Assembly (NCBI GenBank): GCA_905478225.1
Contig: CAJQHR010000006.1
Coordinates: 124,001-188,000 of the forward strand
Direction: 5' to 3'
From: an uncultured Crocinitomix sp.
GTDB taxonomy: Bacteria > Bacteroidota > Bacteroidia > Flavobacteriales_D > Crocinitomicaceae
Length of the DNA stretch: 64,000 nt
Position 1 is the stretch's first letter; each line of letters opens with the position of its first letter. Under the pieces are notes generated by a model, which was given only the letters and a program-made list of their open reading frames with translations, had not been told where the DNA came from and made no database searches. This document shows, one piece after another, positions 1 to 64,000 of this stretch. The position numbers were made by a program, and so were the translations under genes.

Positions 1-1491
1 TGGATTTGATGCTGTTGGATTAGTAATGTCATTTACAGTGATGAAATGCGTAACATTCAATATATTTCCACAATCATCTGTTACCGCATAAGCCCGTATT
101 ATTGTTTCTGGACACGTTAACCCATCTGAAACATCTGAAACGAAAGTAACCACTGGAATAGAACAATTATCTGCCTCATCTAAGATTAATTCAACATCAA
201 CAACAGGAACATCTCCGATACATTCAACTGTCACATCCGCCGGTGCAGTTGCTGTTGGAAGAATGATATCACTTACCGTAATTTCATGCGTTACATTGAT
301 TGAGTTCCCGCAATCATCACTAACAGAATAAGTTCTAGTGATTATTTCAGGGCAAGTACCGCCATCAGATACTTCTGAAACAAAGGCCACGAGCGGTATG
401 GCGCAATTATCTGCGGCATCAGTCACCATTGCAATGTCAACTGGAGGCAAATCTCCTATACATTCTACAGAAATTGGCACTGGATTAGAAGCCGTAGGAT
501 CCGTAATATCATTCACTGTTATGACATGCGTTAGATCAATAGAATTCCCGCAGTCATCCGTCACTGAATAGGTGCGTGTTAAAACTTCTGGACAAGTTGC
601 TCCGTTGCTCACTTGAGAAACAAAGGCAACAGTTGGTACCGAACAATTATCAGCTTCATCGGTAATGACTGCCGTATTTACTGCGGGCACATCTCCAATA
701 CATTCTACAGAAACTGGCACTGGATTAGAAGCCGTAGGATCCGTAACATCATTCACTGTTATGACATGCGTTAGATCAATAGAATTCCCGCAGACATCCG
801 TCACCGAATAGGTACGTGTTAAAACTTCTGGACAAGTTGCTCCGTTGCTCACTTGAGAAACAAAGGCAACAGTTGGTACCGAACAATTATCAGCTTCATC
901 GGTAATGACTGCCGTATTTACTGCGGGCACATCTCCAATACAGCTAACTGTTGTTGGAGCGGGATTGGATGCTGTCGGCAAAGCATTATCGTCTGACGTA
1001 ATGATCAAATTCTCTGCACACATATCACCACCACCATCAACACCTAACGAATTACTACGCATTATAAAATTAAAACCCGTTGATGTTCCTAAAGTAAACG
1101 TCAGGGTATGTAAAACATAGACATAAGTTAAATCAAATGTGGAGGTCGCTAAAACAGCTCCAAAATCATCTTCCGCTCTAATTGTCACATTCATTGGGGC
1201 ACCAATAGATCTTCTGAGATATATGGAGATCGAGATTTGATTATCAATGCAGTCTTCTAAATGACGGTCATAAACATCACCACTAAGACCATTCCTTACA
1301 TTAAACCAGCCAAAAAAAGTCCCGTCAAAAGCATAACCCCCACCATTCCAATTCCCACCCCCATAGATTTTTGTAGGGACAATCCCAACTATCGGACCGG
1401 TATTAAAATTCTCACTTAAAAGAGTGGTTGGGCATTGAGAAAAAGAGTTTGCTGAAATGGCCATGAAGCAGAAAGCTATTAAAAATTTCAT
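1..1491 (-). CDS. HYR-repeat secreted surface protein, N-terminal part (runs off window)
   Basis: The start codon is at 1489-1491 and the frame stays open for 497 codons to the window edge. The N-terminus (MKFLIAFCFMAISANSFSQC) is a signal peptide. Residues of roughly 20-175 form a jelly-roll-like domain that I do not recognise with certainty. After that come tandem repeats of 80 residues (240 bp), each with a conserved pattern around 'CIGDVPAVNTAVITDEADNC' and 'TRTYSVTDDCGNS', matching the hyalin repeat (HYR) family, an immunoglobulin-like adhesive fold. At least four repeats lie in the window. Such proteins in Bacteroidota normally end in a T9SS sorting domain, but here that end lies outside the window. 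A role in adhesion or the cell surface is inferred. Confidence 0.85.
   Translation of the reverse strand, partial: MKFLIAFCFMAISANSFSQCPTTLLSENFNTGPIVGIVPTKIYGGGNWNGGGYAFDGTFFGWFNVRNGLSGDVYDRHLEDCIDNQISISIYLRRSIGAPMNVTIRAEDDFGAVLATSTFDLTYVYVLHTLTFTLGTSTGFNFIMRSNSLGVDGGGDMCAENLIITSDDNALPTASNPAPTTVSCIGDVPAVNTAVITDEADNCSVPTVAFVSQVSNGATCPEVLTRTYSVTDVCGNSIDLTHVITVNDVTDPTASNPVPVSVECIGDVPAVNTAVITDEADNCSVPTVAFVSQVSNGATCPEVLTRTYSVTDDCGNSIDLTHVITVNDITDPTASNPVPISVECIGDLPPVDIAMVTDAADNCAIPLVAFVSEVSDGGTCPEIITRTYSVSDDCGNSINVTHEITVSDIILPTATAPADVTVECIGDVPVVDVELILDEADNCSIPVVTFVSDVSDGLTCPETIIRAYAVTDDCGNILNVTHFITVNDITNPTASNP
211..960. repeat. Tandem 240-bp repeats encoding HYR domains
   Basis: Matching positions recur exactly every 240 bp: the 'atctcc' core is at 211, 451, 691 and 931. 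The copies at 481-720 and 721-960 are almost identical at the DNA level, whereas the outer copies are more diverged. This fits recent duplication or gene conversion within the repeat array of the HYR protein. Confidence 0.85.
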
Positions 1492-1602
1492 ATTGGTGTT
1501 TTTGCGGCTTTTGTTGAATTAAAAATTTTTCTGCAATTTAGGCAATTTCGCCGAATGAATGCACCGCTGGAATGTGTAAAGCAGTGTTTTTTCGCAATTC
1601 AC

Positions 1603-1785
1603 TCAATCAAGGGCCTCTTTTTCTACCATTTGCGGGTAAGAGCGGGCGGAATTAACCTTAATTACTGATTGTTCGTTCCGTTCATTGATAATGCGGTAAA
1701 CGTCATTAATATCACCTCCGCTAATCGGGTGAAATTTAGCTTCAAAAGAAGGAAAAAGTTGCTTGATTAGTACTTGAGGGTTCAT
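1603..1785 (-). pseudogene. Truncated fructosamine kinase-family N-terminus
   Basis: A 60-residue reading frame whose sequence (motifs 'PISGGDINDVYRI' and 'VIKVNSARSYPQMVEKEA') matches the N-terminal lobe of fructosamine kinase/ketosamine-3-kinase proteins, in particular the GGDIN nucleotide-binding loop and the conserved lysine/asparagine strand. Intact members are about 280-290 residues. Here a TGA stop follows directly after the EAxGL-like point, and only about 110 bp remain before the next gene, so the catalytic lobe is missing. It lies just downstream of pth on the same strand. I read it as a decayed gene remnant; a functional mini-protein is unlikely. Confidence 0.65.
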
Positions 1786-1808
1786 TTTGGGTGGATTTCG
1801 GGTATAAG

Positions 1809-2372
1809 CTATTTATTGTTCCAAAAATTCATGGTACGTTCAATTCCAATGGATGCGAAGCTCTTGATAAACTCCGTAGCCAAATCAATTCGTTCTTGTA
1901 GAGTTTCTCGTTCTTTATCCGACCAGTCACCCAAGACATAGTCTACTTGACGGCCTTTACTAAACTCATTGCCAACCCCAAAGCGCAGGCGTGGAAATTT
2001 AGAATGGTTTAGTGTGGCAATAATGTCTTTTAATCCATTGTGCCCGCCGTCGCTTCCTTTTCCTTTCATGCGTAGTTTACCAAAAGGCAATGCCAAGTCA
2101 TCCGTAACAACTAAAACGCGCTCAATCGACACTTTTTCTTGCTGCATCCAATAATTTAAAGCTTTGCCGCTCAAGTTCATGAAAGTTGAAGGTTGTAGTA
2201 AAATAAGCGACCGACCTTTATACTTTGCACGTGCAACATCTCCCAGGCGGTCCACTTCAAACTCGGCCTTAGTCTGACTCGCTAATTCATCCAATACTTT
2301 AAAACCAATATTATGTCTCGTCTTTGCGTACTTAGCTCCAGGATTACCTAAACCGACAATTAAATATTTCAT
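1809..2372 (-). CDS. pth: Peptidyl-tRNA hydrolase
   Basis: Cleaves the ester bond of peptidyl-tRNAs released from stalled ribosomes, recycling tRNA in the cytoplasm. The 187-residue protein has the family signatures: 'MKYLIVGLGNPG' at the N-terminus, the catalytic histidine in 'KTRHNIGF', 'VTDDLALPFG' carrying the catalytic aspartate, and 'GSDGGHNGLKDI'. I chose the ATG at 2370-2372 because homologues begin at MKYLIVGLGNPG; an ATG 33 bp upstream only adds a non-conserved tail. It follows rplY and prs on the same strand, a common Bacteroidota arrangement of translation and nucleotide genes. Confidence 0.96.
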   Translation of the reverse strand: MKYLIVGLGNPGAKYAKTRHNIGFKVLDELASQTKAEFEVDRLGDVARAKYKGRSLILLQPSTFMNLSGKALNYWMQQEKVSIERVLVVTDDLALPFGKLRMKGKGSDGGHNGLKDIIATLNHSKFPRLRFGVGNEFSKGRQVDYVLGDWSDKERETLQERIDLATEFIKSFASIGIERTMNFWNNK

Positions 2373-2456
2373 GTTATTATTAAAATTTGAGATAAAGATA
2401 ATCAAATCGATTTTCTCGACTGTGTTAATACAAATCCAATGCCCGAATTATTGGAA

Positions 2457-2495
2457 TAAAAAAAGGTTGTTTTGACAACGCCAAAACAACCTTTC
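2457..2495 (-). terminator. Rho-independent terminator downstream of rplY
   Basis: On the minus strand an AAAGGTTGTTTT stem pairs with AAAACAACCTTT across a short loop and is followed by a run of T (the A-run at 2457-2464 on the plus strand). It sits about 20 bp after the rplY stop codon, separating it from pth. Confidence 0.8.
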
Positions 2496-2515
2496 ATAAA
2501 TGTATTTGATTTTGC

Positions 2516-3157
2516 TTATGCTTCAGCTCCCTCTTCAGCTCCTTCAGCTCCTTCAGCACCTTCTGCACCTTCAGCTCCTTCTTCTACCTCTTCTTCTTCC
2601 TCATCTTCAACAACTCCACGAGCCATTTTCACTGAACAAATTACAGCGTTTGGTGAGTTAATGATATTTAATTTATCAGTATTAACATCACTTACACGAA
2701 TCGCCATACCAATTTTTAATGGAGAAATGTCTATCTCGATTGTATCTGGTAAATCTCCAGGTAAAGCATATACTTTTAATCTTCTAAAGATTTGCTGTAA
2801 TTTACCACCGTTTAAAACTCCAATGGATCTACCAAATAAGTTTACTGGAATGTTTACTCTGATTTTTTTATCGTCTTGTAATTCAATAAAATCAACATGT
2901 ACAACTCTGTCAGTTACAGGGTGAAATTGAATATCTTGGATGATTGTTTTAACAGTTGTTCCTTCAACATCAATATTGATAATATGCACATTTGGTGTAT
3001 AAATCAATTTTTCCATGTCTACGTGTTTTACGCTGAAATGAATTTGTTTTCCTGCGCCATATACTACACATGGTACGTTGCCAGCAACTCTCACTGCCTT
3101 TGCATCCTTTTTCCCTACGTTCGTTCTTGCCGAACCGCTCAATGATACTTCTTTCAT
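2516..3157 (-). CDS. rplY: 50S ribosomal protein L25/general stress protein Ctc
   Basis: Ribosomal protein that binds 5S rRNA in the large subunit. The 213-residue product has the long (Ctc/TL5-type) architecture: an N-terminal L25 beta-barrel (about 1-92, 'LSGSARTNVGKKDAKAVR') and a C-terminal beta domain (about 93-185, with 'VHVDFIEL' and 'LPDTIEIDISPLKIG'). The tail (about 187-213) is low-complexity, all E, G and A, built from EGA repeats encoded by a short tandem DNA repeat. It lies directly after prs, in the common prs-rplY order. The acidic tail is typical of Bacteroidota L25 but varies in length. Confidence 0.95.
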   Translation of the reverse strand: MKEVSLSGSARTNVGKKDAKAVRVAGNVPCVVYGAGKQIHFSVKHVDMEKLIYTPNVHIINIDVEGTTVKTIIQDIQFHPVTDRVVHVDFIELQDDKKIRVNIPVNLFGRSIGVLNGGKLQQIFRRLKVYALPGDLPDTIEIDISPLKIGMAIRVSDVNTDKLNIINSPNAVICSVKMARGVVEDEEEEEVEEGAEGAEGAEGAEGAEEGAEA

Positions 3158-3203
3158 TATTTATTTGTTTGTGTCAGCCTTTGACTGACGGTTTATTTAC
3201 TTA

Positions 3204-4130
3204 TTAAAATAGTTTACTAATTGATTCCTGTTTAATCAAACTGTGCATAACATCTGCATATAATTTTGCTACAGACAATACAGTGATTTTATCCGAATCT
3301 CTTTTTGGTGGAATTGAATCTGTTACGACTAATTCCATTAATCCTGAATTTTCAATTCTTTCGTAAGCCGGTCCTGATAAAACAGCATGTGTACAAAATG
3401 CTCTAACAGAAAGTGCTCCATTTTCTAAAAACAAATCTGCTGCTTTGGTTAATGTTCCAGCAGTGTCTACCATGTCATCAACTAAAATCACATCTTTACC
3501 ACGTACATCTCCAATTACAGTCATTTCTGCAACTTCATTCGCTACTTTTCTTTGTTTGTGACAAAGTGCTAATCCAATATCTAATTTCTTAGAATATGAG
3601 TTGGCGCGTTTCGCTCCGCCCGCATCTGGTGCAGCCATAATCAAATTACCAGAATCAATTGATTGGATATAGGGTAAAAAGATGGTTGAAGCGTATAAAT
3701 GATCAACAGGTTTTTCAAAGAATCCTTGAATTTGGTCAGCATGCAAGTCCATTGTCATGACTCGATCAACACCAGCAGTTTCTAACATAGAAGCCACCAT
3801 TTTAGATCCAATTGCAACTCTTGGTTTGTCTTTTCTGTCCTGACGAGCAAATCCGAAATACGGAATTACTGCCACAATAGAATTTGCAGATGCCCGTTTT
3901 GCAGCATCAATCATCAACATTAGTTCAAACAAATTCTCAGTTGGAGGCATGGTTGATTGAATCAAAAATACATCTTGTCCACGAACTGTTTCTTCGAGTG
4001 ATGGTTGAAATTCACCGTCACTAAATTCCGTAACAATCACGTTTCCAAGACTAACTCCGTAATGTCTAGCAATATCCTCTGCTAAGGACTTTGTAGCTCT
4101 ACCTGAAAATATTTTGATTCCTGTTGACAT
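3204..4130 (-). CDS. prs: Ribose-phosphate pyrophosphokinase
   Basis: Makes phosphoribosyl pyrophosphate from ribose 5-phosphate and ATP, feeding purine, pyrimidine, NAD, histidine and tryptophan synthesis. The 308-residue protein matches class I PRPP synthetase: 'FSDGEFQPSLEETVRGQDVF' near residues 40-60, the metal-binding region 'MTMDLHADQIQGFF', and the PRPP-binding loop 'VILVDDMVDTAGTL'. I chose the start at MSTGIKIFSG (4128-4130), where homologues begin; an upstream ATG would add eight basic residues. First gene of the prs-rplY-pth group. Confidence 0.96.
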   Translation of the reverse strand: MSTGIKIFSGRATKSLAEDIARHYGVSLGNVIVTEFSDGEFQPSLEETVRGQDVFLIQSTMPPTENLFELMLMIDAAKRASANSIVAVIPYFGFARQDRKDKPRVAIGSKMVASMLETAGVDRVMTMDLHADQIQGFFEKPVDHLYASTIFLPYIQSIDSGNLIMAAPDAGGAKRANSYSKKLDIGLALCHKQRKVANEVAEMTVIGDVRGKDVILVDDMVDTAGTLTKAADLFLENGALSVRAFCTHAVLSGPAYERIENSGLMELVVTDSIPPKRDSDKITVLSVAKLYADVMHSLIKQESISKLF

Positions 4131-4333
4131 GTTTTTCCTTTTTAGGAAGCGCAAATTTAGTTACAAATCTTTAATTAACAACGGAAATAGGTCGATATTT
4201 CATTCAAAGGTGAGTAGCCCATTTAAAAAACGCATTCAATTTTTGTAATCACTTTGATTTTGAGCCTGTTAAAAGCTAAACTCATCTCTCTATTTTTTCT
4301 TATTTTTAGGCTTGAATATTCGAGCTAAATGTC

Positions 4334-4834
4334 ATGAACGAGTCAGCGACTAAATTTTGTTTCTATTGTAAAAAAGAGGTGATAGATGAAAAGCATTATC
4401 ATACCCACAAAATGTGGTTTGTAACGGATCGCACAATTATTCCAGCAAGCATTCGATTTAAGGAGCAGGAAGTACCAATTGCACGTTGTCAAACATGCTA
4501 CGAAAAACACCATAAAGCCTATATGGTGGTCATTTGGTGCTCATTATTAGTTGGATTTTTTCTTTTTTTCAGGTTCAAAGTTGGAACTTGGCCTACTGAA
4601 ACCTTTGAGGTTGTATTTGCCTATTTTTTGTGTGGATTAGGAGCTTTAGGTTGCGTGGGCATTTTGGTTGGAATATGGGAATATCTCTTCTTTAAAATGA
4701 TCAATAAAATTCCGCGTGAAGCTGATCTAAGCAAACACCCTCTTGTAAAGGCGTTTGAAGACCAAGGTTGGCTAAGTTCAAAACCGAATCCAAAAACAGC
4801 CTTGTTAGGAAAACCGAAGGAAAAATTTGATTAG
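4334..4834 (+). CDS. Zinc-ribbon membrane protein of unknown function
   Basis: A 166-residue protein. The N-terminal 60 residues carry two CxxC pairs ('FCFYCKK' and 'ARCQTCYEKHH') that could form a zinc ribbon. Two hydrophobic segments follow (about 64-82 and 92-118), then a hydrophilic C-terminal tail. No family is recognised. It stands alone between prs (opposite strand) and the aminopeptidase gene. The predicted topology is a membrane protein with a soluble zinc-binding head; its function is unknown. Confidence 0.7.
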   Translation: MNESATKFCFYCKKEVIDEKHYHTHKMWFVTDRTIIPASIRFKEQEVPIARCQTCYEKHHKAYMVVIWCSLLVGFFLFFRFKVGTWPTETFEVVFAYFLCGLGALGCVGILVGIWEYLFFKMINKIPREADLSKHPLVKAFEDQGWLSSKPNPKTALLGKPKEKFD

Positions 4835-4984
4835 AAGAACAAAAACGTGGAGAGATTGCTTCCAACTTCATAATTATTACAAAATATTTGTTTTCAAGAA
4901 TCATTGCGCTTCGTCCACAACAATATATTTTATACCTTTATCAACCGATAAAAATTGGTACAACATCAGACTCACAACATCAAT

Positions 4985-6277
4985 ATGAAATACGAAAGAA
5001 TAAATAAGGATCTTTTTATTAAAAATAGAGCAAATTTTATTAGCGCTATGGAACCTAAATCCATTGCTATTTTTAATTCCAACGATATTTATCCAATAAG
5101 TGCAGATAGCACAATGCCTTTTGAACAGGCAAGGGATATTTTTCATTTATCTGGTGTTGATCAAGAAGAAAGTATTTTAATGCTCTTTCCAGATGCGCAT
5201 GCACCTGAACACCGAGAAATGTTGTTTTTAAAAGAAACAAGCGAATTAATTGCAATTTGGGAGGGAGAAAAATTAACCAAAGAAGCTGCTTTTGAAACAG
5301 CAGGAATCAAAAATGTATTTTGGTTAGATGAGTTGGATACAGTCTTAAAAATTGTAATGGCTCAGGCAGATAATATTTACATAAATACGAATGAACATAC
5401 ACGAGCAAAAACAATTGTTGAAACGCGCGAAGCTCGTTTTGTCAAAAGATTAAAGCAAGATTATCCAGCGCATACTTTCAAAAAATGTGCTCCTATCATG
5501 CACCGTCTGCGGTCAATTAAAGATTCGATAGAAATTGACTTAATGCAAAACGCTTGTAACATTACGGAAAAAGGCGTGAGAAGAATTTTATCTTTCATTA
5601 AACCGGGAGTAATGGAATTTGAAATTGAGGCGGAATTAATGCATGAGTTTTTAAGAAACAGATCAAAAGGTTTTGCCTATACTCCAATTGTTGCTTCTGG
5701 TAAAAATGCCTGTGTGTTACATTATATTGAAAACAATCAAATGTGTAATGACGGAGACGTTATTTTGATGGACTTTGGAGCCGAATACGCTAATTACGCA
5801 TCTGATTTAACGCGTTGTGTTCCTGTAAACGGACGATTTAGTTCGCGTCAAAAGGATGTGTATAATGCAGTGCTGCGCGTGAAGACGGCGGCCGAAAAGT
5901 TATTGATTCCTGGAGTTTTTATGGCGGACTATCATGTAGAGGTAGGGAAGTTGATGGAAAGCGAATTGTTAGGTTTAGGATTGATTGACCAAACGGATAT
6001 TAACAACCAAGATCCAAAATGGCCTGCTTTCAAGAAATACTTCATGCACGGTACTTCACATTTTATTGGGTTGGATACGCACGATTTAGGATTGTGGACT
6101 GAACCAATTAAAGCGGGTATGGCATTTACATGCGAGCCTGGAATTTATATTCCCGAAGAAGGTTTAGGAATTAGAATTGAGGATGATTTAATTGTTCAAG
6201 AGAGCGGTGGCCCGTTTAATTTAATGGGCAATATTCCAATTGAAGTGGAAGAGATTGAAGATTTGATGAACGCCTAG
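4985..6277 (+). CDS. pepP: Xaa-Pro aminopeptidase (M24B, aminopeptidase P)
   Basis: Removes N-terminal residues that precede proline. The 430-residue protein has the two-domain aminopeptidase P layout: an N-terminal creatinase-like domain (about 1-165) and a pita-bread catalytic domain. The metal ligands are visible: aspartates in 'ILMDFGAEYANYASDLTR', the histidine of 'HGTSHFIGLDTHD', and the glutamates in 'FTCEPGIYIPEEGLGIRIEDD'. I chose the start at MKYERINKDLF because this is the usual N-terminus; an in-frame ATG 30 bp upstream overlaps the promoter-like sequence TACCTTTA. The next gene starts immediately at its stop codon, so the two are probably co-transcribed. Confidence 0.93.
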   Translation: MKYERINKDLFIKNRANFISAMEPKSIAIFNSNDIYPISADSTMPFEQARDIFHLSGVDQEESILMLFPDAHAPEHREMLFLKETSELIAIWEGEKLTKEAAFETAGIKNVFWLDELDTVLKIVMAQADNIYINTNEHTRAKTIVETREARFVKRLKQDYPAHTFKKCAPIMHRLRSIKDSIEIDLMQNACNITEKGVRRILSFIKPGVMEFEIEAELMHEFLRNRSKGFAYTPIVASGKNACVLHYIENNQMCNDGDVILMDFGAEYANYASDLTRCVPVNGRFSSRQKDVYNAVLRVKTAAEKLLIPGVFMADYHVEVGKLMESELLGLGLIDQTDINNQDPKWPAFKKYFMHGTSHFIGLDTHDLGLWTEPIKAGMAFTCEPGIYIPEEGLGIRIEDDLIVQESGGPFNLMGNIPIEVEEIEDLMNA

Positions 6278-7048
6278 GTGAAATTCAATAAGTATTATAA
6301 TAATAAAATGCATTACAGGGTTGCCGGAAAAGGTGACCCTGTCATTTTTTTACACGGTTTTTTAGAAAATAGTTCCATTTGGAATGGAATTGCACCTGAA
6401 TTTGAACGTTTGGGTTTTAAAATCATTTTAGTTGATTTGCCATGTCATGGAGAAAGTAGATTCGACGACGAAATTTGTTCCATGGCTTTTATGGCAGAAT
6501 GTGTGGATGCACTTTGTGTTGCCGAGGGAATTGAAAACCCGATTGTGTTTGGGCATTCAATGGGTGGTTATGTAGGCTTAGAATTATTAAAAATTCGATC
6601 GATTCAACTCACATTAGTACACTCAAATTTTTGGGATGATCCATTCGACAAAAAGCAGGATCGAGATCGAGTAGCGAAAATTGTGGAACAAAATAAAATG
6701 CGTTTAATTCATGAGGCCATTCCCAATTTATTTGCGGCAAAAAATAGAGAACACTGTCAAAGCAATATTCTTGACTTAATTCAAGCCGCCGAGCAAATTC
6801 CAGCAAATGAAATTATTGCCAGTACAAAAGGAATGCGCGATAGGCTGCATAATGGGCAACTGCTAGAACAATTTGAGATCAACATTATTCATGGTAATTT
6901 AGATACTGTTGTAAAAACAGAAAAGCTAAATGTTGAGCTTGCGAGGTTAACTCGTACACCAAAAACTCAAACTATTCCAGATGCCGGACACATGAGTATT
7001 TGGGAAAAACCTGCAGTGTTAATTGAGTGTCTTAAAGCGATCGTTTAG
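6278..7048 (+). CDS. Alpha/beta hydrolase
   Basis: A 256-residue alpha/beta-hydrolase-fold protein. The oxyanion region is 'FLHGFLENSSIW', the nucleophile elbow 'FGHSMGGY' (Ser about 91), with a candidate acid in 'HGNLDTVV' and the catalytic histidine in 'DAGHMSIWEKP'. The substrate cannot be told from sequence; esterase or MhpC/BioH-like activities are all possible. The first codon is a GTG directly abutting the pepP stop. An ATG at 6309 is an alternative, but the GTG start keeps the conserved 'NKMHYRV' strand complete. It is translationally coupled to pepP. Confidence 0.88.
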   Translation: MKFNKYYNNKMHYRVAGKGDPVIFLHGFLENSSIWNGIAPEFERLGFKIILVDLPCHGESRFDDEICSMAFMAECVDALCVAEGIENPIVFGHSMGGYVGLELLKIRSIQLTLVHSNFWDDPFDKKQDRDRVAKIVEQNKMRLIHEAIPNLFAAKNREHCQSNILDLIQAAEQIPANEIIASTKGMRDRLHNGQLLEQFEINIIHGNLDTVVKTEKLNVELARLTRTPKTQTIPDAGHMSIWEKPAVLIECLKAIV

Positions 7049-7116
7049 GTTTAGTTCTTCTATTGATTTTATAAATACTCTTCATACCATTCAATTTTAA
7101 CCTGAATGAGATCTCC

Positions 7117-7152
7117 TAAAACAAAATCAGCCCACCAAAATGGTGAGCTGAT
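7117..7152 (-). terminator. Terminator after the glycine-rich T9SS substrate gene
   Basis: On the minus strand an ATCAGCTCACCA arm pairs with TGGTGGGCTGAT (one G-T wobble) and is followed by TTTTGTTTT. It lies 25 bp beyond the stop codon of the gene at 7178-8899. Confidence 0.75.
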
Positions 7153-7177
7153 CAATGATTGAAGGCTTAAATGCGCC

Positions 7178-8899
7178 TTAATTCTTGATTATTTTATGTG
7201 TTTTTTGAGCTCCATCATTTGTAATGGTAATGAAATAAGCTCCAGCCTCACCTTCGAATGAAATCTCTTCTAATTTTTCAGTTGCAATAGCTTTGTAAAC
7301 CAATTTGCTACTAATATCTCTAATTTCAATCACTGCATTTGTCGGCTTATCGTCGAACATAAGAGTGAAATATTTATCGAAGGGATTTGGTGAAATTGAA
7401 GTTCCAGCTAATGTACCGTATTCAATTAAACTAACGCTGTTGATTGTGAGACATGCAGAAGTGTCAGAACAATCGCCATCTGTAACAATTACGGCATAAT
7501 CTCCATTAGCAGTTGCCACAAAATTTTGATCCGTAGCACCATCAATTTCAGAATTGTCTGAACAATCAATCCATTGATAAGTCGCTCCACCAAAATCTGC
7601 CATTAGTTCAATTGTAGAAACAACACTTACTCCAACATTCACTGTATTAATCGTTAAATCTATAGTCAAAATACTATCACAACCCATATCAGTATCAACA
7701 GTGTCCACATAAACTCCTGTTTCTGTCCATGTATACAAACCGGAAGGACTTACCCAAAAGTCACAAGCAGAAACTGATTCACTTGATGCACTCGAATAAT
7801 TCACCGTTAAATCAAATATCATCACACTATCGCATCCTAATGCATTTTCAATTACATCAGTATAAACCCCGGATTCAACCCATGTGAAAAGTCCGCTTGG
7901 GCTAACCATACTATCGCAAACCGAAAGTTCCTCACTATAAGTTGTAGTATAATTCACCGTTAAATCAAATGTCATCACACTATCACATCCTGAAACAGCT
8001 TCAAGAGTATCCATATAAACACCCGTTTCATCCCAAGTATATAAACCACTTGGGCTTTCCAACTCATCACAAACCGTTAATTCAAAACTAACTGCAATCC
8101 CAACAAGTTCATAAGTAATAATAATCATTCCATCACCGTTTTGATAGCCTTGATCATGCGTCACGTCAGTTGCACCTGCATCTGTATAGCTACTTCCACC
8201 TCCGCCGCCACTAAAACAAGCACCGCCACCTCCGTAGTAACCGCCACCACCGCCACCACCGCCAGCACAATCTCCTGAACCTTCACCGCCAAGACCCAAA
8301 CTTCCGTCTGTTGTGTAGGTTGGACAACCACAACATGCTGTACCTTGAGCACCACCTGCATCTTGAGTTCCGCCTTTTCCTCCTGCATTAGGCCATGTAG
8401 GCCAATTTTCTCCTATCTCACCAATTAGTCCTCCGCCAGCACCACCAAGTATTGGTTCAGGATCATATCCTCCGGCACCACCGCCACCACCAGCAACTAC
8501 AACACGATTGTCTAATTCTTCTCCGTTTAATCGAATGTCCGAAGCACCACCACCTGTTCCTGCTTCTCCGCAGGTAGAATAGCTGAATACTCCACCAGAA
8601 CCAACAAATATACCATCTGCATCAAGCGATCCGTCAATGCCTGCTCTTCCTACATTAATATAAAGGATATCATCCGGAGCAAAGGCCAGTATTCCTTGAA
8701 CTCTGCCGCCGTTTCCGCCTTCAACTGCATTTGCGTCACCACCACTTCCGGCAATTACTTCAAATGTGATTGGACCCATGCAGGCTTCTACTGTAAACAA
8801 TTCTGTCGTTCCTGTATAAAAGAACGTGTCAACAACTGCTTGGGCTTTTGCTTGTGTCACTGCTAAAAACAGTATACAGATTGTTAGGAATTTTTTCAT
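7178..8899 (-). CDS. Secreted glycine-rich protein with repeats and type A T9SS sorting domain
   Basis: A 573-residue secreted protein. A signal peptide starts at MKKFLTICILFLAVT. Residues of about 25-265 form a glycine-rich domain with motifs such as 'GAGGGASDIRLNGE' and 'GGGGGGSSYTD', resembling the glycine-rich domain family known from ALK/LTK-like receptors and many bacterial surface proteins. Three repeats of about 46 residues follow, each ending 'GCDSVMTFDLTVN' and each carrying 'SPSGLYTW'. The C-terminus ('SISPNPFDKYFTLMF'...'KTHKIIKN') is a type A T9SS sorting domain, so it is predicted to reach the cell surface. The start is chosen at the signal peptide; an upstream ATG only adds a non-signal tail. 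The role is probably structural or adhesive (inference). Confidence 0.85.
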   Translation of the reverse strand: MKKFLTICILFLAVTQAKAQAVVDTFFYTGTTELFTVEACMGPITFEVIAGSGGDANAVEGGNGGRVQGILAFAPDDILYINVGRAGIDGSLDADGIFVGSGGVFSYSTCGEAGTGGGASDIRLNGEELDNRVVVAGGGGGAGGYDPEPILGGAGGGLIGEIGENWPTWPNAGGKGGTQDAGGAQGTACCGCPTYTTDGSLGLGGEGSGDCAGGGGGGGGYYGGGGACFSGGGGGSSYTDAGATDVTHDQGYQNGDGMIIITYELVGIAVSFELTVCDELESPSGLYTWDETGVYMDTLEAVSGCDSVMTFDLTVNYTTTYSEELSVCDSMVSPSGLFTWVESGVYTDVIENALGCDSVMIFDLTVNYSSASSESVSACDFWVSPSGLYTWTETGVYVDTVDTDMGCDSILTIDLTINTVNVGVSVVSTIELMADFGGATYQWIDCSDNSEIDGATDQNFVATANGDYAVIVTDGDCSDTSACLTINSVSLIEYGTLAGTSISPNPFDKYFTLMFDDKPTNAVIEIRDISSKLVYKAIATEKLEEISFEGEAGAYFITITNDGAQKTHKIIKN

Positions 8900-9156
8900 A
8901 ATTAAAATTTCATAGTAGGATAAATATAGCTTTTTTATAGCGAATTGGGATGCAGCCACGGTAAAAAGGGGTGTTATTACCTACGCTCTTAACTCCATCC
9001 ATTCCTTTAAAATTAGGCAATGTTAGGACACGATTTCAATTTGAAATTCAATTTTAAACGACATGTCGCAACAAAGGTGACGCAGAAATGGCGAAAATAA
9101 GGACGAACTCGCAGGAATTAAAGGATTTAAATAGGCTGTAATTAAAGAAATTAAAA

Positions 9157-9164
9157 TATTTTTG
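9157..9164 (+). promoter_or_regulatory. Bacteroidota -7 promoter element upstream of porW/sprE
   Basis: TATTTTTG matches the TAnnTTTG consensus of the Bacteroidota housekeeping sigma factor. It is 38 bp before the start codon, in a gene-free stretch of about 300 bp (8900-9202) between divergent genes in which I see nothing else. Confidence 0.45.
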
Positions 9165-9202
9165 TTCTTTTTGAGTTAATACAAGTCGAACAAGACAGAC
9201 GA

Positions 9203-11902
9203 ATGCAGATTAAACCCCTTTATATTAATTCCATTATTGGCATTTTTATAGTGTTAATAACGGCTTCATGCTCAACAGAAAAAGACGCCCTAATCAATAA
9301 GGGGTATCACAATATGACCGCGCGTTATAATGGTTATTATAATGCACGAATTATTATTGGCGAAATGCTTGACGGTTATCGCGAGGGTTACCAAGAAGAT
9401 TATATCGACATTATTGATTTAGATTTGTATCCAACAGAAGCGGATGTACCGAATGTATTTCCTGAATTAGAAGATGCAATTGAGCGCTGTTCTAAAGTGA
9501 TTGTACGACACAGCATGCCTAATCCAGCAGTGGTTACGAATAAAGCCAATGAGAATTGCAGATGGATTGATGACAATTGGTTAGTTGTTGGACAAGCATA
9601 TTATATCAAAAGAGATTATAAAGAAGCGAGAGAAAAGTTGCAGTATGTTGCGGAGTCCGATTTTTATCGGGGAGAAGCATCTGTATATGAAGCACGAATT
9701 TGGTTGGCAAAAACGCATATTGCAATGGGTGAATATGCACAAGCAAAAAGGGTGTTACGCATAGTAGAGCAATCCATCAAATCTACCGAAGCGAAAAAAG
9801 AGAATAAAACAAAAAAGAAAAAACCTTCTAAATTGGACAAGCAACGCGCTAAGAAAGCGGGTAAAAAAGAAAAGGATAACGAACCAGCACCTTTCCCTAA
9901 AAGATTATTAGTTGATTATGAAATTGCCATGGCTGATTTATACTTGGCTCAGAAGGAAGATAAAAAAGCAATAGAGCACCTTGAAAACGCTGTGGAAGTA
10001 TGCAAAGATAATAAGAGACGGGCGCGCTATATGTTTGCTTTAGGTCAACTTTATGCCGAACAAGGAAACAACGCTGAAGCATCTAAATATTTTGCAAAAG
10101 TAACCCGATCAAACGCACCGTATGAAATGCGTTTTAAAGCAAAAATTAAAAACGCATTAACATCTCCTGGAAATACCGAAGAATTGGTTGCCGAACTGAC
10201 TAAAATGCTGAAGGACGGTAAAAATATTGAGTATAAAGATCAAATTTATTACGCCTTGGCGGAATTGGATATGAAAAAGCCGGATAGGGTTTCTGCAAAG
10301 TCGAACTATACCAACTCCGTTTTATGGTCCATTAAAAATAACCGCCAAAAAGGGGTAAGTTATTTACGTTTGGCTGATATGTCTTTTGAAGATAGAGATT
10401 ATTTGAGCGCACAAAAATATTATGACAGTTGTGTGCAAGCCCTACCGGAAGACTATGAAGGCTATGAAATGTTAAAGAACAAAGCGGCCGGCTTGGCTGA
10501 TTTGGTCTATCATTACGAATTGGTAGAGTTTGAAGATAGCGTGCAAACAATTGCGAAAATGTCGCCAAAAGATCGTGAAAAATTCTTGGAACAAACCATT
10601 AAAGACATTGAAGCTGCCAAAGAACGTAAACGCCTAGAAGAAGAACAGCGTTTATTAGCACAACAAGCAAGAATTAATAACCAGCAAGGCGGTGGCGGAG
10701 GTGGCGGAAAGAAATGGTATTTTTCAAACCCTAAATTAGTGGCATCTGGATTTAATGATTTTAGAGGGCTTTGGGGCCAACGCGTAAATGAAGACAATTG
10801 GAGACGAGCCAATAAAAATTCGTTTAACGATTTAGTAAATGAAAATGGCGAACTGGTTGATAGTGTTGCAGTAGATGAATTGACAGTTGAAATGTTAATG
10901 GAAGACATTCCGTTAACACAGTCTGAACTTGATTCATCTAACTACCGAATTTTAAATTCCCTGTATAATTTGGGTATTATTTATAAGGAGCAACTGAAAG
11001 AGGAAAACGAGGCCATGGATTATTTCCAGGCGGTTTTGGATCGGAATGTTGACCACCCACGCGTATTGCCAGCCTTATATCAGCTTTACCTCATTAACAA
11101 GAAAAATGGAAGTGGAAAATCGAATGGCTATAAATCAACCATTCTAAAAGACTACCCTGAAAGTGAAATTGCACAAATTTTGATGGATCCAGATTATCTT
11201 AAAAAGAAAGAATTAAAGGACAGAGAAGAATTGGTTGAATATTCAGGAGTGATGCGAAATTATCGCCGAAGAAGTTTTGGAACAGTCATCACAAAATGTA
11301 ACGAGGTCATTACAAATGATCCAGAAAACAAATTTTTGAATAAGTATTATTTGCTTAAAGCATTTGCCGTGAGTGAGGTTAGTCCAGGGAATAATGATGC
11401 TATTTCTGATCCGTTAATTAAGCTGTATGAGCTATCGCCTGATTCTGAAGAAGGCTTACAAGCGAAAACTTATCTTGACCAAATGAAAGGTGGTGGAGGC
11501 ATTGTTGATCCAGATCCAGGAGCTGCACAATCTCCTTATATTTATGATGCAGATTCAAAGCACTTTTTTATGTTAGCCATTCCAACAGGAGGGGGTGATG
11601 CTGCCGAGACTAAAATTAAAATTTCAAATTTCAACGGCATCTTCTTTAAAAATGATGGACTTTCAATGCAGGATGCTCCTTTAGGTGATGATTACCAAAT
11701 TTTAGTGGTACGTTCCTTTAAAGACTTGGATGTTGCGGAACCGTATATCAATTCATTTAAATCTGAAAAGGCAAAAGAAACCATTAAGGAAATTGCAACC
11801 GAGTTTGAAATTTGCCTGATTAACACCAAAAACTTTAGCGAACTTTTTAAAGCTAAAGACTTGGCCACTTATATGAAATTCTATCAAGAGAATTACAATT
11901 AA
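9203..11902 (+). CDS. porW/sprE: T9SS lipoprotein PorW/SprE (TPR protein)
   Basis: The type IX secretion component called SprE in gliding flavobacteria and PorW in Porphyromonas, needed for T9SS function. The 899-residue protein has a lipoprotein signal ('GIFIVLITASC', lipobox cysteine at about 23) followed by the family hallmark 'KGYHNMTARYNGYYNARI'. Multiple tetratricopeptide-like helices follow (for example 'VVGQAYYIKRDYKEAREKL' and 'MADLYLAQKEDKKAIEHLENA'), interrupted by a lysine-rich stretch around 200-225 and a poly-glycine stretch at about 496-501. It is anchored in the outer membrane facing the periplasm according to family knowledge. It shares this window with porZ and several T9SS substrates. 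Confidence 0.92.
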   Translation: MQIKPLYINSIIGIFIVLITASCSTEKDALINKGYHNMTARYNGYYNARIIIGEMLDGYREGYQEDYIDIIDLDLYPTEADVPNVFPELEDAIERCSKVIVRHSMPNPAVVTNKANENCRWIDDNWLVVGQAYYIKRDYKEAREKLQYVAESDFYRGEASVYEARIWLAKTHIAMGEYAQAKRVLRIVEQSIKSTEAKKENKTKKKKPSKLDKQRAKKAGKKEKDNEPAPFPKRLLVDYEIAMADLYLAQKEDKKAIEHLENAVEVCKDNKRRARYMFALGQLYAEQGNNAEASKYFAKVTRSNAPYEMRFKAKIKNALTSPGNTEELVAELTKMLKDGKNIEYKDQIYYALAELDMKKPDRVSAKSNYTNSVLWSIKNNRQKGVSYLRLADMSFEDRDYLSAQKYYDSCVQALPEDYEGYEMLKNKAAGLADLVYHYELVEFEDSVQTIAKMSPKDREKFLEQTIKDIEAAKERKRLEEEQRLLAQQARINNQQGGGGGGGKKWYFSNPKLVASGFNDFRGLWGQRVNEDNWRRANKNSFNDLVNENGELVDSVAVDELTVEMLMEDIPLTQSELDSSNYRILNSLYNLGIIYKEQLKEENEAMDYFQAVLDRNVDHPRVLPALYQLYLINKKNGSGKSNGYKSTILKDYPESEIAQILMDPDYLKKKELKDREELVEYSGVMRNYRRRSFGTVITKCNEVITNDPENKFLNKYYLLKAFAVSEVSPGNNDAISDPLIKLYELSPDSEEGLQAKTYLDQMKGGGGIVDPDPGAAQSPYIYDADSKHFFMLAIPTGGGDAAETKIKISNFNGIFFKNDGLSMQDAPLGDDYQILVVRSFKDLDVAEPYINSFKSEKAKETIKEIATEFEICLINTKNFSELFKAKDLATYMKFYQENYN

Positions 11903-11971
11903 TTAGGACCTATTATTGGATTCCAGATTTTATCTCGAATCTTGTTTAAGTCAAATTAAATTCATTTTTCA

Positions 11972-11979
11972 TATCTTTA
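11972..11979 (+). promoter_or_regulatory. Bacteroidota -7 promoter element upstream of lectin-domain gene
   Basis: TATCTTTA matches the TAnnTTTG-type -7 box (last base differs) and lies 25 bp before the ATG. The same octamer occurs before the genes at 48725 and the relic at 22.8 kb. Confidence 0.45.
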
Positions 11980-12004
11980 CGTTTCAGCAACTAATCAATA
12001 CTAA

Positions 12005-14281
12005 ATGAAAAGTTTATATTTATTATCCATAGGACTTTTTTTTGCAATGACCACTTATTGTCAAATGGACACTTACGGTACAACAACTGGAACTTGCGAT
12101 TGTTATCAATTAACAGATGAACTAACTTTTGAGGCCGGCTCTATCTGGAGTCCCAATTCAATTGATTTAGGAAATTCATTTGACTTTACTTTTGACGTAA
12201 ACTTAGGAGATATTGATGCTGGCGGTGCAGACGGTATCGTGTTTGTTATTCGTAAACTTCCGGGAGATCCTGGCGGTGGCGGTGGCGGACTTGGTTATGA
12301 TGGAATTTTGAGTTCAATAGGAGTTGAGGTAGATACATGGAATAATGCTGAGAACGGAGATTTGGTGGAAGATCACGTGGGAATGCATTCTGACGGAATG
12401 GTGATGCATGATTTAGTTGGTGCAATAACCTTAGGAGGGAATGTGGAAGATGGATTGAATCATGTATTCAGAGTGACATGGGATCCGATAAGTTTTGATC
12501 TTGAAGTCTTTTTTGATGGGACGAGTATGTTCACTTACTCTGGTGACATGGCAACCTTGTTTTTTGATGGAGATCCAGTAGTCTATTTTGGTTGGACAGC
12601 AGGTACAGGTGGGTCATGGAATGTTCAAACCGTATGTTCTTATCGCGAGGTAGATTTCACAACTGATCATACCGTTGATGGATTTACTACAGCTTGTTCT
12701 GCAGAAGAAATTCAATTCTTGGACAATTCTACAAGTGACTTAATTTATGATGGAGTAGATATTATTGAATGGGAATGGAACTTTGGAGATGGCGGAACCT
12801 CTACTGATGAAAACCCATTTCATTCATTTGACGCGGAGGGAACTTATACCGTTACGTTAATAGTAAAGGACATCACAGGCTGTTTTAGCGAATTTTCCAT
12901 TACGGTAACAATTGGTGGAATTTCTTTAGATGTGTTGGTGAACGAACCTACTTGTTATGGTTTTTCAGATGGATCGTTGGTGGTAAATATTCCAGATGGA
13001 TTAGAAGACCCAACTTTTACAATTACAAATGAAGCGGGTGAATTAATTAATGAAGACAATAGTAATGCTGCAAATGAATTGCCAACAGGTTGGTATTATT
13101 TTACTGTGGAAGATGAATCGGGATGCGGATCGGCAATTGATTCCGTTTTTATTGGCGAGCCAAACGAAATGGATGCTGAAATTACCGTTTCTGATCCTCC
13201 TTGCCATGGAGATGAAACGGGTTGGGCACGAATTGATAATGTATTTAATGCAACCGGTTCAATTGATGCTATCAGTTATTTTTGGGCGCCAAATCCTGCA
13301 GGTGTTGAAGGCGTAGGCGCAGATTCAACTTGGGCATTAGGCGCTGGTGGATATACCGTTACTATTAATGATGAAAATGGTTGTTCAATGGTATTGGATT
13401 TTGAAGTAAATGAACCCGATTCCATGCAGTTTTCAGAGTTTGGTTTTGAGCATGCTTATTGTCGCTTGCATGAATATCAAAGTGGAAACGGAGTCGTTTT
13501 TGGTGCGGCCAGTGGCGGAACACCTGATTATAATTATATCTGGACAAATTTGGACAATGGCGAAACCAATATTAGCACGACTTGGGGTGGTTTAAATCCT
13601 GGAAACTATGAACTCACCATGACGGATGAAAATGGTTGTGTTTTAAAGCAATCCTTGTTTTTAGATTCATTGAATCCAATTGCGGCGTTCACTGTTGAAT
13701 CTGATCTTTTAAATGACGATTGTCAAGGAACTGCTGATCCATCTATTGAAGTGAACTTTATCAATAATTCTGAGAATTATGCGAATCCTAACAATCCATC
13801 TTCCGATACTACTTTCTTTTGGAATTTAGATTCGCCCAATGCCGATTGGCAAATCACACACAGTTATTTTGAAGTATTTGACACTACTTATGAATCCAAG
13901 GGATTTTCTTACGAATTAGAAGCCTGTTTAGTGGTAATAAACAAAAACGGATGTAGAGATACCGCCTGCAAAATCATCACCATTTATGAACCATTAATTA
14001 CCGTTGGAGTAAATATTTTCACACCAAATGGAGATGGCATAAATGACGAGTTTACGTTTGAATTTAAATCAGCGTCAGTGGCTGAGTTTTATTGCGTAAT
14101 TGTAAATAGATGGGGAATCACAGTTGGAGAATTAAATGATGTAACAGATGGTTGGGACGGAACAGATATGAATGGCGATCCTTGTAAAGATGGGGTTTAC
14201 TTTTATAAATATAACGGATCATCTGACAATAGCACAACTATTGAAGGGCAGGGGACTGTTCAAATTGTTACTGGTAATTAG
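12005..14281 (+). CDS. Secreted lectin/PKD protein with gliding-motility (type B T9SS) C-terminal domain
   Basis: A 758-residue secreted protein. A signal peptide (about 1-19) is followed by an L-type lectin-like domain ('LTFEAGSIWSPNSIDLGNSF', 'GGADGIVFVIRK', 'DHVGMHSDG', to about residue 220). Next is a PKD domain ('WEWNFGDGGTSTDENPFHSF'), then SprB-like repeat segments with 'CYGFSDGSLVV' and 'CHGDETGWARI'. The C-terminus ('NIFTPNGDGINDEFTFEF', 'RWG', 'WDGTDMNG', 'DGVYFYKY') is the type B sorting domain (TIGR04131 family), directing export through T9SS. It is directly downstream of porW/sprE but has its own promoter-like box. A role in adhesion or gliding is inferred. Confidence 0.88.
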   Translation: MKSLYLLSIGLFFAMTTYCQMDTYGTTTGTCDCYQLTDELTFEAGSIWSPNSIDLGNSFDFTFDVNLGDIDAGGADGIVFVIRKLPGDPGGGGGGLGYDGILSSIGVEVDTWNNAENGDLVEDHVGMHSDGMVMHDLVGAITLGGNVEDGLNHVFRVTWDPISFDLEVFFDGTSMFTYSGDMATLFFDGDPVVYFGWTAGTGGSWNVQTVCSYREVDFTTDHTVDGFTTACSAEEIQFLDNSTSDLIYDGVDIIEWEWNFGDGGTSTDENPFHSFDAEGTYTVTLIVKDITGCFSEFSITVTIGGISLDVLVNEPTCYGFSDGSLVVNIPDGLEDPTFTITNEAGELINEDNSNAANELPTGWYYFTVEDESGCGSAIDSVFIGEPNEMDAEITVSDPPCHGDETGWARIDNVFNATGSIDAISYFWAPNPAGVEGVGADSTWALGAGGYTVTINDENGCSMVLDFEVNEPDSMQFSEFGFEHAYCRLHEYQSGNGVVFGAASGGTPDYNYIWTNLDNGETNISTTWGGLNPGNYELTMTDENGCVLKQSLFLDSLNPIAAFTVESDLLNDDCQGTADPSIEVNFINNSENYANPNNPSSDTTFFWNLDSPNADWQITHSYFEVFDTTYESKGFSYELEACLVVINKNGCRDTACKIITIYEPLITVGVNIFTPNGDGINDEFTFEFKSASVAEFYCVIVNRWGITVGELNDVTDGWDGTDMNGDPCKDGVYFYKYNGSSDNSTTIEGQGTVQIVTGN

Positions 14282-14667
14282 GATTTTTATAAGCAGGTTT
14301 AAGGGAAGGGTGGTATGTCGTTTGGAAGGCGATAGTCCGCCTGAGGCCGAGCGCACCAGCGTTGAAAGGATAGTTTTGCTATTTCAGAATTTCTAATTGA
14401 AGGCGCTACAAATTGAAAAAAGCTTAAAATCCAACATCTAACAAACCCATCAATCCACCAATCACAAATAACCCTCTTTTGAATCAATCCCTAACTACTG
14501 CAAGGCCAAAATTCATATGTCTATGAGCGTAGCGATCTATTGTCTAACAGCATAGCGATCTAACATCTAACAAATCAGATCATCAAATCATCAATGAATC
14601 AAATCATCAAAAACCCGAGTCAAAACGAACTGAAAACTCTCTGCCTAGGGCGGACCAAACTCAATCC
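14282..14667. other. Gene-free stretch with short repeats
   Basis: This 386-bp gap between convergent genes holds no credible gene. 14301-14390 is relatively GC-rich ('gataGTCCGCctgaGGCcg'). From about 14420 it turns into low-complexity sequence with imperfect direct repeats: 'aacatctaaca' at about 14428 and 14561, 'tagcgatcta' at about 14529 and 14551, and 'aatcatcaa' several times between 14575 and 14610. Such text is common in Bacteroidota intergenic regions; no function is assigned. Confidence 0.5.
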
Positions 14668-15996
14668 TCAAATAACCCCTCTCGCCTTCAACTCTAAATA
14701 CTTATTAATCGTATCAACAGTCAATTTTTCGGGAGTAGTTAAAACCGTTTGAATTCCATTTTTACGTAATTCCAACGCAATTTTCTTTTTATCCATTCCA
14801 TACTTCTCTGCAAAGGTTTTGAAATAGATATCTCTCACATATTCAGGTTCCATTTGTGCCGCCTTTGCAACCTCTGTGTTTTCAAAAAATATAACACAGA
14901 GCACGTGCAGTTGATTAATGCGTTTAAGTAAAGGCAAAATCCGTTTTAAGGCATATTCTGATTCAATGTTCGTGTACAACATCAACAAACTTCTCCCTTT
15001 TATATGATTTCGAATGCCGTGGAACAGCATTTCGTAATTTCCTTCTAAGTACCGCGTTTTTTGTTTGTACAGCAATTCCATAATTCGCTGCAATTGTTTT
15101 CCAGAACGTTCGGCAGCTAATTTGCTTCCTAGTTTATCTGAAAAAGTCATTAAGCCAGCACGGTCACCTTTGCGCAGGCAAATATTTGAAAACGCCAAGG
15201 TTGAATTAATCGCGTAGTCTAACAAAGTCAATTCATTAAACGGCATGCGCATACTTCTACTTTTATCAATGATAGAGTAAATGTGCTGCGCACGTTCATC
15301 TTGATATTGATTCACCATTAATTCGTTACGGCGGCTGGTTGCTTTCCAATTTACGGTTCTAAAATCATCTCCCTGAACATAGTTTTTAATTTGTTCAAAT
15401 TCATTGTTATGACCTAAACGCCGAATCTTTTTAATACCAGACATGGCCGTTTTCGCAAATACTTTTAATTCGTACTGCTTCATTTGAATTATGGAAGGGT
15501 AGGTGGCTACCTTTTCGGTTGCTTTGATAACCACTTTTCGCTGAGCAAAATGCGTGAGTGTTGAGACGTAAATAAAGATGTCCGAGAATTTATATTCTCC
15601 ACGTTCAGTTGGCCTAATTTCGTAAGTGAACGATTTAATAATTTCCGGTTCAAGCAAATCGCTAAAACTTAAATCACGCAATTGTAATTGTGCTGGGGCA
15701 TTATCATAGATCAACGCAGAAATTGTAAAACTAAAATTGTTTTGCACCGTAATTTTCACTTTGTTTTGGTCGCCCAATGAAAGGGGATTCATGACATGGC
15801 GCGTAGCTTCAATCGGATGCTTTTTGCCAAACAGAATGAATATTTCCAAAGCAAGAATAGATCCTACTAAAACCAGTAAGCCTTGCCCCACAACAAAAAA
15901 TATGGGAATGACAAAACCGTATACAAAAGCCATGGCCACAATTAGCAGCGCAATAAAAAATCGATATGAAAGGAAAAGTCCCCGAATTAATCGCAT
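14668..15996 (-). CDS. DUF58 domain-containing protein
   Basis: A 442-residue protein, the last gene of a five-gene operon. The N-terminus has two transmembrane segments (about 10-55), followed by a beta-rich region and then the DUF58 region with 'GDDFRTVNWKATSRRNELMVNQY' and a von Willebrand A-like fold ('YSIIDKSRSMRMPF'). DUF58 proteins occur next to MoxR ATPases across bacteria and are thought to be their membrane partners, possibly in stress response or protein maturation. The molecular function is not established. It starts 10 bp after moxR. Confidence 0.9.
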   Translation of the reverse strand: MRLIRGLFLSYRFFIALLIVAMAFVYGFVIPIFFVVGQGLLVLVGSILALEIFILFGKKHPIEATRHVMNPLSLGDQNKVKITVQNNFSFTISALIYDNAPAQLQLRDLSFSDLLEPEIIKSFTYEIRPTERGEYKFSDIFIYVSTLTHFAQRKVVIKATEKVATYPSIIQMKQYELKVFAKTAMSGIKKIRRLGHNNEFEQIKNYVQGDDFRTVNWKATSRRNELMVNQYQDERAQHIYSIIDKSRSMRMPFNELTLLDYAINSTLAFSNICLRKGDRAGLMTFSDKLGSKLAAERSGKQLQRIMELLYKQKTRYLEGNYEMLFHGIRNHIKGRSLLMLYTNIESEYALKRILPLLKRINQLHVLCVIFFENTEVAKAAQMEPEYVRDIYFKTFAEKYGMDKKKIALELRKNGIQTVLTTPEKLTVDTINKYLELKARGVI

Positions 15997-16005
15997 TGGT
16001 ATAGC

Positions 16006-17151
16006 CTATCTCGGCACTTCAATTTCGTGAACAATTTCTTTAATTAATTCCTCAATTGACATGCCTTCCATTTCAGCTTCTGGTGTCATGATTAAACGGT
16101 GGTTTAAAACATGTGGCGCTACGAACTGAACATCATCAGGTATTACAAAGTCACGGCCGCGGATTGCAGCAAAAGCCTTTGCAGATTTTAACATGGACAA
16201 TGATGCACGTGGTGAACCGCCCAAATATAATTTGGCGTGATTTCGTGTTGCATTTGATATTTCTGCAATGTATTTTAAAATTTGATCCTCAATTTTTACT
16301 TTTTCCACTAAATCTTGAACTTTTTGCAGCTCGGCAGCCGTAAATACAGACTGCACATTATCCAATGACGGAGATTTAATATTGTTTTTATAACGTTTTA
16401 AAATCTCATGCTCATCCTCTAAAGACGGATAATCGATTTTAATTTTGAATAAGAAACGGTCCAATTGCGCTTCAGGTAAATTATAAGTTCCTTCCTGCTC
16501 AATTGGGTTTTGTGTTGCTAAAACCAAAAACGGGAAACTCATTTTATAAACCTTTGAGTCATAAGAAATTTGGCGTTCCTCCATAACTTCAAATAGCGCC
16601 GCTTGTGTTTTTGCAGGTGCGCGGTTAATCTCATCAATCAAAACAATATTTGAAAAAATGGGTCCTTGCATAAAGCTAAACGTTCCGTCTTTCATGTTAT
16701 AAACAGAGGTTCCAATAACATCTGACGGCATTAAATCTGGCGTGAACTGAATCCTAGAAAAATCTACCGAAAGTGTTTTTGCCAACACCTTTGCGGTTAA
16801 CGTTTTTGCAACTCCCGGAACTCCTTCAAGCAATACATGCCCGTTTGAGAAAATCGAGATCATCAACAAATCAACCATTTCGTGTTGACCAATGACAAAG
16901 TTTCCAATTTGCTCACGGGTGGCGTTCACTTTTTTATGAATAAAGCCTAAATCAAGACCAGGTGTAAATAAGGCACTAGCTTCAGAAGCGTATGCACCGC
17001 CAGCAATTTTATCTGCTATCGACGGATCGACAGGATTGTCTTGCGGTGCAGTTGACGAATTTGCTTCACCCCCTGTTGGGTTTACATTCGACTCTTGTCC
17101 TTCATTGTTCTCTTCCGCCCCAGACGGATTTATGTTGTTTTCTTCCATCAT
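16006..17151 (-). CDS. moxR: MoxR-family AAA+ ATPase
   Basis: A 381-residue AAA+ ATPase of the MoxR family, a chaperone-like class that acts on partner proteins encoded nearby. A disordered N-terminal 60 residues with near-repeats 'NPSGAEEN' and 'NPTGGEAN' precedes the ATPase core: Walker A 'GVPGVAKT', Walker B 'IVLIDEINRAP', sensor 1 'LVLATQNPIEQEGTY', arginine finger region 'PEAQLDRFLFK', and a C-terminal lid domain with 'GGSPRASLSMLKSAKAFA'. Two adjacent ATGs overlap the stop of the DUF4350 gene, so translation is coupled. The disordered extension is unusual in length for the family. Confidence 0.94.
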   Translation of the reverse strand: MMEENNINPSGAEENNEGQESNVNPTGGEANSSTAPQDNPVDPSIADKIAGGAYASEASALFTPGLDLGFIHKKVNATREQIGNFVIGQHEMVDLLMISIFSNGHVLLEGVPGVAKTLTAKVLAKTLSVDFSRIQFTPDLMPSDVIGTSVYNMKDGTFSFMQGPIFSNIVLIDEINRAPAKTQAALFEVMEERQISYDSKVYKMSFPFLVLATQNPIEQEGTYNLPEAQLDRFLFKIKIDYPSLEDEHEILKRYKNNIKSPSLDNVQSVFTAAELQKVQDLVEKVKIEDQILKYIAEISNATRNHAKLYLGGSPRASLSMLKSAKAFAAIRGRDFVIPDDVQFVAPHVLNHRLIMTPEAEMEGMSIEELIKEIVHEIEVPR

Positions 17152-18428
17152 CTACAGTTTTTGTAAAAGTTTTCAATTTTTTGGTGCAATGCTATTAGAC
17201 CGTTATCCGATACTTCTATAGACCGCTCAAGCTCTTTAAAAGTATTAAAGATATCGATTATTACGTCTTTTGGGATATGCGACTTTTTGGCCACTTTTGT
17301 AAAGAATTTATCGTCCAGCTTATTGCTGTGAATATAATAGCGTTCAGCAATAAAATTAAGGAAGGTTTTCTCCTTTAATTTTATCAATTTATTGTGTTTC
17401 TTTTCTTGCAAATACAGTGACGAGAGCGTGTTTATATATTGCAATGACATGTTTTCTTTCGACTCACTTGCAGGAACCATTTTCTGCATCCGCTTTCCTT
17501 TGAATAAACCGTAAAGTACAGCCCCAATTAATAGAATTAAAAAAGCCCATAATAAAGGCGGATTATTCATAATGAATTGTAAAATACTCTCTCGTTTTTC
17601 GCCATCACCTCCACCTGAGTCATTGTCACCACTTGAATCTTCATAATGACGTCTAATATTATATTTATCCCATTGCACTCTTCCGGGTGGTACATGTTTC
17701 AATACATTTTCTGCATATTGAAATCCGTCTCGCTTCATCATGCTAATATTGGCAAATACATAGGGGTTGGAGTGCAGAAAAAGATAGCCAATCCCATACC
17801 TTATTTTAATAAAGTTGATTTGGTCATGGTTGTTAGATCCTAGACTTGAAAGTTTATCTCCATCATACAATGCGAAAGCATCCACGTCAAAATAATCCCA
17901 AGTTTTTTGCTGCACCTTATTGTTGTGAACAAAGTCAAACTTGTAACGCTTGCCTTGGAAATTTGAATGGTAGAACTTGAAATATTGTGAAGAGTCAATT
18001 ACTTCTTCTGCAAATACATCATCTGGGTCGAGACAAATTAAGTTTAGCAAGGCGTGCGGAAATTCTTCTGTTGAGATAAATCCCGTGTTTCCCGCCCGAA
18101 TGAAATCCATTAAATATTCAGTAGATTCTTCTGATAAATAATTCTCGCCTCCTACAAAAAAGTAGATATCATTGGCTTTGGAATTATCCTCTAAAATTTC
18201 TTCCAGATTATCATCCAATTCTAAAAAATTACCAAATAAACCAGTGGTGTCCAATAATTCCTTTAGCATATAAGTGCCATAAGGCCCTTTATCTGCCGGA
18301 TCATAGGTCATATTCCAGTTATCCGTGATGTAAGTTTCCTCTTTTTGTCTAAAGCTAAAATAATAGAGTAGCGCTACTAGTATAAGTACCACACCACCAA
18401 TGATTGCTATTTTGCCCCACTTGCCCAA
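17148..18428 (-). CDS. DUF4350 domain-containing membrane protein
   Basis: A 426-residue protein with an N-terminal transmembrane segment ('KIAIIGGVVLILVALLYYF'), the DUF4350 periplasmic domain ('YDPADKGPYGTYMLKELLD', 'YFFVGGENYLSEESTEYLMDFI'), and a second transmembrane segment around 290-310 ('PLLWAFLILLIGAVLYGLF'), ending in a basic cytoplasmic tail. The family regularly neighbours DUF4129, MoxR and DUF58. Its start abuts the stop of the DUF4129 gene, and its stop overlaps moxR by four bases. No enzymatic role is known. Confidence 0.88.
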   Translation of the reverse strand: MGKWGKIAIIGGVVLILVALLYYFSFRQKEETYITDNWNMTYDPADKGPYGTYMLKELLDTTGLFGNFLELDDNLEEILEDNSKANDIYFFVGGENYLSEESTEYLMDFIRAGNTGFISTEEFPHALLNLICLDPDDVFAEEVIDSSQYFKFYHSNFQGKRYKFDFVHNNKVQQKTWDYFDVDAFALYDGDKLSSLGSNNHDQINFIKIRYGIGYLFLHSNPYVFANISMMKRDGFQYAENVLKHVPPGRVQWDKYNIRRHYEDSSGDNDSGGGDGEKRESILQFIMNNPPLLWAFLILLIGAVLYGLFKGKRMQKMVPASESKENMSLQYINTLSSLYLQEKKHNKLIKLKEKTFLNFIAERYYIHSNKLDDKFFTKVAKKSHIPKDVIIDIFNTFKELERSIEVSDNGLIALHQKIENFYKNCR

Positions 18429-19241
18429 TTATTTAACTCCCAATTTATCTAAAAACCGGGTAAAGTTCGGTTTTACTTGCTCAAATTTGTCTGCGTCCAA
18501 TTCTCTTTTTCCGTACCAAATTATTTCAAAATAACTCACGGATACATTGAAGTCATTAAACTCATTTTTCCCTGACATTTCTCGTAAATAATGGAAGTTG
18601 GTTTTTTCCTTTTCCCATTTGATGTGGTTTTTTTCTGCCAAATCTCTCACAATAAACATGAAATAGATACGAACAGCTCCTCGGTAATCTTTGTTAGCCA
18701 AAGCTTCTTGCAATAAACGCTGCAATTCTGTAAGCGGAATTTCAATAGGATTGACATCTTCAATATTAATTATTCCCCTTTCAACTTTTACTTTCTTCCC
18801 TCTTCGCTCAGCATTTACAAAAAGGTAGTAGATTAAAAACATGAGTCCCACAGCAAATGCGGCTAGGAGGATGTACCCAAATACAGAGAATCCGCCAAAA
18901 CTGGGTGCGCTATAAGTGCTGTTACTTGGCGGTGGTTCGTAATTTTGGCGTTGCGGTCGCTCAGAACCGTCATAGCGGTTGCCGCCCCCATCTCCTCCGC
19001 CTCCGCCGTAACCGTTTCCTCCGCTTCCGCCACCTTCATAATTACGTCGCTCACGCTCATACTCTTCAGATGACTCGTAGGTCCATTGACGACCTGGCCC
19101 TTCTTCCTGTCCCTCGTAGCGAATGCCGTCTCTTATGTCTTGCCATTTATCTTGATCTAATCCATGGTCATAGATTTCATCATCTTGTCCAAATGAAAAG
19201 CCAGCCAAAAACAAAAGCGATATGATCAATAGTTTAATCAA
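18429..19241 (-). CDS. DUF4129-type membrane protein
   Basis: A 270-residue protein: a signal peptide (about 1-18), a hydrophilic glycine/tyrosine-rich linker (about 60-110, 'GGGSGGNGYGGGGGDGGG'), one transmembrane helix (about 120-142), and a C-terminal cytoplasmic domain with 'IPLTELQRLLQEALANKDYRGAVR' typical of DUF4129. The domain often follows transglutaminase or accompanies MoxR systems; its role is unknown. It overlaps the upstream SpoIIM-like gene by 8 bp, which supports operon membership. The glycine-rich linker is encoded by a GC-rich patch that breaks the usual AT-rich composition. Confidence 0.85.
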   Translation of the reverse strand: MIKLLIISLLFLAGFSFGQDDEIYDHGLDQDKWQDIRDGIRYEGQEEGPGRQWTYESSEEYERERRNYEGGGSGGNGYGGGGGDGGGNRYDGSERPQRQNYEPPPSNSTYSAPSFGGFSVFGYILLAAFAVGLMFLIYYLFVNAERRGKKVKVERGIINIEDVNPIEIPLTELQRLLQEALANKDYRGAVRIYFMFIVRDLAEKNHIKWEKEKTNFHYLREMSGKNEFNDFNVSVSYFEIIWYGKRELDADKFEQVKPNFTRFLDKLGVK

Positions 19242-21105
19242 AATCTAAATCAGTTTCATAGCTTCGGTTTCTTTTCCCGAAATGTTCCAATCGTTCGTAA
19301 AGTCCTTTTGCCGTTTTTCGTTCGAGTGCTGAATGGTGATTCAATGAAAACGAAATCATACAAATGCTAAACATTATAAAGAAATACAGCATATAAATGG
19401 CTACATGCACGATAGCAATTACAACGCTATAAGAATCCACAACAGTAATTAAAGTTTGTTTTAAAAAGTCATCAAAAATCATCATGATTCCGGCAATTGG
19501 ATTGTGAAGAATGAAGAAGAAAATGACCGTAATAGCGACCAGTGCTAAAAATGAAACAAGCGAATCGCCGTAGCCACCTTTACCTAAATCAAATGAACGA
19601 CTAAGTGCTGTAAAGAAATTGGTGTTTTCATGAATAATAATGGACGGAATTGCATTTAAAAAAGGAGCAACTAAAACGACAAAGAACAAGAAAATTCCGG
19701 GTGAGAATAAGAAAATACTGTAGATAACAAGCGCATACAAATACAGCCATATAAAATGCTTTGCCATAAATTTTAAATAATTACCGAGCAGATTGTCCTC
19801 TCGTTTATCTGTAATTACAAAATAGGCCGCGGTGATAATCATAGCAAAAGGCACACACCAACCAAACAGCTTGTAATACTGAAAATCTATTCCCGTTCCA
19901 AACAAAGTTCCAAACGTTTGGTACCAATACATGGTAAAGTTAAATCGCTGATATTCCAGATAAAATGTAACAGAAATCAACACAATAATAAGCGGTACAA
20001 TTATGGAAAAGAAAATCCGAGTTAATCGGGACATTTTACTAATTAACAAAGTAAAAGTGTCGGTGAAAATTTCGCCGGGTTTGCGAATTTTATGCCAATT
20101 AATTTTTTTAGTAGGAATGAAACGTGGGATCTCTTTAACCTCAACTTTTTCAGGATACCGCCGTGCAACAATAAAAGGATAAATGACATAATAGAAAATG
20201 ATGATGGCAAATGAGAAAAAGATGATCAGCATTTTAACAATCGTGGGTATTTCTCTATACCAGCGCGTTACAAAACTTTCTAATGCCCCAGCCATAATAA
20301 AGAATGGAATTAGACTGAGCATAATTATTAAACCGCGTTTTGCTGCAAAAACTAAAGATTGCACACGGGAATATGACTTTGGAAAAATCAACCCATTTCC
20401 AACAGTCAAGCCAGCTGCACCAGCAATAACAATTGCCGATATTTCAAAAGCCCCGTGAATCCAAATCCCTAAAAAGGAAACAAAAAGTAAACTTTTACCC
20501 TTAAACCACCATTGGAATGCACCTAGCATAATTCCATTTTGCAGCATTACCCAATACGTTCCTAAGGTGAATAAAATACCGCCTACAAAAGCAAAAAACG
20601 CGACGCGAATATTATTGATTGTAATCTGAAAAAACATGGAGCCGCCCGGCGAATCACCATAAACTCCTAGCGGATTTTTGTCGGCTATATTTTGTTCCGT
20701 CACCGTTATATAATGGTCTCCTAGTACAATATTGGCGAACCCACTGTCATAATGTTGTGAGATAACGCCAACGATTATGGCGAGCACAAAAAACAAAAAC
20801 GCTGCAAGCATGTTACGGCGTGCACGGTAAACTTCAAGGGGAACAGTTTCTACCCAAAATTTAATAAAATTACCAATGGGCTGTTTACGTTGGCGGTATA
20901 AGCTTGTAAAAACGCCCTGCGACAGTTGATTCAAATAAACACGAACCGAACGGCGGGGATAGAATGTTCTGGCGTAAGAAAGATCTTCAGTGATTTCGGT
21001 AAAAAGCTCCGATACTTCATCAGGATCGTTGCTCTTATTGGAGGACAATTTTTCGAATCTCGCCCACTTCTTCTTGTTCTGTTTTATGAAATCCGTTTCC
21101 TTCAT
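19234..21105 (-). CDS. SpoIIM-like integral membrane protein with long C-terminal membrane extension
   Basis: The first gene of the MoxR operon. Residues 1-320 match the stage II sporulation protein M (SpoIIM, DUF95) family: a soluble N-terminal helix bundle ('FEKLSSNKSNDPDEVSELFTE', 'FYPRRSVRVYLNQL') and then several membrane helices with 'GIMLGAFQWWFKGKSLLFVSFLGIWIHG'-like motifs. Family members are usually about 320-330 residues. Here about 300 further residues add a second block of roughly seven hydrophobic helices (about 355-600). In related operons an RDD-family membrane protein is often present; none is seen here, and I do not claim the extension replaces it. This organism has no other sign of sporulation. 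Confidence 0.85.
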   Translation of the reverse strand: MKETDFIKQNKKKWARFEKLSSNKSNDPDEVSELFTEITEDLSYARTFYPRRSVRVYLNQLSQGVFTSLYRQRKQPIGNFIKFWVETVPLEVYRARRNMLAAFLFFVLAIIVGVISQHYDSGFANIVLGDHYITVTEQNIADKNPLGVYGDSPGGSMFFQITINNIRVAFFAFVGGILFTLGTYWVMLQNGIMLGAFQWWFKGKSLLFVSFLGIWIHGAFEISAIVIAGAAGLTVGNGLIFPKSYSRVQSLVFAAKRGLIIMLSLIPFFIMAGALESFVTRWYREIPTIVKMLIIFFSFAIIIFYYVIYPFIVARRYPEKVEVKEIPRFIPTKKINWHKIRKPGEIFTDTFTLLISKMSRLTRIFFSIIVPLIIVLISVTFYLEYQRFNFTMYWYQTFGTLFGTGIDFQYYKLFGWCVPFAMIITAAYFVITDKREDNLLGNYLKFMAKHFIWLYLYALVIYSIFLFSPGIFLFFVVLVAPFLNAIPSIIIHENTNFFTALSRSFDLGKGGYGDSLVSFLALVAITVIFFFILHNPIAGIMMIFDDFLKQTLITVVDSYSVVIAIVHVAIYMLYFFIMFSICMISFSLNHHSALERKTAKGLYERLEHFGKRNRSYETDLDFD

Positions 21106-21260
21106 TTACCGCCTTGGAGCCTAAAAATAGCACTTTTTTTAACTTGCAAATCAAATTATTCGGGAATCTTCAAACGGCTTTTATTTCCTTTTCTGCTCGT
21201 TTCGTCGACAATGCATTACAACTCAACGATAATTCACTTTCGCGTATGACCTAAAAGATG

Positions 21261-21268
21261 TACATTCG
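21261..21268 (+). promoter_or_regulatory. Candidate -7 promoter element of mscL
   Basis: TACATTCG is one mismatch from TAnnTTTG and lies 30 bp before the mscL ATG at 21298. It overlaps the spurious upstream ATG at 21258, which argues against that start. Confidence 0.35.
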
Positions 21269-21297
21269 CAGATATAACCAATTTAAAAATTATAAAT

Positions 21298-21730
21298 ATG
21301 CTAAAAGAATTTATAGCATTTATCCTTACAGGAATGCACTTGACCTTGCAATTGCAGTAATTTTAGCCGGGGAAATCGGCCTAGTAGTTTCCGGATTTGT
21401 GGGGGACATCATGATGCCCATTATAGGACACTTCTCTGGGGGAATGGACTTTGCAGAATTGAAATATACGTTGTCAGAAGCTGTACCTGCCGTAATGGAT
21501 GGAGAAGTTGTTGTTACTGCTGCCGTTGCTGAAAACGCAATTATGTGGGGTAAATGGGTTAATGCAATTATCAACCTAGTAATTGTTGGATTTGTATTGT
21601 TCATGATCATAAAAGCTTACAACAAATCAAAGAAGAAAGCTGAAGAAGCACCAGCAGCTCCACCAGCACCTGCAATAGAAGAGGTTTTGTTAGGAGAAAT
21701 CAGAGATTTACTACAAAAAGAAAAGTTTAA
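21298..21730 (+). pseudogene. mscL: Large-conductance mechanosensitive channel MscL, interrupted by apparent frameshift
   Basis: MscL is an inner-membrane pentameric channel that releases solutes under hypo-osmotic shock. The ATG at 21298 begins 'MLKEFIAFILTG', the canonical MscL start, but that frame stops after 20 residues. The continuation 'NALDLAIAVILAGEIGLV' and 'VSGFVGDIMMPIIG' lies one base back: reading resumes at the AAT at 21333, as if one A were missing from GGA-AAT. TM1 and TM2 ('WVNAIINLVIVGFVLFMI') and the C-terminal helix ('EEVLLGEIRDLLQ') are intact. At the 3' end the frame runs into the next gene; adding one A to the run at 21715-21719 would give a stop at 21728-21730. This could be a sequencing error at both sites or a real lesion. 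Confidence 0.75.
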
Positions 21731-21746
21731 CACAAATTTTTATCAA

Positions 21747-22733
21747 ATGAAAAAAGTACTCATGCTAGCCATTGGTTTGGCAACGACTATGGCCTTTGGC
21801 CAGATTACAGAAGGAGAAGATGATTTAGTAACTGTGTGTAAAGACACAGTGGATGGATGGAAAAAGGGAGGTTATTTTAGCCTTAATGGTTCACAAGTAA
21901 GTTTAACAAACTGGGTAGCTGGGGGACAAAATTCAGTCTCAATTAATAGTCTATTTGGATTGTACGCAAACTTGAAGAAAGGTTCAATGACTTGGGAAAA
22001 TTCCCTTGACTTTGGATACGGACTGATGAATCAAGGTGAGAATCTTTTTTCAGGGGATGAAAAGTGGATTAAGACTGATGATCGACTTGACATTACTTCA
22101 AAGTTTGGTCAAAAGGGATCTAAAGTCTGTTACTATGCGGCATTGACTAATTTTAGAACACAAACTACAGCCGGTTACGGTGCAGACGATAATTTTACTG
22201 AGATTTCAGGCTTTTTAGCGCCGGCATATTGGTTAACTGCAATTGGTATGGATTATAAACCTTCCATGAAAGAAGGTTCGGAATTTAGTTTATTTGTTGC
22301 TCCGATTACGTCAAAATTAACTTTTGTAAATGACACTCTTTTAGCAAATGCAGGAGCGTTTGGAGTAGACGAGGCATTTATTGATGATATAACGGGCCTC
22401 TATAATCCGGGAAAAAAATTCCGTTCAGAATTCGGAGGGTACATGAGAATAAAGTATAAGACTAAACTGGCTGAGAACATTACGTTCACTACTAAATTGG
22501 ATTTGTTCTCAAACTATATTGATAATCCATCTCGAATTGATGTAAACTGGGAGAATTTGTTAGAAATTAAGGTGTGGAAATTTTTATCTGCAACAATTTC
22601 AACACACTTGGTCTATGATGATGATGTGAACATTAGTTTTAAAGATTATTCAGGGAATGAAACAGCTTTTGGACCACGTGTTCAATTCAAAGAAGTATTC
22701 GGACTTGGATTAGCTTGGAAATTTGATCAATAA
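21747..22733 (+). CDS. DUF3078 secreted/outer-membrane protein
   Basis: The 328-residue protein begins with a signal peptide (MKKVLMLAIGLATTMAFGQ). The mature part matches the DUF3078 family of Bacteroidota: 'GGYFSLNGSQVSLTNWVAGGQNSVS', alternating beta-strands and a C-terminal aromatic residue set ('FGLGLAWKFDQ'), consistent with an outer-membrane barrel. Its function is unknown. As sequenced, the open frame continues upstream through mscL (from 21258) without a stop, so an automatic caller would report one 491-residue fusion. The internal signal peptide and the MscL end suggest two separate genes. Confidence 0.85.
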   Translation: MKKVLMLAIGLATTMAFGQITEGEDDLVTVCKDTVDGWKKGGYFSLNGSQVSLTNWVAGGQNSVSINSLFGLYANLKKGSMTWENSLDFGYGLMNQGENLFSGDEKWIKTDDRLDITSKFGQKGSKVCYYAALTNFRTQTTAGYGADDNFTEISGFLAPAYWLTAIGMDYKPSMKEGSEFSLFVAPITSKLTFVNDTLLANAGAFGVDEAFIDDITGLYNPGKKFRSEFGGYMRIKYKTKLAENITFTTKLDLFSNYIDNPSRIDVNWENLLEIKVWKFLSATISTHLVYDDDVNISFKDYSGNETAFGPRVQFKEVFGLGLAWKFDQ

Positions 22734-22769
22734 AAGCACTTCTGGTTTCGGTCAGAAGTGCTTTTTTTG
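22734..22769 (+). terminator. Terminator of the DUF3078 gene
   Basis: A near-perfect hairpin, AAGCACTTCTG pairing with CAGAAGTGCTT across an 8-base loop, followed by seven T. It starts directly at the stop codon of the DUF3078 gene. Its T tract doubles as the TTTG -33 box of the next promoter. Confidence 0.92.
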
Positions 22770-22797
22770 TCTTATCCATCAACAATTTGTATCTTTA
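22766..22797 (+). promoter_or_regulatory. Bacteroidota promoter (TTTG-N20-TATCTTTA)
   Basis: TTTG at 22766-22769 and TATCTTTA at 22790-22797 are separated by 20 bp, close to the ideal spacing for the Bacteroidota primary sigma factor. It lies directly before a reading frame that has lost its start codon. Confidence 0.65.
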
Positions 22798-23242
22798 CAC
22801 TGTTTTAACGTGGTCTACCACGGATGAATCTGGTAAATTAAATTATTTAGTTGAGCAGTACAAATGGAATAAATGGGTGGTGATTGGAGAAGTAAATGGC
22901 ACAGGAGTTCCAACACTATCAAATTACACGTTTAATGTATTGCCACATTCTGGAGAAAACACAATTAGGGTTTCGCAAATAGAGAATACGAGTAAAAAAA
23001 GAGTTTCACAATCGGTTTCATTTACATCTGGTGTTGCCAGTGAACCTAAGCTGAATGTTTCAAAGGCGGACAAGACTATTGAGTTCATGATTGATGGCAA
23101 AGCTGCTAAAACTAAGTATGAGATTTTTGATGCCTTTGGAAATATTGTGAAAAAGGGCTTTAATTCAAAAGTGAGCTATGCTAATTTGCAGCCCGGTGTT
23201 TACCACGTCAACTACGATAATAAGATCGGATTCTATGCTTAG
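22787..23242 (+). pseudogene. 5'-truncated secreted protein with fibronectin-like and T9SS-like domains
   Basis: The open frame encodes about 150 residues: a beta-sandwich segment ('VLTWSTTDESGKLNYLVEQY'...'ENTIRVSQIENTSKKRVS') followed by a sorting-domain-like end ('TKYEIFDAFGNIVKKGF'...'LQPGVYHVNYDN'). Related proteins carry a signal peptide before the beta domain. None is present here in any frame; the only upstream in-frame start is a TTG inside the promoter. I therefore read it as a relic in which a deletion joined the promoter directly to the mature coding region. A misassembly is also possible. Confidence 0.6.
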
Positions 23243-23379
23243 AATGATTGCCCTTTTTGATCAACGAAGTTAATCCATTCCACCCTGAAGCCTTTTGAGT
23301 AACTTTAGACCAGTATAAAGTTCTGTTAGTCTGAATCCTAAGAGTTTGAACCATGGAGAATTTTATGTATTATCGGGAT

Positions 23380-23763
23380 ATGAATAAGTTATTTATTTTT
23401 TTCGCTGCAATTGCGCTATCGGGCTGTCTTAAGGATAATACAACTGCCGAAGATATGCCAACATTCACATACAATGCTGTAGTATACGGCCAAGTAACTG
23501 GATGCCACGATTTGTTAGCGATTGAAATGTTAGATGATGCAGATACTTTTCCTTATCCATTAGATTCAATTATCTCGAATAGCCCTGATAATAGAGTGTT
23601 TGCCTATAATTTACCTGATAGTCTCAGTGAACCAGGTTTGCTCATTACCGTTGAATTAGAAGCAGCACATGGACCATTTGTTTATTACGGACCTGAATGT
23701 TGGGGTACCTCCTTTTTATACAATTTTGTAAGATTGCTAGAAGCTGCGCCATTAATTGAATAG
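23380..23763 (+). CDS. Small lipoprotein of unknown function
   Basis: A 127-residue protein with a lipoprotein signal: 'MNKLFIFFAAIALSGC', lipobox cysteine at 16. The mature part is acidic, with two further cysteines ('VTGCHDLL' and 'GPECWGTS') that may form a disulphide. I chose this ATG because it opens the signal peptide; an ATG 27 bp upstream would add 'MENFMYYRD' before it. No family is recognised. It stands alone between the relic and a convergent gene. Confidence 0.7.
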   Translation: MNKLFIFFAAIALSGCLKDNTTAEDMPTFTYNAVVYGQVTGCHDLLAIEMLDDADTFPYPLDSIISNSPDNRVFAYNLPDSLSEPGLLITVELEAAHGPFVYYGPECWGTSFLYNFVRLLEAAPLIE

Positions 23764-23793
23764 CATTTAGTCGAGTTCAGGTTTTTGCGCTAT

Positions 23794-24399
23794 TTATTCG
23801 GTGCAACGAATGTATTTTTCCAACAAATTGGCTTGTGTGCTCAATATTCCACCAAGTTTTTGACTCACCCTTGCATACGAAATTATCATTGATGAAATCT
23901 GCGTTTCATCAATGTAAAAATTAAAGGTGATCGGTCGTTTTATCTCATCCGATTTAGAAATTATTTCGTTTATTTTCTCTCCTTGTATTGAAGCGTTTCC
24001 AGCATCTGACGTTAGATCAAATTTATATTTAATCGCGTCTCCTTTTCTGATGTTGGTGGTAAAACCAATGAGAACTTCAACCGAATTGTATGTGCATCCA
24101 ACTCCCTGACGAACTACGTTAAATCCTAAATGAACATCACTAAAACAAAACTCGTCATCATTTTTAATCAATTTTATGTAAGCATGAATTTTTACCTGAG
24201 CAACGGTCATATTAGTTGATGATTGTTTCAACTTTTGTGTAGAATAGATGTATTCAGCTACCAAGTAGTTGTAGTTGAATTCAACTTGATTTCCTTCAAA
24301 ACCTCTAAATTTTTTAAGTTCTTCTTTACTCAATGTAACTTCTTGAGCAAATAGAGTTGCTGAGAAAATGGTTAAGATGATTAGTGGTATAAAACGCAT
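23794..24399 (-). CDS. Secreted protein of unknown function
   Basis: A 201-residue protein with a signal peptide (MRFIPLIILTIFSATLFAQ). The mature part has mixed alpha/beta character, three cysteines (in 'DEFCFSDV', 'GVGCTYNS' and 'YIRCTE') and no recognisable domain. There is no sorting domain at the C-terminus, so it is probably periplasmic. It is convergent with the preceding lipoprotein gene. Confidence 0.65.
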   Translation of the reverse strand: MRFIPLIILTIFSATLFAQEVTLSKEELKKFRGFEGNQVEFNYNYLVAEYIYSTQKLKQSSTNMTVAQVKIHAYIKLIKNDDEFCFSDVHLGFNVVRQGVGCTYNSVEVLIGFTTNIRKGDAIKYKFDLTSDAGNASIQGEKINEIISKSDEIKRPITFNFYIDETQISSMIISYARVSQKLGGILSTQANLLEKYIRCTE

Positions 24400-24765
24400 T
24401 GCTATTATTTTAAAGTGTTAATGTTTGCCAGAATAAAGGTAAGAATCCTCTTTAAACTGAACCGTATTTATATCAATGTCGTTAATTCAGTTGATTACCC
24501 TTATTCAATTACAATAAATAGGTCAAAGATAGTGCCATGTATTATGGCGGATGGAAAACAAAAGTATGATTAAGCCTATCGGTTCACTTGATTAGCGCAT
24601 TAGAGTGAGAGAGACCGAAAGCTTTAGCGTTCAACTCATGATTCATATGTTAGAAAAAAATACGATAAGAATAAAATGGCGCAACAAGCGGGTTCATTAA
24701 AAAAAACAAGGCCAATTGAATGGTTAAACATATAATTATACTACTTTAAGCAAAAAAATTGAATT
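24400..24765. other. Gene-free stretch
   Basis: 366 bp between divergent genes. I see no gene, tRNA or clear hairpin. It contains A-rich tracts (24652-24660, 24699-24706) and a patch around 24608-24640 with 'gagaccgaaagctttagcg', a type of text frequent in Bacteroidota intergenic DNA. Promoters for both flanking genes must lie here, but I could not find a convincing TAnnTTTG box. Confidence 0.4.
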
Positions 24766-25005
24766 ATGGAAAAAGGAAAAGTAGCCGGAAAGGCACCTGC
24801 AATGGTTGAAGCAGTTAAAGATAAAAATTATGCATGGTGTACTTGCGGATTGTCAGAGAACCAACCTTTCTGCAATGGTTCACACGCAGGGACAAATTTT
24901 ACACCTCAAATATGTGCAGAAACGGAAGACAAAAAAGTGTTTTTGTGTACATGCAAACAAACTTCAAACCCACCTTATTGTGACGGAAGTCATGCCAAAT
25001 TATAA
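24766..25005 (+). CDS. CDGSH iron-sulfur domain protein
   Basis: A 79-residue protein with two CDGSH-type motifs, 'CTCGLSENQPFCNGSH' and 'CTCKQTSNPPYCDGSH'. Each supplies three cysteines and one histidine that bind a 2Fe-2S cluster, as in the mitoNEET family. The first motif has Asn in place of the usual Asp of CDGSH. The tandem small form is common in bacteria; its role in iron-sulfur or redox metabolism is not well defined. It stands alone. Confidence 0.9.
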   Translation: MEKGKVAGKAPAMVEAVKDKNYAWCTCGLSENQPFCNGSHAGTNFTPQICAETEDKKVFLCTCKQTSNPPYCDGSHAKL

Positions 25006-25021
25006 AATAGTAAGTTTAATA

Positions 25022-25053
25022 TTTGTGGCATACTCTTAAACTGTTTAACTTTG
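25022..25053 (+). promoter_or_regulatory. Bacteroidota promoter (TTTG-N20-TAACTTTG) of LamG gene
   Basis: TTTG at 25022-25025 and a perfect TAnnTTTG box (TAACTTTG) at 25046-25053 are separated by 20 bp. The ATG follows 25 bp downstream. This is the cleanest housekeeping promoter in the window. Confidence 0.7.
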
Positions 25054-25077
25054 CATCTCAATCCTTTAAAGTGAAGT

Positions 25078-27054
25078 ATGAGCAAGAATTTATTTATCCT
25101 AATTTTTACAATTCTAGCGCCTCTTAGTGGGTTCAACCAAAACACTCTCAATCTTGATGGGACGAATGATTATATTCAAACCACCTATGAAGGAATTTCA
25201 GGAACTAGTGCAAGAACAGTTGAAGCCTGGGTGAGAACAACGGTTATATCAAGTCCTACTGATGGAGGTGTGCAACAAATCATAACGGATTGGGGTACTT
25301 TTGTCACGGGTGGAAGGTTTACTTTTAATTTGCTTTGGTCGAATGCCATTCGGATAGAAGTGGGAGGGTCTGGTTTAAGTGGAACAATCCCTGTAAATGA
25401 TGGCTTTTGGCACCACGTTTCTTGTGTTTACGACCCATTGGATGTATTGAATCCTTATGACTTATATGTTGATGGCGTTTTAGATATTGAAGGCGATATA
25501 CCGACTGATATTAATACCTCGCTGGGGACTGATTTAAGAATTGGAAGACGTATTGATAATGCACGTCATTTTGATGGGGATATTGATGAGGTTCGTGTGT
25601 GGGATTATGCCAGAACACAGGATGAATTAATTGCGGATATGAATAATGAATATTGCAGTGTTCCTGAAGGAATGGTTGCTTATTATAAGTTTAATCATGG
25701 TATTGCTGGTGGCAGTAATCCGGGTGAAGTTACACTTGAAGATTTCGCTGGTGGTGGATATGATGGCGAACTTATTAATTTTGGGTTATTTGGTCCAACT
25801 TCAAACTGGATAGAAGGAGTAGATCTTGCCACATTTATTACCGCTGAAGTATTTGCGGCCTCCTGTTTAGCATATACGGTGCCAAGTGGAGATGAAACGT
25901 ATTTTGCGTCTGGAACATACATGGATACTTTAACCTCTGTTTTTGGATGTGATAGTGTAATGACTATTGAGGTTGAATTGGGATATGCACTAGGCGAAAT
26001 GACAGAAACGGCCTGCGAGTCATATACTGTTCCAAGTGGAGATGAAACGTATATCACATCAGGTGTTTATATGGATACTTTGCCTGCTATTGGTGGATGT
26101 GACAGTATTATTACAATTAACCTAACGGTTAATTATGGTGCAGAATATGCTTTTGAAGCTTCTATTTGTGAGGAGTACGAGGCGCCAAGTGGCGTAATTT
26201 ATACGGAGTCAGGGATTTATCTGGACACCATTTCAACCGTTTTGGGTTGTGATAGTGTTCTCACTATTGATGTGGAGATTCTTGAAGAAACATATGCCTC
26301 ATTTTCTGTTGAGGCTTGCAATACCTATGAAGCGCCAAGTGGTGACGACTATACCGAGTCTGAAATTATAACTGACATCATTGAAAACGAAGCGGGTTGT
26401 GACAGTATCATCACTATTAATATAACAATATATGAAGATGCAGAAGCAACTATTGACGTAACGGTGTGTGACTCATATACAGTGCCAAGTGGTGACGAAA
26501 CGTATTATGAAGCTGGAGAATATGAAGATGTCATAATGACGGAATTTGGATGTGATAGTGTGCTTACAATTAATTTGACGATTGAACCATTGGATGTCTC
26601 AGTGACAAATTCTGACCCAACGCTTATGGCAAATTTGGGCGGCTCAACCTATCAGTGGGTGAATTGTGATGAAGACTATGCAGAAATTCCGGGCGCAACT
26701 GACCAAAATTTCACACCAGAAGCAAATGGAAATTATGCGGTCATCATAACTAATGGTGAGTGTATAGATACTTCTGATTGTTATTCAATTGTCACAGTTG
26801 AAATCTTGGCGAACGTGGTGCAAACACTTTCGTTTTATCCAAATCCAACAACTGGATTAATCACAATTGAGCTGCCAGAATATCAAGAATTAATTGGGAT
26901 CGAAGTAATGACCAGCGAAGGAAAAATCGTTCAATCATCAACAATTGGTGTTACTCAAAAAGTTGAGCTGAACATTGAGGGAGTTTCTGGTATATATTTT
27001 GTAAATGTGATAACAGAGTCGCGTCAATACGTTTTAAAAGTCCACAAAAAGTAA
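25078..27054 (+). CDS. Secreted LamG-domain protein with repeats and type A T9SS sorting domain
   Basis: A 658-residue secreted protein. A signal peptide (about 1-20) is followed by a concanavalin A-like LamG/laminin G_3 domain (about 22-220: 'NLDGTNDYIQTTYEG', 'TVEAWVRT', 'FWHHVSCVYDP', 'GDIDEVRVWDYARTQDEL'). Five repeats of about 46 residues follow, with 'VPSGDETY', 'GxYxDT' and 'GCDSVLTINL' patterns, closely related to those in the protein at 7178-8899. The C-terminus ('LSFYPNPTTGLITIELPEYQ'...'YVLKVHKK') is a type A T9SS sorting domain. Predicted to be a surface carbohydrate- or protein-binding adhesin; the ligand is unknown. Confidence 0.88.
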   Translation: MSKNLFILIFTILAPLSGFNQNTLNLDGTNDYIQTTYEGISGTSARTVEAWVRTTVISSPTDGGVQQIITDWGTFVTGGRFTFNLLWSNAIRIEVGGSGLSGTIPVNDGFWHHVSCVYDPLDVLNPYDLYVDGVLDIEGDIPTDINTSLGTDLRIGRRIDNARHFDGDIDEVRVWDYARTQDELIADMNNEYCSVPEGMVAYYKFNHGIAGGSNPGEVTLEDFAGGGYDGELINFGLFGPTSNWIEGVDLATFITAEVFAASCLAYTVPSGDETYFASGTYMDTLTSVFGCDSVMTIEVELGYALGEMTETACESYTVPSGDETYITSGVYMDTLPAIGGCDSIITINLTVNYGAEYAFEASICEEYEAPSGVIYTESGIYLDTISTVLGCDSVLTIDVEILEETYASFSVEACNTYEAPSGDDYTESEIITDIIENEAGCDSIITINITIYEDAEATIDVTVCDSYTVPSGDETYYEAGEYEDVIMTEFGCDSVLTINLTIEPLDVSVTNSDPTLMANLGGSTYQWVNCDEDYAEIPGATDQNFTPEANGNYAVIITNGECIDTSDCYSIVTVEILANVVQTLSFYPNPTTGLITIELPEYQELIGIEVMTSEGKIVQSSTIGVTQKVELNIEGVSGIYFVNVITESRQYVLKVHKK

Positions 27055-27115
27055 CTAGTTGGAAGCTTTTAGCGCAAAATTTCGTAACTTTCAATACTTA
27101 ATTATTGCTTCAAAT

Positions 27116-27853
27116 ATGAAATTAATCAAACTTAATATCCCACGTACGTTGTCTTTATTGGTGTTATTTTTCTTAACCACAGTCAGCAGTTTTGCCGCTG
27201 AAGATCTTGTGCCTTCACTCAGTATCTCCATAAGCGGTGAGAAAATTGCAAATGGATCATGTGTGAATGGGCCACGTGACTTTAGTAAGATTAAATTTCA
27301 GATAGTTGATCAAAACGGCAAAGGATTAAGCTATTTTCAAATTATTCAAGGAAACGTTTTACCTTTTAAAAGTGATAGAAGCATGCGTGGGACGATTTCT
27401 GAAGCTGGTACATTGGATGCCGCTGGTATTGAGTTGTTGAAAAATGCGGAAGGTGAGAGAATGACTGTGTTCGTAAAGGTGTTGGATAAGTCAGATAATT
27501 CAACCATTGGATTAACATTTCAATTTTTTGTTAATGTCACTCCAAACATTATTTTAGGTAACATTACCCAAGGTAAAAAAAATGTTGAAATGGAAATACT
27601 AGCAAGTATGGAATCTTTATACATTGAATTTACCGAAAACCCCAAATTAATTTCTTTTAAAGTAGTTTCAGGTTCTGTTGTGGTGGATGGAATAAAACTC
27701 AAAGGGAAAGTGCTTGAGAATGGTGCTTTAGATGATAATGCTATAAAAATATTAAGTCAAGCAGCAGGTAAGCAAGTCACAATACTAGTGTCATATTCTG
27801 AACCTTCAGGGGTTGAGAGAAGAACGGCATTAGTATTTACGGTGGCAGCCTAG
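27116..27853 (+). CDS. Secreted two-repeat protein of unknown function
   Basis: A 245-residue protein with a signal peptide (about 1-28, ending 'TVSSFAA'). The mature part is an internal duplication: both halves share the pattern 'G-x-L-D-x2-x-I-x2-L-x2-A-x-G-x3-T-x2-V' ('TLDAAGIELLKNAEGERMTVFV' in short form and 'ALDDNAIKILSQAAGKQVTILV'). The repeats look like beta-sandwich domains, distantly reminiscent of GldM periplasmic repeats, but I cannot assign a family. The start at 27116 is chosen because the signal peptide follows. It ends four bases inside the convergent phosphoesterase gene. Confidence 0.65.
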   Translation: MKLIKLNIPRTLSLLVLFFLTTVSSFAAEDLVPSLSISISGEKIANGSCVNGPRDFSKIKFQIVDQNGKGLSYFQIIQGNVLPFKSDRSMRGTISEAGTLDAAGIELLKNAEGERMTVFVKVLDKSDNSTIGLTFQFFVNVTPNIILGNITQGKKNVEMEILASMESLYIEFTENPKLISFKVVSGSVVVDGIKLKGKVLENGALDDNAIKILSQAAGKQVTILVSYSEPSGVERRTALVFTVAA

Positions 27854-28620
27854 ATCTTAATTATGGCGTCTCTGCTATAATCGAGATGTTCCATTTGTCC
27901 AACATATCCTAACTGGTTATTTGTTAATAAAGTTTTTCCTATTTTAAAATCAGTAACGTTACAGTGGCTATGTCCGTAAATCCAATAATCAATAGCTTTG
28001 TCCATAATAAATGAAGATAATTCGGTGGCAAAGGCGTCATTTAAAGGGCTGTTTCTATACTTTTCAGGATAGTTTTTATAAGTAGGAACATGGTGCGTAA
28101 CTACAATTCGTTTTTTATTAATTACTGATGTCTCCATTTCAGTTGCAAGAAAAGGCATGTTTTCTTTAAACAAATCATATGTATCATTTGGAGTTAAGGC
28201 TTGGTTCCCATTCTTTATGTGATAATAATCGCTCATGCCGCGTTGAATGTACATATAGTTTTGTGGTAAAATATCTGACCAAAGGGTCGTGAATAGAATT
28301 TGGCATTCATCTATATCTAGCTTATAGTTGTTAACTAAATGAATCTTTTCCCTAATTTTCTCGTGATAATTACCTGATCTGAAATTAATATCAGAACCAT
28401 AGTACTCATGATTTCCTGCGATCCAATAAACCGCCTTAAATTGATCTTGGAGTTGATCAAAAAACCAATCAAAATATTCAAGCATTGCAAAAGGAATAAT
28501 GTCTCCTGCCAAAATTAGAATATCACCTTTAGGAACAATTGGATTCGCCTGGTAAAAGGTCTTGTTTTTTGGAAATCCCAAATGTAAGTCAGGGCAATAT
28601 TGAATCGTTAACGGTCGCAT
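27850..28620 (-). CDS. Metallophosphoesterase
   Basis: A 256-residue calcineurin-like phosphoesterase. All metal-binding motifs are visible in order: 'PDLHLG' (D-x-H), 'LAGDI' (GD), 'AGNHEYYG' (GNHE), 'VTHHVPT' (H) and 'YGHSH' (GHxH). There is no signal peptide, so it is cytoplasmic. The substrate, whether a nucleotide or protein phosphoester, cannot be inferred from sequence. It is convergent with and overlaps the end of the preceding gene by four bases. Confidence 0.9.
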   Translation of the reverse strand: MRPLTIQYCPDLHLGFPKNKTFYQANPIVPKGDILILAGDIIPFAMLEYFDWFFDQLQDQFKAVYWIAGNHEYYGSDINFRSGNYHEKIREKIHLVNNYKLDIDECQILFTTLWSDILPQNYMYIQRGMSDYYHIKNGNQALTPNDTYDLFKENMPFLATEMETSVINKKRIVVTHHVPTYKNYPEKYRNSPLNDAFATELSSFIMDKAIDYWIYGHSHCNVTDFKIGKTLLTNNQLGYVGQMEHLDYSRDAIIKI

Positions 28621-28690
28621 AAATTGAAGATCAATAATAAGGATTTTTCAGATCAAATACTAAAAGACTTTTGATTCATATAACTATGTG

Positions 28691-28698
28691 TACCTTTG
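28691..28698 (+). promoter_or_regulatory. Bacteroidota -7 promoter element upstream of the SlyD-like gene
   Basis: TACCTTTG matches TAnnTTTG exactly, 20 bp before the chosen ATG at 28719. A TTTTG at 28669-28673 lies 17 bp upstream as a -33 element. It supports the downstream start, since an ATG at 28671 would precede the promoter. Confidence 0.6.
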
Positions 28699-28718
28699 TG
28701 GCTTTAAAAAATAGAAAT

Positions 28719-29201
28719 ATGACAATTGCAAAGGAAAGTGTAGTCACAATGAATTATACTTTAAAGAATAATGAAGGTGAAATTATTGACACTTCAGAAG
28801 GAAGAGAACCATTGGTTTATTTACATGGAGTAGGTGCATTGATACAAGGACTTGAAAATGAATTAGCTGGAAAATCAGCCGGGGATAAATCACAGATTGT
28901 AATTACGCCTGAAAATGCGTATGGCACACGCCGTGACGATCTAGTGCGTGTCGTTTCAAAAGATGGTTTTCAGGGAGAAGAAGAATTGACTGAAGGAATG
29001 CGCGTTCAATTAGATACAGAACATGGTCCTGCAATTGCATTGGTTGTTAAAATTGATGAGGCTGAAGTAACGCTTGATTTAAATCACCTGTTAGCTGATA
29101 TGACATTACACTTTGATGTTGACATTACAGCAGTAAGAGCTGCAACAGCTGAGGAAATTGCGCACGGACACGTACATGGTGAAGGTGGTCATCACCACTA
29201 G
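28719..29201 (+). CDS. slyD: SlyD-like FKBP-type peptidyl-prolyl isomerase
   Basis: A prolyl isomerase and chaperone of the SlyD type. The 160-residue protein has the FKBP core split by an insert-in-flap domain: 'VTMNYTLKNNEGEIIDTSEG' and 'PLVYLHGVGALIQGLENEL' at the start, 'HLLADMTLHFDVDI' near the end. The C-terminal tail is histidine-rich ('HGHVHGEGGHHH'), as in metal-binding SlyD proteins that deliver nickel. No nickel enzyme is seen in this window. The start is the ATG after the promoter; the upstream in-frame ATG would sit inside it. Confidence 0.9.
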   Translation: MTIAKESVVTMNYTLKNNEGEIIDTSEGREPLVYLHGVGALIQGLENELAGKSAGDKSQIVITPENAYGTRRDDLVRVVSKDGFQGEEELTEGMRVQLDTEHGPAIALVVKIDEAEVTLDLNHLLADMTLHFDVDITAVRAATAEEIAHGHVHGEGGHHH

Positions 29202-29202
29202 A

Positions 29203-30114
29203 TCACTTGTCCAAAGGCAAACGATAAATGAAACGAGCTTCGAACGACCAACCATTTTCTATTAATGAGTTGGTCGTTGGTCGATCGTCCCCAATGTTCA
29301 CAGGCCCTAGTTTAAAATCAAGTTTATCGCTATCATCATAAAATCGGTATTTCCGCAATACGGATGCACCTGCTTTTAAATGAAACCAGATGTTTTTTCC
29401 CAAATTAAATTCGGTGAAAGCCCAAACGTTATTGTCTGCTTTGTCTAAGTGTTGATCTGATGAAAAAATACTAGGACTAATTTTATAAGATCCGTTCACA
29501 CCGTCAAATCGCAATCCGCCGCGGAACCAATCACTCGCTTGGCAGCTTAATTCTAAATTGATTGGAATGACTGTTTTTAAACGCCATTTATCATTGATGG
29601 CCCAATTAAACCCGAACAACGGAACGAACATAGGACCAAAAAGTTCGCCGTTATAATAAAGCCCATATTTCCAATCAAATTTTTCTGATAGACTTGTCGT
29701 TCCCAAGGCTAAACCGCCGAGTTGGAAATGCGATAAATTAACATCACTAAAATCTGTATTGAACCGTGGAATAGCCATAAAAAGCATCTTATGTTTCGCA
29801 TTCCATTTATGTTCAAGCCCCAATTGAAGCATGGTAGATGCAAATTCATAATCTAAGGCGCCACCAAATACATCATCCTGAATGGTGATTGTATTGTGCT
29901 GATATTCTAAGCCCAGAATAAACAGGTTATCATCATTTAAGACAATTGGCAACTTTGCATCTGCAACGTACATGTTGAAATTCCGCTTAAGGTTTAAATC
30001 CTCCACCGAATTCCCAGGGGAAGTTCTCCAATAGATATTCGCCAAGTCAATTGAATTTTGAGCAAATGCTGTTGATCCAATTGTGAAAAGAAAGAATATA
30101 ATTAAATGTCTCAT
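29203..30114 (-). CDS. DUF6268 outer-membrane beta-barrel protein
   Basis: A 303-residue protein with a signal peptide (MRHLIIFFLFTIGSTAFAQ) and alternating beta-strands typical of an outer-membrane barrel ('FILGLEYQHNTITIQD', 'KWRLKTVIPINLEL'), ending 'SFEARFIYRLPLDK'. It matches the DUF6268 family of Bacteroidota. The function is unknown. The start is chosen at the signal peptide rather than an ATG 18 bp upstream. It is convergent with the SlyD-like gene, with one base between the stops. Confidence 0.75.
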   Translation of the reverse strand: MRHLIIFFLFTIGSTAFAQNSIDLANIYWRTSPGNSVEDLNLKRNFNMYVADAKLPIVLNDDNLFILGLEYQHNTITIQDDVFGGALDYEFASTMLQLGLEHKWNAKHKMLFMAIPRFNTDFSDVNLSHFQLGGLALGTTSLSEKFDWKYGLYYNGELFGPMFVPLFGFNWAINDKWRLKTVIPINLELSCQASDWFRGGLRFDGVNGSYKISPSIFSSDQHLDKADNNVWAFTEFNLGKNIWFHLKAGASVLRKYRFYDDSDKLDFKLGPVNIGDDRPTTNSLIENGWSFEARFIYRLPLDK

Positions 30115-30132
30115 ACCATAAATGTAAGACAA

Positions 30133-30320
30133 TCATTGATATTTGAATTATTGAATATCGCCATCATCAGATACTTATTTCTGAATAGCGCAAAAGTATT
30201 TCGGCTTCCAATTCAATATTGAAATGTACAGCAGTCACGAATTATCCACCAGACGACCTTTTTATCCGTCGAATGGCTTCAATATGTTAAATAGTTATTA
30301 ATTAATATATCGAGGCAAGT
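30133..30320. other. Gene-free stretch upstream of the first sigma-54-like promoter
   Basis: No gene is seen. 30285-30303 ('tgttaaatagttattaatt') recurs in diverged form at 30613-30631, exactly 328 bp later, the same offset as the promoter and RNA blocks downstream. This could be a shared activator site; it lies about 48-66 bp before the predicted transcription start. Confidence 0.45.
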
Positions 30321-30323
30321 TTT

Positions 30324-30337
30324 GGCACGGTAATCGC
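30324..30337 (+). promoter_or_regulatory. Sigma-54 (RpoN)-type promoter, copy 1
   Basis: The sequence 'TTTTGGCACGGTAATCGCA' has GG at 30324-30325 and GC at 30336-30337 separated by 10 bp, the defining -24/-12 spacing of sigma-54 promoters (consensus TGGCAC-N5-TTGC). Transcription is expected to start about 12 bp after the GC, near 30349-30351, exactly where the conserved RNA block begins. Confidence 0.7.
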
Positions 30338-30350
30338 AATTGCAATAATT

Positions 30351-30415
30351 GAATTAGACTAAATGATTCATAGGTTTTGGGTTAAGGCCGCTCTTTCTGA
30401 AAGGGCGGTCTTATT
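30351..30415 (+). ncRNA. Candidate small RNA, copy 1 (sigma-54 driven, about 65 nt)
   Basis: A 65-nt block starting 'GAATTAGACTAAATG' and ending in a Rho-independent terminator: 'AAGGCCGCTCTTTC' pairs with 'GAAAGGGCGGTCTT' (G-U wobbles allowed), then TATT. The start coincides with the predicted sigma-54 transcription start. The whole block recurs 328 bp downstream with a single base change in the hairpin loop (G to A), which leaves the stem intact. A small peptide from the ATG at 30363 is an alternative reading but would run through the terminator. No RNA family is recognised. Confidence 0.6.
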
Positions 30416-30640
30416 AGTTCTTCGAAATTTTAATGTAGAAGAATTTATACCCCGAAGCTTTAGCAAAGGGGTATTGCTCAAAGTCTCGACGAAGGAGCAT
30501 TTCTTATACGCAAAATTTCCTAAATTTCTTTAGCAGTCTCAACAACTTCCTGGATGTAGTCCTGCGCTAACGTGATCTATCTTCAATCGCTTCGTTTCGC
30601 AGCCCTCCAATTTGTTAAATAATTCCTAATTTTTTACCAA
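30416..30640. other. Gene-free spacer between the two candidate small RNAs
   Basis: No gene is seen. One hairpin is visible at about 30449-30477, where 'ATACCCC' pairs with 'GGGGTAT' around 14 bases. The rest is unique sequence with no terminator, and it is not shared with the two flanking duplicate blocks. Confidence 0.4.
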
Positions 30641-30651
30641 ACCAATGTTTT

Positions 30652-30665
30652 GGCACGATTGTCGT
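30652..30665 (+). promoter_or_regulatory. Sigma-54-type promoter, copy 2
   Basis: 'TTTTGGCACGATTGTCGTA' repeats copy 1 with GG at 30652-30653 and, after 10 bp, GT (not GC) at 30664-30665. The TTTTGGCACG half is identical to copy 1. The -12 deviation suggests a weaker promoter. The conserved block again begins 14 bp after this element. Confidence 0.6.
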
Positions 30666-30678
30666 ATTACTGTTAACC

Positions 30679-30748
30679 GAATTAGACTAAATGATTCATA
30701 GGTTTTGGGTTAAGGCCGCTCTTTCTAAAAGGGCGGTCTTATTTTTTT
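30679..30748 (+). ncRNA. Candidate small RNA, copy 2
   Basis: Positions 30679-30743 are the second copy of the 65-nt block, differing from copy 1 at one loop base. The terminator hairpin is here followed by a longer T-run (30742-30748), making it a stronger terminator than copy 1. Its 3' end overlaps the last codons of gatC on the opposite strand by about 10 bp, so antisense contact with gatC mRNA is possible but not needed to explain the arrangement. Confidence 0.6.
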
Positions 30749-31029
30749 AAAACCTTAGCAATTTTGAAATAATCAGAATCGTGATTTGGCGCATTTTTCA
30801 ATGCTTCTTTCTGAGTAATACTAGGTTCAAAAACATCTTCACGCAAAACGTTAATAGAATCCGTCATAAAAATAAGTGGCTCAACACCTTCCGTATCTAC
30901 TGCATTTAACTGATCTACAAATCCAATGATTTTAGAAAGATCTTTTTTAATGTTTTCTTTCTCTTCACCATTAAATTCTAATCGTGCTAAGTGAGCAATA
31001 TGATCAACTGTTTCGTCTGTAATTTCCAT
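30739..31029 (-). CDS. gatC: Asp/Glu-tRNA amidotransferase subunit C
   Basis: The small subunit of GatCAB, which converts Glu-tRNA(Gln) or Asp-tRNA(Asn) to the amidated form in the cytoplasm. The 96-residue product has the family pattern 'DHIAHLARLEFNGEEKENIKKDL' and 'QLNAVDTEGVEPL' with the 'LREDV' motif near residue 62. The gatA and gatB genes are not in the window. It lies 9 bp after the acyltransferase gene and is probably co-transcribed with it. Confidence 0.93.
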   Translation of the reverse strand: MEITDETVDHIAHLARLEFNGEEKENIKKDLSKIIGFVDQLNAVDTEGVEPLIFMTDSINVLREDVFEPSITQKEALKNAPNHDSDYFKIAKVLKK

Positions 31030-31038
31030 CTTTAACTA

Positions 31039-31794
31039 TTAATTTTTGGCGTTATCTTCCAACAACGGACCATTTATCATGTCAAACGTTCGTTGACGCA
31101 AATTTATCAAATCTTTTTTATTCATTCCAACAGTTGGAATAGGTTTGTGTATAATTACACGAGAAACACCAGGTCTAGCGGGTCCAGTCAAGAACGGATA
31201 TACATTGAAAAGCTTCCAGTTATCTATTATTGTAATAGGCAAAATCGGAATTTCAGAATCAATAGCTAACGTAAATGCACCATTTTTAAAAGGCGCTAAA
31301 ATCGGTGTGTCAACCGGAATTCCACCTTCAGGAAATATCACAATTGACCATCCATTTTTCAATTCATTTCGTGCTCGAATAATAGCGCGCATTCCCGAGC
31401 TGCGTTTTTCACGATTAACAGCAATATCAACTTTTTTAAAGAAAATATTAATGATAGGCCATTTCAATAATTCCGATTTACCAATAAACAAAAAACGTTT
31501 TCTTGGCAAAATTCTATACATTAAAATAATATCGAGATAGGAGGCGTGATTAGCGCAAATAACATAAGGTCCTTCACCTAAATCAGGCTGCTCAAATTTG
31601 CGATTTAACCAGACAAAATCAAAAAACAGAATGATGCGTGCTGTAAAAACCTTTAATTTGAATACACGGGTAAAATTTTCTTCTCTCAATAAAAGAATCC
31701 AAAATATAGGACACAAAATAAGTAGTACCAAAAAAAACACCAGTGCAAAGTACACCCGGTAAACAATTATAAATGGTAATAGCAGTATTTTCAT
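31039..31794 (-). CDS. plsC: 1-acyl-sn-glycerol-3-phosphate acyltransferase
   Basis: Transfers a fatty acyl chain to lysophosphatidic acid to make phosphatidic acid, at the cytoplasmic face of the inner membrane. The 251-residue protein has two N-terminal hydrophobic segments, the catalytic 'NHASYLD' (H-x4-D) motif at about 83-89, 'FIGKSELLKWPI', and the 'FPEGGIP' substrate motif. I chose the ATG at 31794; a longer frame begins nine codons upstream, inside sequence that looks like promoter. The exact acyl acceptor is not proven. Confidence 0.88.
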   Translation of the reverse strand: MKILLLPFIIVYRVYFALVFFLVLLILCPIFWILLLREENFTRVFKLKVFTARIILFFDFVWLNRKFEQPDLGEGPYVICANHASYLDIILMYRILPRKRFLFIGKSELLKWPIINIFFKKVDIAVNREKRSSGMRAIIRARNELKNGWSIVIFPEGGIPVDTPILAPFKNGAFTLAIDSEIPILPITIIDNWKLFNVYPFLTGPARPGVSRVIIHKPIPTVGMNKKDLINLRQRTFDMINGPLLEDNAKN

Positions 31795-31912
31795 CAGCCT
31801 ACAAAAGTACAAAAAAACCAACTTTAATGTACAAGCAAAATTTAGTTTAACGATTTGATAAAATAAAGCCGTAACAAGGTATTCAGATTAATGCTTTATT
31901 TCTATTTTTGGG

Positions 31913-31920
31913 TTGTCTAT
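31913..31920 (+). promoter_or_regulatory. Bacteroidota -7 promoter element upstream of trpS
   Basis: TATTTTTG matches TAnnTTTG and lies 53 bp before the trpS ATG. The leader contains no obvious tryptophan codon run or attenuator hairpin. Confidence 0.5.
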
Positions 31921-31973
31921 GAACGAAATATTCGTTTCATTAAAGACCTAATTTACAATAAATATTTAAAATA

Positions 31974-32942
31974 ATGGTTCGAATTTTAACGGGTGTACAG
32001 AGTACAGGTGTCCCACATATGGGAAATGTGCTAGGTGCGATTAAGCCCGCCATTAAAATGGCTGAGAATGATCAAAATGAATCGTTCTTATTTATAGCGG
32101 ATTTACATTCGCTTACGCAAATTAAGGATGGAGAAATCATGCGCTACAATACCTATGCAACTGCTGCTGCATGGTTAGCTTGTGGGTTAGATACTGATAA
32201 AACTATTTTTTATCGTCAAAGTGATGTCCCGCAAACTACAGAGTTAACGTGGTACCTTTCTTGCTTTTTTCCATATCAACGATTAACACTTGCGCATTCT
32301 TTTAAAGATAAGGCAGACCGCTTGGATGATGTAAATGCCGGATTATTTTCTTATCCCATGTTAATGGCAGCGGATATTTTATTGTATGATGCCGAATTTA
32401 TTCCTGTCGGAAAAGATCAAGTACAACATATAGAAATGACGCGTAAAGTTGGCGAACGGTTTAACAATGCAATGGGCGAAACGTTTGTTTTACCAGAGGC
32501 CTCACTACAAGACGATACTATGTTAGTGCCTGGTACCGACGGTACAAAAATGTCAAAATCTAAAGGAAATACAATCAATTTGTTTTCACCAAAAAAGGAA
32601 TTGAAAAAGCAAATTTTTAGTATTGTGACAGACAGTACTCCATTGGAGGATCCAAAAGACCCAGCTGTTTGCAACGCTTTTCAAATTTATGGTTTATTGG
32701 CTACTGATGAAGAAATTGCAACTATGCGCGCAAATTATGCTGCAGGAGGTTGGGGTTTTGGGCATACAAAAAAGGCAATTCTTGAATTGATATTGGATCG
32801 TTTTGCAGAGGTGCGGGAACGCTTTGATTATTATATGAATAACACAGAGGAGTTAGACAGAGTTTTGGTTAAAGGTGCTGAAAAAGCAGCCACTGTTGCA
32901 AATGCTGTTTTAGATAGGGTCCGCAAGAAAATTGGCTATTAG
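31974..32942 (+). CDS. trpS: Tryptophanyl-tRNA synthetase
   Basis: Charges tRNA(Trp) with tryptophan. The 322-residue class I synthetase has the HIGH-type motif 'TGVPHMGNVLGAI', tryptophan-binding elements, 'PVGKDQVQHIEMTR' and the KMSKS loop 'TKMSKSKGNTINLF'. The length agrees with bacterial TrpS. It is monocistronic, divergent from plsC-gatC. Confidence 0.96.
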   Translation: MVRILTGVQSTGVPHMGNVLGAIKPAIKMAENDQNESFLFIADLHSLTQIKDGEIMRYNTYATAAAWLACGLDTDKTIFYRQSDVPQTTELTWYLSCFFPYQRLTLAHSFKDKADRLDDVNAGLFSYPMLMAADILLYDAEFIPVGKDQVQHIEMTRKVGERFNNAMGETFVLPEASLQDDTMLVPGTDGTKMSKSKGNTINLFSPKKELKKQIFSIVTDSTPLEDPKDPAVCNAFQIYGLLATDEEIATMRANYAAGGWGFGHTKKAILELILDRFAEVRERFDYYMNNTEELDRVLVKGAEKAATVANAVLDRVRKKIGY

Positions 32943-32967
32943 ACCAAACGGCAATTGAGATTTAAGT

Positions 32968-33069
32968 TCATTCCAGCAAATGAATGGATCTAATTGCGAT
33001 TGCTGCATAAATTAATAATCCAATTACAAAAAAGACGGAGCGATTCAAGGTTATGGGAGAGCGTTTCAT
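32968..33069 (-). CDS. Candidate 33-residue single-pass membrane protein
   Basis: A short minus-strand frame encodes a basic N-terminus (MKRSPITLNR), a hydrophobic stretch 'SVFFVIGLLIYAAIAI' and a short polar end. This is the typical composition of a small membrane protein. A TATATTTA promoter-like box lies about 25 bp upstream (33097-33090). It sits in the 254-bp gap between trpS and xseA. No homology is recognised; the composition alone is suggestive, not conclusive. Confidence 0.45.
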   Translation of the reverse strand: MKRSPITLNRSVFFVIGLLIYAAIAIRSIHLLE

Positions 33070-33196
33070 AAAATGTTGTTAGGTTTGAATGTAAATATAA
33101 GCCATTTTTTTTAGATAAGAACCGTGTAAACACCTAATTATGCGTGAATTGCGAATGTGTTAATTCCTACGTTTTATACAGTTGATTTTGACATAG

Positions 33197-34609
33197 ATGC
33201 TTATCTTTATTGATGAAAACCAGAACTTGGAAGAGAAAAGAAACATATTTTCGTTACATGCCCTAAACCAATCATTAGAGCGATTTATTCGTGATAAATT
33301 TGCGCTAAAAAGCTATTGGGTCATTGCTGAAATAACCAAGGCACAAGAAAAGAATGGACATCATTATTTGGAGTTAGCAGATGCTAAAGATGGGAAGCGT
33401 GTGGCTGAAATGTCAGCGAATATGTGGTTTTCTGCGTTTAGTCGAGTAGATGATCAACTAAAAGGTGAACTGCGGACCATATTTAGGCAAGGAAACAAAG
33501 TATTGATCAATGTTCGAATTGAATTTCATCCCATTTATGGATTAAAGCTCAATATCTTAGATGTTGACTCCACTATAACCTATGGTGAACTTGAGAAACA
33601 GAAAAAAGAAACCATTGCACGTTTAAAAAAAGAAGGACTCTATCATTTACAACAATCCTTAAAGCTCCCAGCAATTATTAAAAAAGTCGCCTTAATTGGA
33701 TCTGTAAACACTTCAGGATATCGCGATTTTTTGACAGAACTACTGGAAAACAGAATCTATACTAATTTTAAAGTAAAAGAATTTTCAGTATCTGTTCAGG
33801 GAGATCGCGCAACAAAAGAAGTGCTAAAGGCACTGGCTGAGGCACAAGGCTATAACGTTGATGCAATCATTATTGTGCGAGGAGGTGGAAGCAAAATGGA
33901 TTTGAATGTTTTTAATAGTTATGAAATTGCTAAAGCAATAGCTGAAAGTAAAATTCCTGTAATTACCGGAATTGGACATGAAACAGATGAGGTGGTGGTA
34001 GATTTAGTGGCAAATGAGTATCAAATTACGCCAACTGCTGTAGCTAAATTCCTCTATGTCAAGGCAGGTGTTTTTAGAAATGAATTACAATCGGCATTTG
34101 ATGCAATTCTTAAAATTGCGCAGAGTTTAATAGCTTCAAATAAAGATGAATTTACGCATACGAGTAAATATTTGGTGCATTACACACAAAACTTATTACG
34201 TGAACATAATAACTTCATTAAAGATTATATCCACCAATTGCACATTGGAGTAACCGAAGTAATTGAAAGCGAAAAATCGAAGTTAGAAATGAGCCTGAGT
34301 AAAGTGGCCAATAATGCGAAAAATGTTATTGAATTGAAAAAAAGCACCGAGTTAAATTCAACACTTGACATGATTCAAATGCTGAGCATTAATAGCCTTG
34401 AGCGAAGTAAAATTGGATTAAACAATTTGGCAGATCTATTAAACCTGCTGAATCCGGAAGAATTATTAAAAAAAGGCTACACAATTTCCACCATCAACAA
34501 TGTGGATTTGGTGAATTATGAGGGAGATTTGAAAGATGCGACATTAAAAACGTTGTCTAGCAAATCGCTAATAACAAGTAAAATAACTGAGGTTAAAAAC
34601 CACGACTAA
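33197..34609 (+). CDS. xseA: Exodeoxyribonuclease VII large subunit
   Basis: The catalytic subunit of exonuclease VII, which degrades single-stranded DNA from both ends in repair. The 470-residue product has the OB-fold N-terminus ('YWVIAEITKAQEKNGHHYLEL'), the middle nuclease region ('VALIGSVNTSGYRDF', 'AIIIVRGGGSKMDLNVFNSY', 'IPVITGIGHETDEVVVD') and a coiled-coil C-terminal half, ending with 'LKKGYTIS'. The N-terminal ATG overlaps a TATCTTTA promoter-like box, so the true start may lie slightly downstream at a TTG. xseB follows after 11 bp. Confidence 0.94.
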   Translation: MLIFIDENQNLEEKRNIFSLHALNQSLERFIRDKFALKSYWVIAEITKAQEKNGHHYLELADAKDGKRVAEMSANMWFSAFSRVDDQLKGELRTIFRQGNKVLINVRIEFHPIYGLKLNILDVDSTITYGELEKQKKETIARLKKEGLYHLQQSLKLPAIIKKVALIGSVNTSGYRDFLTELLENRIYTNFKVKEFSVSVQGDRATKEVLKALAEAQGYNVDAIIIVRGGGSKMDLNVFNSYEIAKAIAESKIPVITGIGHETDEVVVDLVANEYQITPTAVAKFLYVKAGVFRNELQSAFDAILKIAQSLIASNKDEFTHTSKYLVHYTQNLLREHNNFIKDYIHQLHIGVTEVIESEKSKLEMSLSKVANNAKNVIELKKSTELNSTLDMIQMLSINSLERSKIGLNNLADLLNLLNPEELLKKGYTISTINNVDLVNYEGDLKDATLKTLSSKSLITSKITEVKNHD

Positions 34610-34620
34610 TAAATGGACTT

Positions 34621-34845
34621 ATGGCAGCAAAACTAGATCCGAAATTAAAATATGACCAAGCATTGGAACAATTACAAGAAATTGTACACCTATTGGAGCG
34701 CAAAGAAATAAATATCGACGACTTAGCCGGCAAAGTAAAACAGGCTAAATTACTAGTTGATTTTTGTCGTGAAAAACTAGATAGCACAGAAGAGGAGATT
34801 AATAAAATTATTAGCCCTAACGAAGGAGAAGAAAAACCGTTTTGA
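34621..34845 (+). CDS. xseB: Exodeoxyribonuclease VII small subunit
   Basis: The small regulatory subunit of exonuclease VII. The 74-residue helical protein shows 'YDQALEQLQEIVHLLERKEINIDDLAGKVKQA' in family-typical order, which forms a coiled coil that decorates XseA. It lies 11 bp downstream of xseA on the same strand. Confidence 0.93.
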   Translation: MAAKLDPKLKYDQALEQLQEIVHLLERKEINIDDLAGKVKQAKLLVDFCREKLDSTEEEINKIISPNEGEEKPF

Positions 34846-34926
34846 TAAAAAAATCACCCGAAAGGGAGATATAAAGTCGGTTTTGGAAGAATTGTCGCCG
34901 ACATACAAGCTGAAAAACAGTATTAT

Positions 34927-34998
34927 TTAGTCTTCGAATCGAAGTCCGTGTTTGGCACCTACTTCAGTAAATAGTTGTATTAAATCAGTCTTATTCAT
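34927..34998 (-). CDS. Possible 23-residue peptide after the STM3941-like gene
   Basis: A short minus-strand frame starts 8 bp after the preceding stop: MNKTDLIQLFTEVGAKHGLRFED. It could be a real downstream micro-ORF or the remnant of a larger gene. The stop region contains a palindrome (CTTCGATTCGAAG). There is no independent evidence for translation. Confidence 0.2.
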   Translation of the reverse strand: MNKTDLIQLFTEVGAKHGLRFED

Positions 34999-35006
34999 TT
35001 TGAGCA

Positions 35007-35459
35007 TTACCGTGCTAATTGCAACTGGCGTTCCAAATGATTCTGCATTTTTTTAATCGTTGCTTTTTTCAAACCACTAAAGCGGTCTATAAATTCATTT
35101 TTATCTTTTAAATAAATTATAATAAAAGGGACGCCAATTTGTTTTTTAATTCCAAAACCGCTCATTTCATCCCAGCGCACCACACCAACACCAAATGCTG
35201 AGATTTGTTCCTTAATGCCTTCGTCGTTAATGATTAAACCTATTGTTTTTTTGATGATTTTGTAGCTAAGAAATATTAATAATGCTAAAAATAGAATGAC
35301 AATAGTTAAACTAATAGCGAACATTGCCTCATCCTTGAAAGGATGATCACCCAAGATCTTAGGATTGAATAAAAATACGCATCCAGCAATTATGAAAATT
35401 ATTGATAAGACAATACCAACAATTTGTTTTCGAGTATCTATTTTTATTTCGAGGGTCAT
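35007..35459 (-). CDS. STM3941-family membrane protein
   Basis: A 150-residue protein with two hydrophobic segments (about 14-32 and 44-66), then a PH-like cytoplasmic part with 'GLIINDEGIKEQISAFGVGVVRW' and 'FIIIYLKD'. The layout matches the STM3941 family of small membrane proteins of unknown function. It stands on the minus strand next to the antiterminator gene, 60 bp away, and may be co-transcribed with it. Confidence 0.7.
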   Translation of the reverse strand: MTLEIKIDTRKQIVGIVLSIIFIIAGCVFLFNPKILGDHPFKDEAMFAISLTIVILFLALLIFLSYKIIKKTIGLIINDEGIKEQISAFGVGVVRWDEMSGFGIKKQIGVPFIIIYLKDKNEFIDRFSGLKKATIKKMQNHLERQLQLAR

Positions 35460-35518
35460 TTTGATTTTTTAGCGTCTCACAAACATACTAAAATTTGGAT
35501 TTCAAGTGTGAAACACCT

Positions 35519-35794
35519 CTAGCAATAACTTGAATTAAAAGTTTTTGCTTCAATATTATTAATTGAAATAATATGATCCATTCTTACTTTTAAATCGGTA
35601 TTGTCATTTTTAAAATGCACATATTCTCCCTTCCTACCGCCAGTCAAATCATAAATAATTGCTTTAGAAATGCTGACTTCTAGCCCGTTTAAATTAAAGC
35701 GTATTTTAATTGGGCGGCGCAGTGTTGCGAAATGTTCTAAATAATCGTGAAAGACACAATTAATAGGTTGATAAGGATCAATTGATGTTGACAT
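35519..35794 (-). CDS. rof: Rho-binding antiterminator (Rof/YaeO family)
   Basis: A 91-residue protein with the ROF pattern: 'YQPINCVFHDYLEHFATLRRP', 'IYDLTGGRKGEYVHF', and 'LKVRMDHIISINN'. In Escherichia coli the YaeO protein binds Rho and inhibits termination. The family is less familiar in Bacteroidota, and the function here is inferred from the family alone. Confidence 0.8.
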   Translation of the reverse strand: MSTSIDPYQPINCVFHDYLEHFATLRRPIKIRFNLNGLEVSISKAIIYDLTGGRKGEYVHFKNDNTDLKVRMDHIISINNIEAKTFNSSYC

Positions 35795-35963
35795 ATTTTA
35801 TAAGACGGCTGATAACACTGAATCTTTCAACGAAACGCGAATAAATAAAGCTGTTTTGAATATTGAGAAGTGCAGAATGCCTTTAAGTCTTAAAAGAAAC
35901 AGTTTTTTGAGTATGAGTTCCTCGTCCTCGCTCAAAACTCAACAGCATAGCTGTTTAAAACTG

Positions 35964-35985
35964 TTTTGTGGTGATAGAGGGATTT
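35964..35985 (+). repeat. 22-bp direct repeat of the tRNA-Phe 3' end (distal copy)
   Basis: These 22 bp are identical to 36137-36158, which covers the 3' end of the tRNA-Phe gene (acceptor stem and part of the T arm) plus four bases beyond it. The copies are 173 bp apart in the same orientation. A short duplicate of a tRNA 3' end is the expected footprint of a site-specific integration; a partial tRNA duplication is the alternative. Confidence 0.85.
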
Positions 35986-36021
35986 ACTCCATGAATCTTA
36001 TTGGGGTTTACCTTACAAGCA

Positions 36022-36064
36022 TGAAAACCAATTATTTCCTACAGAAATAAGTTTTGGTTTTTTC
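36022..36064. terminator. Strong bidirectional hairpin
   Basis: A long inverted repeat, AAAACCAATTATTTC with GAAATAAGTTTTGGTTTT around a 5-base loop, flanked by T-runs on the plus strand. It could terminate transcription from either side. No gene ends directly at it, so it may be a leftover of the lost DNA between the tRNA repeats. Confidence 0.5.
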
Positions 36065-36103
36065 ATTGTCTATATACAAGAAGCGAGCTTCAGTTTATTC
36101 CAA

Positions 36104-36134
36104 TTAAAAAACCAAGTACCTGCGTACTTGGTTT
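36104..36134 (-). terminator. Terminator of tRNA-Phe
   Basis: On the minus strand the stem AAACCAAGTAC pairs with GTACTTGGTTT around a short loop, followed by TTTTTT (plus-strand A-run at 36105-36110). It begins just downstream of the tRNA 3' end. Confidence 0.85.
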
Positions 36135-36136
36135 TC

Positions 36137-36158
36137 TTTTGTGGTGATAGAGGGATTT
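36137..36158 (+). repeat. 22-bp direct repeat at the tRNA-Phe 3' end (tRNA copy)
   Basis: The tRNA-internal copy of the 22-bp repeat whose twin is at 35964-35985. It spans the 3' terminus of the tRNA gene, the classic attachment-site position for tRNA-targeting integrases. No integrase gene is present in this window. Confidence 0.85.
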
Positions 36159-36214
36159 GAACCCCCGACACATGGATTTTCAGTCCATTGCTCTACCAAC
36201 TGAGCTATATCACC
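36142..36214 (-). tRNA. tRNA-Phe (anticodon GAA)
   Basis: On the minus strand a 73-nt sequence folds as a cloverleaf: acceptor stem GGTGATA/TATCACC, D arm with 'AGCTCAGTTGGTAGAGC', anticodon stem-loop 'TGGACTGAAAATCCA' with anticodon GAA, T arm 'GGGGGTTCAAATCCCTC', and discriminator A. No CCA is encoded. It is monocistronic with its own terminator. Confidence 0.97.
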
Positions 36215-36325
36215 ATCCAATAATGTGGGGGCAAAGATACTACGTTATTTTAAAGCGCAAAAGAATTCACAATTATTTTTTTAATTTTTTGATGAGAATA
36301 GAGAAATTGTCTGCAATTTTGCTGC

Positions 36326-37045
36326 ATGAATCTGATTGTTGATCAGGGTAATACAGCTACTAAATTGGCGCTTTTTGATGAAGGCGGGAACCTCCAGTTA
36401 AAAGAAATTATTGCAAAAAAGGAGACTGAATTTATAGATCAATGGATTCTTGAGTATGCCAAAGGCGCTAAAAGGGTTCTTGTCAGTTCAGTAACAAATG
36501 ATCAAATTAACATACCAATTTCAAGGCGAATTGACCTAGACACTGCAACACCACTACCTATTGGCAATGCTTATGAAACACCTGAAACATTAGGAAAAGA
36601 TCGCCTTGCAAATGCTGTAGCGATTTGGACAAAAAATCCAGAAAAACATTCCTTATGTATTGACATTGGTACTTGCATTAAATATGATTTAGTGAATAAT
36701 AAAGGCGTCTATTTAGGGGGCAATATTAGCCCAGGAATGAATATGCGTTATGCTGCTTTGGAAAGTTTTACCGATCAATTGTCACTTATCGCATCTGAAG
36801 AATTCGTCTTTGGATTTGGTACGACAACCAAAACGAGTATTCTAAATGGTGTTCAGCACGCAATTTTTCACGAAATAAATGGGTTTATTGAGCGTTATCA
36901 AGAACAATTTGGTGAATTAACAATTTTTATGACCGGTGGGGATTTAAAATACTTTGATAAAGGCAATAAAAACCCCATCTTTGCAGATTCCGATTTAACC
37001 ATTTTTGGTTTAAACGAAATATTGAAGTATAATGTTGAATATTAG
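36326..37045 (+). CDS. coaX: Type III pantothenate kinase
   Basis: Phosphorylates pantothenate, the first step of coenzyme A synthesis. The 239-residue protein has the acetate-kinase-type fold signatures of CoaX: 'MNLIVDQGNTATKLALF' (phosphate loop), 'TLGKDRLANAVA', 'CIDIGTCIKYDLV' and 'GGNISPGMNMRYAAL'. It is the first gene of an envelope cluster; the next gene overlaps its end by 14 bp, as is common in Bacteroidota. Confidence 0.94.
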   Translation: MNLIVDQGNTATKLALFDEGGNLQLKEIIAKKETEFIDQWILEYAKGAKRVLVSSVTNDQINIPISRRIDLDTATPLPIGNAYETPETLGKDRLANAVAIWTKNPEKHSLCIDIGTCIKYDLVNNKGVYLGGNISPGMNMRYAALESFTDQLSLIASEEFVFGFGTTTKTSILNGVQHAIFHEINGFIERYQEQFGELTIFMTGGDLKYFDKGNKNPIFADSDLTIFGLNEILKYNVEY

Positions 37046-38495
37046 AAATATATTATTTACGATAGCCACCTTAGTTACGGTGAACGTTTCGTTCGGCCAA
37101 AAAGGTTCGCAATCGCCTTATAGTTCTTTTGGACTAGGAGAGCGCAATTATGATGGTTATGCCGTTTTCTCTTCAACGGGGGGGGCTTCATTGGCGAATA
37201 TTGATTCTAACATAGTTAACTCTACCAATCCGGCGTCGTATGCATATATTTCTAGAAACTTACCTGTTTTCCAAATTGGATTGAATGGAAAATTATCAAC
37301 ATTCAGCACAGAAGCGAATAGCACGAATCAACGGCATTTTGGGTTGAATCAATTTCAAATGGCTTTACCTTTTAAGAAAAATTGGGGTATGGCAATTGGA
37401 ATAAAACCATATTCATTTACAGGATATACCATAACAAATTATACTATTGATACAGAGAGTGACACGACGTTGCAAGCTGTAAACGAAGGCACGGGTGGGG
37501 TTAGAATTGCAAATTTTGGAATTTCTTATCGTCCCATGAATTCTCGAAAAATTCATACCATTGAAAGGTTGGTCCCTTCAGTTGATACACTGTCAAACGT
37601 GCCTGATACGATAAAGATAATTGGATACAAATCTCACAAAATGTCAATTGGAATTAGCGGGAATTATTTATTCGGAACATCAGAGCAAATTCGTTCAACA
37701 GAGTTTATACCGTCAACCACTACTACTTACAATGCAAGAGTAATTAATGGATTAAGAGTGTCTGGGCTTTCAACTGAGTTTGGCGTTAATTATAATTATA
37801 GCTTTAAATCAGCTAAAATAAACCGATCCTTAGGCATTGGAGCTACATTTTCTCCAGCCGCTGAGGTTAGAGCTTTTCAAGATATTAACTCATTTTCATA
37901 CATAGGAAGCTTCTATCGAGGCCAAGCTGTTCAATTAAAAGATACAATTGAGTTTGTGCAAGATGACCAAGGAATTGTGCTAAAACCAGAATCATTTGGA
38001 GTCGGATTACAATACCAATTCTCGCCTTATAATTCAAGTTCAAGTTTGCGATTAGCCCTAGATTTAAAAATGGAGAAATGGTCTGCCTTTTATAAACAAT
38101 TTTCTGATGTTCAAAACCTTGGAGGTTTGAAAGATCGAATGTCAATTGGAGTGGGGTTTGAACGGGCACCAACATTAGGCGCTTTAATGGATCGTGATAA
38201 ATTCTTCAGTCGATTAACTTACCGTTTAGGATTTAATTATGCCCAAACGGAATTGTTGGTTAAAAATAATTTGAATGAGGAGGTCGCTTTAAACAATTAT
38301 GGCATGAGTTTTGGATTGAGCATACCAGTTCGACCTGGAGTGTCAAATACAAATCTTAATTTTGGGGGCAGTTTAGGAAACTTAGGAACAGCAGAAAACG
38401 GATTGATACAAGATAGGCACTTAGGAATATACGTCGGGATCTCAATTACTCCGGAAAGAAGTAACCGCTGGTTTTTAAAACGAAAATACAATTAA
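37032..38495 (+). CDS. Outer-membrane beta-barrel protein
   Basis: A 487-residue protein with a signal peptide (about 1-22, ending 'NVSFGQ'), an N-terminal 'SPYSSFGLGERN' motif and many amphipathic beta-strands, similar to the outer-membrane transport-like barrels found next to coaX in Bacteroidota. 'NPASYAYI' and 'GGASLANIDSN' near the start resemble FadL/PorV-type proteins, but the family cannot be fixed. It overlaps coaX by 14 bp and is followed by the TPR gene after 26 bp. Confidence 0.82.
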   Translation: MLNIRNILFTIATLVTVNVSFGQKGSQSPYSSFGLGERNYDGYAVFSSTGGASLANIDSNIVNSTNPASYAYISRNLPVFQIGLNGKLSTFSTEANSTNQRHFGLNQFQMALPFKKNWGMAIGIKPYSFTGYTITNYTIDTESDTTLQAVNEGTGGVRIANFGISYRPMNSRKIHTIERLVPSVDTLSNVPDTIKIIGYKSHKMSIGISGNYLFGTSEQIRSTEFIPSTTTTYNARVINGLRVSGLSTEFGVNYNYSFKSAKINRSLGIGATFSPAAEVRAFQDINSFSYIGSFYRGQAVQLKDTIEFVQDDQGIVLKPESFGVGLQYQFSPYNSSSSLRLALDLKMEKWSAFYKQFSDVQNLGGLKDRMSIGVGFERAPTLGALMDRDKFFSRLTYRLGFNYAQTELLVKNNLNEEVALNNYGMSFGLSIPVRPGVSNTNLNFGGSLGNLGTAENGLIQDRHLGIYVGISITPERSNRWFLKRKYN

Positions 38496-38521
38496 CAATA
38501 ACAAAGAATAAAACGAACAAA

Positions 38522-39850
38522 ATGAAACTCAAGGGAATTATAGGAGCTTTAATGTTAATCTTCACAGTTGGATCAAGTGCAATCGCTCAAGATTCTTCAA
38601 ACGTAGCGGCAAACGAATGCCAAAAATTTAGAAGCTTATATTATCAATATCTTAGCTCTAAGGCGTATCAAGATGCCGCAAATTTTTGGAATGATGCCAT
38701 TGAAGCTTGTGGAATTGAAGGTCTAGACGGGGCGTTTTTCTCAAATGGAAGATATATTTACGGAACGATGTTAAAAGAAGATGGTATTGATTCTGCAAGA
38801 GAAGTTGGACTTAATGATACGATCCTTTGGATCTATGAAACACGCCTTCAAGTTGATCAAGATCCGGCATGGATTGCTGATTATGCTTCTGAATTGGTTT
38901 CGAATAAATCACAAAAGTTTGATAAAATCGATACGCTATTTGCTCAATCTATTCATGTGTTGAAGGAGAAAGCTTCTTCAAAGCACTACAAACAATATTT
39001 TAAGCACTTAATCATGAATAAATTTAGCAAGGCTAAAGGTGAGGAGAAAGAGATTGCAAGAACAGCAGTTATTGAAGAGTATATCGTGCTATCGGAATAT
39101 GTTGGTTTAGCTTTAAAAGCTGGCAAAGATGCGGATGACAAAAATGAAGTGAAGCGTCAAAATAGTGCGCAAAGCTTTATGGATAAATACTTCCTACAAA
39201 TCGCGAAAGATTGTGATGTGCTAGTAGGGGTGTTCGATAAGAAATTTGAAACCTTACCTAAAGATTCGACTGAAAGAAAAGAAAAAGTTAAATCTTATTT
39301 GGCTTTAATGGATCAGAAGAAATGTCAGTCAAGTGAAGTTTACGGAAAATTTGTAGACGAATTAATCGACTTAGAACCAACTGCAGATGCTTACTTTTTC
39401 GGAGGTAACTATGCACTGAGCAACAATGACAATTCGAAAGCTGCGGACTACTTTGCTAAAGCAGTTGAAGCCGAGGGAGATGGAGAAAACAAAGATAAGT
39501 ACCTATTGAACTTAGCAAATGTTAAATACAAACAAGGGTCTTATAAATCGGCCTTCAGCACTGCAAAAGGAGTTGGTGGAGATTATAGAGGGGATGCTTT
39601 GGTAATCTGCGCGAATTCAATTGCGGCAACTGCAAATGATTGTGGAGAATCAACATTTGCCCGAAAAGCAAATTACTGGTTAGCTAACGACTATATTAAA
39701 AAAGCGATAGCAGCTGGAGCTGATGGTGTGAGCAGCAGTAGATTTTTGAAAAATGCGCCTGATACGAACGAGGCCTTTATTGAAAATGTAACCGAGGGAT
39801 CATCTGTATCACTAAGCTGTTGGGGAGAATCCACAATAGCGAGATTCTAA
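38522..39850 (+). CDS. Periplasmic tetratricopeptide-repeat protein
   Basis: A 442-residue protein with a signal peptide (about 1-23, ending 'SAIAQ') and helical repeats typical of TPR proteins ('YYQYLSSKAYQDAANFWNDAIEACG', 'ADAYFFGGNYALSNNDNSKAADYFAKAVEA'). The C-terminal part has conserved cysteines ('ANDCGES', 'LSCWGE'). Such proteins accompany coaX and lptC in Bacteroidota and are presumed to act in the envelope. The function is unknown. Confidence 0.82.
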   Translation: MKLKGIIGALMLIFTVGSSAIAQDSSNVAANECQKFRSLYYQYLSSKAYQDAANFWNDAIEACGIEGLDGAFFSNGRYIYGTMLKEDGIDSAREVGLNDTILWIYETRLQVDQDPAWIADYASELVSNKSQKFDKIDTLFAQSIHVLKEKASSKHYKQYFKHLIMNKFSKAKGEEKEIARTAVIEEYIVLSEYVGLALKAGKDADDKNEVKRQNSAQSFMDKYFLQIAKDCDVLVGVFDKKFETLPKDSTERKEKVKSYLALMDQKKCQSSEVYGKFVDELIDLEPTADAYFFGGNYALSNNDNSKAADYFAKAVEAEGDGENKDKYLLNLANVKYKQGSYKSAFSTAKGVGGDYRGDALVICANSIAATANDCGESTFARKANYWLANDYIKKAIAAGADGVSSSRFLKNAPDTNEAFIENVTEGSSVSLSCWGESTIARF

Positions 39851-39913
39851 AAAACACATGATCTGAATTACAGATTAATCAATATAAAACTATTAAGCAT
39901 TCCTGTCATTATT

Positions 39914-40441
39914 ATGATGGGAATGCTTTTTTCATGTGAAAACGATTTGGGAACCATTCAGGTGGTCACCGCCACAGAGAACACGCCGGATGAAATTGTG
40001 AATGATATGCATACACTTTACTCTGATTCGGGTGTGGTGGTATATGAGATGATTGCTACGCGGATGGAGAAGTTCGGTGAGCCCAAAAATGTGCGCTTAT
40101 TCAAAGATGGTTTTCAGGTGAACTTCTTTAAAGAAAAGGATTCAATTATTTCGACATTAACCGCAGAATATGCTGAAATTCGCGAAAAGGAAAATGTCAT
40201 TATCGCCCGTAATAATGTTATCTTTACAAACTACGAAAAGAATCAAACACTTAAAACCGAAGAACTCTTTTGGGATCAAAAGGGAAAACGTGTAAGAACG
40301 GAGAAGTATTTTGAGGTGATAGGAGAGAAAACAACCGTAAGAGGTTATGGATTAGATACGGACGAAACATTTACGGATTACAATATGCATAAAGTAAGTG
40401 TCGAAAGCCAAAACACAAACAATAAAGATTCAATACAATGA
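39914..40441 (+). CDS. lptC: LPS export protein LptC (lipoprotein)
   Basis: LptC bridges the inner-membrane LptBFG transporter to LptA in lipopolysaccharide export. The 175-residue product has the family region 'DGFQVNFFKEKDSIISTLTAEYAEI' and 'ENVIIARNNVIFTN', with the usual 'TLKTEELFWDQKGKRVRTEKY' repeat. The first ATG (39914) leaves only seven residues before a lipobox-type cysteine, too short for a signal peptide. In the same frame upstream, 'IKLLSIPVIIMMGMLFSC' would complete one, but only a CTG (39863) or ATA (39884) could start it. The true 5' end is therefore doubtful. It overlaps the next gene by four bases (ATGA). Confidence 0.85.
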   Translation: MMGMLFSCENDLGTIQVVTATENTPDEIVNDMHTLYSDSGVVVYEMIATRMEKFGEPKNVRLFKDGFQVNFFKEKDSIISTLTAEYAEIREKENVIIARNNVIFTNYEKNQTLKTEELFWDQKGKRVRTEKYFEVIGEKTTVRGYGLDTDETFTDYNMHKVSVESQNTNNKDSIQ

Positions 40442-40686
40442 GCAGTTTAGCAAAAGTAAATTCAATTTTAGAAAAATTTTGGTGGGCAATGACCGCCGTG
40501 AGTTTTATCATGGTGCTTGTATTATGTTTCATGCAAGGATGGGACAAATGGAGTTTCTATTTTATAATTCCTGTGGTGACTGCCGTAATGGCTATAATGC
40601 GCCGCTTCTTGCGCAAACGCCTTGAGAAAAGTGAAGCCGAGCGTGATAGAAATCAAGCCGAAAGCGATAATAACGCCGGGAATTAA
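40438..40686 (+). CDS. Small two-helix membrane protein
   Basis: An 82-residue protein with two hydrophobic segments (about 14-32 and 37-55) and a charged C-terminal coiled-coil-like tail ('RRFLRKRLEKSEAERDRNQAES'). Its ATG overlaps the lptC stop (ATGA), showing translational coupling. The family is not recognised; small membrane proteins at this place in the cluster are found in related genomes. Confidence 0.7.
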   Translation: MSSLAKVNSILEKFWWAMTAVSFIMVLVLCFMQGWDKWSFYFIIPVVTAVMAIMRRFLRKRLEKSEAERDRNQAESDNNAGN

Positions 40687-41579
40687 TCCGAAGTCTTTCA
40701 TTCATTTTATTGGTAAGTGGTGGTGTTTTCTACTGCTTTATAGTTGGGTTACGGCTTGTGTTTCTGAATCGGATAACGAATTTGATTCACCTATAAGTAG
40801 TCTAGATAGCACGGCGCACAATGAATCCTTAAAGGTTGATTCGGTCGTGTATTGTACAAGCGAATTGGACCTAGATGGAACCCTGGGCACTGACCAATTA
40901 TTTTGACCTTATTCTTGAAGAGAAAACTATTTCCAAATACCGTGTTCAGATTCCTGCTTGGTTCGCTATTTTATTAGAAATTAAAGAGGATTCCATTTTC
41001 GCCTATGGTTCAATTTTAGATTCTGAAAAAGCGGTGAATTGTAATTATGATACATTGGCAATTTTCGAAAAATGGGGCAATTGGTTACTCATTCAAAATA
41101 AAGAAGAACTGCATTTAAATTTAATGCCAAATGGAGAGGAGGTGGACCCAGCTACATACATCTATCAAAAACGCCCGGATTTAAATCATCTTTTAGTTGA
41201 CCCTGATGATCTACCTTATTCGATCGAGACGAAAATGATGGAATGTTTTAATCAGAAATTACTAGCGGGTTCTTATTTTCATAGCAAAGGAGGCACTGTT
41301 CAATTTAATTTTGATGGAAGCATCTACGGATTAGGTCTATATAATGAATTTATGATAGACGCCTATTTCGGAACCTCACATTCATTCAAAAATTTAGATA
41401 ATGTGGCTTTAAGAAATCGAAAAGAACATTTATTAGACCATTACCATTGGGAATTTGAAAATGACCAACTGATTCTGACAGAATTCTTACGAGAAACAAT
41501 TCTGCAAAATGGACAACAGGTTATGACAGATAATTACATCCTAGGAGAGAAACAAAATCGTCTCAATTTTTTGAACTAA
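40622..41579 (+). pseudogene. Lipoprotein of unknown function, split by a one-base frameshift
   Basis: The first part (from about 40622, start codon uncertain among TTG or GTG) has a lipoprotein signal 'CFLLLYSWVTAC' and continues 'VDSVVYCTSELDLDGT', then goes out of frame. The second frame (from 40883) continues naturally: 'WALTNYFDLILEEKTISKYR'. Removing one C from CCC at 40881-40883 would join them into a single lipocalin-like product of about 300 residues. It overlaps the end of the small membrane protein gene. A sequencing error is at least as likely as a real lesion. The downstream half alone has a usable ATG at 40875, but it lies inside the fusion region. Confidence 0.6.
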
Positions 41580-41598
41580 GATATGCTAGCTTAAGAAT

Positions 41599-43149
41599 CT
41601 ACTTCTCGGCCGTAACAGAAAATACCTTGCGCGATTTGCCAATTTCACCATACAAATAAAACGTTTCAGGATCAATTTGATAATTGAGGCGTGCACGCAG
41701 CATGAAATTATTGTCGCCATTAATCAGTGGTCCACGAGCTTTTACACCGTCTTGCGCAATTTGCACATAGGATATTTGAAAACGACGATTATTAGACATG
41801 GTCGTATAGTTAAAATAGTCGTTTACTGACAATTCATTATTACGCTCTGAGTCATTAAAGAAGAGATAAACTTGGTTATTGGACTTCATGGCTGAAAAGG
41901 AAGAGAAATAACCGTAATCGTTCACCGTATGCTGGAATTTCGGAATGCGATCACTCCATAAATGACTACCATTCTCATCAAAATATGCCGCAATTATTGA
42001 GTTGTAATTATAATTCTCAGTTGTTGTTGTAATGTTTGTTCTCGGATCATAATTTCGCTCGGTGACCTGATAAAAATGCTCGCCAATAACAAAATAAGAA
42101 TCGTCTCCCAAGATAATGAGTTGTCGCAGTTGAATGTTTTCAAGTTCTTTTGTTTTATCCAGTCGTTTTGCATCCACAAATTTTTCAAAGAAAGAACGTT
42201 TGTATTTGTAATAACTAGTGCCAACTAATTGCAGTCTCGACCCAATTTTTAAAGAAAAAACGCCATTAATTGTTTGGTTGCGAGTTTCATTCATGAAACC
42301 GCTAATGACGAGCTCCTTTCGAGAGTTATAATCCATGGAGATTCCGTTAATCCAGCGGTTTTTCAATCTGAGATCAAATTCCTTTAAAAAGGGTTTTTTA
42401 TGGTCATAACCCCATAATGAATATTTGCTGTTAATCAGGTCTGTATTATTCTCGCGGACACTTCTTGATCCTGCCTCGTAACCATAGTCACATAGAATAA
42501 ATAAAGGGGCGTTTTTGGAATAACGCACCTCTTCAATCGTTAAGCTTTGCATTAAATTGGGTGACTGCAGAATAGTTCTCCAACCTTTTTCACCCGTGCC
42601 TTCTATCGTTTGTAATCCTATCGTTTGTTCAAAATTTGCAAGGAATTTATTATGGGTGACTACTAAAAATCCGTCTTCTTCAGTAGATTCACTGATGTAG
42701 TATTTTTCATCAATTTCCAATGTGTCTAAAATGCGCTCGTTAATCTTTTCACCATATTCATTAAAAATCTCAAGATGGATCATATTGAATTTATCCTTTA
42801 ATCCGCTTACAGTAGAGAAAAGATAAATGGTGTTGTTTTGATAAAAGATTTCATTGGGTTCATTGTAGAAGTCTTCATTAAGCACGCTGAATAAATCTTT
42901 GGAATCAATCAATTCCAATGAATTCGCATCTATTCTTCGCAACATTAATTCCTGCTTTTTACGATTAATCGCCAAGTAGTCCACTAAGAAAATTGTGTTT
43001 TCGCTTCGACCAATAAATCCAGAGAAATTGCTTTTACGCTGTGTTGTAAATGACTTGCCAGTTTTCGGGTTTTCTAACCCATTACCATTCCCCTGCCCAA
43101 AGCCAAGCAATGTAAAACAGCAAAAGAATATGACAACAATTAATTTCAT
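41599..43149 (-). CDS. Secreted protein of unknown function, beta-propeller-like
   Basis: A 516-residue protein with a signal peptide (about 1-19, ending 'GFGQ'). The body is rich in short beta-strand units such as 'NTIYLFSTVSG', 'GFLVVTHNKF' and 'NQVYLFFNDSE', reminiscent of propeller blades, but no named family is recognised. No sorting domain is seen. Its ATG overlaps the rlmN stop (ATGA), so it is probably translated together with rlmN. Confidence 0.65.
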   Translation of the reverse strand: MKLIVVIFFCCFTLLGFGQGNGNGLENPKTGKSFTTQRKSNFSGFIGRSENTIFLVDYLAINRKKQELMLRRIDANSLELIDSKDLFSVLNEDFYNEPNEIFYQNNTIYLFSTVSGLKDKFNMIHLEIFNEYGEKINERILDTLEIDEKYYISESTEEDGFLVVTHNKFLANFEQTIGLQTIEGTGEKGWRTILQSPNLMQSLTIEEVRYSKNAPLFILCDYGYEAGSRSVRENNTDLINSKYSLWGYDHKKPFLKEFDLRLKNRWINGISMDYNSRKELVISGFMNETRNQTINGVFSLKIGSRLQLVGTSYYKYKRSFFEKFVDAKRLDKTKELENIQLRQLIILGDDSYFVIGEHFYQVTERNYDPRTNITTTTENYNYNSIIAAYFDENGSHLWSDRIPKFQHTVNDYGYFSSFSAMKSNNQVYLFFNDSERNNELSVNDYFNYTTMSNNRRFQISYVQIAQDGVKARGPLINGDNNFMLRARLNYQIDPETFYLYGEIGKSRKVFSVTAEK

Positions 43150-44219
43150 TTTAAACTTCTTTCTTTTAACGCAATCGAACCATTTTTATTGGCTAATTGT
43201 CCACAAGCAGCATCAATGTCTTTACCACGACTGCGACGCACATTGACAACTAAATTCAATGATTCAAGAAATCCAGCAAACACATCTACTTTATCTTGAT
43301 CAGCTTGTTGAAACTCGCCGTCGTCAATTGGGTTGTATTCAATTATATTGATCTTGACGGGCACATTTTTACAAAACTCTGCTAATTCAAGTGCGTCAGC
43401 CAAAGAATCATTAAAATCTTTGAATATAATATACTCAAAAGTTACTCTTGAGCCGGTTTTTTCATAAAAATACCGCAACGCATCCGCTAAAACAGCTAAG
43501 TTATTAGAGTCGTTAATCTCCATAATTTTGCTGCGTTTCTCATCATTTGCAGCATGTAGTGAAAGCGCCAAGTTAAATTTAACATTGTCGTCTCCTAATT
43601 TTTTTATCATTTTACCAATTCCAGCTGTTGAAACTGTAATTCGTTTAGGGGAAATGCCAAGCCCTTGTTCAGAAGTGATTTTTTCAATGCCGTCGATCAT
43701 GTTTTTATAATTAAGCAAAGGTTCTCCCATGCCCATAAAAACAATATTGCTTAAAGGTTTGTTAAAGTGCTCTTTCGAAAGACGCGTTAATAATAAAACT
43801 TGATCGTAGATTTCTCCCCCGCTTAAATTCCGCATTAATTTTAAACGACCTGTAGCGCAGAAAGTGCATGCTAAACTACACCCAACTTGTGATGAAATAC
43901 AGGCTGTAATCCTTGAAGTAGTCGGAATCAACACTCCCTCTGTAATATGGTTGTCGTGACTTTTAAATGCGCATTTAACCGTGAGGTCATTGCTGTGCTG
44001 CTCATCAGAAATCGTAATGCCATCAATGAAGTAATTCTGCGCTAAAAAACCAATTACTTTTTTAGAAATATTTCGCATATCGTCAAAAGAGTGAGCGCCC
44101 TTTTTCCAAATCCACTCATAAACTTGTTTCGCTCTAAATTTCTTTTCACCTTGCGTCGCAAGGGCTTCGATTAGATCCTCTAAGCTTATATTACGAATGT
44201 TTTTTTTCTTTAATTCCAT
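43146..44219 (-). CDS. rlmN: 23S rRNA/tRNA adenine-C2 methyltransferase
   Basis: A radical SAM enzyme that methylates A2503 of 23S rRNA and A37 of certain tRNAs. The 357-residue protein carries the cluster motif 'CSLACTFCATG' (CxxxCxxC, about 113-120) and 'GMGEPLLN' near the centre, with the C-terminal 'VRRSRGKDIDAACGQL' containing the conserved second cysteine. The start at MELKKKNIRN is chosen; an upstream in-frame ATG adds 13 residues that are not conserved. Confidence 0.94.
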   Translation of the reverse strand: MELKKKNIRNISLEDLIEALATQGEKKFRAKQVYEWIWKKGAHSFDDMRNISKKVIGFLAQNYFIDGITISDEQHSNDLTVKCAFKSHDNHITEGVLIPTTSRITACISSQVGCSLACTFCATGRLKLMRNLSGGEIYDQVLLLTRLSKEHFNKPLSNIVFMGMGEPLLNYKNMIDGIEKITSEQGLGISPKRITVSTAGIGKMIKKLGDDNVKFNLALSLHAANDEKRSKIMEINDSNNLAVLADALRYFYEKTGSRVTFEYIIFKDFNDSLADALELAEFCKNVPVKINIIEYNPIDDGEFQQADQDKVDVFAGFLESLNLVVNVRRSRGKDIDAACGQLANKNGSIALKERSLK

Positions 44220-44363
44220 AACATGTTTACCCTGCAAAGTTAGTGAATCTATGCGCAATACATTTTTTTATTTAAAATGACGCCTTCATAATTTTTGTTT
44301 TCCAGTTTAATCTTTATTTTTAGAGAGAATCTGACTGATTAAAATAGCGCGTTAAATTTTATT

Positions 44364-45041
44364 ATGAAGAAAGCCTTTAAATATACCTTTCGGGGACTGT
44401 GTTATTTTTTAGAATTATTTTTGGCCTTCTTGGTCTGTTATGTTTTATTGTTTTTTAGTGGGAATGTGGTGAGCGTTGGAGAATTGAAAACGGAAGGAGA
44501 GGTAACCATTTACATAAAAACGAATGGCATTCATACCGATATTTGTTTGCCGGTACAGACTGAAAATTTTGACTGGAGAGAGATGTTGCCAATTACAGAT
44601 TACCCAAATGCTGGCGGGTTTGAATATGTTTCTATTGGTTGGGGAGATAAAGGTTTTTTCATAGATACACCTGAGTTGAGCGATTTAACCTTCAACACAG
44701 CATTGAACGCAGCTTTTCTTCCTTCTGGTACAGCAATGCATGTGGCGTATCTCAGCAAAGCACCCAAAATTACAGATGCTGTTGCACAAGTGTTTATTGA
44801 TGACTTGGAGCATGAAACATTGATTAAATTCATTCAAAAATCTTTTAAACAAACGCAGAACAAAGTTGAAATTATTCCCAATCGAGGATATTGGAACCAC
44901 GATAATTTTTACGAGGCGCATGGTAATTATCACTTGTTTAATACGTGCAATGCTTGGACCAATAGTGCTTTAAAAACAATAGGGGTCAAAACGGGTTGGT
45001 ATGCGCTATCTGCAGATGGTATTATGAGTCATTTGAGGTAG
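44364..45041 (+). CDS. TIGR02117/DUF2459 family membrane-anchored protein
   Basis: A 225-residue protein with one N-terminal transmembrane segment (about 12-34) and the DUF2459 core: 'IKTNGIHTDICLPVQTENFDW', 'YVSIGWGDKGFFIDTPE', 'NTCNAWTNSALKTIGVKTGWYA'. Families of this type occur near urease genes in some bacteria, but no urease is present here. The conserved His/Cys pattern resembles a hydrolase, which is unproven. Confidence 0.85.
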   Translation: MKKAFKYTFRGLCYFLELFLAFLVCYVLLFFSGNVVSVGELKTEGEVTIYIKTNGIHTDICLPVQTENFDWREMLPITDYPNAGGFEYVSIGWGDKGFFIDTPELSDLTFNTALNAAFLPSGTAMHVAYLSKAPKITDAVAQVFIDDLEHETLIKFIQKSFKQTQNKVEIIPNRGYWNHDNFYEAHGNYHLFNTCNAWTNSALKTIGVKTGWYALSADGIMSHLR

Positions 45042-45191
45042 GTATGCTATACTTATTCAGTAGTCATTAGTCAATAGTTTTTCGTCTAATCCTTAAATTA
45101 TTTTCCATCTTTTTTATGGAATAACAAAACTGGTAGCATCTATTTAGTGTGAACTTAGAAATAGTTAGAAGTCGCATTAAAATTATCAGTT

Positions 45192-45902
45192 ATGAAAATC
45201 AAGGTCTTAATTACAACTGCTATTGTATTATTCGCCAATCTAATAATTGCCCAAGTTAATTTAGCAACTATAAGTGGTGTGGTTTATAACAGCGAAGATT
45301 CTACAGAAGTCGTTCCTTTTGCAAAAGTTTATGTCATGACTGAGTCTGGCATGCGACCTACTTTGTCTGATGAAAAAGGTCATTATAAAATTGATGTACT
45401 TAAACCAGGCACGTATAATTTGCATGTGACTTCGGTTGGATATGATGACATTATTATTAGTAATATCGAATTAAATCCGAGTGGAATTATTAAAGTGAAT
45501 GCGTATTGTGGTGTAGATGGAAATTTACCTCCGGTTATTGTTTACGAGCCGCTTTTAATTCCAGGGGATATTCCAAAAATTGAAATTCGATTAGAGGATA
45601 TTGAGCACTCACCATATATGCGCGATCCAAAAGCATTAATTGAAAAAATGAATTCTGACGTGCAAATTGTAGAGGGTACTTCGGATATCATAATAAGAGG
45701 TTCACGTCCAGGAGATGCGATTTATTACATAGATGGTGTGAAAACAGCGAATATGAGCAGTGTTCCTGGAGTTGCAATTGGCGGATTGGAAGCTTATACC
45801 GGAGGAATTCCAGCAAAATATGGGGACACAACAGGCGGTGTAATTGTTTTAGAAACAAAGAGTTATTTCGACTTATACAATGCTTGGAAATACAGACAAT
45901 AA
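45192..45902 (+). CDS. Carboxypeptidase-regulatory/TonB-plug protein lacking a barrel (paralogue 1)
   Basis: A 236-residue protein: signal peptide (about 1-20), a carboxypeptidase-regulatory-like beta-sandwich (about 21-112: 'ISGVVYNSEDSTEVVPFAKVYV', 'LKPGTYNLHVTSVGYDDI') and a plug-like domain with 'IIIRGSRPGDAIYYIDGVK' and 'LEAYTGGIPAKYGDTTGGVI'. That is the usual N-terminal half of a TonB-dependent receptor, but the protein stops where the barrel would begin, at 'LETKSYFDLYNAWKYRQ'. It is closely related to the next gene. Its role is unknown. Confidence 0.8.
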   Translation: MKIKVLITTAIVLFANLIIAQVNLATISGVVYNSEDSTEVVPFAKVYVMTESGMRPTLSDEKGHYKIDVLKPGTYNLHVTSVGYDDIIISNIELNPSGIIKVNAYCGVDGNLPPVIVYEPLLIPGDIPKIEIRLEDIEHSPYMRDPKALIEKMNSDVQIVEGTSDIIIRGSRPGDAIYYIDGVKTANMSSVPGVAIGGLEAYTGGIPAKYGDTTGGVIVLETKSYFDLYNAWKYRQ

Positions 45903-45978
45903 AAATAAGTGCAAATAATTTATGGAATTTTAATTCCAACCGCATCTAATGAATAGGAACAAGAAAAAACACAAAATC

Positions 45979-46692
45979 ATGAAAATAAAAACCACACTAT
46001 TAATCGCCATTTTAGCATTTGTAAATGGACTAAACGCCCAAGTAGGTTTAGGCACAGTAAGCGGCTATGTTTTTAAAAAAGAAGACAGCACGAAAGTAAT
46101 TCCATTAACAAAAATGTGGATTGAAACAGAATCGGGAAATCGATTTACAAAAGCAGATTTGGATGGAAGTTGGAGAATTGACGCTTTAAAACCAGGCATC
46201 TATAATTTATATGCAGCAGCAACTGGATTTGATTCAACATTGGTTGGGGGAGTTGAAATTACATCAGACGGAATTACAACGGTTGATATTTACTGCTCAA
46301 ATGATAACTTAATGAAAGTAGTCTATGTCGATTTTAATCGGGTACAAATTGAAAAAGATATTATTCGAATCAAAGTGTTAACCGAGGACATTGAGCACTC
46401 ACTAAATATTCGGGATCCAAAAGCTTTGCTGGCGGGTATGAGCTCTGACATTCAACAACAAGAAGGTTCGGGCGGGGTAATAATTAGAGGTTCACGACCG
46501 GGTGATGCTATTTATTATATAGACGGTGTAAAGGCAAATGATATAGGCAGTATACCTGGTGTTGCGGTTCAAGGGTTAGAAGCTTATACTGGAGGAATTC
46601 CAGCAAAATACGGTGATACAACTGGAGGTGTAATAGTGCTTGAAACAAAGGGCTATTTCGATTTGTACTACGCTTGGAAAGCGCGTAACTAG
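45979..46692 (+). CDS. Carboxypeptidase-regulatory/TonB-plug protein lacking a barrel (paralogue 2)
   Basis: A 237-residue paralogue of the preceding gene with the same architecture: signal peptide, beta-sandwich ('VSGYVFKKEDSTKVIPLTKMW') and plug ('GVIIRGSRPGDAIYYIDGVK', 'LEAYTGGIPAKYGDTTGG'). The C-terminal 90 residues are the best conserved. The start at MKIKTTLL is chosen because the signal peptide begins there. It ends before a strong terminator, 38 bp beyond. A tandem duplication is the simplest origin. Confidence 0.8.
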   Translation: MKIKTTLLIAILAFVNGLNAQVGLGTVSGYVFKKEDSTKVIPLTKMWIETESGNRFTKADLDGSWRIDALKPGIYNLYAAATGFDSTLVGGVEITSDGITTVDIYCSNDNLMKVVYVDFNRVQIEKDIIRIKVLTEDIEHSLNIRDPKALLAGMSSDIQQQEGSGGVIIRGSRPGDAIYYIDGVKANDIGSIPGVAVQGLEAYTGGIPAKYGDTTGGVIVLETKGYFDLYYAWKARN

Positions 46693-46729
46693 TTTAGCTA
46701 GAAAAGCTTTCTTAAAATACAATAGCTGT

Positions 46730-46764
46730 CCCGCCTTGGTTTTTTAACCGAGGCGGGATTTTGC
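46730..46764 (+). terminator. Terminator after the paired plug genes
   Basis: A 12-bp stem (CCCGCCTTGGTT with AACCGAGGCGGG, one wobble) around TTTT, followed by ATTTT. It lies 37 bp after the second paralogue's stop codon. Confidence 0.9.
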
Positions 46765-46817
46765 TTGTTTATTGATGAATAACTATATTGAAAACACTTT
46801 AAAACGGTTATTGATTA

Positions 46818-47223
46818 ATGAATAAATTACTGCCACTTTCCATATTGTTTTGCCTTTTTTCATTTTCTGGTACAAATCATTCCTCTCAGTCCGCCTTTGA
46901 TCTTGTGGGTAAATGGTTTGATTCAAGCGACGGTCAATATAGAAATTCAAATAAAAAATCGTTTGTCGGGCGGTGGTATACATTTAAAAAAAAATGGGAA
47001 AGTTGAATTTTCCAGCTGCACAGATGCCTGCGGATGTTTAAGAGTGACTTATTCCGGTACTTGGCGTTGGAAAAACAAGAACGTTTTACTCATTAATTAT
47101 GATAAAGTGAAACGGGATCGAAGGGGAGCTACTCGCATGAACGAAAGTCGAAAGGAAAAGTTGAAAATTAAACGGATAGATAAAAACACCTTGGAAATTT
47201 CCGAACTACGAAGTGAATTATAA
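46818..47223 (+). pseudogene. Small secreted lipocalin-like protein, frameshifted in an A9 run
   Basis: The first frame (46818) has a signal peptide 'MNKLLPLSILFCLFSF' and then 'LVGKWFDSSDGQYRNSNKKSF'. It runs out at 47006 after the A9 run at 46986-46994. The second frame continues in the way expected of one protein: 'KKNGKVEFSSCTDACGCLRVTYSGTW'. With eight A the two frames join as a single product of about 134 residues with a lipocalin-like 'GKW..G.W' pattern. Sequencing error, real loss, or slippage at the A9 run are all possible. Confidence 0.65.
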
Positions 47224-47369
47224 AAGCCTTTTTTATCTTCTATTTTCCGATCAATCAATCATTTGTCTGGAAAGTGGTCTTTTTAAGGCATAAATGAACT
47301 GTTTATTGGAAACATTTGTCCTATTTATTCGCATAGCTCAAATACAATTCTTAAATTTGTTTAGGAATA

Positions 47370-48557
47370 ATGGAATTATCAGGATATATAGGTCAATTAC
47401 TGCAAAAACACAATTGTGTTATTGTACCAAAATTTGGTGGTTTTATCGCCAACTATAAATCGGCAGTTATTGATTCGGTTAATAATCGTATTTCTTCTCC
47501 TTCAAAAAGCGTTTTATTTAACCCAAACCTTGTCACGAATGACGGGTTGTTGGGGGATTACGTGGCGCAAAAACAAGCAATTGATTATTTAGGTGCTTTA
47601 GATTATATTGGAGCTAATGTAAGTGTTTGGAATAGTGAATTAGATGCAGGCGGCCGAGTAGAGATTGGCGAGATTGGGTTTTTATTCAAGCAAGCAGATC
47701 AAATTATATTTGAACAAAACCGTGAAGTAAACTTATTGCTTAACGCATACGGCCTAAGTGGTATTAGCTTTGTAAACTTCGCTGCTAAGCCTGAGGTAGA
47801 GAAAATCCCCGAAAAAATAGCGGTTCCTACATTAAGGGTTGAAAAACCAGCAGTGAGTACGCCTTTTCCAGAAGAAAAAGAAGAAACCGTTGTCATTGCG
47901 CTTCACAGCGAGGAGGCGGTTGAAGAGATAGTTGCTGCAGAAAAGGATGAGAAAGTGATTCCTTTAGTGCAAAAGAAGAGTAAAACTTGGCGTTATTTAG
48001 CCATTGCAGCTGCTCTGCCTATTTTATTTTATGCGTATTGGATACCAATGGAAACGGATTTTATTGATACGGGTAAAATACAGATGGCTGATTTTAATCC
48101 TATTCAAAAATCGCCCGAACGAACGTATGAAATCCGTAACACTAATTTTGAATCGGTTATAATTGAACAAACTACCAGTTGGGAAGATTTAACGAATAGT
48201 TTAAGTGATAATGTTGCTGTTTATAATTATCAATTTGATAATGAATTGTATATTCCAATTAAATTAGATAAAACGGCAACTGAATTACCAACAGAAGAAG
48301 CTGCGGTAAGTGCTCCTGCTATTGAGGAAAGTACTGAATTACCTTATCATGTAATTGGAGGGTGTTTTTCTGTTAAATCAAACGCAGATAATTTTGTTTC
48401 AGATCTTATTGCAGATGGTTATTCGGCTAAAGTGTTAGACTTAAAAGGAGGTTTGTATCGTGTTACTGCAGGTGACTATGCCAACCGCTCTGAAGCGAAA
48501 GAAAATCTAAAAACTTTTAAGAATAACGGATTTTCAGGTTGGATTTTGAAAAAATAA
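47370..48557 (+). CDS. HU-CCDC81 and SPOR domain protein
   Basis: A 395-residue protein. Two N-terminal domains (about 1-60 and 62-135) match the bacterial HU-CCDC81 pair ('YIGQLLQKHNCVIVPKFGGF'). A flexible acidic linker and one transmembrane segment follow (about 212-229, 'RYLAIAAALPILFYAYW'), and a periplasmic SPOR domain closes the protein ('YHVIGGCFSVKSNADNFVSDL'). SPOR domains bind denuded peptidoglycan at division sites. The promoter-like TAAATTTG is at 47352-47359, ten bases before the ATG. Confidence 0.9.
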   Translation: MELSGYIGQLLQKHNCVIVPKFGGFIANYKSAVIDSVNNRISSPSKSVLFNPNLVTNDGLLGDYVAQKQAIDYLGALDYIGANVSVWNSELDAGGRVEIGEIGFLFKQADQIIFEQNREVNLLLNAYGLSGISFVNFAAKPEVEKIPEKIAVPTLRVEKPAVSTPFPEEKEETVVIALHSEEAVEEIVAAEKDEKVIPLVQKKSKTWRYLAIAAALPILFYAYWIPMETDFIDTGKIQMADFNPIQKSPERTYEIRNTNFESVIIEQTTSWEDLTNSLSDNVAVYNYQFDNELYIPIKLDKTATELPTEEAAVSAPAIEESTELPYHVIGGCFSVKSNADNFVSDLIADGYSAKVLDLKGGLYRVTAGDYANRSEAKENLKTFKNNGFSGWILKK

Positions 48558-48651
48558 GTCAGAATACTTTTCCACTCATCACTTCAACACAAAATTTATA
48601 CGCTTTTATTCCAACTTACCCCAATTTAAACGAAGTTCGGTTTAACTTTTT

Positions 48652-48659
48652 TATCTTTA
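48652..48659 (+). promoter_or_regulatory. Bacteroidota -7 promoter element upstream of C1 peptidase
   Basis: TATCTTTA, the same octamer as at 11972 and 22790, lies about 65 bp upstream of the start codon of the peptidase gene. The leader between them holds no obvious structure. Confidence 0.45.
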
Positions 48660-48724
48660 CATCATTAACGATAGAAACTGTTGGGTAAATCAATTCCTAA
48701 TATCGGATTAACTAAAAATTAAAA

Positions 48725-49930
48725 ATGAAGAAACACATTGCAATTGGTGCTTTTATTTTTGGATCAATGTCCTTATCAGCGCAAGAATATTCAACAAATC
48801 AAGAGGGTAGTGCATACAAATTTGAGCAAATAGCGCACTTAGACGCAACACCCGTTTTGTCGCAAGGTAGTACCGGAACTTGCTGGAGTTTTTCATCTCA
48901 CTCGTTTTTCGAATCAGAATTGGTACGCCTTGGTAAAGAAGGGCATAACTTATCAGAAATGTATGGTGTGTATCATGCTTATTTAGGAAAAGCGGACAAG
49001 TACATCCGAACAGATGGAAACATCAATTTTAGCCAAGGAGGAGAATTTCATGATACCCCATGGGTGATTGAGCGATACGGAGTAGTGCCAGCTGAAGTTT
49101 TTGATGGTTTACAAAATGGAAGTAAAAGACATTCGCATAGTGAACTAGTGAAAATCCTTAAGGGAGCAATGAGCGGTGCACTTTCTGCAAGTAACGGAAC
49201 GATATCAAATAATTGGAAAAAAGCAATTAGAGGTATTTTAGATGCTTATTTAGGTGAAATTCCTGAAAATTTAGAAGACTTTAAATTTACTGTTGATGGT
49301 AAAGAATATAATCCATTCACCTATCGTGATGAGCTGGGGTTGAAAATGGATGAATATGTTTCACTAACGTCATTTTCAAACCATAAATTTTATTCAGAAT
49401 GTCAATTAGCAATTTCTGATAATTGGGGATGGAATGCCTCACATAACATTCCGTTAGAAGATTTATGGAGCGCAGCTGTGTATGCCCTTGAGACTGGATA
49501 TACATTCGGTTGGTCAGCAGATGTATCGGAAGATTACTTTGATTTCAGATCAGGATTAGCAATTGTGCCAAAAGATAAATCAACCATTATTGTTAACGGG
49601 GAAGACAACGACAACTTCTCTGATTCGGGAGCTGAAAAAGAAGCGAACTGCTTTATGGACCCTGTAAACGAAGAATTCATCACTCAAGAATCTCGACAAA
49701 TTGGGTATGATAATAAAGAAACAAAAGATGACCATGCCATGCATGCGGTAGGTTTATATAAGGATCAAAACGGAACCAAATATTTGCTCATTAAAAACTC
49801 TTGGGGAACGTCAAATGATTGCGACGGATACTTTTATGCGTCTGAATCATACTTTAAAAACAAAACCATCTATATCTATCTTCATCAAGATGGCGTATCG
49901 AAGGAGCTAAAAAAGAAATTAGAACTATAA
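48725..49930 (+). CDS. C1-family (bleomycin hydrolase-like) cysteine peptidase
   Basis: A 401-residue secreted peptidase of the papain clan. A signal peptide (about 1-19) is followed by the catalytic cysteine in 'GSTGTCWSFSS' (Cys about 53), the histidine in 'DDHAMHAVGL' and the asparagine in 'IKNSWGTSN'. The order matches the aminopeptidase C/bleomycin hydrolase group. A signal peptide suggests a periplasmic or exported form. No sorting domain is seen. Confidence 0.88.
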   Translation: MKKHIAIGAFIFGSMSLSAQEYSTNQEGSAYKFEQIAHLDATPVLSQGSTGTCWSFSSHSFFESELVRLGKEGHNLSEMYGVYHAYLGKADKYIRTDGNINFSQGGEFHDTPWVIERYGVVPAEVFDGLQNGSKRHSHSELVKILKGAMSGALSASNGTISNNWKKAIRGILDAYLGEIPENLEDFKFTVDGKEYNPFTYRDELGLKMDEYVSLTSFSNHKFYSECQLAISDNWGWNASHNIPLEDLWSAAVYALETGYTFGWSADVSEDYFDFRSGLAIVPKDKSTIIVNGEDNDNFSDSGAEKEANCFMDPVNEEFITQESRQIGYDNKETKDDHAMHAVGLYKDQNGTKYLLIKNSWGTSNDCDGYFYASESYFKNKTIYIYLHQDGVSKELKKKLEL

Positions 49931-49952
49931 TCACTCATTATAATCGATTTAG

Positions 49953-49989
49953 GAGCCATTCTGACTTGTCAGGATGGCTTTTCTTTTTT
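49953..49989 (+). terminator. Terminator after the C1 peptidase gene
   Basis: AGCCATTCTGA pairs with TCAGGATGGCT (one wobble) around a short loop, followed by TTTTCTTTTTT. It lies 25 bp after the stop codon. Confidence 0.85.
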
Positions 49990-50036
49990 GCCGTTTCGCT
50001 TAATTTCACTAATTTAAATCAATCAAAAACCATTCT

Positions 50037-52973
50037 ATGAAAAGAAATTACTTATTTCCGTTTGCCGCATTATTACTTTTTTTTGCGGGAAGCAAGGCCT
50101 TTGGACAGATTCAAAAGGGAGATTACCTCGAAAAAGCAAGCGCCGCAAATGGAGGAACTATCTTCAGTTTTCTTCATTATTCACCTGACTTTCATCACGA
50201 ACATGATGGAGAACAATGTTTAGCAAGTGCATTAACAGATGATTGGATTGAAAAAGCAGGGATTACTGAAGAATATCGCGCACAAGAGGAGTATCAAAAC
50301 GAGCTCGTTCGCCGAACTGAAGTCACCGAACGCGAATTATTTACAATTCCGGTAATTTTCCACGTCGTTCACAATACACCAGCTGAAAATCTTTCAGAGG
50401 GAGAGATTCTAGACTTGTTAGATGAAATTAACGAGGATTTTACCGCTTCCAATCCAGATATTGATGAAGCGCGTGATGCTTATGGTTTTGTTGGAGCTGA
50501 TGCAGATATCGAATTCTGCATGGCAAAAGTAGATGAAGTAGGTGCGCCACTATTAGAGTATGGTATTCACCGTGTTGAAACGGTAGAAACATGGTTCAAT
50601 CCGGACACCGAAACCAACAAAATGAAAAGTTCAACCGGTGGTGGAACAGGAACAGAAGGTTGGGACCGAGATCGTTATTTAAATATTTGGATTTGTGATA
50701 TTACAAATGGAGCTGGATCTGGTGTTGCAGGTTATGCATACAAACCAACTATTGTTGCTTTACCTCCTTCAGATATTGATGGAATTGTAATAGATTATAA
50801 TTTAGGAACAACTCCTGGCGCTCACATTTTAACACACGAAATTGGTCACTTTTTAGGATTAGATCACACATGGGGTGGTGGTGCTGGAAGTTGTGTTACT
50901 GATGACGGTTTAGATGATACACCAAATAATGCTGGCTCTTCATTCGATTATGTAGGTTCTTGTTCTGGAGATCAAGAAACTTGTGGAGGTACACAAACGC
51001 AGTATGAAAATTTCATGGATTATTCAAACTGTACCTGCATGTATACAGAAGATCAGGTTGATTTAATGTATTTGGTGCTTGAAAATTCAAGAAGCGAGTT
51101 AACAGAATCAGATGTTTGTGATGCAGGGGTACCTTTACCTCCAATTGCAGAATTTGAGGCTGATATTGAAACAGTAATTGAGGGCGGGTCGATCAACTTT
51201 ACAGATTTAAGTGAAAATGTTCCTACCTCTTGGACGTGGGTTATTGCTCCTGGCACAGGTGTTTCGTATATTGACGGAACTTCAGCTTCGAGTCAAAATC
51301 CAGTTGTACAGTTTGATGACTCAGGATTTTATACCGTTACTTTAACCGCGTCAAATGGCGAAGGAAGTGATAGCGAAGTTAAATCCGACTATATTGAAGT
51401 ATTTGTAGGCGGAGACGGTACCTCTGATTGTGATACCTCCCGAAATTATAGCGAAGATGAATATGACAATCTGGCCTTTTATACGGTAGGTGATGAAGAC
51501 GGTTATTATCCATCTCAATTGACATTGGGAGAAGGGGATTTATTGGTTGAAGCTTATGCCGAGGAAATGTTTGCAGCTCTTCCAACCTTTGTAAAACGTT
51601 TTCGTATTCCAATTTTCCAAGCGGATGATGTTGGCGGATCAAGTGAAATTGCATTTGTTGTTTGGGATGACGCAGGGGGAGAACCTGGTGGTGTTTTAGG
51701 CTCTCAAATTGTTGATATTGATGATTTGGATGCGGGCTTTTGGAATATTATTGACTTTCCAGGTGGTGTTGCCGTTTCTGGCAGTTATTGGGTAGGAGCT
51801 GTGTTTGATTATTCGGCTGGATTTGATACGGTGCTTTTTGCAACGACAAATTTTGCGGATCGACCATCTGGTCCTTCAACCACAAGTACTTTTATTTCAG
51901 ACGGAATTGGTTGGACTTTAACTTCTGATCTATTTGTATCTGAACCTGATTGTTCTTTAATTTGGGATGTGCTGACCTCAAATGATCTGTCTCCAGTTGC
52001 GGTAGTTTCGTTTCCTACAACCGAAAGTTGTGAAGGAATGGAAGTAACAATGAATGGATTTGGATCCTTAAACACTACCTCATACTATTGGGACATTACA
52101 GATGGCACAGATGATTATTTTTATGACGAAGCCAACCTAACGGCAACGTTTGATGAAGGAACGTGGGTAATTAGTTTAATTGTAGACGGTTCATGTGAAA
52201 GTGATGTGTCGGAAGATTTCACTTTAACCATTAATCCTTCTATTGATGTTGACATAGCTATTGATAATGAAAATTGTACCACATCTGACGGTGAGTTGGA
52301 TTTTGATGCCACCGGTGGTGATGGCGGACCTTATGAATATTCAATTAATGACGGGGCTACTTTCAGCGCATCTGGAACCTTTACCGGATTAGCGTCAGGA
52401 ACATATGATTATATCGTTAAGGATGATAATAATTGTGAAGAGGCCGGAACAGTAATTGTTGGTAACGACAATGATTTTTCTCCAACAATATCGCCGGATA
52501 TCATAATTGAGCCAGGCGAATCAACTGACCTTACAGTAACAGGCGGTGTTACATGGTCGTGGTATGCCGGTGCCATCTTTATTGGCTCTGAAGGAACAAT
52601 AAGTGTTTCACCAGATGTAACTACAACGTACGTTTGTAATATTACAGATGCTGAAGGATGCGAGGCTGTGTTAGAAGTTACGGTGTTCATTGATGATGGT
52701 TCAGGAATCCCTGGCATTAGTTTAGGTCAAAGTTTAAAAGTTTTCCCTAATCCATCAAATGGTATCTTTAACGTTCAGTTTAGTTTGATTGAGGCGAAAG
52801 ATCTTTCAGTTCATGTGGTAAATATTTTGGGCGATCAAGTGATTTCTCAAACGCATCAATCTGTAAAAGACAATACGCTTCATTTTGACATGAATGATGT
52901 GGCGCCAGGAGTTTATTTTATCATCCTCCAATCAGAAGATGAAACGGTAACTAAGAAAATGGTAATTAGATAG
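50037..52973 (+). CDS. Secreted M43-family metalloprotease with PKD and type A T9SS sorting domain
   Basis: A 978-residue secreted protease of the M43 (cytophagalysin/pappalysin) family. A signal peptide (about 1-23) precedes the catalytic domain with the zinc site 'HEIGHFLGLDH' (about 267-277) and the Met-turn region 'NFMDYSNC'. A PKD-like domain ('SINFTDLSENVPTSWTWV') and further beta domains lead to a type A T9SS sorting domain ('KVFPNPSNGIFNVQF'...'ETVTKKMVIR'). It is expected to be secreted to the surface or medium. Flanking terminators suggest a monocistronic gene. Confidence 0.92.
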   Translation: MKRNYLFPFAALLLFFAGSKAFGQIQKGDYLEKASAANGGTIFSFLHYSPDFHHEHDGEQCLASALTDDWIEKAGITEEYRAQEEYQNELVRRTEVTERELFTIPVIFHVVHNTPAENLSEGEILDLLDEINEDFTASNPDIDEARDAYGFVGADADIEFCMAKVDEVGAPLLEYGIHRVETVETWFNPDTETNKMKSSTGGGTGTEGWDRDRYLNIWICDITNGAGSGVAGYAYKPTIVALPPSDIDGIVIDYNLGTTPGAHILTHEIGHFLGLDHTWGGGAGSCVTDDGLDDTPNNAGSSFDYVGSCSGDQETCGGTQTQYENFMDYSNCTCMYTEDQVDLMYLVLENSRSELTESDVCDAGVPLPPIAEFEADIETVIEGGSINFTDLSENVPTSWTWVIAPGTGVSYIDGTSASSQNPVVQFDDSGFYTVTLTASNGEGSDSEVKSDYIEVFVGGDGTSDCDTSRNYSEDEYDNLAFYTVGDEDGYYPSQLTLGEGDLLVEAYAEEMFAALPTFVKRFRIPIFQADDVGGSSEIAFVVWDDAGGEPGGVLGSQIVDIDDLDAGFWNIIDFPGGVAVSGSYWVGAVFDYSAGFDTVLFATTNFADRPSGPSTTSTFISDGIGWTLTSDLFVSEPDCSLIWDVLTSNDLSPVAVVSFPTTESCEGMEVTMNGFGSLNTTSYYWDITDGTDDYFYDEANLTATFDEGTWVISLIVDGSCESDVSEDFTLTINPSIDVDIAIDNENCTTSDGELDFDATGGDGGPYEYSINDGATFSASGTFTGLASGTYDYIVKDDNNCEEAGTVIVGNDNDFSPTISPDIIIEPGESTDLTVTGGVTWSWYAGAIFIGSEGTISVSPDVTTTYVCNITDAEGCEAVLEVTVFIDDGSGIPGISLGQSLKVFPNPSNGIFNVQFSLIEAKDLSVHVVNILGDQVISQTHQSVKDNTLHFDMNDVAPGVYFIILQSEDETVTKKMVIR

Positions 52974-52999
52974 ATTTACATACCCTAACCAATCAAAGA

Positions 53000-53046
53000 A
53001 AGTCCCGTTTGGTCTGCCGTAAGTGGATTAGACGGGACTTTTTTTA
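53000..53046 (+). terminator. Terminator after the M43 protease gene
   Basis: AAGTCCCGT pairs with ACGGGACTT around about 20 bases, followed by seven T. It lies 27 bp after the stop codon. Confidence 0.85.
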
Positions 53047-53064
53047 TGCCCCGTAGTTGAGGAT

Positions 53065-53100
53065 TTGCTTTGTCAGGGATTTGTAATCCTGAACAAAGCA
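53065..53100. repeat. REP-like palindrome
   Basis: A long imperfect palindrome: TGCTTTGTCAGGGATT with AATCCTGAACAAAGCA around a short 'tgta' loop. The 'GGATTTGTAATCC' core resembles repeated extragenic palindromes seen in Bacteroidota genomes. Only one copy is in the window, so its repetitive nature cannot be proven here. It could also be a terminator for the minus-strand gene. Confidence 0.5.
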
Positions 53101-53116
53101 CCCCAAGTAGGAGTTT

Positions 53117-53548
53117 TCAAGACAACATTTTTTTTCTCGGCTTAAACAAATAAAGATCTATCAAACCCAATATAATTGGAGGCGGTAAAACCAAAATTCG
53201 GATTAGATATTCTCCTTCGTATAGATACACTATAATATTATAATACATGTCTGGAATTAGGCAAATTGCGTATCCAATAACTGCAATTAAACTCCAAATT
53301 CTTGACTTCCATTCAAAATCAATCAAGAAGTATTTACGAGACCAATTAAGCCTGAGCTTGCTGATTAATATCACTACCCTGATCAGAATAAAAAGAATAA
53401 AAAAGAGATTAATAACTAAGCGCAATTTAAAATCAAAAGGGTATTGTAGGTCGCCATAAAAACGCATGTAGTTGGCGTAAATAAGAAAAAACTGGATTGA
53501 AAGTAGGTAGATTTCAAGAGACCACCTCAACGCATTCAGCCACTTCAT
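53117..53548 (-). CDS. Four-helix membrane protein of unknown function
   Basis: A 143-residue protein with about four hydrophobic segments (about 10-27, 41-60, 78-100 and 112-134) and basic loops between them. No family is recognised. It lies 6 bp after the TonB receptor gene on the same strand and is probably co-transcribed with it. Confidence 0.65.
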   Translation of the reverse strand: MKWLNALRWSLEIYLLSIQFFLIYANYMRFYGDLQYPFDFKLRLVINLFFILFILIRVVILISKLRLNWSRKYFLIDFEWKSRIWSLIAVIGYAICLIPDMYYNIIVYLYEGEYLIRILVLPPPIILGLIDLYLFKPRKKMLS

Positions 53549-53554
53549 AGCGAT

Positions 53555-56011
53555 TTAAAACTTGGCTCTTAAACCAATCATGAAACTACGCCCGGGAGCG
53601 CTGATACCTGATGCAAATTGCATATAGTGCGCATCTAAGATATTGCGAACTGCAAATTGTGCGGTAATTGTTTCCGCAAACGTATAACTTAAGCGGTAGT
53701 TTAATGCCCACCAAGGTGGCGTGCCACCTTCGTTTGGTGTTAAATCAATATTATCACCGCCCGATTGATAGTCGGAGAAGTTCTTACGGAAGTTGTATAG
53801 GCTTGTTAGGGCGGTATTCCAATTGTCTTTTTTAAACGTTACGGCTATTCTTCCAAATTGTGGTGCAATATGCTCTAAAGGTATATTGTTGGCCAAGTCG
53901 GTGCCTTTTGTAAAGTTGTATGATGCGTCAAGCGATAAATTTTCGGTGAAGTTTACCTTGGTATAGGCATTAATCCCATAAACAACGGCATTGTCTGTAT
54001 TTTGAAGGGCTTGAATTTTTGTGATTTCTCCATTAAATTCAATTGAATCCTCTCCGTTTAACGTGAAATCTTGCTGAACCAATGCGTTAAAAAGGTAAGT
54101 GCCATAAATCGCAGCACCAATGGTGATCAACTCTTTTCCAAATTTTTGTTCAAATGATACCTCTCCGCCAAGTGCATATTCTGGCTGTACTTGGTCATTT
54201 GGCACAACGGTATTCCCACTATTTTCAAAAACTTTGCCGTAGTCATCAATATTTGGCGCTCTAAATCCGCTTGACACTAATGTTTTAAAGCGGGTATTCT
54301 TATGCGGTTTAAAAACCACACCTACATGACCAGAAGGTGCGCCAGTAGAAATATTTACTTCGTTAAATGGTAACGCAACAAACGAGGTGTCGTCAAATTG
54401 TGAATTGGCATAAATAAAGGAATATCGAATTCCTGCTGTGAAAACATTATCATTAATGAATTTTTGTTTGTATTCAAGATAGGCACCCGCATTTAAATAA
54501 TTGCTTGAAAACGGATAGCGCGTTTGCGCGCCATTGCGTTCTGACGACAATATGTTTTGCGCATACGCGGTTGAACTCACGATATTTTCCTGCACTTCAA
54601 GCCCGTAATAAATGATTCTTGATTTTGTAAATAATTTATTGAAATCAAGATTTAAACCGAGTACAGATACATCTTCTTCCTGAAACTCTTTCCATTCTGA
54701 ATCGAAATTACGGCTAATTCTATCTTCGTCAATTTTTTGATAAGAAAGCGTCATTACCCCATTCTTAAACCATTTTGATTTTGAACTAAAATCGAGTTTT
54801 AAGGCACCAAACATTCTGTTTTGTGGACCGTAATACCATTCCGCATAGCGCAAAACACCATTTCGATATTCGGTGAGCTTATCGTAACGATTAATGTCTG
54901 ATGAGGTTGAGTATTGGAAATTAAGTGTCATTTTTAATTTGTCAGAAGGGACATAAACGAATTTTTCTAAAAAATCGAATTGATGGTAACCGATTCCAAT
55001 TTGCGTGTTGGGTTCGGGATTGGCTAACATGGTATCAACACCATTAATGCGGTCAACGTAGTTCGTATGTAAACCCCAATCATCATACCCATGAAACCTG
55101 TTTTCACCCATTTTAGTGTCTCCAAACGTTGAGGCTGTGAATGAACTCAAGAGCCCCCATTTGTTTTTACCAATTGAAAAGTTGAAATTCCCGCTTAAAT
55201 TATTGTTGTTATTATAGCGCACATAACTGTTTCCATGAAAATAGGCGGTGTCAGAATTTGTAATTTCAGGGTCAGCAGTATGAAAATGGATAACACCACC
55301 TAAGGCATCACTTCCGTATAGAGAAGAACTTGGGCCAAAAATAATTTCAGTGTGATCAAGCACGGAATTGTCAACAGTAATTGCGTTTTGCAAATGTCCA
55401 CTTCTGTAAATGGCATTGTTCATTCGAACACCATCAATGACGAGCAAGAGTTTATTGGCTTCAAATCCTCTGATCATTGGACTACCACCACCGCCTTGCG
55501 ATTTTTGAACCAATACGTTACCTGTGTTTTGCAACATGTCGGCACTGCTTTCAGGATTTTCTAAACGGACAATTTCAATAGGTATAGTTTCTATTTGCGC
55601 CGCTTCATCATCTTCAACTAAGAAATATCGCAGGGGATGGTCGATATAAGCTTGAGGCAATACATTGTCTGCTTTTGCGAGTAGGAAATTCTCTTTTGTG
55701 TTGATTTCAGATTTTTTCAAATAAACAGTGACGTAGGCCGCATGATTAAAAATGAGAAATTCATCATCCGCGAATGAATTTAAGTTGACTTTCCCTCTTT
55801 TATCTGAAACTGCAGTTATTTCGCTTGAATTTGTATAAACCAGTACATCCTCAATAGGTTCTCCTGAGGTTGAATCAACAATTGTAATACTTTGCGAAAA
55901 CCCTGTGATACTCAAAAACAAGCTAATCGTGAAAAGTAGCTTCCAAGACGGCAAGACTTTGGATTGGCTTAAAGTTTTCAAAGATAACGTGGTAATATTT
56001 AAGTAGGTCAT
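53555..56011 (-). CDS. TonB-dependent outer-membrane receptor, heme-type
   Basis: An 818-residue outer-membrane receptor taking up ligand with energy from TonB. A signal peptide (about 27-40, ending 'TGFSQ') is followed by a carboxypeptidase-regulatory-like segment, the plug ('GGGGSPMIRGFEANKLLLVIDG' in short, with 'MNNAIYRSGHLQNAITVDNS' and 'GSDALGGVIHFHT') and a 22-strand barrel ending 'GRSFMIGLRAKF'. The plug motifs match the hemin/hemoglobin receptor group (HmuR-type); the true ligand is unproven. The ATG at 56011 overlaps recO by 89 bp; a TTG at 55954 directly before the signal peptide is an alternative start. Confidence 0.88.
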   Translation of the reverse strand: MTYLNITTLSLKTLSQSKVLPSWKLLFTISLFLSITGFSQSITIVDSTSGEPIEDVLVYTNSSEITAVSDKRGKVNLNSFADDEFLIFNHAAYVTVYLKKSEINTKENFLLAKADNVLPQAYIDHPLRYFLVEDDEAAQIETIPIEIVRLENPESSADMLQNTGNVLVQKSQGGGGSPMIRGFEANKLLLVIDGVRMNNAIYRSGHLQNAITVDNSVLDHTEIIFGPSSSLYGSDALGGVIHFHTADPEITNSDTAYFHGNSYVRYNNNNNLSGNFNFSIGKNKWGLLSSFTASTFGDTKMGENRFHGYDDWGLHTNYVDRINGVDTMLANPEPNTQIGIGYHQFDFLEKFVYVPSDKLKMTLNFQYSTSSDINRYDKLTEYRNGVLRYAEWYYGPQNRMFGALKLDFSSKSKWFKNGVMTLSYQKIDEDRISRNFDSEWKEFQEEDVSVLGLNLDFNKLFTKSRIIYYGLEVQENIVSSTAYAQNILSSERNGAQTRYPFSSNYLNAGAYLEYKQKFINDNVFTAGIRYSFIYANSQFDDTSFVALPFNEVNISTGAPSGHVGVVFKPHKNTRFKTLVSSGFRAPNIDDYGKVFENSGNTVVPNDQVQPEYALGGEVSFEQKFGKELITIGAAIYGTYLFNALVQQDFTLNGEDSIEFNGEITKIQALQNTDNAVVYGINAYTKVNFTENLSLDASYNFTKGTDLANNIPLEHIAPQFGRIAVTFKKDNWNTALTSLYNFRKNFSDYQSGGDNIDLTPNEGGTPPWWALNYRLSYTFAETITAQFAVRNILDAHYMQFASGISAPGRSFMIGLRAKF

Positions 56012-56639
56012 AAACTAATTCCCTTCGCGTTTTCAAGTCTATATCGGGGTCATTAACACCATCAAATTTCATGCCTGAAAACTGTAAAAGTAACAATGAA
56101 TTTCTTTTTGAAAGGTATGCGCCATGGTTTGGTTCATATTTCGTGTACGAACATTCACGTAAATCGAGATAAACAGGCGATTCTACCTCATAGGGATAGA
56201 AGCCTAAGTATTGTGTAAGGCGGTATAAAAATTTGATGGGATAATTCGCAACATGGTCACTCAAATCTAAGACTTGAAGAATATTTTCTAAAAACCCATA
56301 CAATTCACTGTTTTTCTCGTTATCGCGCAGCGTGTTGTTCAGTACCTCATTCATAAAAAACACGATACTTGATTTATAAGGATCGAATGGAATGGATTTA
56401 TAAATGATTGTGGGCTCCACGTTGGATATTTTGGCCAAGTCGCTGTCATTTCTTTGATAATATTCAATAGAGATTTGAGCAAGAGAAGTAATCAGGTTTC
56501 CTTTCTTCTTTTTTCGTTTAGCGCCTTTATAAATAAAGCTTTTTACGCCGTCATTTGGGCTTAAAACCGATAGAATAATACTCGTTTCTGAATAATCGAC
56601 CTTTCGAAGGACAATTCCTTTCGTTTTCCCCGTTGCCAT
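55923..56639 (-). CDS. recO: DNA repair protein RecO
   Basis: RecO helps load RecA at single-stranded gaps in recombinational repair. The 238-residue protein has the N-terminal OB fold ('GIVLRKVDYSETSIILSVLSPN', 'GAKRKKKKGNL') and the helical C-terminal part with 'YRLTQYLGFYP'. Its ATG overlaps the porZ stop codon by one base; its 3' end overlaps the TonB receptor frame. Coupling with porZ is usual in Flavobacteriales. Confidence 0.93.
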   Translation of the reverse strand: MATGKTKGIVLRKVDYSETSIILSVLSPNDGVKSFIYKGAKRKKKKGNLITSLAQISIEYYQRNDSDLAKISNVEPTIIYKSIPFDPYKSSIVFFMNEVLNNTLRDNEKNSELYGFLENILQVLDLSDHVANYPIKFLYRLTQYLGFYPYEVESPVYLDLRECSYTKYEPNHGAYLSKRNSLLLLQFSGMKFDGVNDPDIDLKTRRELVYDLLKYYHVIFENFKPIQSLAVLEATFHD

Positions 56640-58945
56640 TAATTGATGAAGAGAATTTTAGCTACGTCTTTTCCTTTACCTGTTGTAATTCCAGACCAAA
56701 CTAAATAAACACCAGATTGAACTCTGTCGCCTTGCAACGTTTTACCGTCCCAAATAACAGTGCCTCCGTTTGATACGGTTTCGAAGATTAAATTCCCAGA
56801 AATATCCGTGATTTTTACATCAGCTTCGTAGCCTAAACCTTGAATGGTTATCGGTCCTGAAAATTCGGGACGAACAGGATTTGGAAATACTTTTACTGAA
56901 CTAAATTCTTTGTCAGCTAACGTGGCGTCTGATCGGAATGAAACCAAACCATCTTGCGTTGCAAAATAAACTTCGCCCGAAAGTTGGTCCACTTTAATGT
57001 CGTATACATTGTTGGATACAAGTGGGCTATTTTCAGTTGTGAATCTGTAAACTTCTTCCGTTCCATCTTCAGAAAAACAAAATACTCCGGATGAATTTGT
57101 TCCAATCCATTTGCGATTTCCACCATCAATAGCGATAGCCGTTACGTAGGTATCACCCAATAGTCGCTCTACTTCACCATCCACTTCTAATAAAATTGGA
57201 CTTGCGTCATATTCACCAAAGCCGCCTTCGTAGAGGTTGTTTCTTGAATATAGAATAACCAACCCTTCTTCCGTACCAATCCAAATTTCTCCATCTGCAT
57301 CTTGTGCCAAGCCTTTCACAAAAACCGAAGGGAGGTTTCCAAATCCTTCGGCCGCCGAAAGTGTTCTCCATTGATCGTCTGATGGGTCGTCTAAGGTTCC
57401 ATTTTCAGCGAATGCAACTAATCCTACGTTAGTAACTGCCACCCATTTATTGCCATCATTATCTATTAAAAGACGATATGGAAACTTGTTATTTGATGCA
57501 GCTCCGAGAGAATATTGCTTCATTTCACCATCAGCAGTGAGGACTTTTAATGGAAATACACCTTGATTGATGAACCATAAATTTCCTTCATCATCATATT
57601 TCATATCGCTAATTACCATATTTGAACCCGTTTCTTCAATTAATGAATTAGTGGCATCATATGTTTCGACAACTGCGCCGTCTTCTTTAATAACTTTTAA
57701 ACCGTCTTTTGAAAAACTTCCGTAGGCAAATTCTGAAGTATTACCTTGATTTACAGCAACACTTATAAAGTCGAAATCAGGGCCTAAATTTATCGATTCT
57801 TCTGTCTTATAATTGAAGTTTGTCCATTCTTCATCTTCAAACATATAAATACCATTTGAAGAGTATACGTTTTGTACATTTTGAGTTAATCCGCCACCCG
57901 CAACAAGCACTTTTCCATATTGAATATCCATACGATAGGTTCCGTCTGCAGCTGGACTGTTCGAAAAAATTGAGGTTGCTTGCCAAGAATTAGGCGCTCG
58001 AACTAAACCACCATTTTGGTCAGCTATCCAATAATCGTTATTATAATAAATGGCCTCAATTGGCGAGGGAACACCATCAGGATATGAAAAAATGGATTGT
58101 ACCATATTTACATTCTCATCCAATGATTGGATTGAAGAGAAAAGTGTTAACAGTAAACGGTCATCTTCCGCATGAAGGGAATTAATCGTCAGTTGCTGAT
58201 TATATTTCGACAAGATGTCTCCTTCTAAATAATACAATGTGTCCGCGTTAAATCCGGTATCGTTGTAGGCTAAAAACAATTTATTGCCATACACCTCAAT
58301 GTCTGAAAACTCATTGTTAACAACGTCTAATGGGAAGTCATTTTTTTTCTCCCATTGGGTTTTGTCATTCAAAAATGGACGATCTTTTGGGGCGTAATAA
58401 ATACCCTGCGTAGTTGCAACATATAAAGTGTCATGATAAATAGCTACATCTAAAACTTCAGGATCTTCGTAAGGATAATAAGTGTCTTTGATTTCTTTCT
58501 TTTCATTATCAAAAAGAATGAGCCCAATGCTCGAAGCAATATAAATGTATTTCTCGCTAAAGAAAAAATTGTGGATTGTTTTATCACCAGCAATGTCCGC
58601 CGTTTGAATCCATGGAACATTCGTAATCTCATTGCCTTCAATAATATCTAAATTCCCATTCACATATCCAACTGTCACTACACTTTCATTGCTCGAAATT
58701 ATAGAAATCCCTAAATCAGAAATTCCATTTGTTACCGTTAATAGATTGACTGAATTATCTTCTAGATCATAACGAATAATCCCGTTTGAACATGCCATAT
58801 AGATGTTGTCATCTGTTTTGGTAATACCCTGTGGTTTATATGCAGAGAAATGGATACGCCACTGGTTCATTCCAATTTGTGATAATCCTTGAGATGGCAA
58901 CAGGATGATTAGTCCAAGTACGGTGATAAGTAAGCGAGTGATCAT
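56639..58945 (-). CDS. porZ: T9SS surface protein PorZ (beta-propeller)
   Basis: PorZ belongs to the T9SS attachment complex and in Porphyromonas helps supply anionic LPS to cargo. The 768-residue product has a signal peptide (about 1-23, ending 'QGLSQ'), two seven-bladed propeller-type domains ('WRIHFSAYKPQGITKTDDNIYMA', 'GEIWIGTEEGLVILYS') and a sorting-domain-like end ('VKVFPNPVRPEFSGP'...'VAKILFIN'). I chose the ATG at 58945; the TTG nine bases upstream overlaps a TAAATTTG promoter box (58952-58959). The position before recO matches the family's usual neighbourhood. Confidence 0.9.
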   Translation of the reverse strand: MITRLLITVLGLIILLPSQGLSQIGMNQWRIHFSAYKPQGITKTDDNIYMACSNGIIRYDLEDNSVNLLTVTNGISDLGISIISSNESVVTVGYVNGNLDIIEGNEITNVPWIQTADIAGDKTIHNFFFSEKYIYIASSIGLILFDNEKKEIKDTYYPYEDPEVLDVAIYHDTLYVATTQGIYYAPKDRPFLNDKTQWEKKNDFPLDVVNNEFSDIEVYGNKLFLAYNDTGFNADTLYYLEGDILSKYNQQLTINSLHAEDDRLLLTLFSSIQSLDENVNMVQSIFSYPDGVPSPIEAIYYNNDYWIADQNGGLVRAPNSWQATSIFSNSPAADGTYRMDIQYGKVLVAGGGLTQNVQNVYSSNGIYMFEDEEWTNFNYKTEESINLGPDFDFISVAVNQGNTSEFAYGSFSKDGLKVIKEDGAVVETYDATNSLIEETGSNMVISDMKYDDEGNLWFINQGVFPLKVLTADGEMKQYSLGAASNNKFPYRLLIDNDGNKWVAVTNVGLVAFAENGTLDDPSDDQWRTLSAAEGFGNLPSVFVKGLAQDADGEIWIGTEEGLVILYSRNNLYEGGFGEYDASPILLEVDGEVERLLGDTYVTAIAIDGGNRKWIGTNSSGVFCFSEDGTEEVYRFTTENSPLVSNNVYDIKVDQLSGEVYFATQDGLVSFRSDATLADKEFSSVKVFPNPVRPEFSGPITIQGLGYEADVKITDISGNLIFETVSNGGTVIWDGKTLQGDRVQSGVYLVWSGITTGKGKDVAKILFIN

Positions 58946-58951
58946 GTTTTT

Positions 58952-58959
58952 CAAATTTA
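58952..58959 (-). promoter_or_regulatory. Bacteroidota -7 promoter element of porZ
   Basis: On the minus strand TAAATTTG matches TAnnTTTG exactly and lies only six bases before the chosen ATG, so the transcript should be almost leaderless. It argues against the upstream TTG start, which lies within the box. Confidence 0.55.
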
Positions 58960-59029
58960 CATAGAAATAACAGCAAATTGAATAAAATATTGTTCGGAAT
59001 GAATGAAGGTGTCAGAATATCGAATTGGA

Positions 59030-60397
59030 TTATCCAAAAATCAGTCGAATTGCGTCTTCAATTTTACTGACTTGATGAATTGTTATGTCATAATCACTTT
59101 GTTTAATGCCTTTATTATACTTAGATATAATGATTTGTTCGAAGCCCATTTTTTCAGCTTCCATAATTCGCTGATCAGTCCGATTTACCGCTCTAACCTC
59201 ACCAGACAGACTCAATTCCGCTGAAACGCAAATGCCAGGATGAATTGGAATGTTTGCATTGGATGACATGATGGCGCAAACCACTGCCAAGTCAATTGCA
59301 GGGTCATTTACTTTAATTCCACCGGCAATGTTCAAAAAAACATCTTTTGCGCCCAGTTTAAAACCACATCTTTTTTCCAAAACGGCCAAAAGCATATTTA
59401 ATCTACGCAGGTCAAATCCCGTTGATGATCGTTGAGGAGTGCCATAAGCGGCCGTGCTCACTAATGCTTGAATTTCTATTAGCATAGGACGAACCCCTTC
59501 AATCGTAGATGCAATTGAAATTCCGCTCAAACGTTCTCCTGTGCTCGTAATTAAAATTTCAGACGGATTTTCAACTTGTCGCAAGCCAGTGCTATTCATT
59601 TCATAAATGCCCAGTTCATTGGTCGACCCGAACCTGTTTTTGACGGAGCGTACGAGTCGGTATACATGGTTTCTATCCCCTTCAAATACAAGCACGGCGT
59701 CTACCATATGCTCTAAAACTTTTGGTCCGGCTAATGAACCTTCTTTTGTAATATGTCCAATTAAAAATACAGGCGTGCCAGATTCCTTGGCGTATCTCAA
59801 AAATTCAGAAGTACATTCTTTAATTTGCGAAACACTTCCGGGGGAGGATTCAATATTTGATGAATGTAAAGTTTGGATGGAATCAATGATGAGTATGTCG
59901 GGTTTAACTGCTTCTAATTGGATGAAAATATTCTGCATGGAAGTTTCGGTCAATACATAACAATCAGCGTTGGATTTTCCAATCCGATCGGCGCGCATAC
60001 TAATTTGTTGTTCACTCTCTTCACCAGATATGTAAAGGATTTTTTTCCCTTCTTCACGAACTGCCAATTGTAATAGTAGTGTCGATTTTCCAATGCCCGG
60101 TTCACCACCAAATAAAACTAAGGAGCCCGGCACAACTCCACCCCCTAATACACGATTTAGTTCGGGGTCGTTTAGCATAATTCGGCGTTCTTCGTATTCC
60201 TCAATTTCATTTAAACGGTGCGGTTTTGCAGCGCGCTGTGTGTTGGAGGAGGAAAATGGTGTCGCACTTTTTGGTGCCTTCTGTATTACTTCTTCTACAT
60301 AGGTGTTCCATTCATTGCATGATCCGCATTTGCCCACCCATTTGGGTGATTCTGCGCCACAATTTTGACAGAAAAAAGATGTTTTTGTTTTCGCCAT
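59030..60397 (-). CDS. radA: DNA repair protein RadA (Sms)
   Basis: A RecA-like ATPase that processes recombination intermediates. The 455-residue protein has the N-terminal zinc finger (Cys 10, 13, 24 and 27), Walker A 'GGEPGIGKSTLL', the RadA-specific 'VKNRFGSTNELGIYEM' motif and a C-terminal Lon-protease-like domain ('LRRLNMLLAVLEKRCGF'). It is monocistronic and divergent from the relic and xthA. Confidence 0.96.
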   Translation of the reverse strand: MAKTKTSFFCQNCGAESPKWVGKCGSCNEWNTYVEEVIQKAPKSATPFSSSNTQRAAKPHRLNEIEEYEERRIMLNDPELNRVLGGGVVPGSLVLFGGEPGIGKSTLLLQLAVREEGKKILYISGEESEQQISMRADRIGKSNADCYVLTETSMQNIFIQLEAVKPDILIIDSIQTLHSSNIESSPGSVSQIKECTSEFLRYAKESGTPVFLIGHITKEGSLAGPKVLEHMVDAVLVFEGDRNHVYRLVRSVKNRFGSTNELGIYEMNSTGLRQVENPSEILITSTGERLSGISIASTIEGVRPMLIEIQALVSTAAYGTPQRSSTGFDLRRLNMLLAVLEKRCGFKLGAKDVFLNIAGGIKVNDPAIDLAVVCAIMSSNANIPIHPGICVSAELSLSGEVRAVNRTDQRIMEAEKMGFEQIIISKYNKGIKQSDYDITIHQVSKIEDAIRLIFG

Positions 60398-60577
60398 AAC
60401 TTTCGATTAATAGTGCAAATATGAATTCGCAGACCGTAAACTATTTACGTTTTGGTCCTATTTTTAGCTTTCAATTGCGATAAAGATATTTAATATCTTT
60501 AACTGGTCTATCAAAAAGACAAATGAACAAAGAAGGTTTAAAATTTATAGACTAAGTTCTAAACCTATAAAATAAAC
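60398..60577. other. Gene-free stretch upstream of the relic
   Basis: 180 bp between radA and the lipoprotein-signal relic. No gene or clear hairpin is seen; the radA promoter should lie here, but no convincing box is visible. Confidence 0.4.
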
Positions 60578-60738
60578 ATGTCGATTCTTTTTTTTCTAAT
60601 TCTAGTCCTTAGTGGTTGTTTCACAAATCAGAACTCTCAATAGACAATGTGGATTTAGGCGAATATGAAAATGGTGTTTATTTTATTACTGTTAAAACGA
60701 CAAAACAAAATAGAACTGTTCGATTGATCAAGCATTAA
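60578..60738 (+). pseudogene. Secretion-signal relics: lipoprotein start and T9SS sorting-domain end in different frames
   Basis: An ATG at 60578 encodes a lipoprotein signal with lipobox ('MSILFFLILVLSGC') but stops at 60643 after 21 residues. Just before, in a different frame, the final part of a type A T9SS domain appears at 60613-60738: 'SIDNVDLGEYENGVYFITV'... ending '...RLIKH'. The two pieces overlap in sequence but not in frame. A deletion or frameshift has fused them; they cannot give a complete protein. The retained terminator follows at 60761. Confidence 0.6.
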
Positions 60739-60760
60739 AAAGGCGGGTCTAATTAAATTG

Positions 60761-60799
60761 AAAGGGGGCTTCCATATTTGTGAAGACCACCTTTTTTTT
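60761..60799 (+). terminator. Terminator following the relic
   Basis: An AAAGGGGGCTTC arm pairs with GAAGACCACCTTT (with mismatches) around about 9 bases and is followed by T8. It lies 22 bp after the relic's stop codon, so the relic keeps its original terminator. Confidence 0.6.
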
Positions 60800-60839
60800 G
60801 ATCCTTATTAATAGTATTTTTGTCATAAACATCAAACTT

Positions 60840-61613
60840 ATGGCAAAAATTATCTCTTATAACGTCAATGGAATGCGCGCTGCACTGAAAAAAGACTGGA
60901 TAGGATGGTTAAAATCAGAAGATCCAGATGTGGTTTGTATTCAGGAAACAAAAGCGCATAAGGATCAACTTGACTTAGCCGTTTTTGAAGATGCAGGCTA
61001 TAAAACCTATTGGCATTCGTCTCAAAAAAAGGGGTATAGCGGTGTCGCCATCTTCTCTAAAACTGAACCAGATCATGTGGAATATGGTTGCGGAATAGAA
61101 AAGTATGATAATGAAGGGCGCATTTTAAGAGCGGATTTTGGAGATTTTTCTGTTTTAAGCTGTTATTTTCCAAGTGGAAGTAGTGGCAAACTGCGTCAAG
61201 AATTTAAAATGGAGTTTTTGACTGACTTCAATGACTATATTATTGAATTGAGGAAAACAAGACCAAATTTGTTGATTTCGGGTGATATTAATATTTGCCA
61301 TGAACCGATTGATATTCACAATCCAGTTTCAAATAAAAATTCATCAGGTTTTAAACCAGAAGAGCGTCAGTGGATCACGGATTTCCTGGCAATGGGCTTT
61401 GTTGATACCTTTAGAACATTAAGTGCCGAACCTGATAATTATACCTGGTGGACATACCGAATGGGAGCTCGTGGTAAAAACAAAGGTTGGCGTATTGATT
61501 ATCACTTTCTCACCCAATCGCTTGCCGACAAATTGACTGGAGCAAATATACTTTCAGAGGCCGTACATTCGGATCATTGCCCAATTAAAGTGGAGTTAGC
61601 GATTGACTTATAA
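60840..61613 (+). CDS. xthA: Exodeoxyribonuclease III
   Basis: An apurinic/apyrimidinic endonuclease and 3'-exonuclease for base-excision repair. The 257-residue protein has the catalytic motifs 'SYNVNGMRAAL', 'CIQETKAHKDQ' (metal-binding Glu), 'LISGDINICHEPID', and 'VHSDHCPIKVEL'. I chose the start at MAKIISYNVNG, where homologues begin; an in-frame start 60 bp upstream lies in the preceding terminator. Confidence 0.95.
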   Translation: MAKIISYNVNGMRAALKKDWIGWLKSEDPDVVCIQETKAHKDQLDLAVFEDAGYKTYWHSSQKKGYSGVAIFSKTEPDHVEYGCGIEKYDNEGRILRADFGDFSVLSCYFPSGSSGKLRQEFKMEFLTDFNDYIIELRKTRPNLLISGDINICHEPIDIHNPVSNKNSSGFKPEERQWITDFLAMGFVDTFRTLSAEPDNYTWWTYRMGARGKNKGWRIDYHFLTQSLADKLTGANILSEAVHSDHCPIKVELAIDL

Positions 61614-61718
61614 ATCAAAACTGATTAAAATCAGAACCTTTTTTGCTGATTTGCGTAATGAATACAGTAAATTTGAGTCACTCTGAAACAAATACAAACC
61701 TTCTAAAAATAAAGTTTT

Positions 61719-62417
61719 TTGGTTGAAATTATTATAGGCGGAATTGGTTATGGGCTATTATTAAGCATAATGGTTGGACCTGCTTTTTTCATTTTAATTG
61801 AGACAAGTATAACAAAAGGTGTGAAAGAGGCACTCTACCTTGACCTAGGTGTTCTGATCAGTGATTTGGTTTATGTTACCATTGCATTTTTGTTTTTTCA
61901 AGAGGTAGAAGCACTCATGCAAAGTGAGAATCGTTACTTTTTAAAAATAATTGGCGGTGGCGCATTCATTATTTTTGGAATCACCAACTTGTTGAAGGCT
62001 AAAAAACCTAAGCTGTTGCCTAAAACAAAATTAGGAGACGCCAAAGACCTTAAAGCAAGTAATCATTTAATGATGGTGTTAAAAGGGTTTATGATTAATG
62101 CACTCAACCCAGGCGTGTTGTTTTACTGGCTCACAATGATGTCTCTTTTGCCCGAAGCAGCACCTGAACTACATTTAAGTTATTTATCAGTTCAAATTAT
62201 CTATATTTCTTTGATTTTACTCACCTTTTTCAGCATAGATCTTTTAAAGATAATAGGGGCGAAAAAATTAAAGGAATTCTTAACACCTGCATGGATTAGA
62301 GTGGTGAATATTGTATTAGGTTCAATCCTAATGCTTTTCGGTCTGCTATTCTTAATTCAAGGTATTCGCGGATTAGTTATTAGTAACGATTCGTGGATTA
62401 GTTCTTTAATGAACTGA
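61719..62417 (+). CDS. LysE-family amino-acid exporter
   Basis: A 232-residue inner-membrane protein with about six hydrophobic helices. The N-terminal part carries the LysE/RhtB-type motif 'GLLLSIMVGPAFFILIETS'. The substrate (an amino acid or related molecule) cannot be assigned from sequence. The first codon is a TTG at 61719; no upstream ATG fits. It may be co-transcribed with xthA, from which it is separated by about 105 bp. Confidence 0.85.
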   Translation: MVEIIIGGIGYGLLLSIMVGPAFFILIETSITKGVKEALYLDLGVLISDLVYVTIAFLFFQEVEALMQSENRYFLKIIGGGAFIIFGITNLLKAKKPKLLPKTKLGDAKDLKASNHLMMVLKGFMINALNPGVLFYWLTMMSLLPEAAPELHLSYLSVQIIYISLILLTFFSIDLLKIIGAKKLKEFLTPAWIRVVNIVLGSILMLFGLLFLIQGIRGLVISNDSWISSLMN

Positions 62418-62438
62418 TTTAAACTCAAAAAAGGTAAC

Positions 62439-62455
62439 TAAATTTGTGACGTCAC
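62439..62455 (+). promoter_or_regulatory. Promoter with overlapping palindromic site
   Basis: A perfect TAAATTTG -7 box (62439-62446) is directly joined to the 10-bp palindrome GTGACGTCAC (62446-62455), which would cover the transcription start. A TTTA at about 62418 serves as a weak -33 element. The palindrome is a candidate operator for the MORN-repeat gene; the binding factor is unknown. Confidence 0.45.
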
Positions 62456-62482
62456 TTATATAGTAAAACAAGCTTGAGCTAA

Positions 62483-64000
62483 ATGAAAAACCTCACATTA
62501 TTAATTTCTTCATTATTATTTCTTAGTGTTGGCTATGGCCAAAAACTAAAGCCGCGGATGGTTAAAAACTTCTGGGACTATAATAATTCCGTTATGCGAA
62601 GTCAGGGATATCAATATGCGGATGATTTTAGCGGAGAGACAACATTGGAACACGGAACATGGAAATACTGGGATCGCCAGGGGAGAATTGAAGAAGAGCG
62701 GACTTATATAAAAGGCGTTTTAAATGGGCGTGTAACTCGCTATTATTCGAACGGGAAGAAAAAAGATGAAGGCTTCTTTAAAGAAGGAAAACAAGACAGC
62801 ATCTATACGAGTTGGCATGAGAATGGAAACGTAAAAGAAAAAGGTAATTTTAAAGGTGACCGTGCGATAGGTGAATGGAAATATTATTACACCAATGGCT
62901 ATCACATGATGGAGGAAAAAATGGTCGATTCACTTTCCTATGTTCAGAATTTTTGGAGAATGGATAGCACACATTCACTCAAAAACGGTGACGGAAGAAT
63001 TTTTATGTATTATTCAAGTACAGGTCATTTGCAAGAGTTCTATACATACAAAGATGGACTAAAAGAAGGCGATTTTGAGGAGTTTACTGCAGCCGGAAAT
63101 ATTTTTGCACAAGGGCAATATGCGGCAAATAAAAAAGTTGGAGACTGGACCTACTGGTATTATACCGGGCAAGTTGATCGAAAACTTTCCTATAAAGGGG
63201 GTGCGCTCGACGGACCCTACGTTAAAAATTACGATAACGGAAAAGTAAATATTGAGGGTGTTTTTAAAGATGGCGAAAAAGAAGGGCATTGGACTTGGTA
63301 TACAAATGTGGGGACTAAGGATATGGAAGGCGATTTCATCAATAGCGAGCAAGAAGGATTGTGGAAATATTGGTTCGCAGGTGATTCAGTTCAGGTGGCA
63401 AGTCAGGGTTGTTTTTCAGGCGGATTGAGAAACGGTAAATGGGACTTTTATTATAAAGATGGAAGCAGATGGAAAGAAGGTTCTTACAAGGATGATTTAG
63501 AAGATGGCGAATGGAAAACATGGTATGAAAACGGTAAGCCTTTAAAAGAAGGAACTTTTGTATCAGGAAAAGAGCATGGTGAATGGAAGCAGTGGTTTCA
63601 AAATGGAGATTTAAAAAACGAAGCTTTTTTTGACATGGGTAGTTTGCACGGTTTATGGCGTTCATATTACAAAAAGAAAAAATTACACTTAGAGGGGAGT
63701 TATGATCACGATCTGAAAGTAGATGAATGGAAACGGTTTAGCGACAAGGGGAAGTTGCTAGAAATAGGAAGCTATAAAATTGTGAATCATAAAAAGGGGG
63801 TTAAATACGGTCCTTTCTCAAAACGAGTTTTAAAAGAAAGTGTACATCACGGACATTGGATTTGGTTTAGCCAAAAGGATGGCGGAATGACACACGAGGG
63901 AGATTATAAAAACGGAAAAGAAGAAGGGGAGTGGATTTATTACTTCCGTGGTGGTGCCAAAGAAAGTCGTATTATCAATTATAAAGACGGGAAATTGGAC
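62483..64000 (+). CDS. MORN-repeat secreted protein (partial, runs off window)
   Basis: The frame stays open for 506 codons to the window edge. A signal peptide (about 1-19, ending 'SVGYGQ') precedes an array of about 23-residue MORN-variant repeats with the pattern 'G-x-W-x-Y-Y-x2-G-x3-x-E-G-x-F-K-x-G' ('YTSWHENGNVKEKGNFKGD', 'WKTWYENGKPLKEGTFV'). Databases sometimes label such proteins YwqK-family antitoxins, but this architecture is a secreted repeat protein, probably a surface or periplasmic scaffold (inference). The end lies outside the window. Confidence 0.85.
   Translation, partial: MKNLTLLISSLLFLSVGYGQKLKPRMVKNFWDYNNSVMRSQGYQYADDFSGETTLEHGTWKYWDRQGRIEEERTYIKGVLNGRVTRYYSNGKKKDEGFFKEGKQDSIYTSWHENGNVKEKGNFKGDRAIGEWKYYYTNGYHMMEEKMVDSLSYVQNFWRMDSTHSLKNGDGRIFMYYSSTGHLQEFYTYKDGLKEGDFEEFTAAGNIFAQGQYAANKKVGDWTYWYYTGQVDRKLSYKGGALDGPYVKNYDNGKVNIEGVFKDGEKEGHWTWYTNVGTKDMEGDFINSEQEGLWKYWFAGDSVQVASQGCFSGGLRNGKWDFYYKDGSRWKEGSYKDDLEDGEWKTWYENGKPLKEGTFVSGKEHGEWKQWFQNGDLKNEAFFDMGSLHGLWRSYYKKKKLHLEGSYDHDLKVDEWKRFSDKGKLLEIGSYKIVNHKKGVKYGPFSKRVLKESVHHGHWIWFSQKDGGMTHEGDYKNGKEEGEWIYYFRGGAKESRIINYKDGKLD

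Follow-up and report, generated by a model that had tools for sequence, protein, structure and literature searches.

The Qrr small RNAs (sRNAs) of Vibrio are encoded by several near-identical sigma-54-dependent genes, and in the enterobacterial GlmY/GlmZ system one of the two RNAs has a sigma-54 promoter. GlmY and GlmZ are described, in the accessible part of the source, as sibling sRNAs (PMC7073468). Sibling sRNAs that share a seed and act at start codons are already known in Bacteroidota: the available portion of PMC11697453 presents GibS and FopS of Bacteroides thetaiotaomicron as differently controlled sRNA classes with one seed, reports that both pair at the start-codon region and repress, and states that FopS has been deposited in Rfam. 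For Flavobacterium psychrophilum, the available portion of PMC9723704 describes sigma-54-type promoters of chaperone, envelope stress and gliding genes and of one putative regulatory RNA; Rfp36 is the putative regulatory RNA listed there with a sigma-54-type (SM4) promoter. Given these precedents, the statement of a first-pass annotation of the DNA studied here, that nothing comparable was known from Bacteroidota, was too strong. In the literature searched, we found no report of the small-RNA family described below or of a sigma-54 class that shares its motif with a housekeeping class of another architecture, and a search by the letters of the motif returned, among the matches listed, none that was related.

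The window (the whole stretch of DNA analysed, 64,000 nt) contains two tandem blocks that belong to an RNA family denoted here class A; a second family that carries the same motif is denoted class B. The features of the locus are the following (CM, covariance model).

29203-30132, minus strand: gene for a DUF6268 protein, divergent neighbour, outer-membrane-protein-like by eye; often adjoins class A
30286-30301, plus strand: upstream box of copy 1 (GTTAAATAGTTATTAA), 65 nt 5' of the RNA; putative activator or UP-type site
30323-30338, plus strand: sigma-54-type -24/-12 promoter of copy 1 (TGGCACGGTAATCGCA); TGGCA and spacing conserved in the family
30351-30415, plus strand: class A small RNA, copy 1, 65 nt; CM match of 82.4 bits
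30351-30369, plus strand: predicted 5' hairpin of copy 1
30367-30385, plus strand: exposed putative seed motif TTCATAGGTTTTGGGTTAA of copy 1, common to class B RNAs
about 30383-30413, plus strand: predicted terminator hairpin of copy 1
30614-30629, plus strand: upstream box of copy 2 (GTTAAATAATTCCTAA)
30651-30666, plus strand: sigma-54-type promoter of copy 2 (TGGCACGATTGTCGTA)
30679-30748, plus strand: class A small RNA, copy 2, including the T-run (65-nt block, 30679-30743); CM match of 82.6 bits
30695-30713, plus strand: putative seed motif TTCATAGGTTTTGGGTTAA of copy 2
30739-31029, minus strand: gatC, convergent neighbour; often adjoins class A

The two 65-nt blocks are 328 bp apart and form part of a duplicated stretch of 97 nt with 87% identity; TTTTGGCACG is found at the same distance 5' of both, with the T of TGGCACG at 30323 and 30651. 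The first-pass annotation had described the tandem blocks with their box, promoter and equal spacing, all of which we recovered, the blocks being at 30351-30415 and 30679-30743, and it had correctly placed the single base difference (G/A) in a hairpin loop, namely the terminator loop of the predicted fold. As a correction to the Rho-independent terminators that it proposed, the T-run is good after copy 2 (TTATTTTTTT) and weak after copy 1 (TTATTAGTTCTT). None of 200 shuffled sequences folds as well as either block (z of -3.9 and -4.95). The pattern TTGGCACGN6G occurs twice in the window, both times at these blocks; since at least two occurrences are also seen in 6 of 100 shuffles, the promoter match in the window alone is not decisive, and it is the conservation of the promoter that is. 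Copy 2 runs, with its last bases, into the stop codon of gatC, which is convergent. The window's genome (G000; 3.52 Mb in 75 contigs) encodes a third copy (G000:C58:8073-8137) which, when aligned, appears as a mosaic of a copy-2-type promoter and a copy-1-type downstream flank (L005:3042-3160), and this suggests conversion between copies.

Judging by conservation among relatives, which the first-pass annotation had proposed to search, the blocks are members of a conserved small-RNA family. Searching 99 relatives (the window's genome included) at the DNA level yielded strong copies within the genus and weaker ones beyond it. With a covariance model derived from 14 copies, matches at E <= 0.01 were obtained in 19 of 240 Crocinitomicaceae genomes; the weak matches in three of these (G112, G019 and G145; E of 0.005-0.008) were dropped because neither TGGCAC nor TTTTGGGT was found within 500 nt. 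This leaves 35 copies in 16 of the 240 genomes, with one to five per genome and three in that of the window, a count from which two further weak matches (G048:C7 and G162:C341) were excluded and which may miss copies, given that the model search scored only the best first-look candidates of each genome. What had been taken for a functional pair is thus a multi-copy family, and forms one half of a two-class system. The carriers are eight genomes of the genus (all but G008, with a completeness of 67%) together with eight from five other genera, and include the cultured Crocinitomix algicola 0182 (L040) and C. catalasitica ATCC 23190 (L045) as well as Crocinitomix MAGs. Among 399 sampled genomes of the order, 15 have class A matches (E <= 0.001), all within the members of Crocinitomicaceae in the sample. 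Rfam scans of the window (gathering thresholds) and of six class A copy loci (E <= 10) returned no family match, the Flavo-1 RNA singled out in the first-pass annotation, Qrr, GlmY/GlmZ and GibS/FopS included; weak sub-threshold Rfam matches at class A and class B loci were set aside as chance.

Class A RNAs are predicted to span about 65-70 nt. In the predicted fold, a 5' hairpin (GAATTAGACTA...GATTC) is followed by the 19-nt motif UUCAUrGrUUUUGGGUUAA, which is exposed, and then by the hairpin of the terminator; several copies have another, inserted hairpin in place of the loop of the first one. Over the 28 distinct rows of the 35-copy alignment, 15 of 20 pairs vary on both sides and 89.2% of the cells pair, counts that favour the structure because the alignment was fitted to it; none of 500 shuffles matches any of the five measures taken. 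Fourteen of the 15 covarying pairs sit in the terminator. The first helix has six pairs, of which four are invariant and one more departs by unpaired cells only. The family alignment and the covariation support the proposal that constraint acts on the RNA and the promoter rather than on the spacer or an encoded peptide.

TGGCA is invariant in all 34 class A copies for which the promoter was counted (a further copy, L166, was omitted as its 5' part is unaligned), TGGCAC is present in 32, and in 33 the promoter lies 27-28 nt from the RNA. The GG-N10-GC/GT promoter of the first-pass annotation is supported as being of the sigma-54 type, with the qualification that GC at -12 belongs to copy 1 only, copy 2 having GT, and that over the 34 promoters the -12 dinucleotide is GC in only 16, TC in nine, GT in six, CC in two and AC in one. 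The upstream box GTTAAATATTTCTTAA, searched with up to 4 mismatches, lies 64-65 nt 5' of the RNA in 25 of the 34 copies and at 75 nt in one; the same search did not find it in eight, six of which are in lepA-family loci. At one locus (L117), a long palindrome (AATTAGCAGGTACAGG...CCTGTGCCTGCTAATT) occupies the usual place of the box, within 60 nt 5' of the promoter. The window's genome contains one match to rpoN, on whose presence the first-pass annotation had made its reading depend, and nine to PF00158, two of them strong. One sigma-54 activator is a 389-aa receiver-AAA+ protein with no HTH match (L135:188-1357), adjoining a gene that we take to be nadC; a second is a 414-aa AAA+ protein with a Fis-type HTH, flanked by what are presumably miaB and lptE, and could be the protein that binds the upstream box. 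A search for a sigma-54 promoter in front of groESL, where F. psychrophilum has one, gave no clear match.

Genes that recur next to class A encode an FKBP protein, a DUF6268 protein, GatC and an acyltransferase. Across 28 distinct loci, the DUF6268 family adjoins class A in 12 (the Pfam names of neighbours derive from one tested member per family) and gatC is beside or near it in 11. Tandem class A pairs are found in four genomes of the genus, namely G000, G004 (two loci), G005 and G006 (two loci), and in G001 a 768-aa ORF is flanked by two class A copies. A second type of locus, without the box, comprises six loci with a lepA-family gene (L113, L116, L121, L151, L163 and L165), and in some of these metF or a gene for a helicase is also present. 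The flanks of the two tandem loci of G004 (L108 and L109) are swapped relative to G000 and G006, which points either to recombination at the arrays or to a misjoin in the MAG.

Exact complements of the motif (the 11-mer AACCCAAAAYC; 60 regions in five genomes) were considered as targets and rejected: the window's genome has seven beyond its three sRNA copies and also seven matches to the reversed pattern, that is, no enrichment, and no exact start-codon site common to the genomes was found among these regions. It was through this exact-complement search that class B came to light. As predicted from the sequence, class B consists of a closing stem, the motif UUCAUrrGUUUUGGGUUAA near the apex or in the loop, and a T-run; given that the elements were found by a 14-mer or a 24-mer, conservation within those letters is partly a matter of selection. 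Tracing through the motif complements in five genomes revealed a three-element array conserved in all five, and a wider pattern led to dispersed elements. Stems were detected in 34 of 37 elements (the automatic finder missed the other three, and some of the stems it reported are doubtful), with T4 after the stem in 22 of the 34 and A4 before it in six. Within 35 nt of these 34 elements, TAnnTTTG, given as the housekeeping -7 box in the available text of PMC9723704, occurs eight times upstream versus once on the other side; it lies 12-13 nt 5' of the stem in all seven genus elements outside arrays that were examined and in an eighth (L267). Minimum-energy folds leave the core GTTTTGGGT entirely or largely unpaired in many class B elements and show it partly paired in others. 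In the window's genome, three tandem class B stem-loops (L172:216-657; G000:C50, ~17715-18156), with a -7 box 5' of the first, are convergent, by eye, with a GH25 lysozyme-like gene, and this array was aligned in five genomes of the genus; arrays of two or three elements are also present in G002, G005 and G007. No Rfam family exceeded the threshold at three class B arrays.

With at most one mismatch, the class B 24-mer occurs in 14 of the 240 genomes, every one of them a class A carrier (Fisher p of 7e-21, not corrected for phylogeny). The remaining two carriers, G030 and G045, have only 3-mismatch matches, of which that of G030 folds like class B; six genomes overall have matches with only 2-3 mismatches, and the reversed control matched eight genomes. 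A region of G048 (L273:1958-2048) might represent a third architecture, in which a short hairpin is combined with the shared motif and a terminator; by eye, no sigma-54-type promoter was seen there. The notion that class B elements are sponges that pair with class A was rejected, since the T-run and the -7 box sit on the motif-bearing strand.

The complement of the class B motif, AACCCAAAACTTATGAA, has an ATG inside it and resembles start regions. At up to two mismatches, and with class A and class B copies subtracted (for G012, G016, G030, G033, G048 and G162, from the covariance-model and 24-mer results), 126 complements were found in 15 carriers versus 26 in 15 class A-negative relatives; the corresponding numbers are 77 versus 64 for the reversed control and 135 versus 90 for a decoy in which the same 12 leader letters are reversed before ATGAA. 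The odds ratio against the decoy is 3.2 (p of 1.6e-6), or 3.1 without G006. When each genus is represented by one genome, it is 2.2 (p of 0.046), or 2.7 (p of 0.006) with G004 standing for the genus; against the reversed control, the same comparisons give p of 0.25 and 0.066. The excess comes mainly from G001, G004, G006, G012, G016 and G027, with little or none in G002, G005, G007, G030, G033 and G162; the window's genome shows no excess of near-complements, with four sites compared to six for the reversed control and two for the decoy.

The sites fall on the start codons of ORFs of at least 80 aa in 26 of 43 carrier sites, 5 of 17 class A-negative sites and 1 of 30 decoys, where the carrier and class A-negative sets are non-random and differ with a p of only 0.045, so that part of the effect is ordinary start context. 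The 43 distinct carrier sites come from G004 (20), G006 (11), G000 (4), G003 (3), G027 (3) and G005 (2), and the class A-negative set consists of 17 of the 26 sites, those among the matches listed; the 31 sites contributed by the close relatives G004 and G006 include at least six orthologous pairs, which are non-independent. For the 14-mer ACCCAAAAYYYAYG, 7 of the 11 non-RNA carrier sites that were read begin an ORF of at least 145 aa (L227, L263, L264 and L269-L272). In G016, each of two paralogous sensor-kinase genes begins with a site, and a gene for a LytTR regulator behind one of them begins with a 1-mismatch site; in the window's genome, one site begins a gene for a PqiA-domain protein and another a 58-aa ORF. 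No target common to different genera was found. In G004, one candidate site (L317) coincides with the start codon of a gene for an IS1-type transposase. Duplexes computed for seven chosen sites, using the class A sequence of the window and one class B sequence from the genus and no shuffled control, range from -21.6 to -30.2 kcal/mol for class B and from -18.7 to -24.3 kcal/mol for class A; outside the genus, class A has, by eye, one A-C mismatch to the usual site. The sharing of the motif with class B and the complements at starts support the first-pass suggestion that the exposed GGTTTTGGGTT is the likely pairing segment.

On balance, we consider it somewhat more likely than not that class A and class B are, respectively, sigma-54-inducible and housekeeping sibling sRNAs that share one anti-start-codon seed and repress mRNAs, a reading in which our confidence is reduced because the window's genome lacks a target excess. 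Also counting against it are GC at -12, exact in only 16 of the 34 promoters, the eight copies in which the upstream box was not found, and the target excess itself, which is weak with one genome per genus. Class A would be transcribed by the sigma-54 RNA polymerase, switched on by an enhancer-binding protein, and class B, with the motif in its apical part, would be made from ordinary housekeeping promoters. Both would base-pair with selected mRNAs at the site where translation starts (AACCCAAAACUUAUGAA, with the start codon within the duplex), and such pairing would block initiation, so that class B might provide a basal level of repression to which class A would add upon sigma-54 activation. 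The activating signal is probably envelope or protein stress, a guess that we make for class A because of the roles of sigma-54-type promoters described in the accessible part of the F. psychrophilum study (PMC9723704).

The same motif, exposed on two different scaffolds that co-occur, one of them with a sigma-54-type promoter, is also what would be expected if UUUUGGGUU were bound by an RNA-binding protein or an RNase adaptor, and class A, made by sigma-54, titrated this protein away from class B in the way that GlmY acts for GlmZ. We regard this as unlikely but as the main rival, all the more so given the lack of target excess in the window's genome; the motif is also conserved more than the scaffolds, although class B was found via the motif. 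A protein site, however, offers no explanation for the over-representation of the motif complement, and its position on ORF start codons, in several carriers. An action of class A solely in cis, as an antisense RNA or attenuator for the convergent gatC or the neighbouring DUF6268 gene, would fit the end of copy 2 on the gatC stop codon and the recurrence of both neighbours, but appears improbable in view of the copies that adjoin unrelated genes (glycosyltransferase, lepA, metF, helicase) and have this RNA motif and promoter too, and of the start of the DUF6268 gene, which by eye shows no motif complement.

That the block encodes a small peptide (MIHRFWVKAAL...) is highly improbable. The frame is open through the motif, some motif changes fall, by eye, at third positions, and 26 of the 34 copies have an in-frame ATG, GTG or TTG within the RNA; however, the ATG at 30363, from which a conserved peptide would have counted against the first-pass reading, has a counterpart in only 15 of 34 copies, start and stop are both inside the transcript in two of 34, in 30 of 34 the frame runs past the end of the T-run (as called by the script) without a stop, and the C-terminal parts differ, changing by paired bases. 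It is similarly improbable, if somewhat less so than the peptide, that the copies represent a small repeat that moves or recombines and has no regulatory role: up to five copies per genome, the mosaic third copy and the apparent exchange of flanks between two G004 loci are what such a repeat might produce, as opposed to the promoter spacing, the covarying helices and the recurrence of neighbours across several genera.

In a broader and more tentative form, for which we see a possible but less than even case, the sibling-sRNA reading would describe a two-input network in Bacteroidota, in which sigma-54 and housekeeping sRNA families of different architecture employ a single 19-nt seed directed at start codons, and the set of mRNAs that opt in, through a AACCCAAAACUUAUGAA box over the start codon, is a changing one. 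Given that a related flavobacterium is reported, in the available text of PMC9723704, to lack Shine-Dalgarno sequences, this seed would be the start-codon counterpart of anti-Shine-Dalgarno seeds. If this is true, sigma-54 in these flavobacteria gains an sRNA arm for which promoter, seed and candidate targets are defined; the constitutive sibling family alongside makes redundancy versus stress control of one seed directly testable; and the opt-in start-codon box amounts to a simple rule of target choice.

Among the systems outlined at the outset, Qrr resembles class A in its near-identical sigma-54-type sRNA genes and belongs to a different phylum from the class A carriers; the likeness to Qrr or GlmY/GlmZ that the first-pass annotation had drawn extends to no tested feature beyond promoter and copy number, and, unlike GlmY/GlmZ, class A and class B both carry the putative pairing motif. 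Rfp36, compared by its description in the accessible part of the source only, is like class A in having a flavobacterial sigma-54-type promoter; the class A matches among the 399 sampled genomes of the order are all in Crocinitomicaceae. There is also a resemblance in overall design to GibS and FopS, insofar as these are covered by the available portion of PMC11697453: GibS, unlike class A, is not described there as sigma-54-dependent, and the motif is found in the apical loop in class B versus the 5' single strand in FopS. In both cases, by sequence only here and with the letters of the two seeds not compared, a multi-copy family with an ordinary promoter stands next to a separately controlled sRNA, and the two share one seed.
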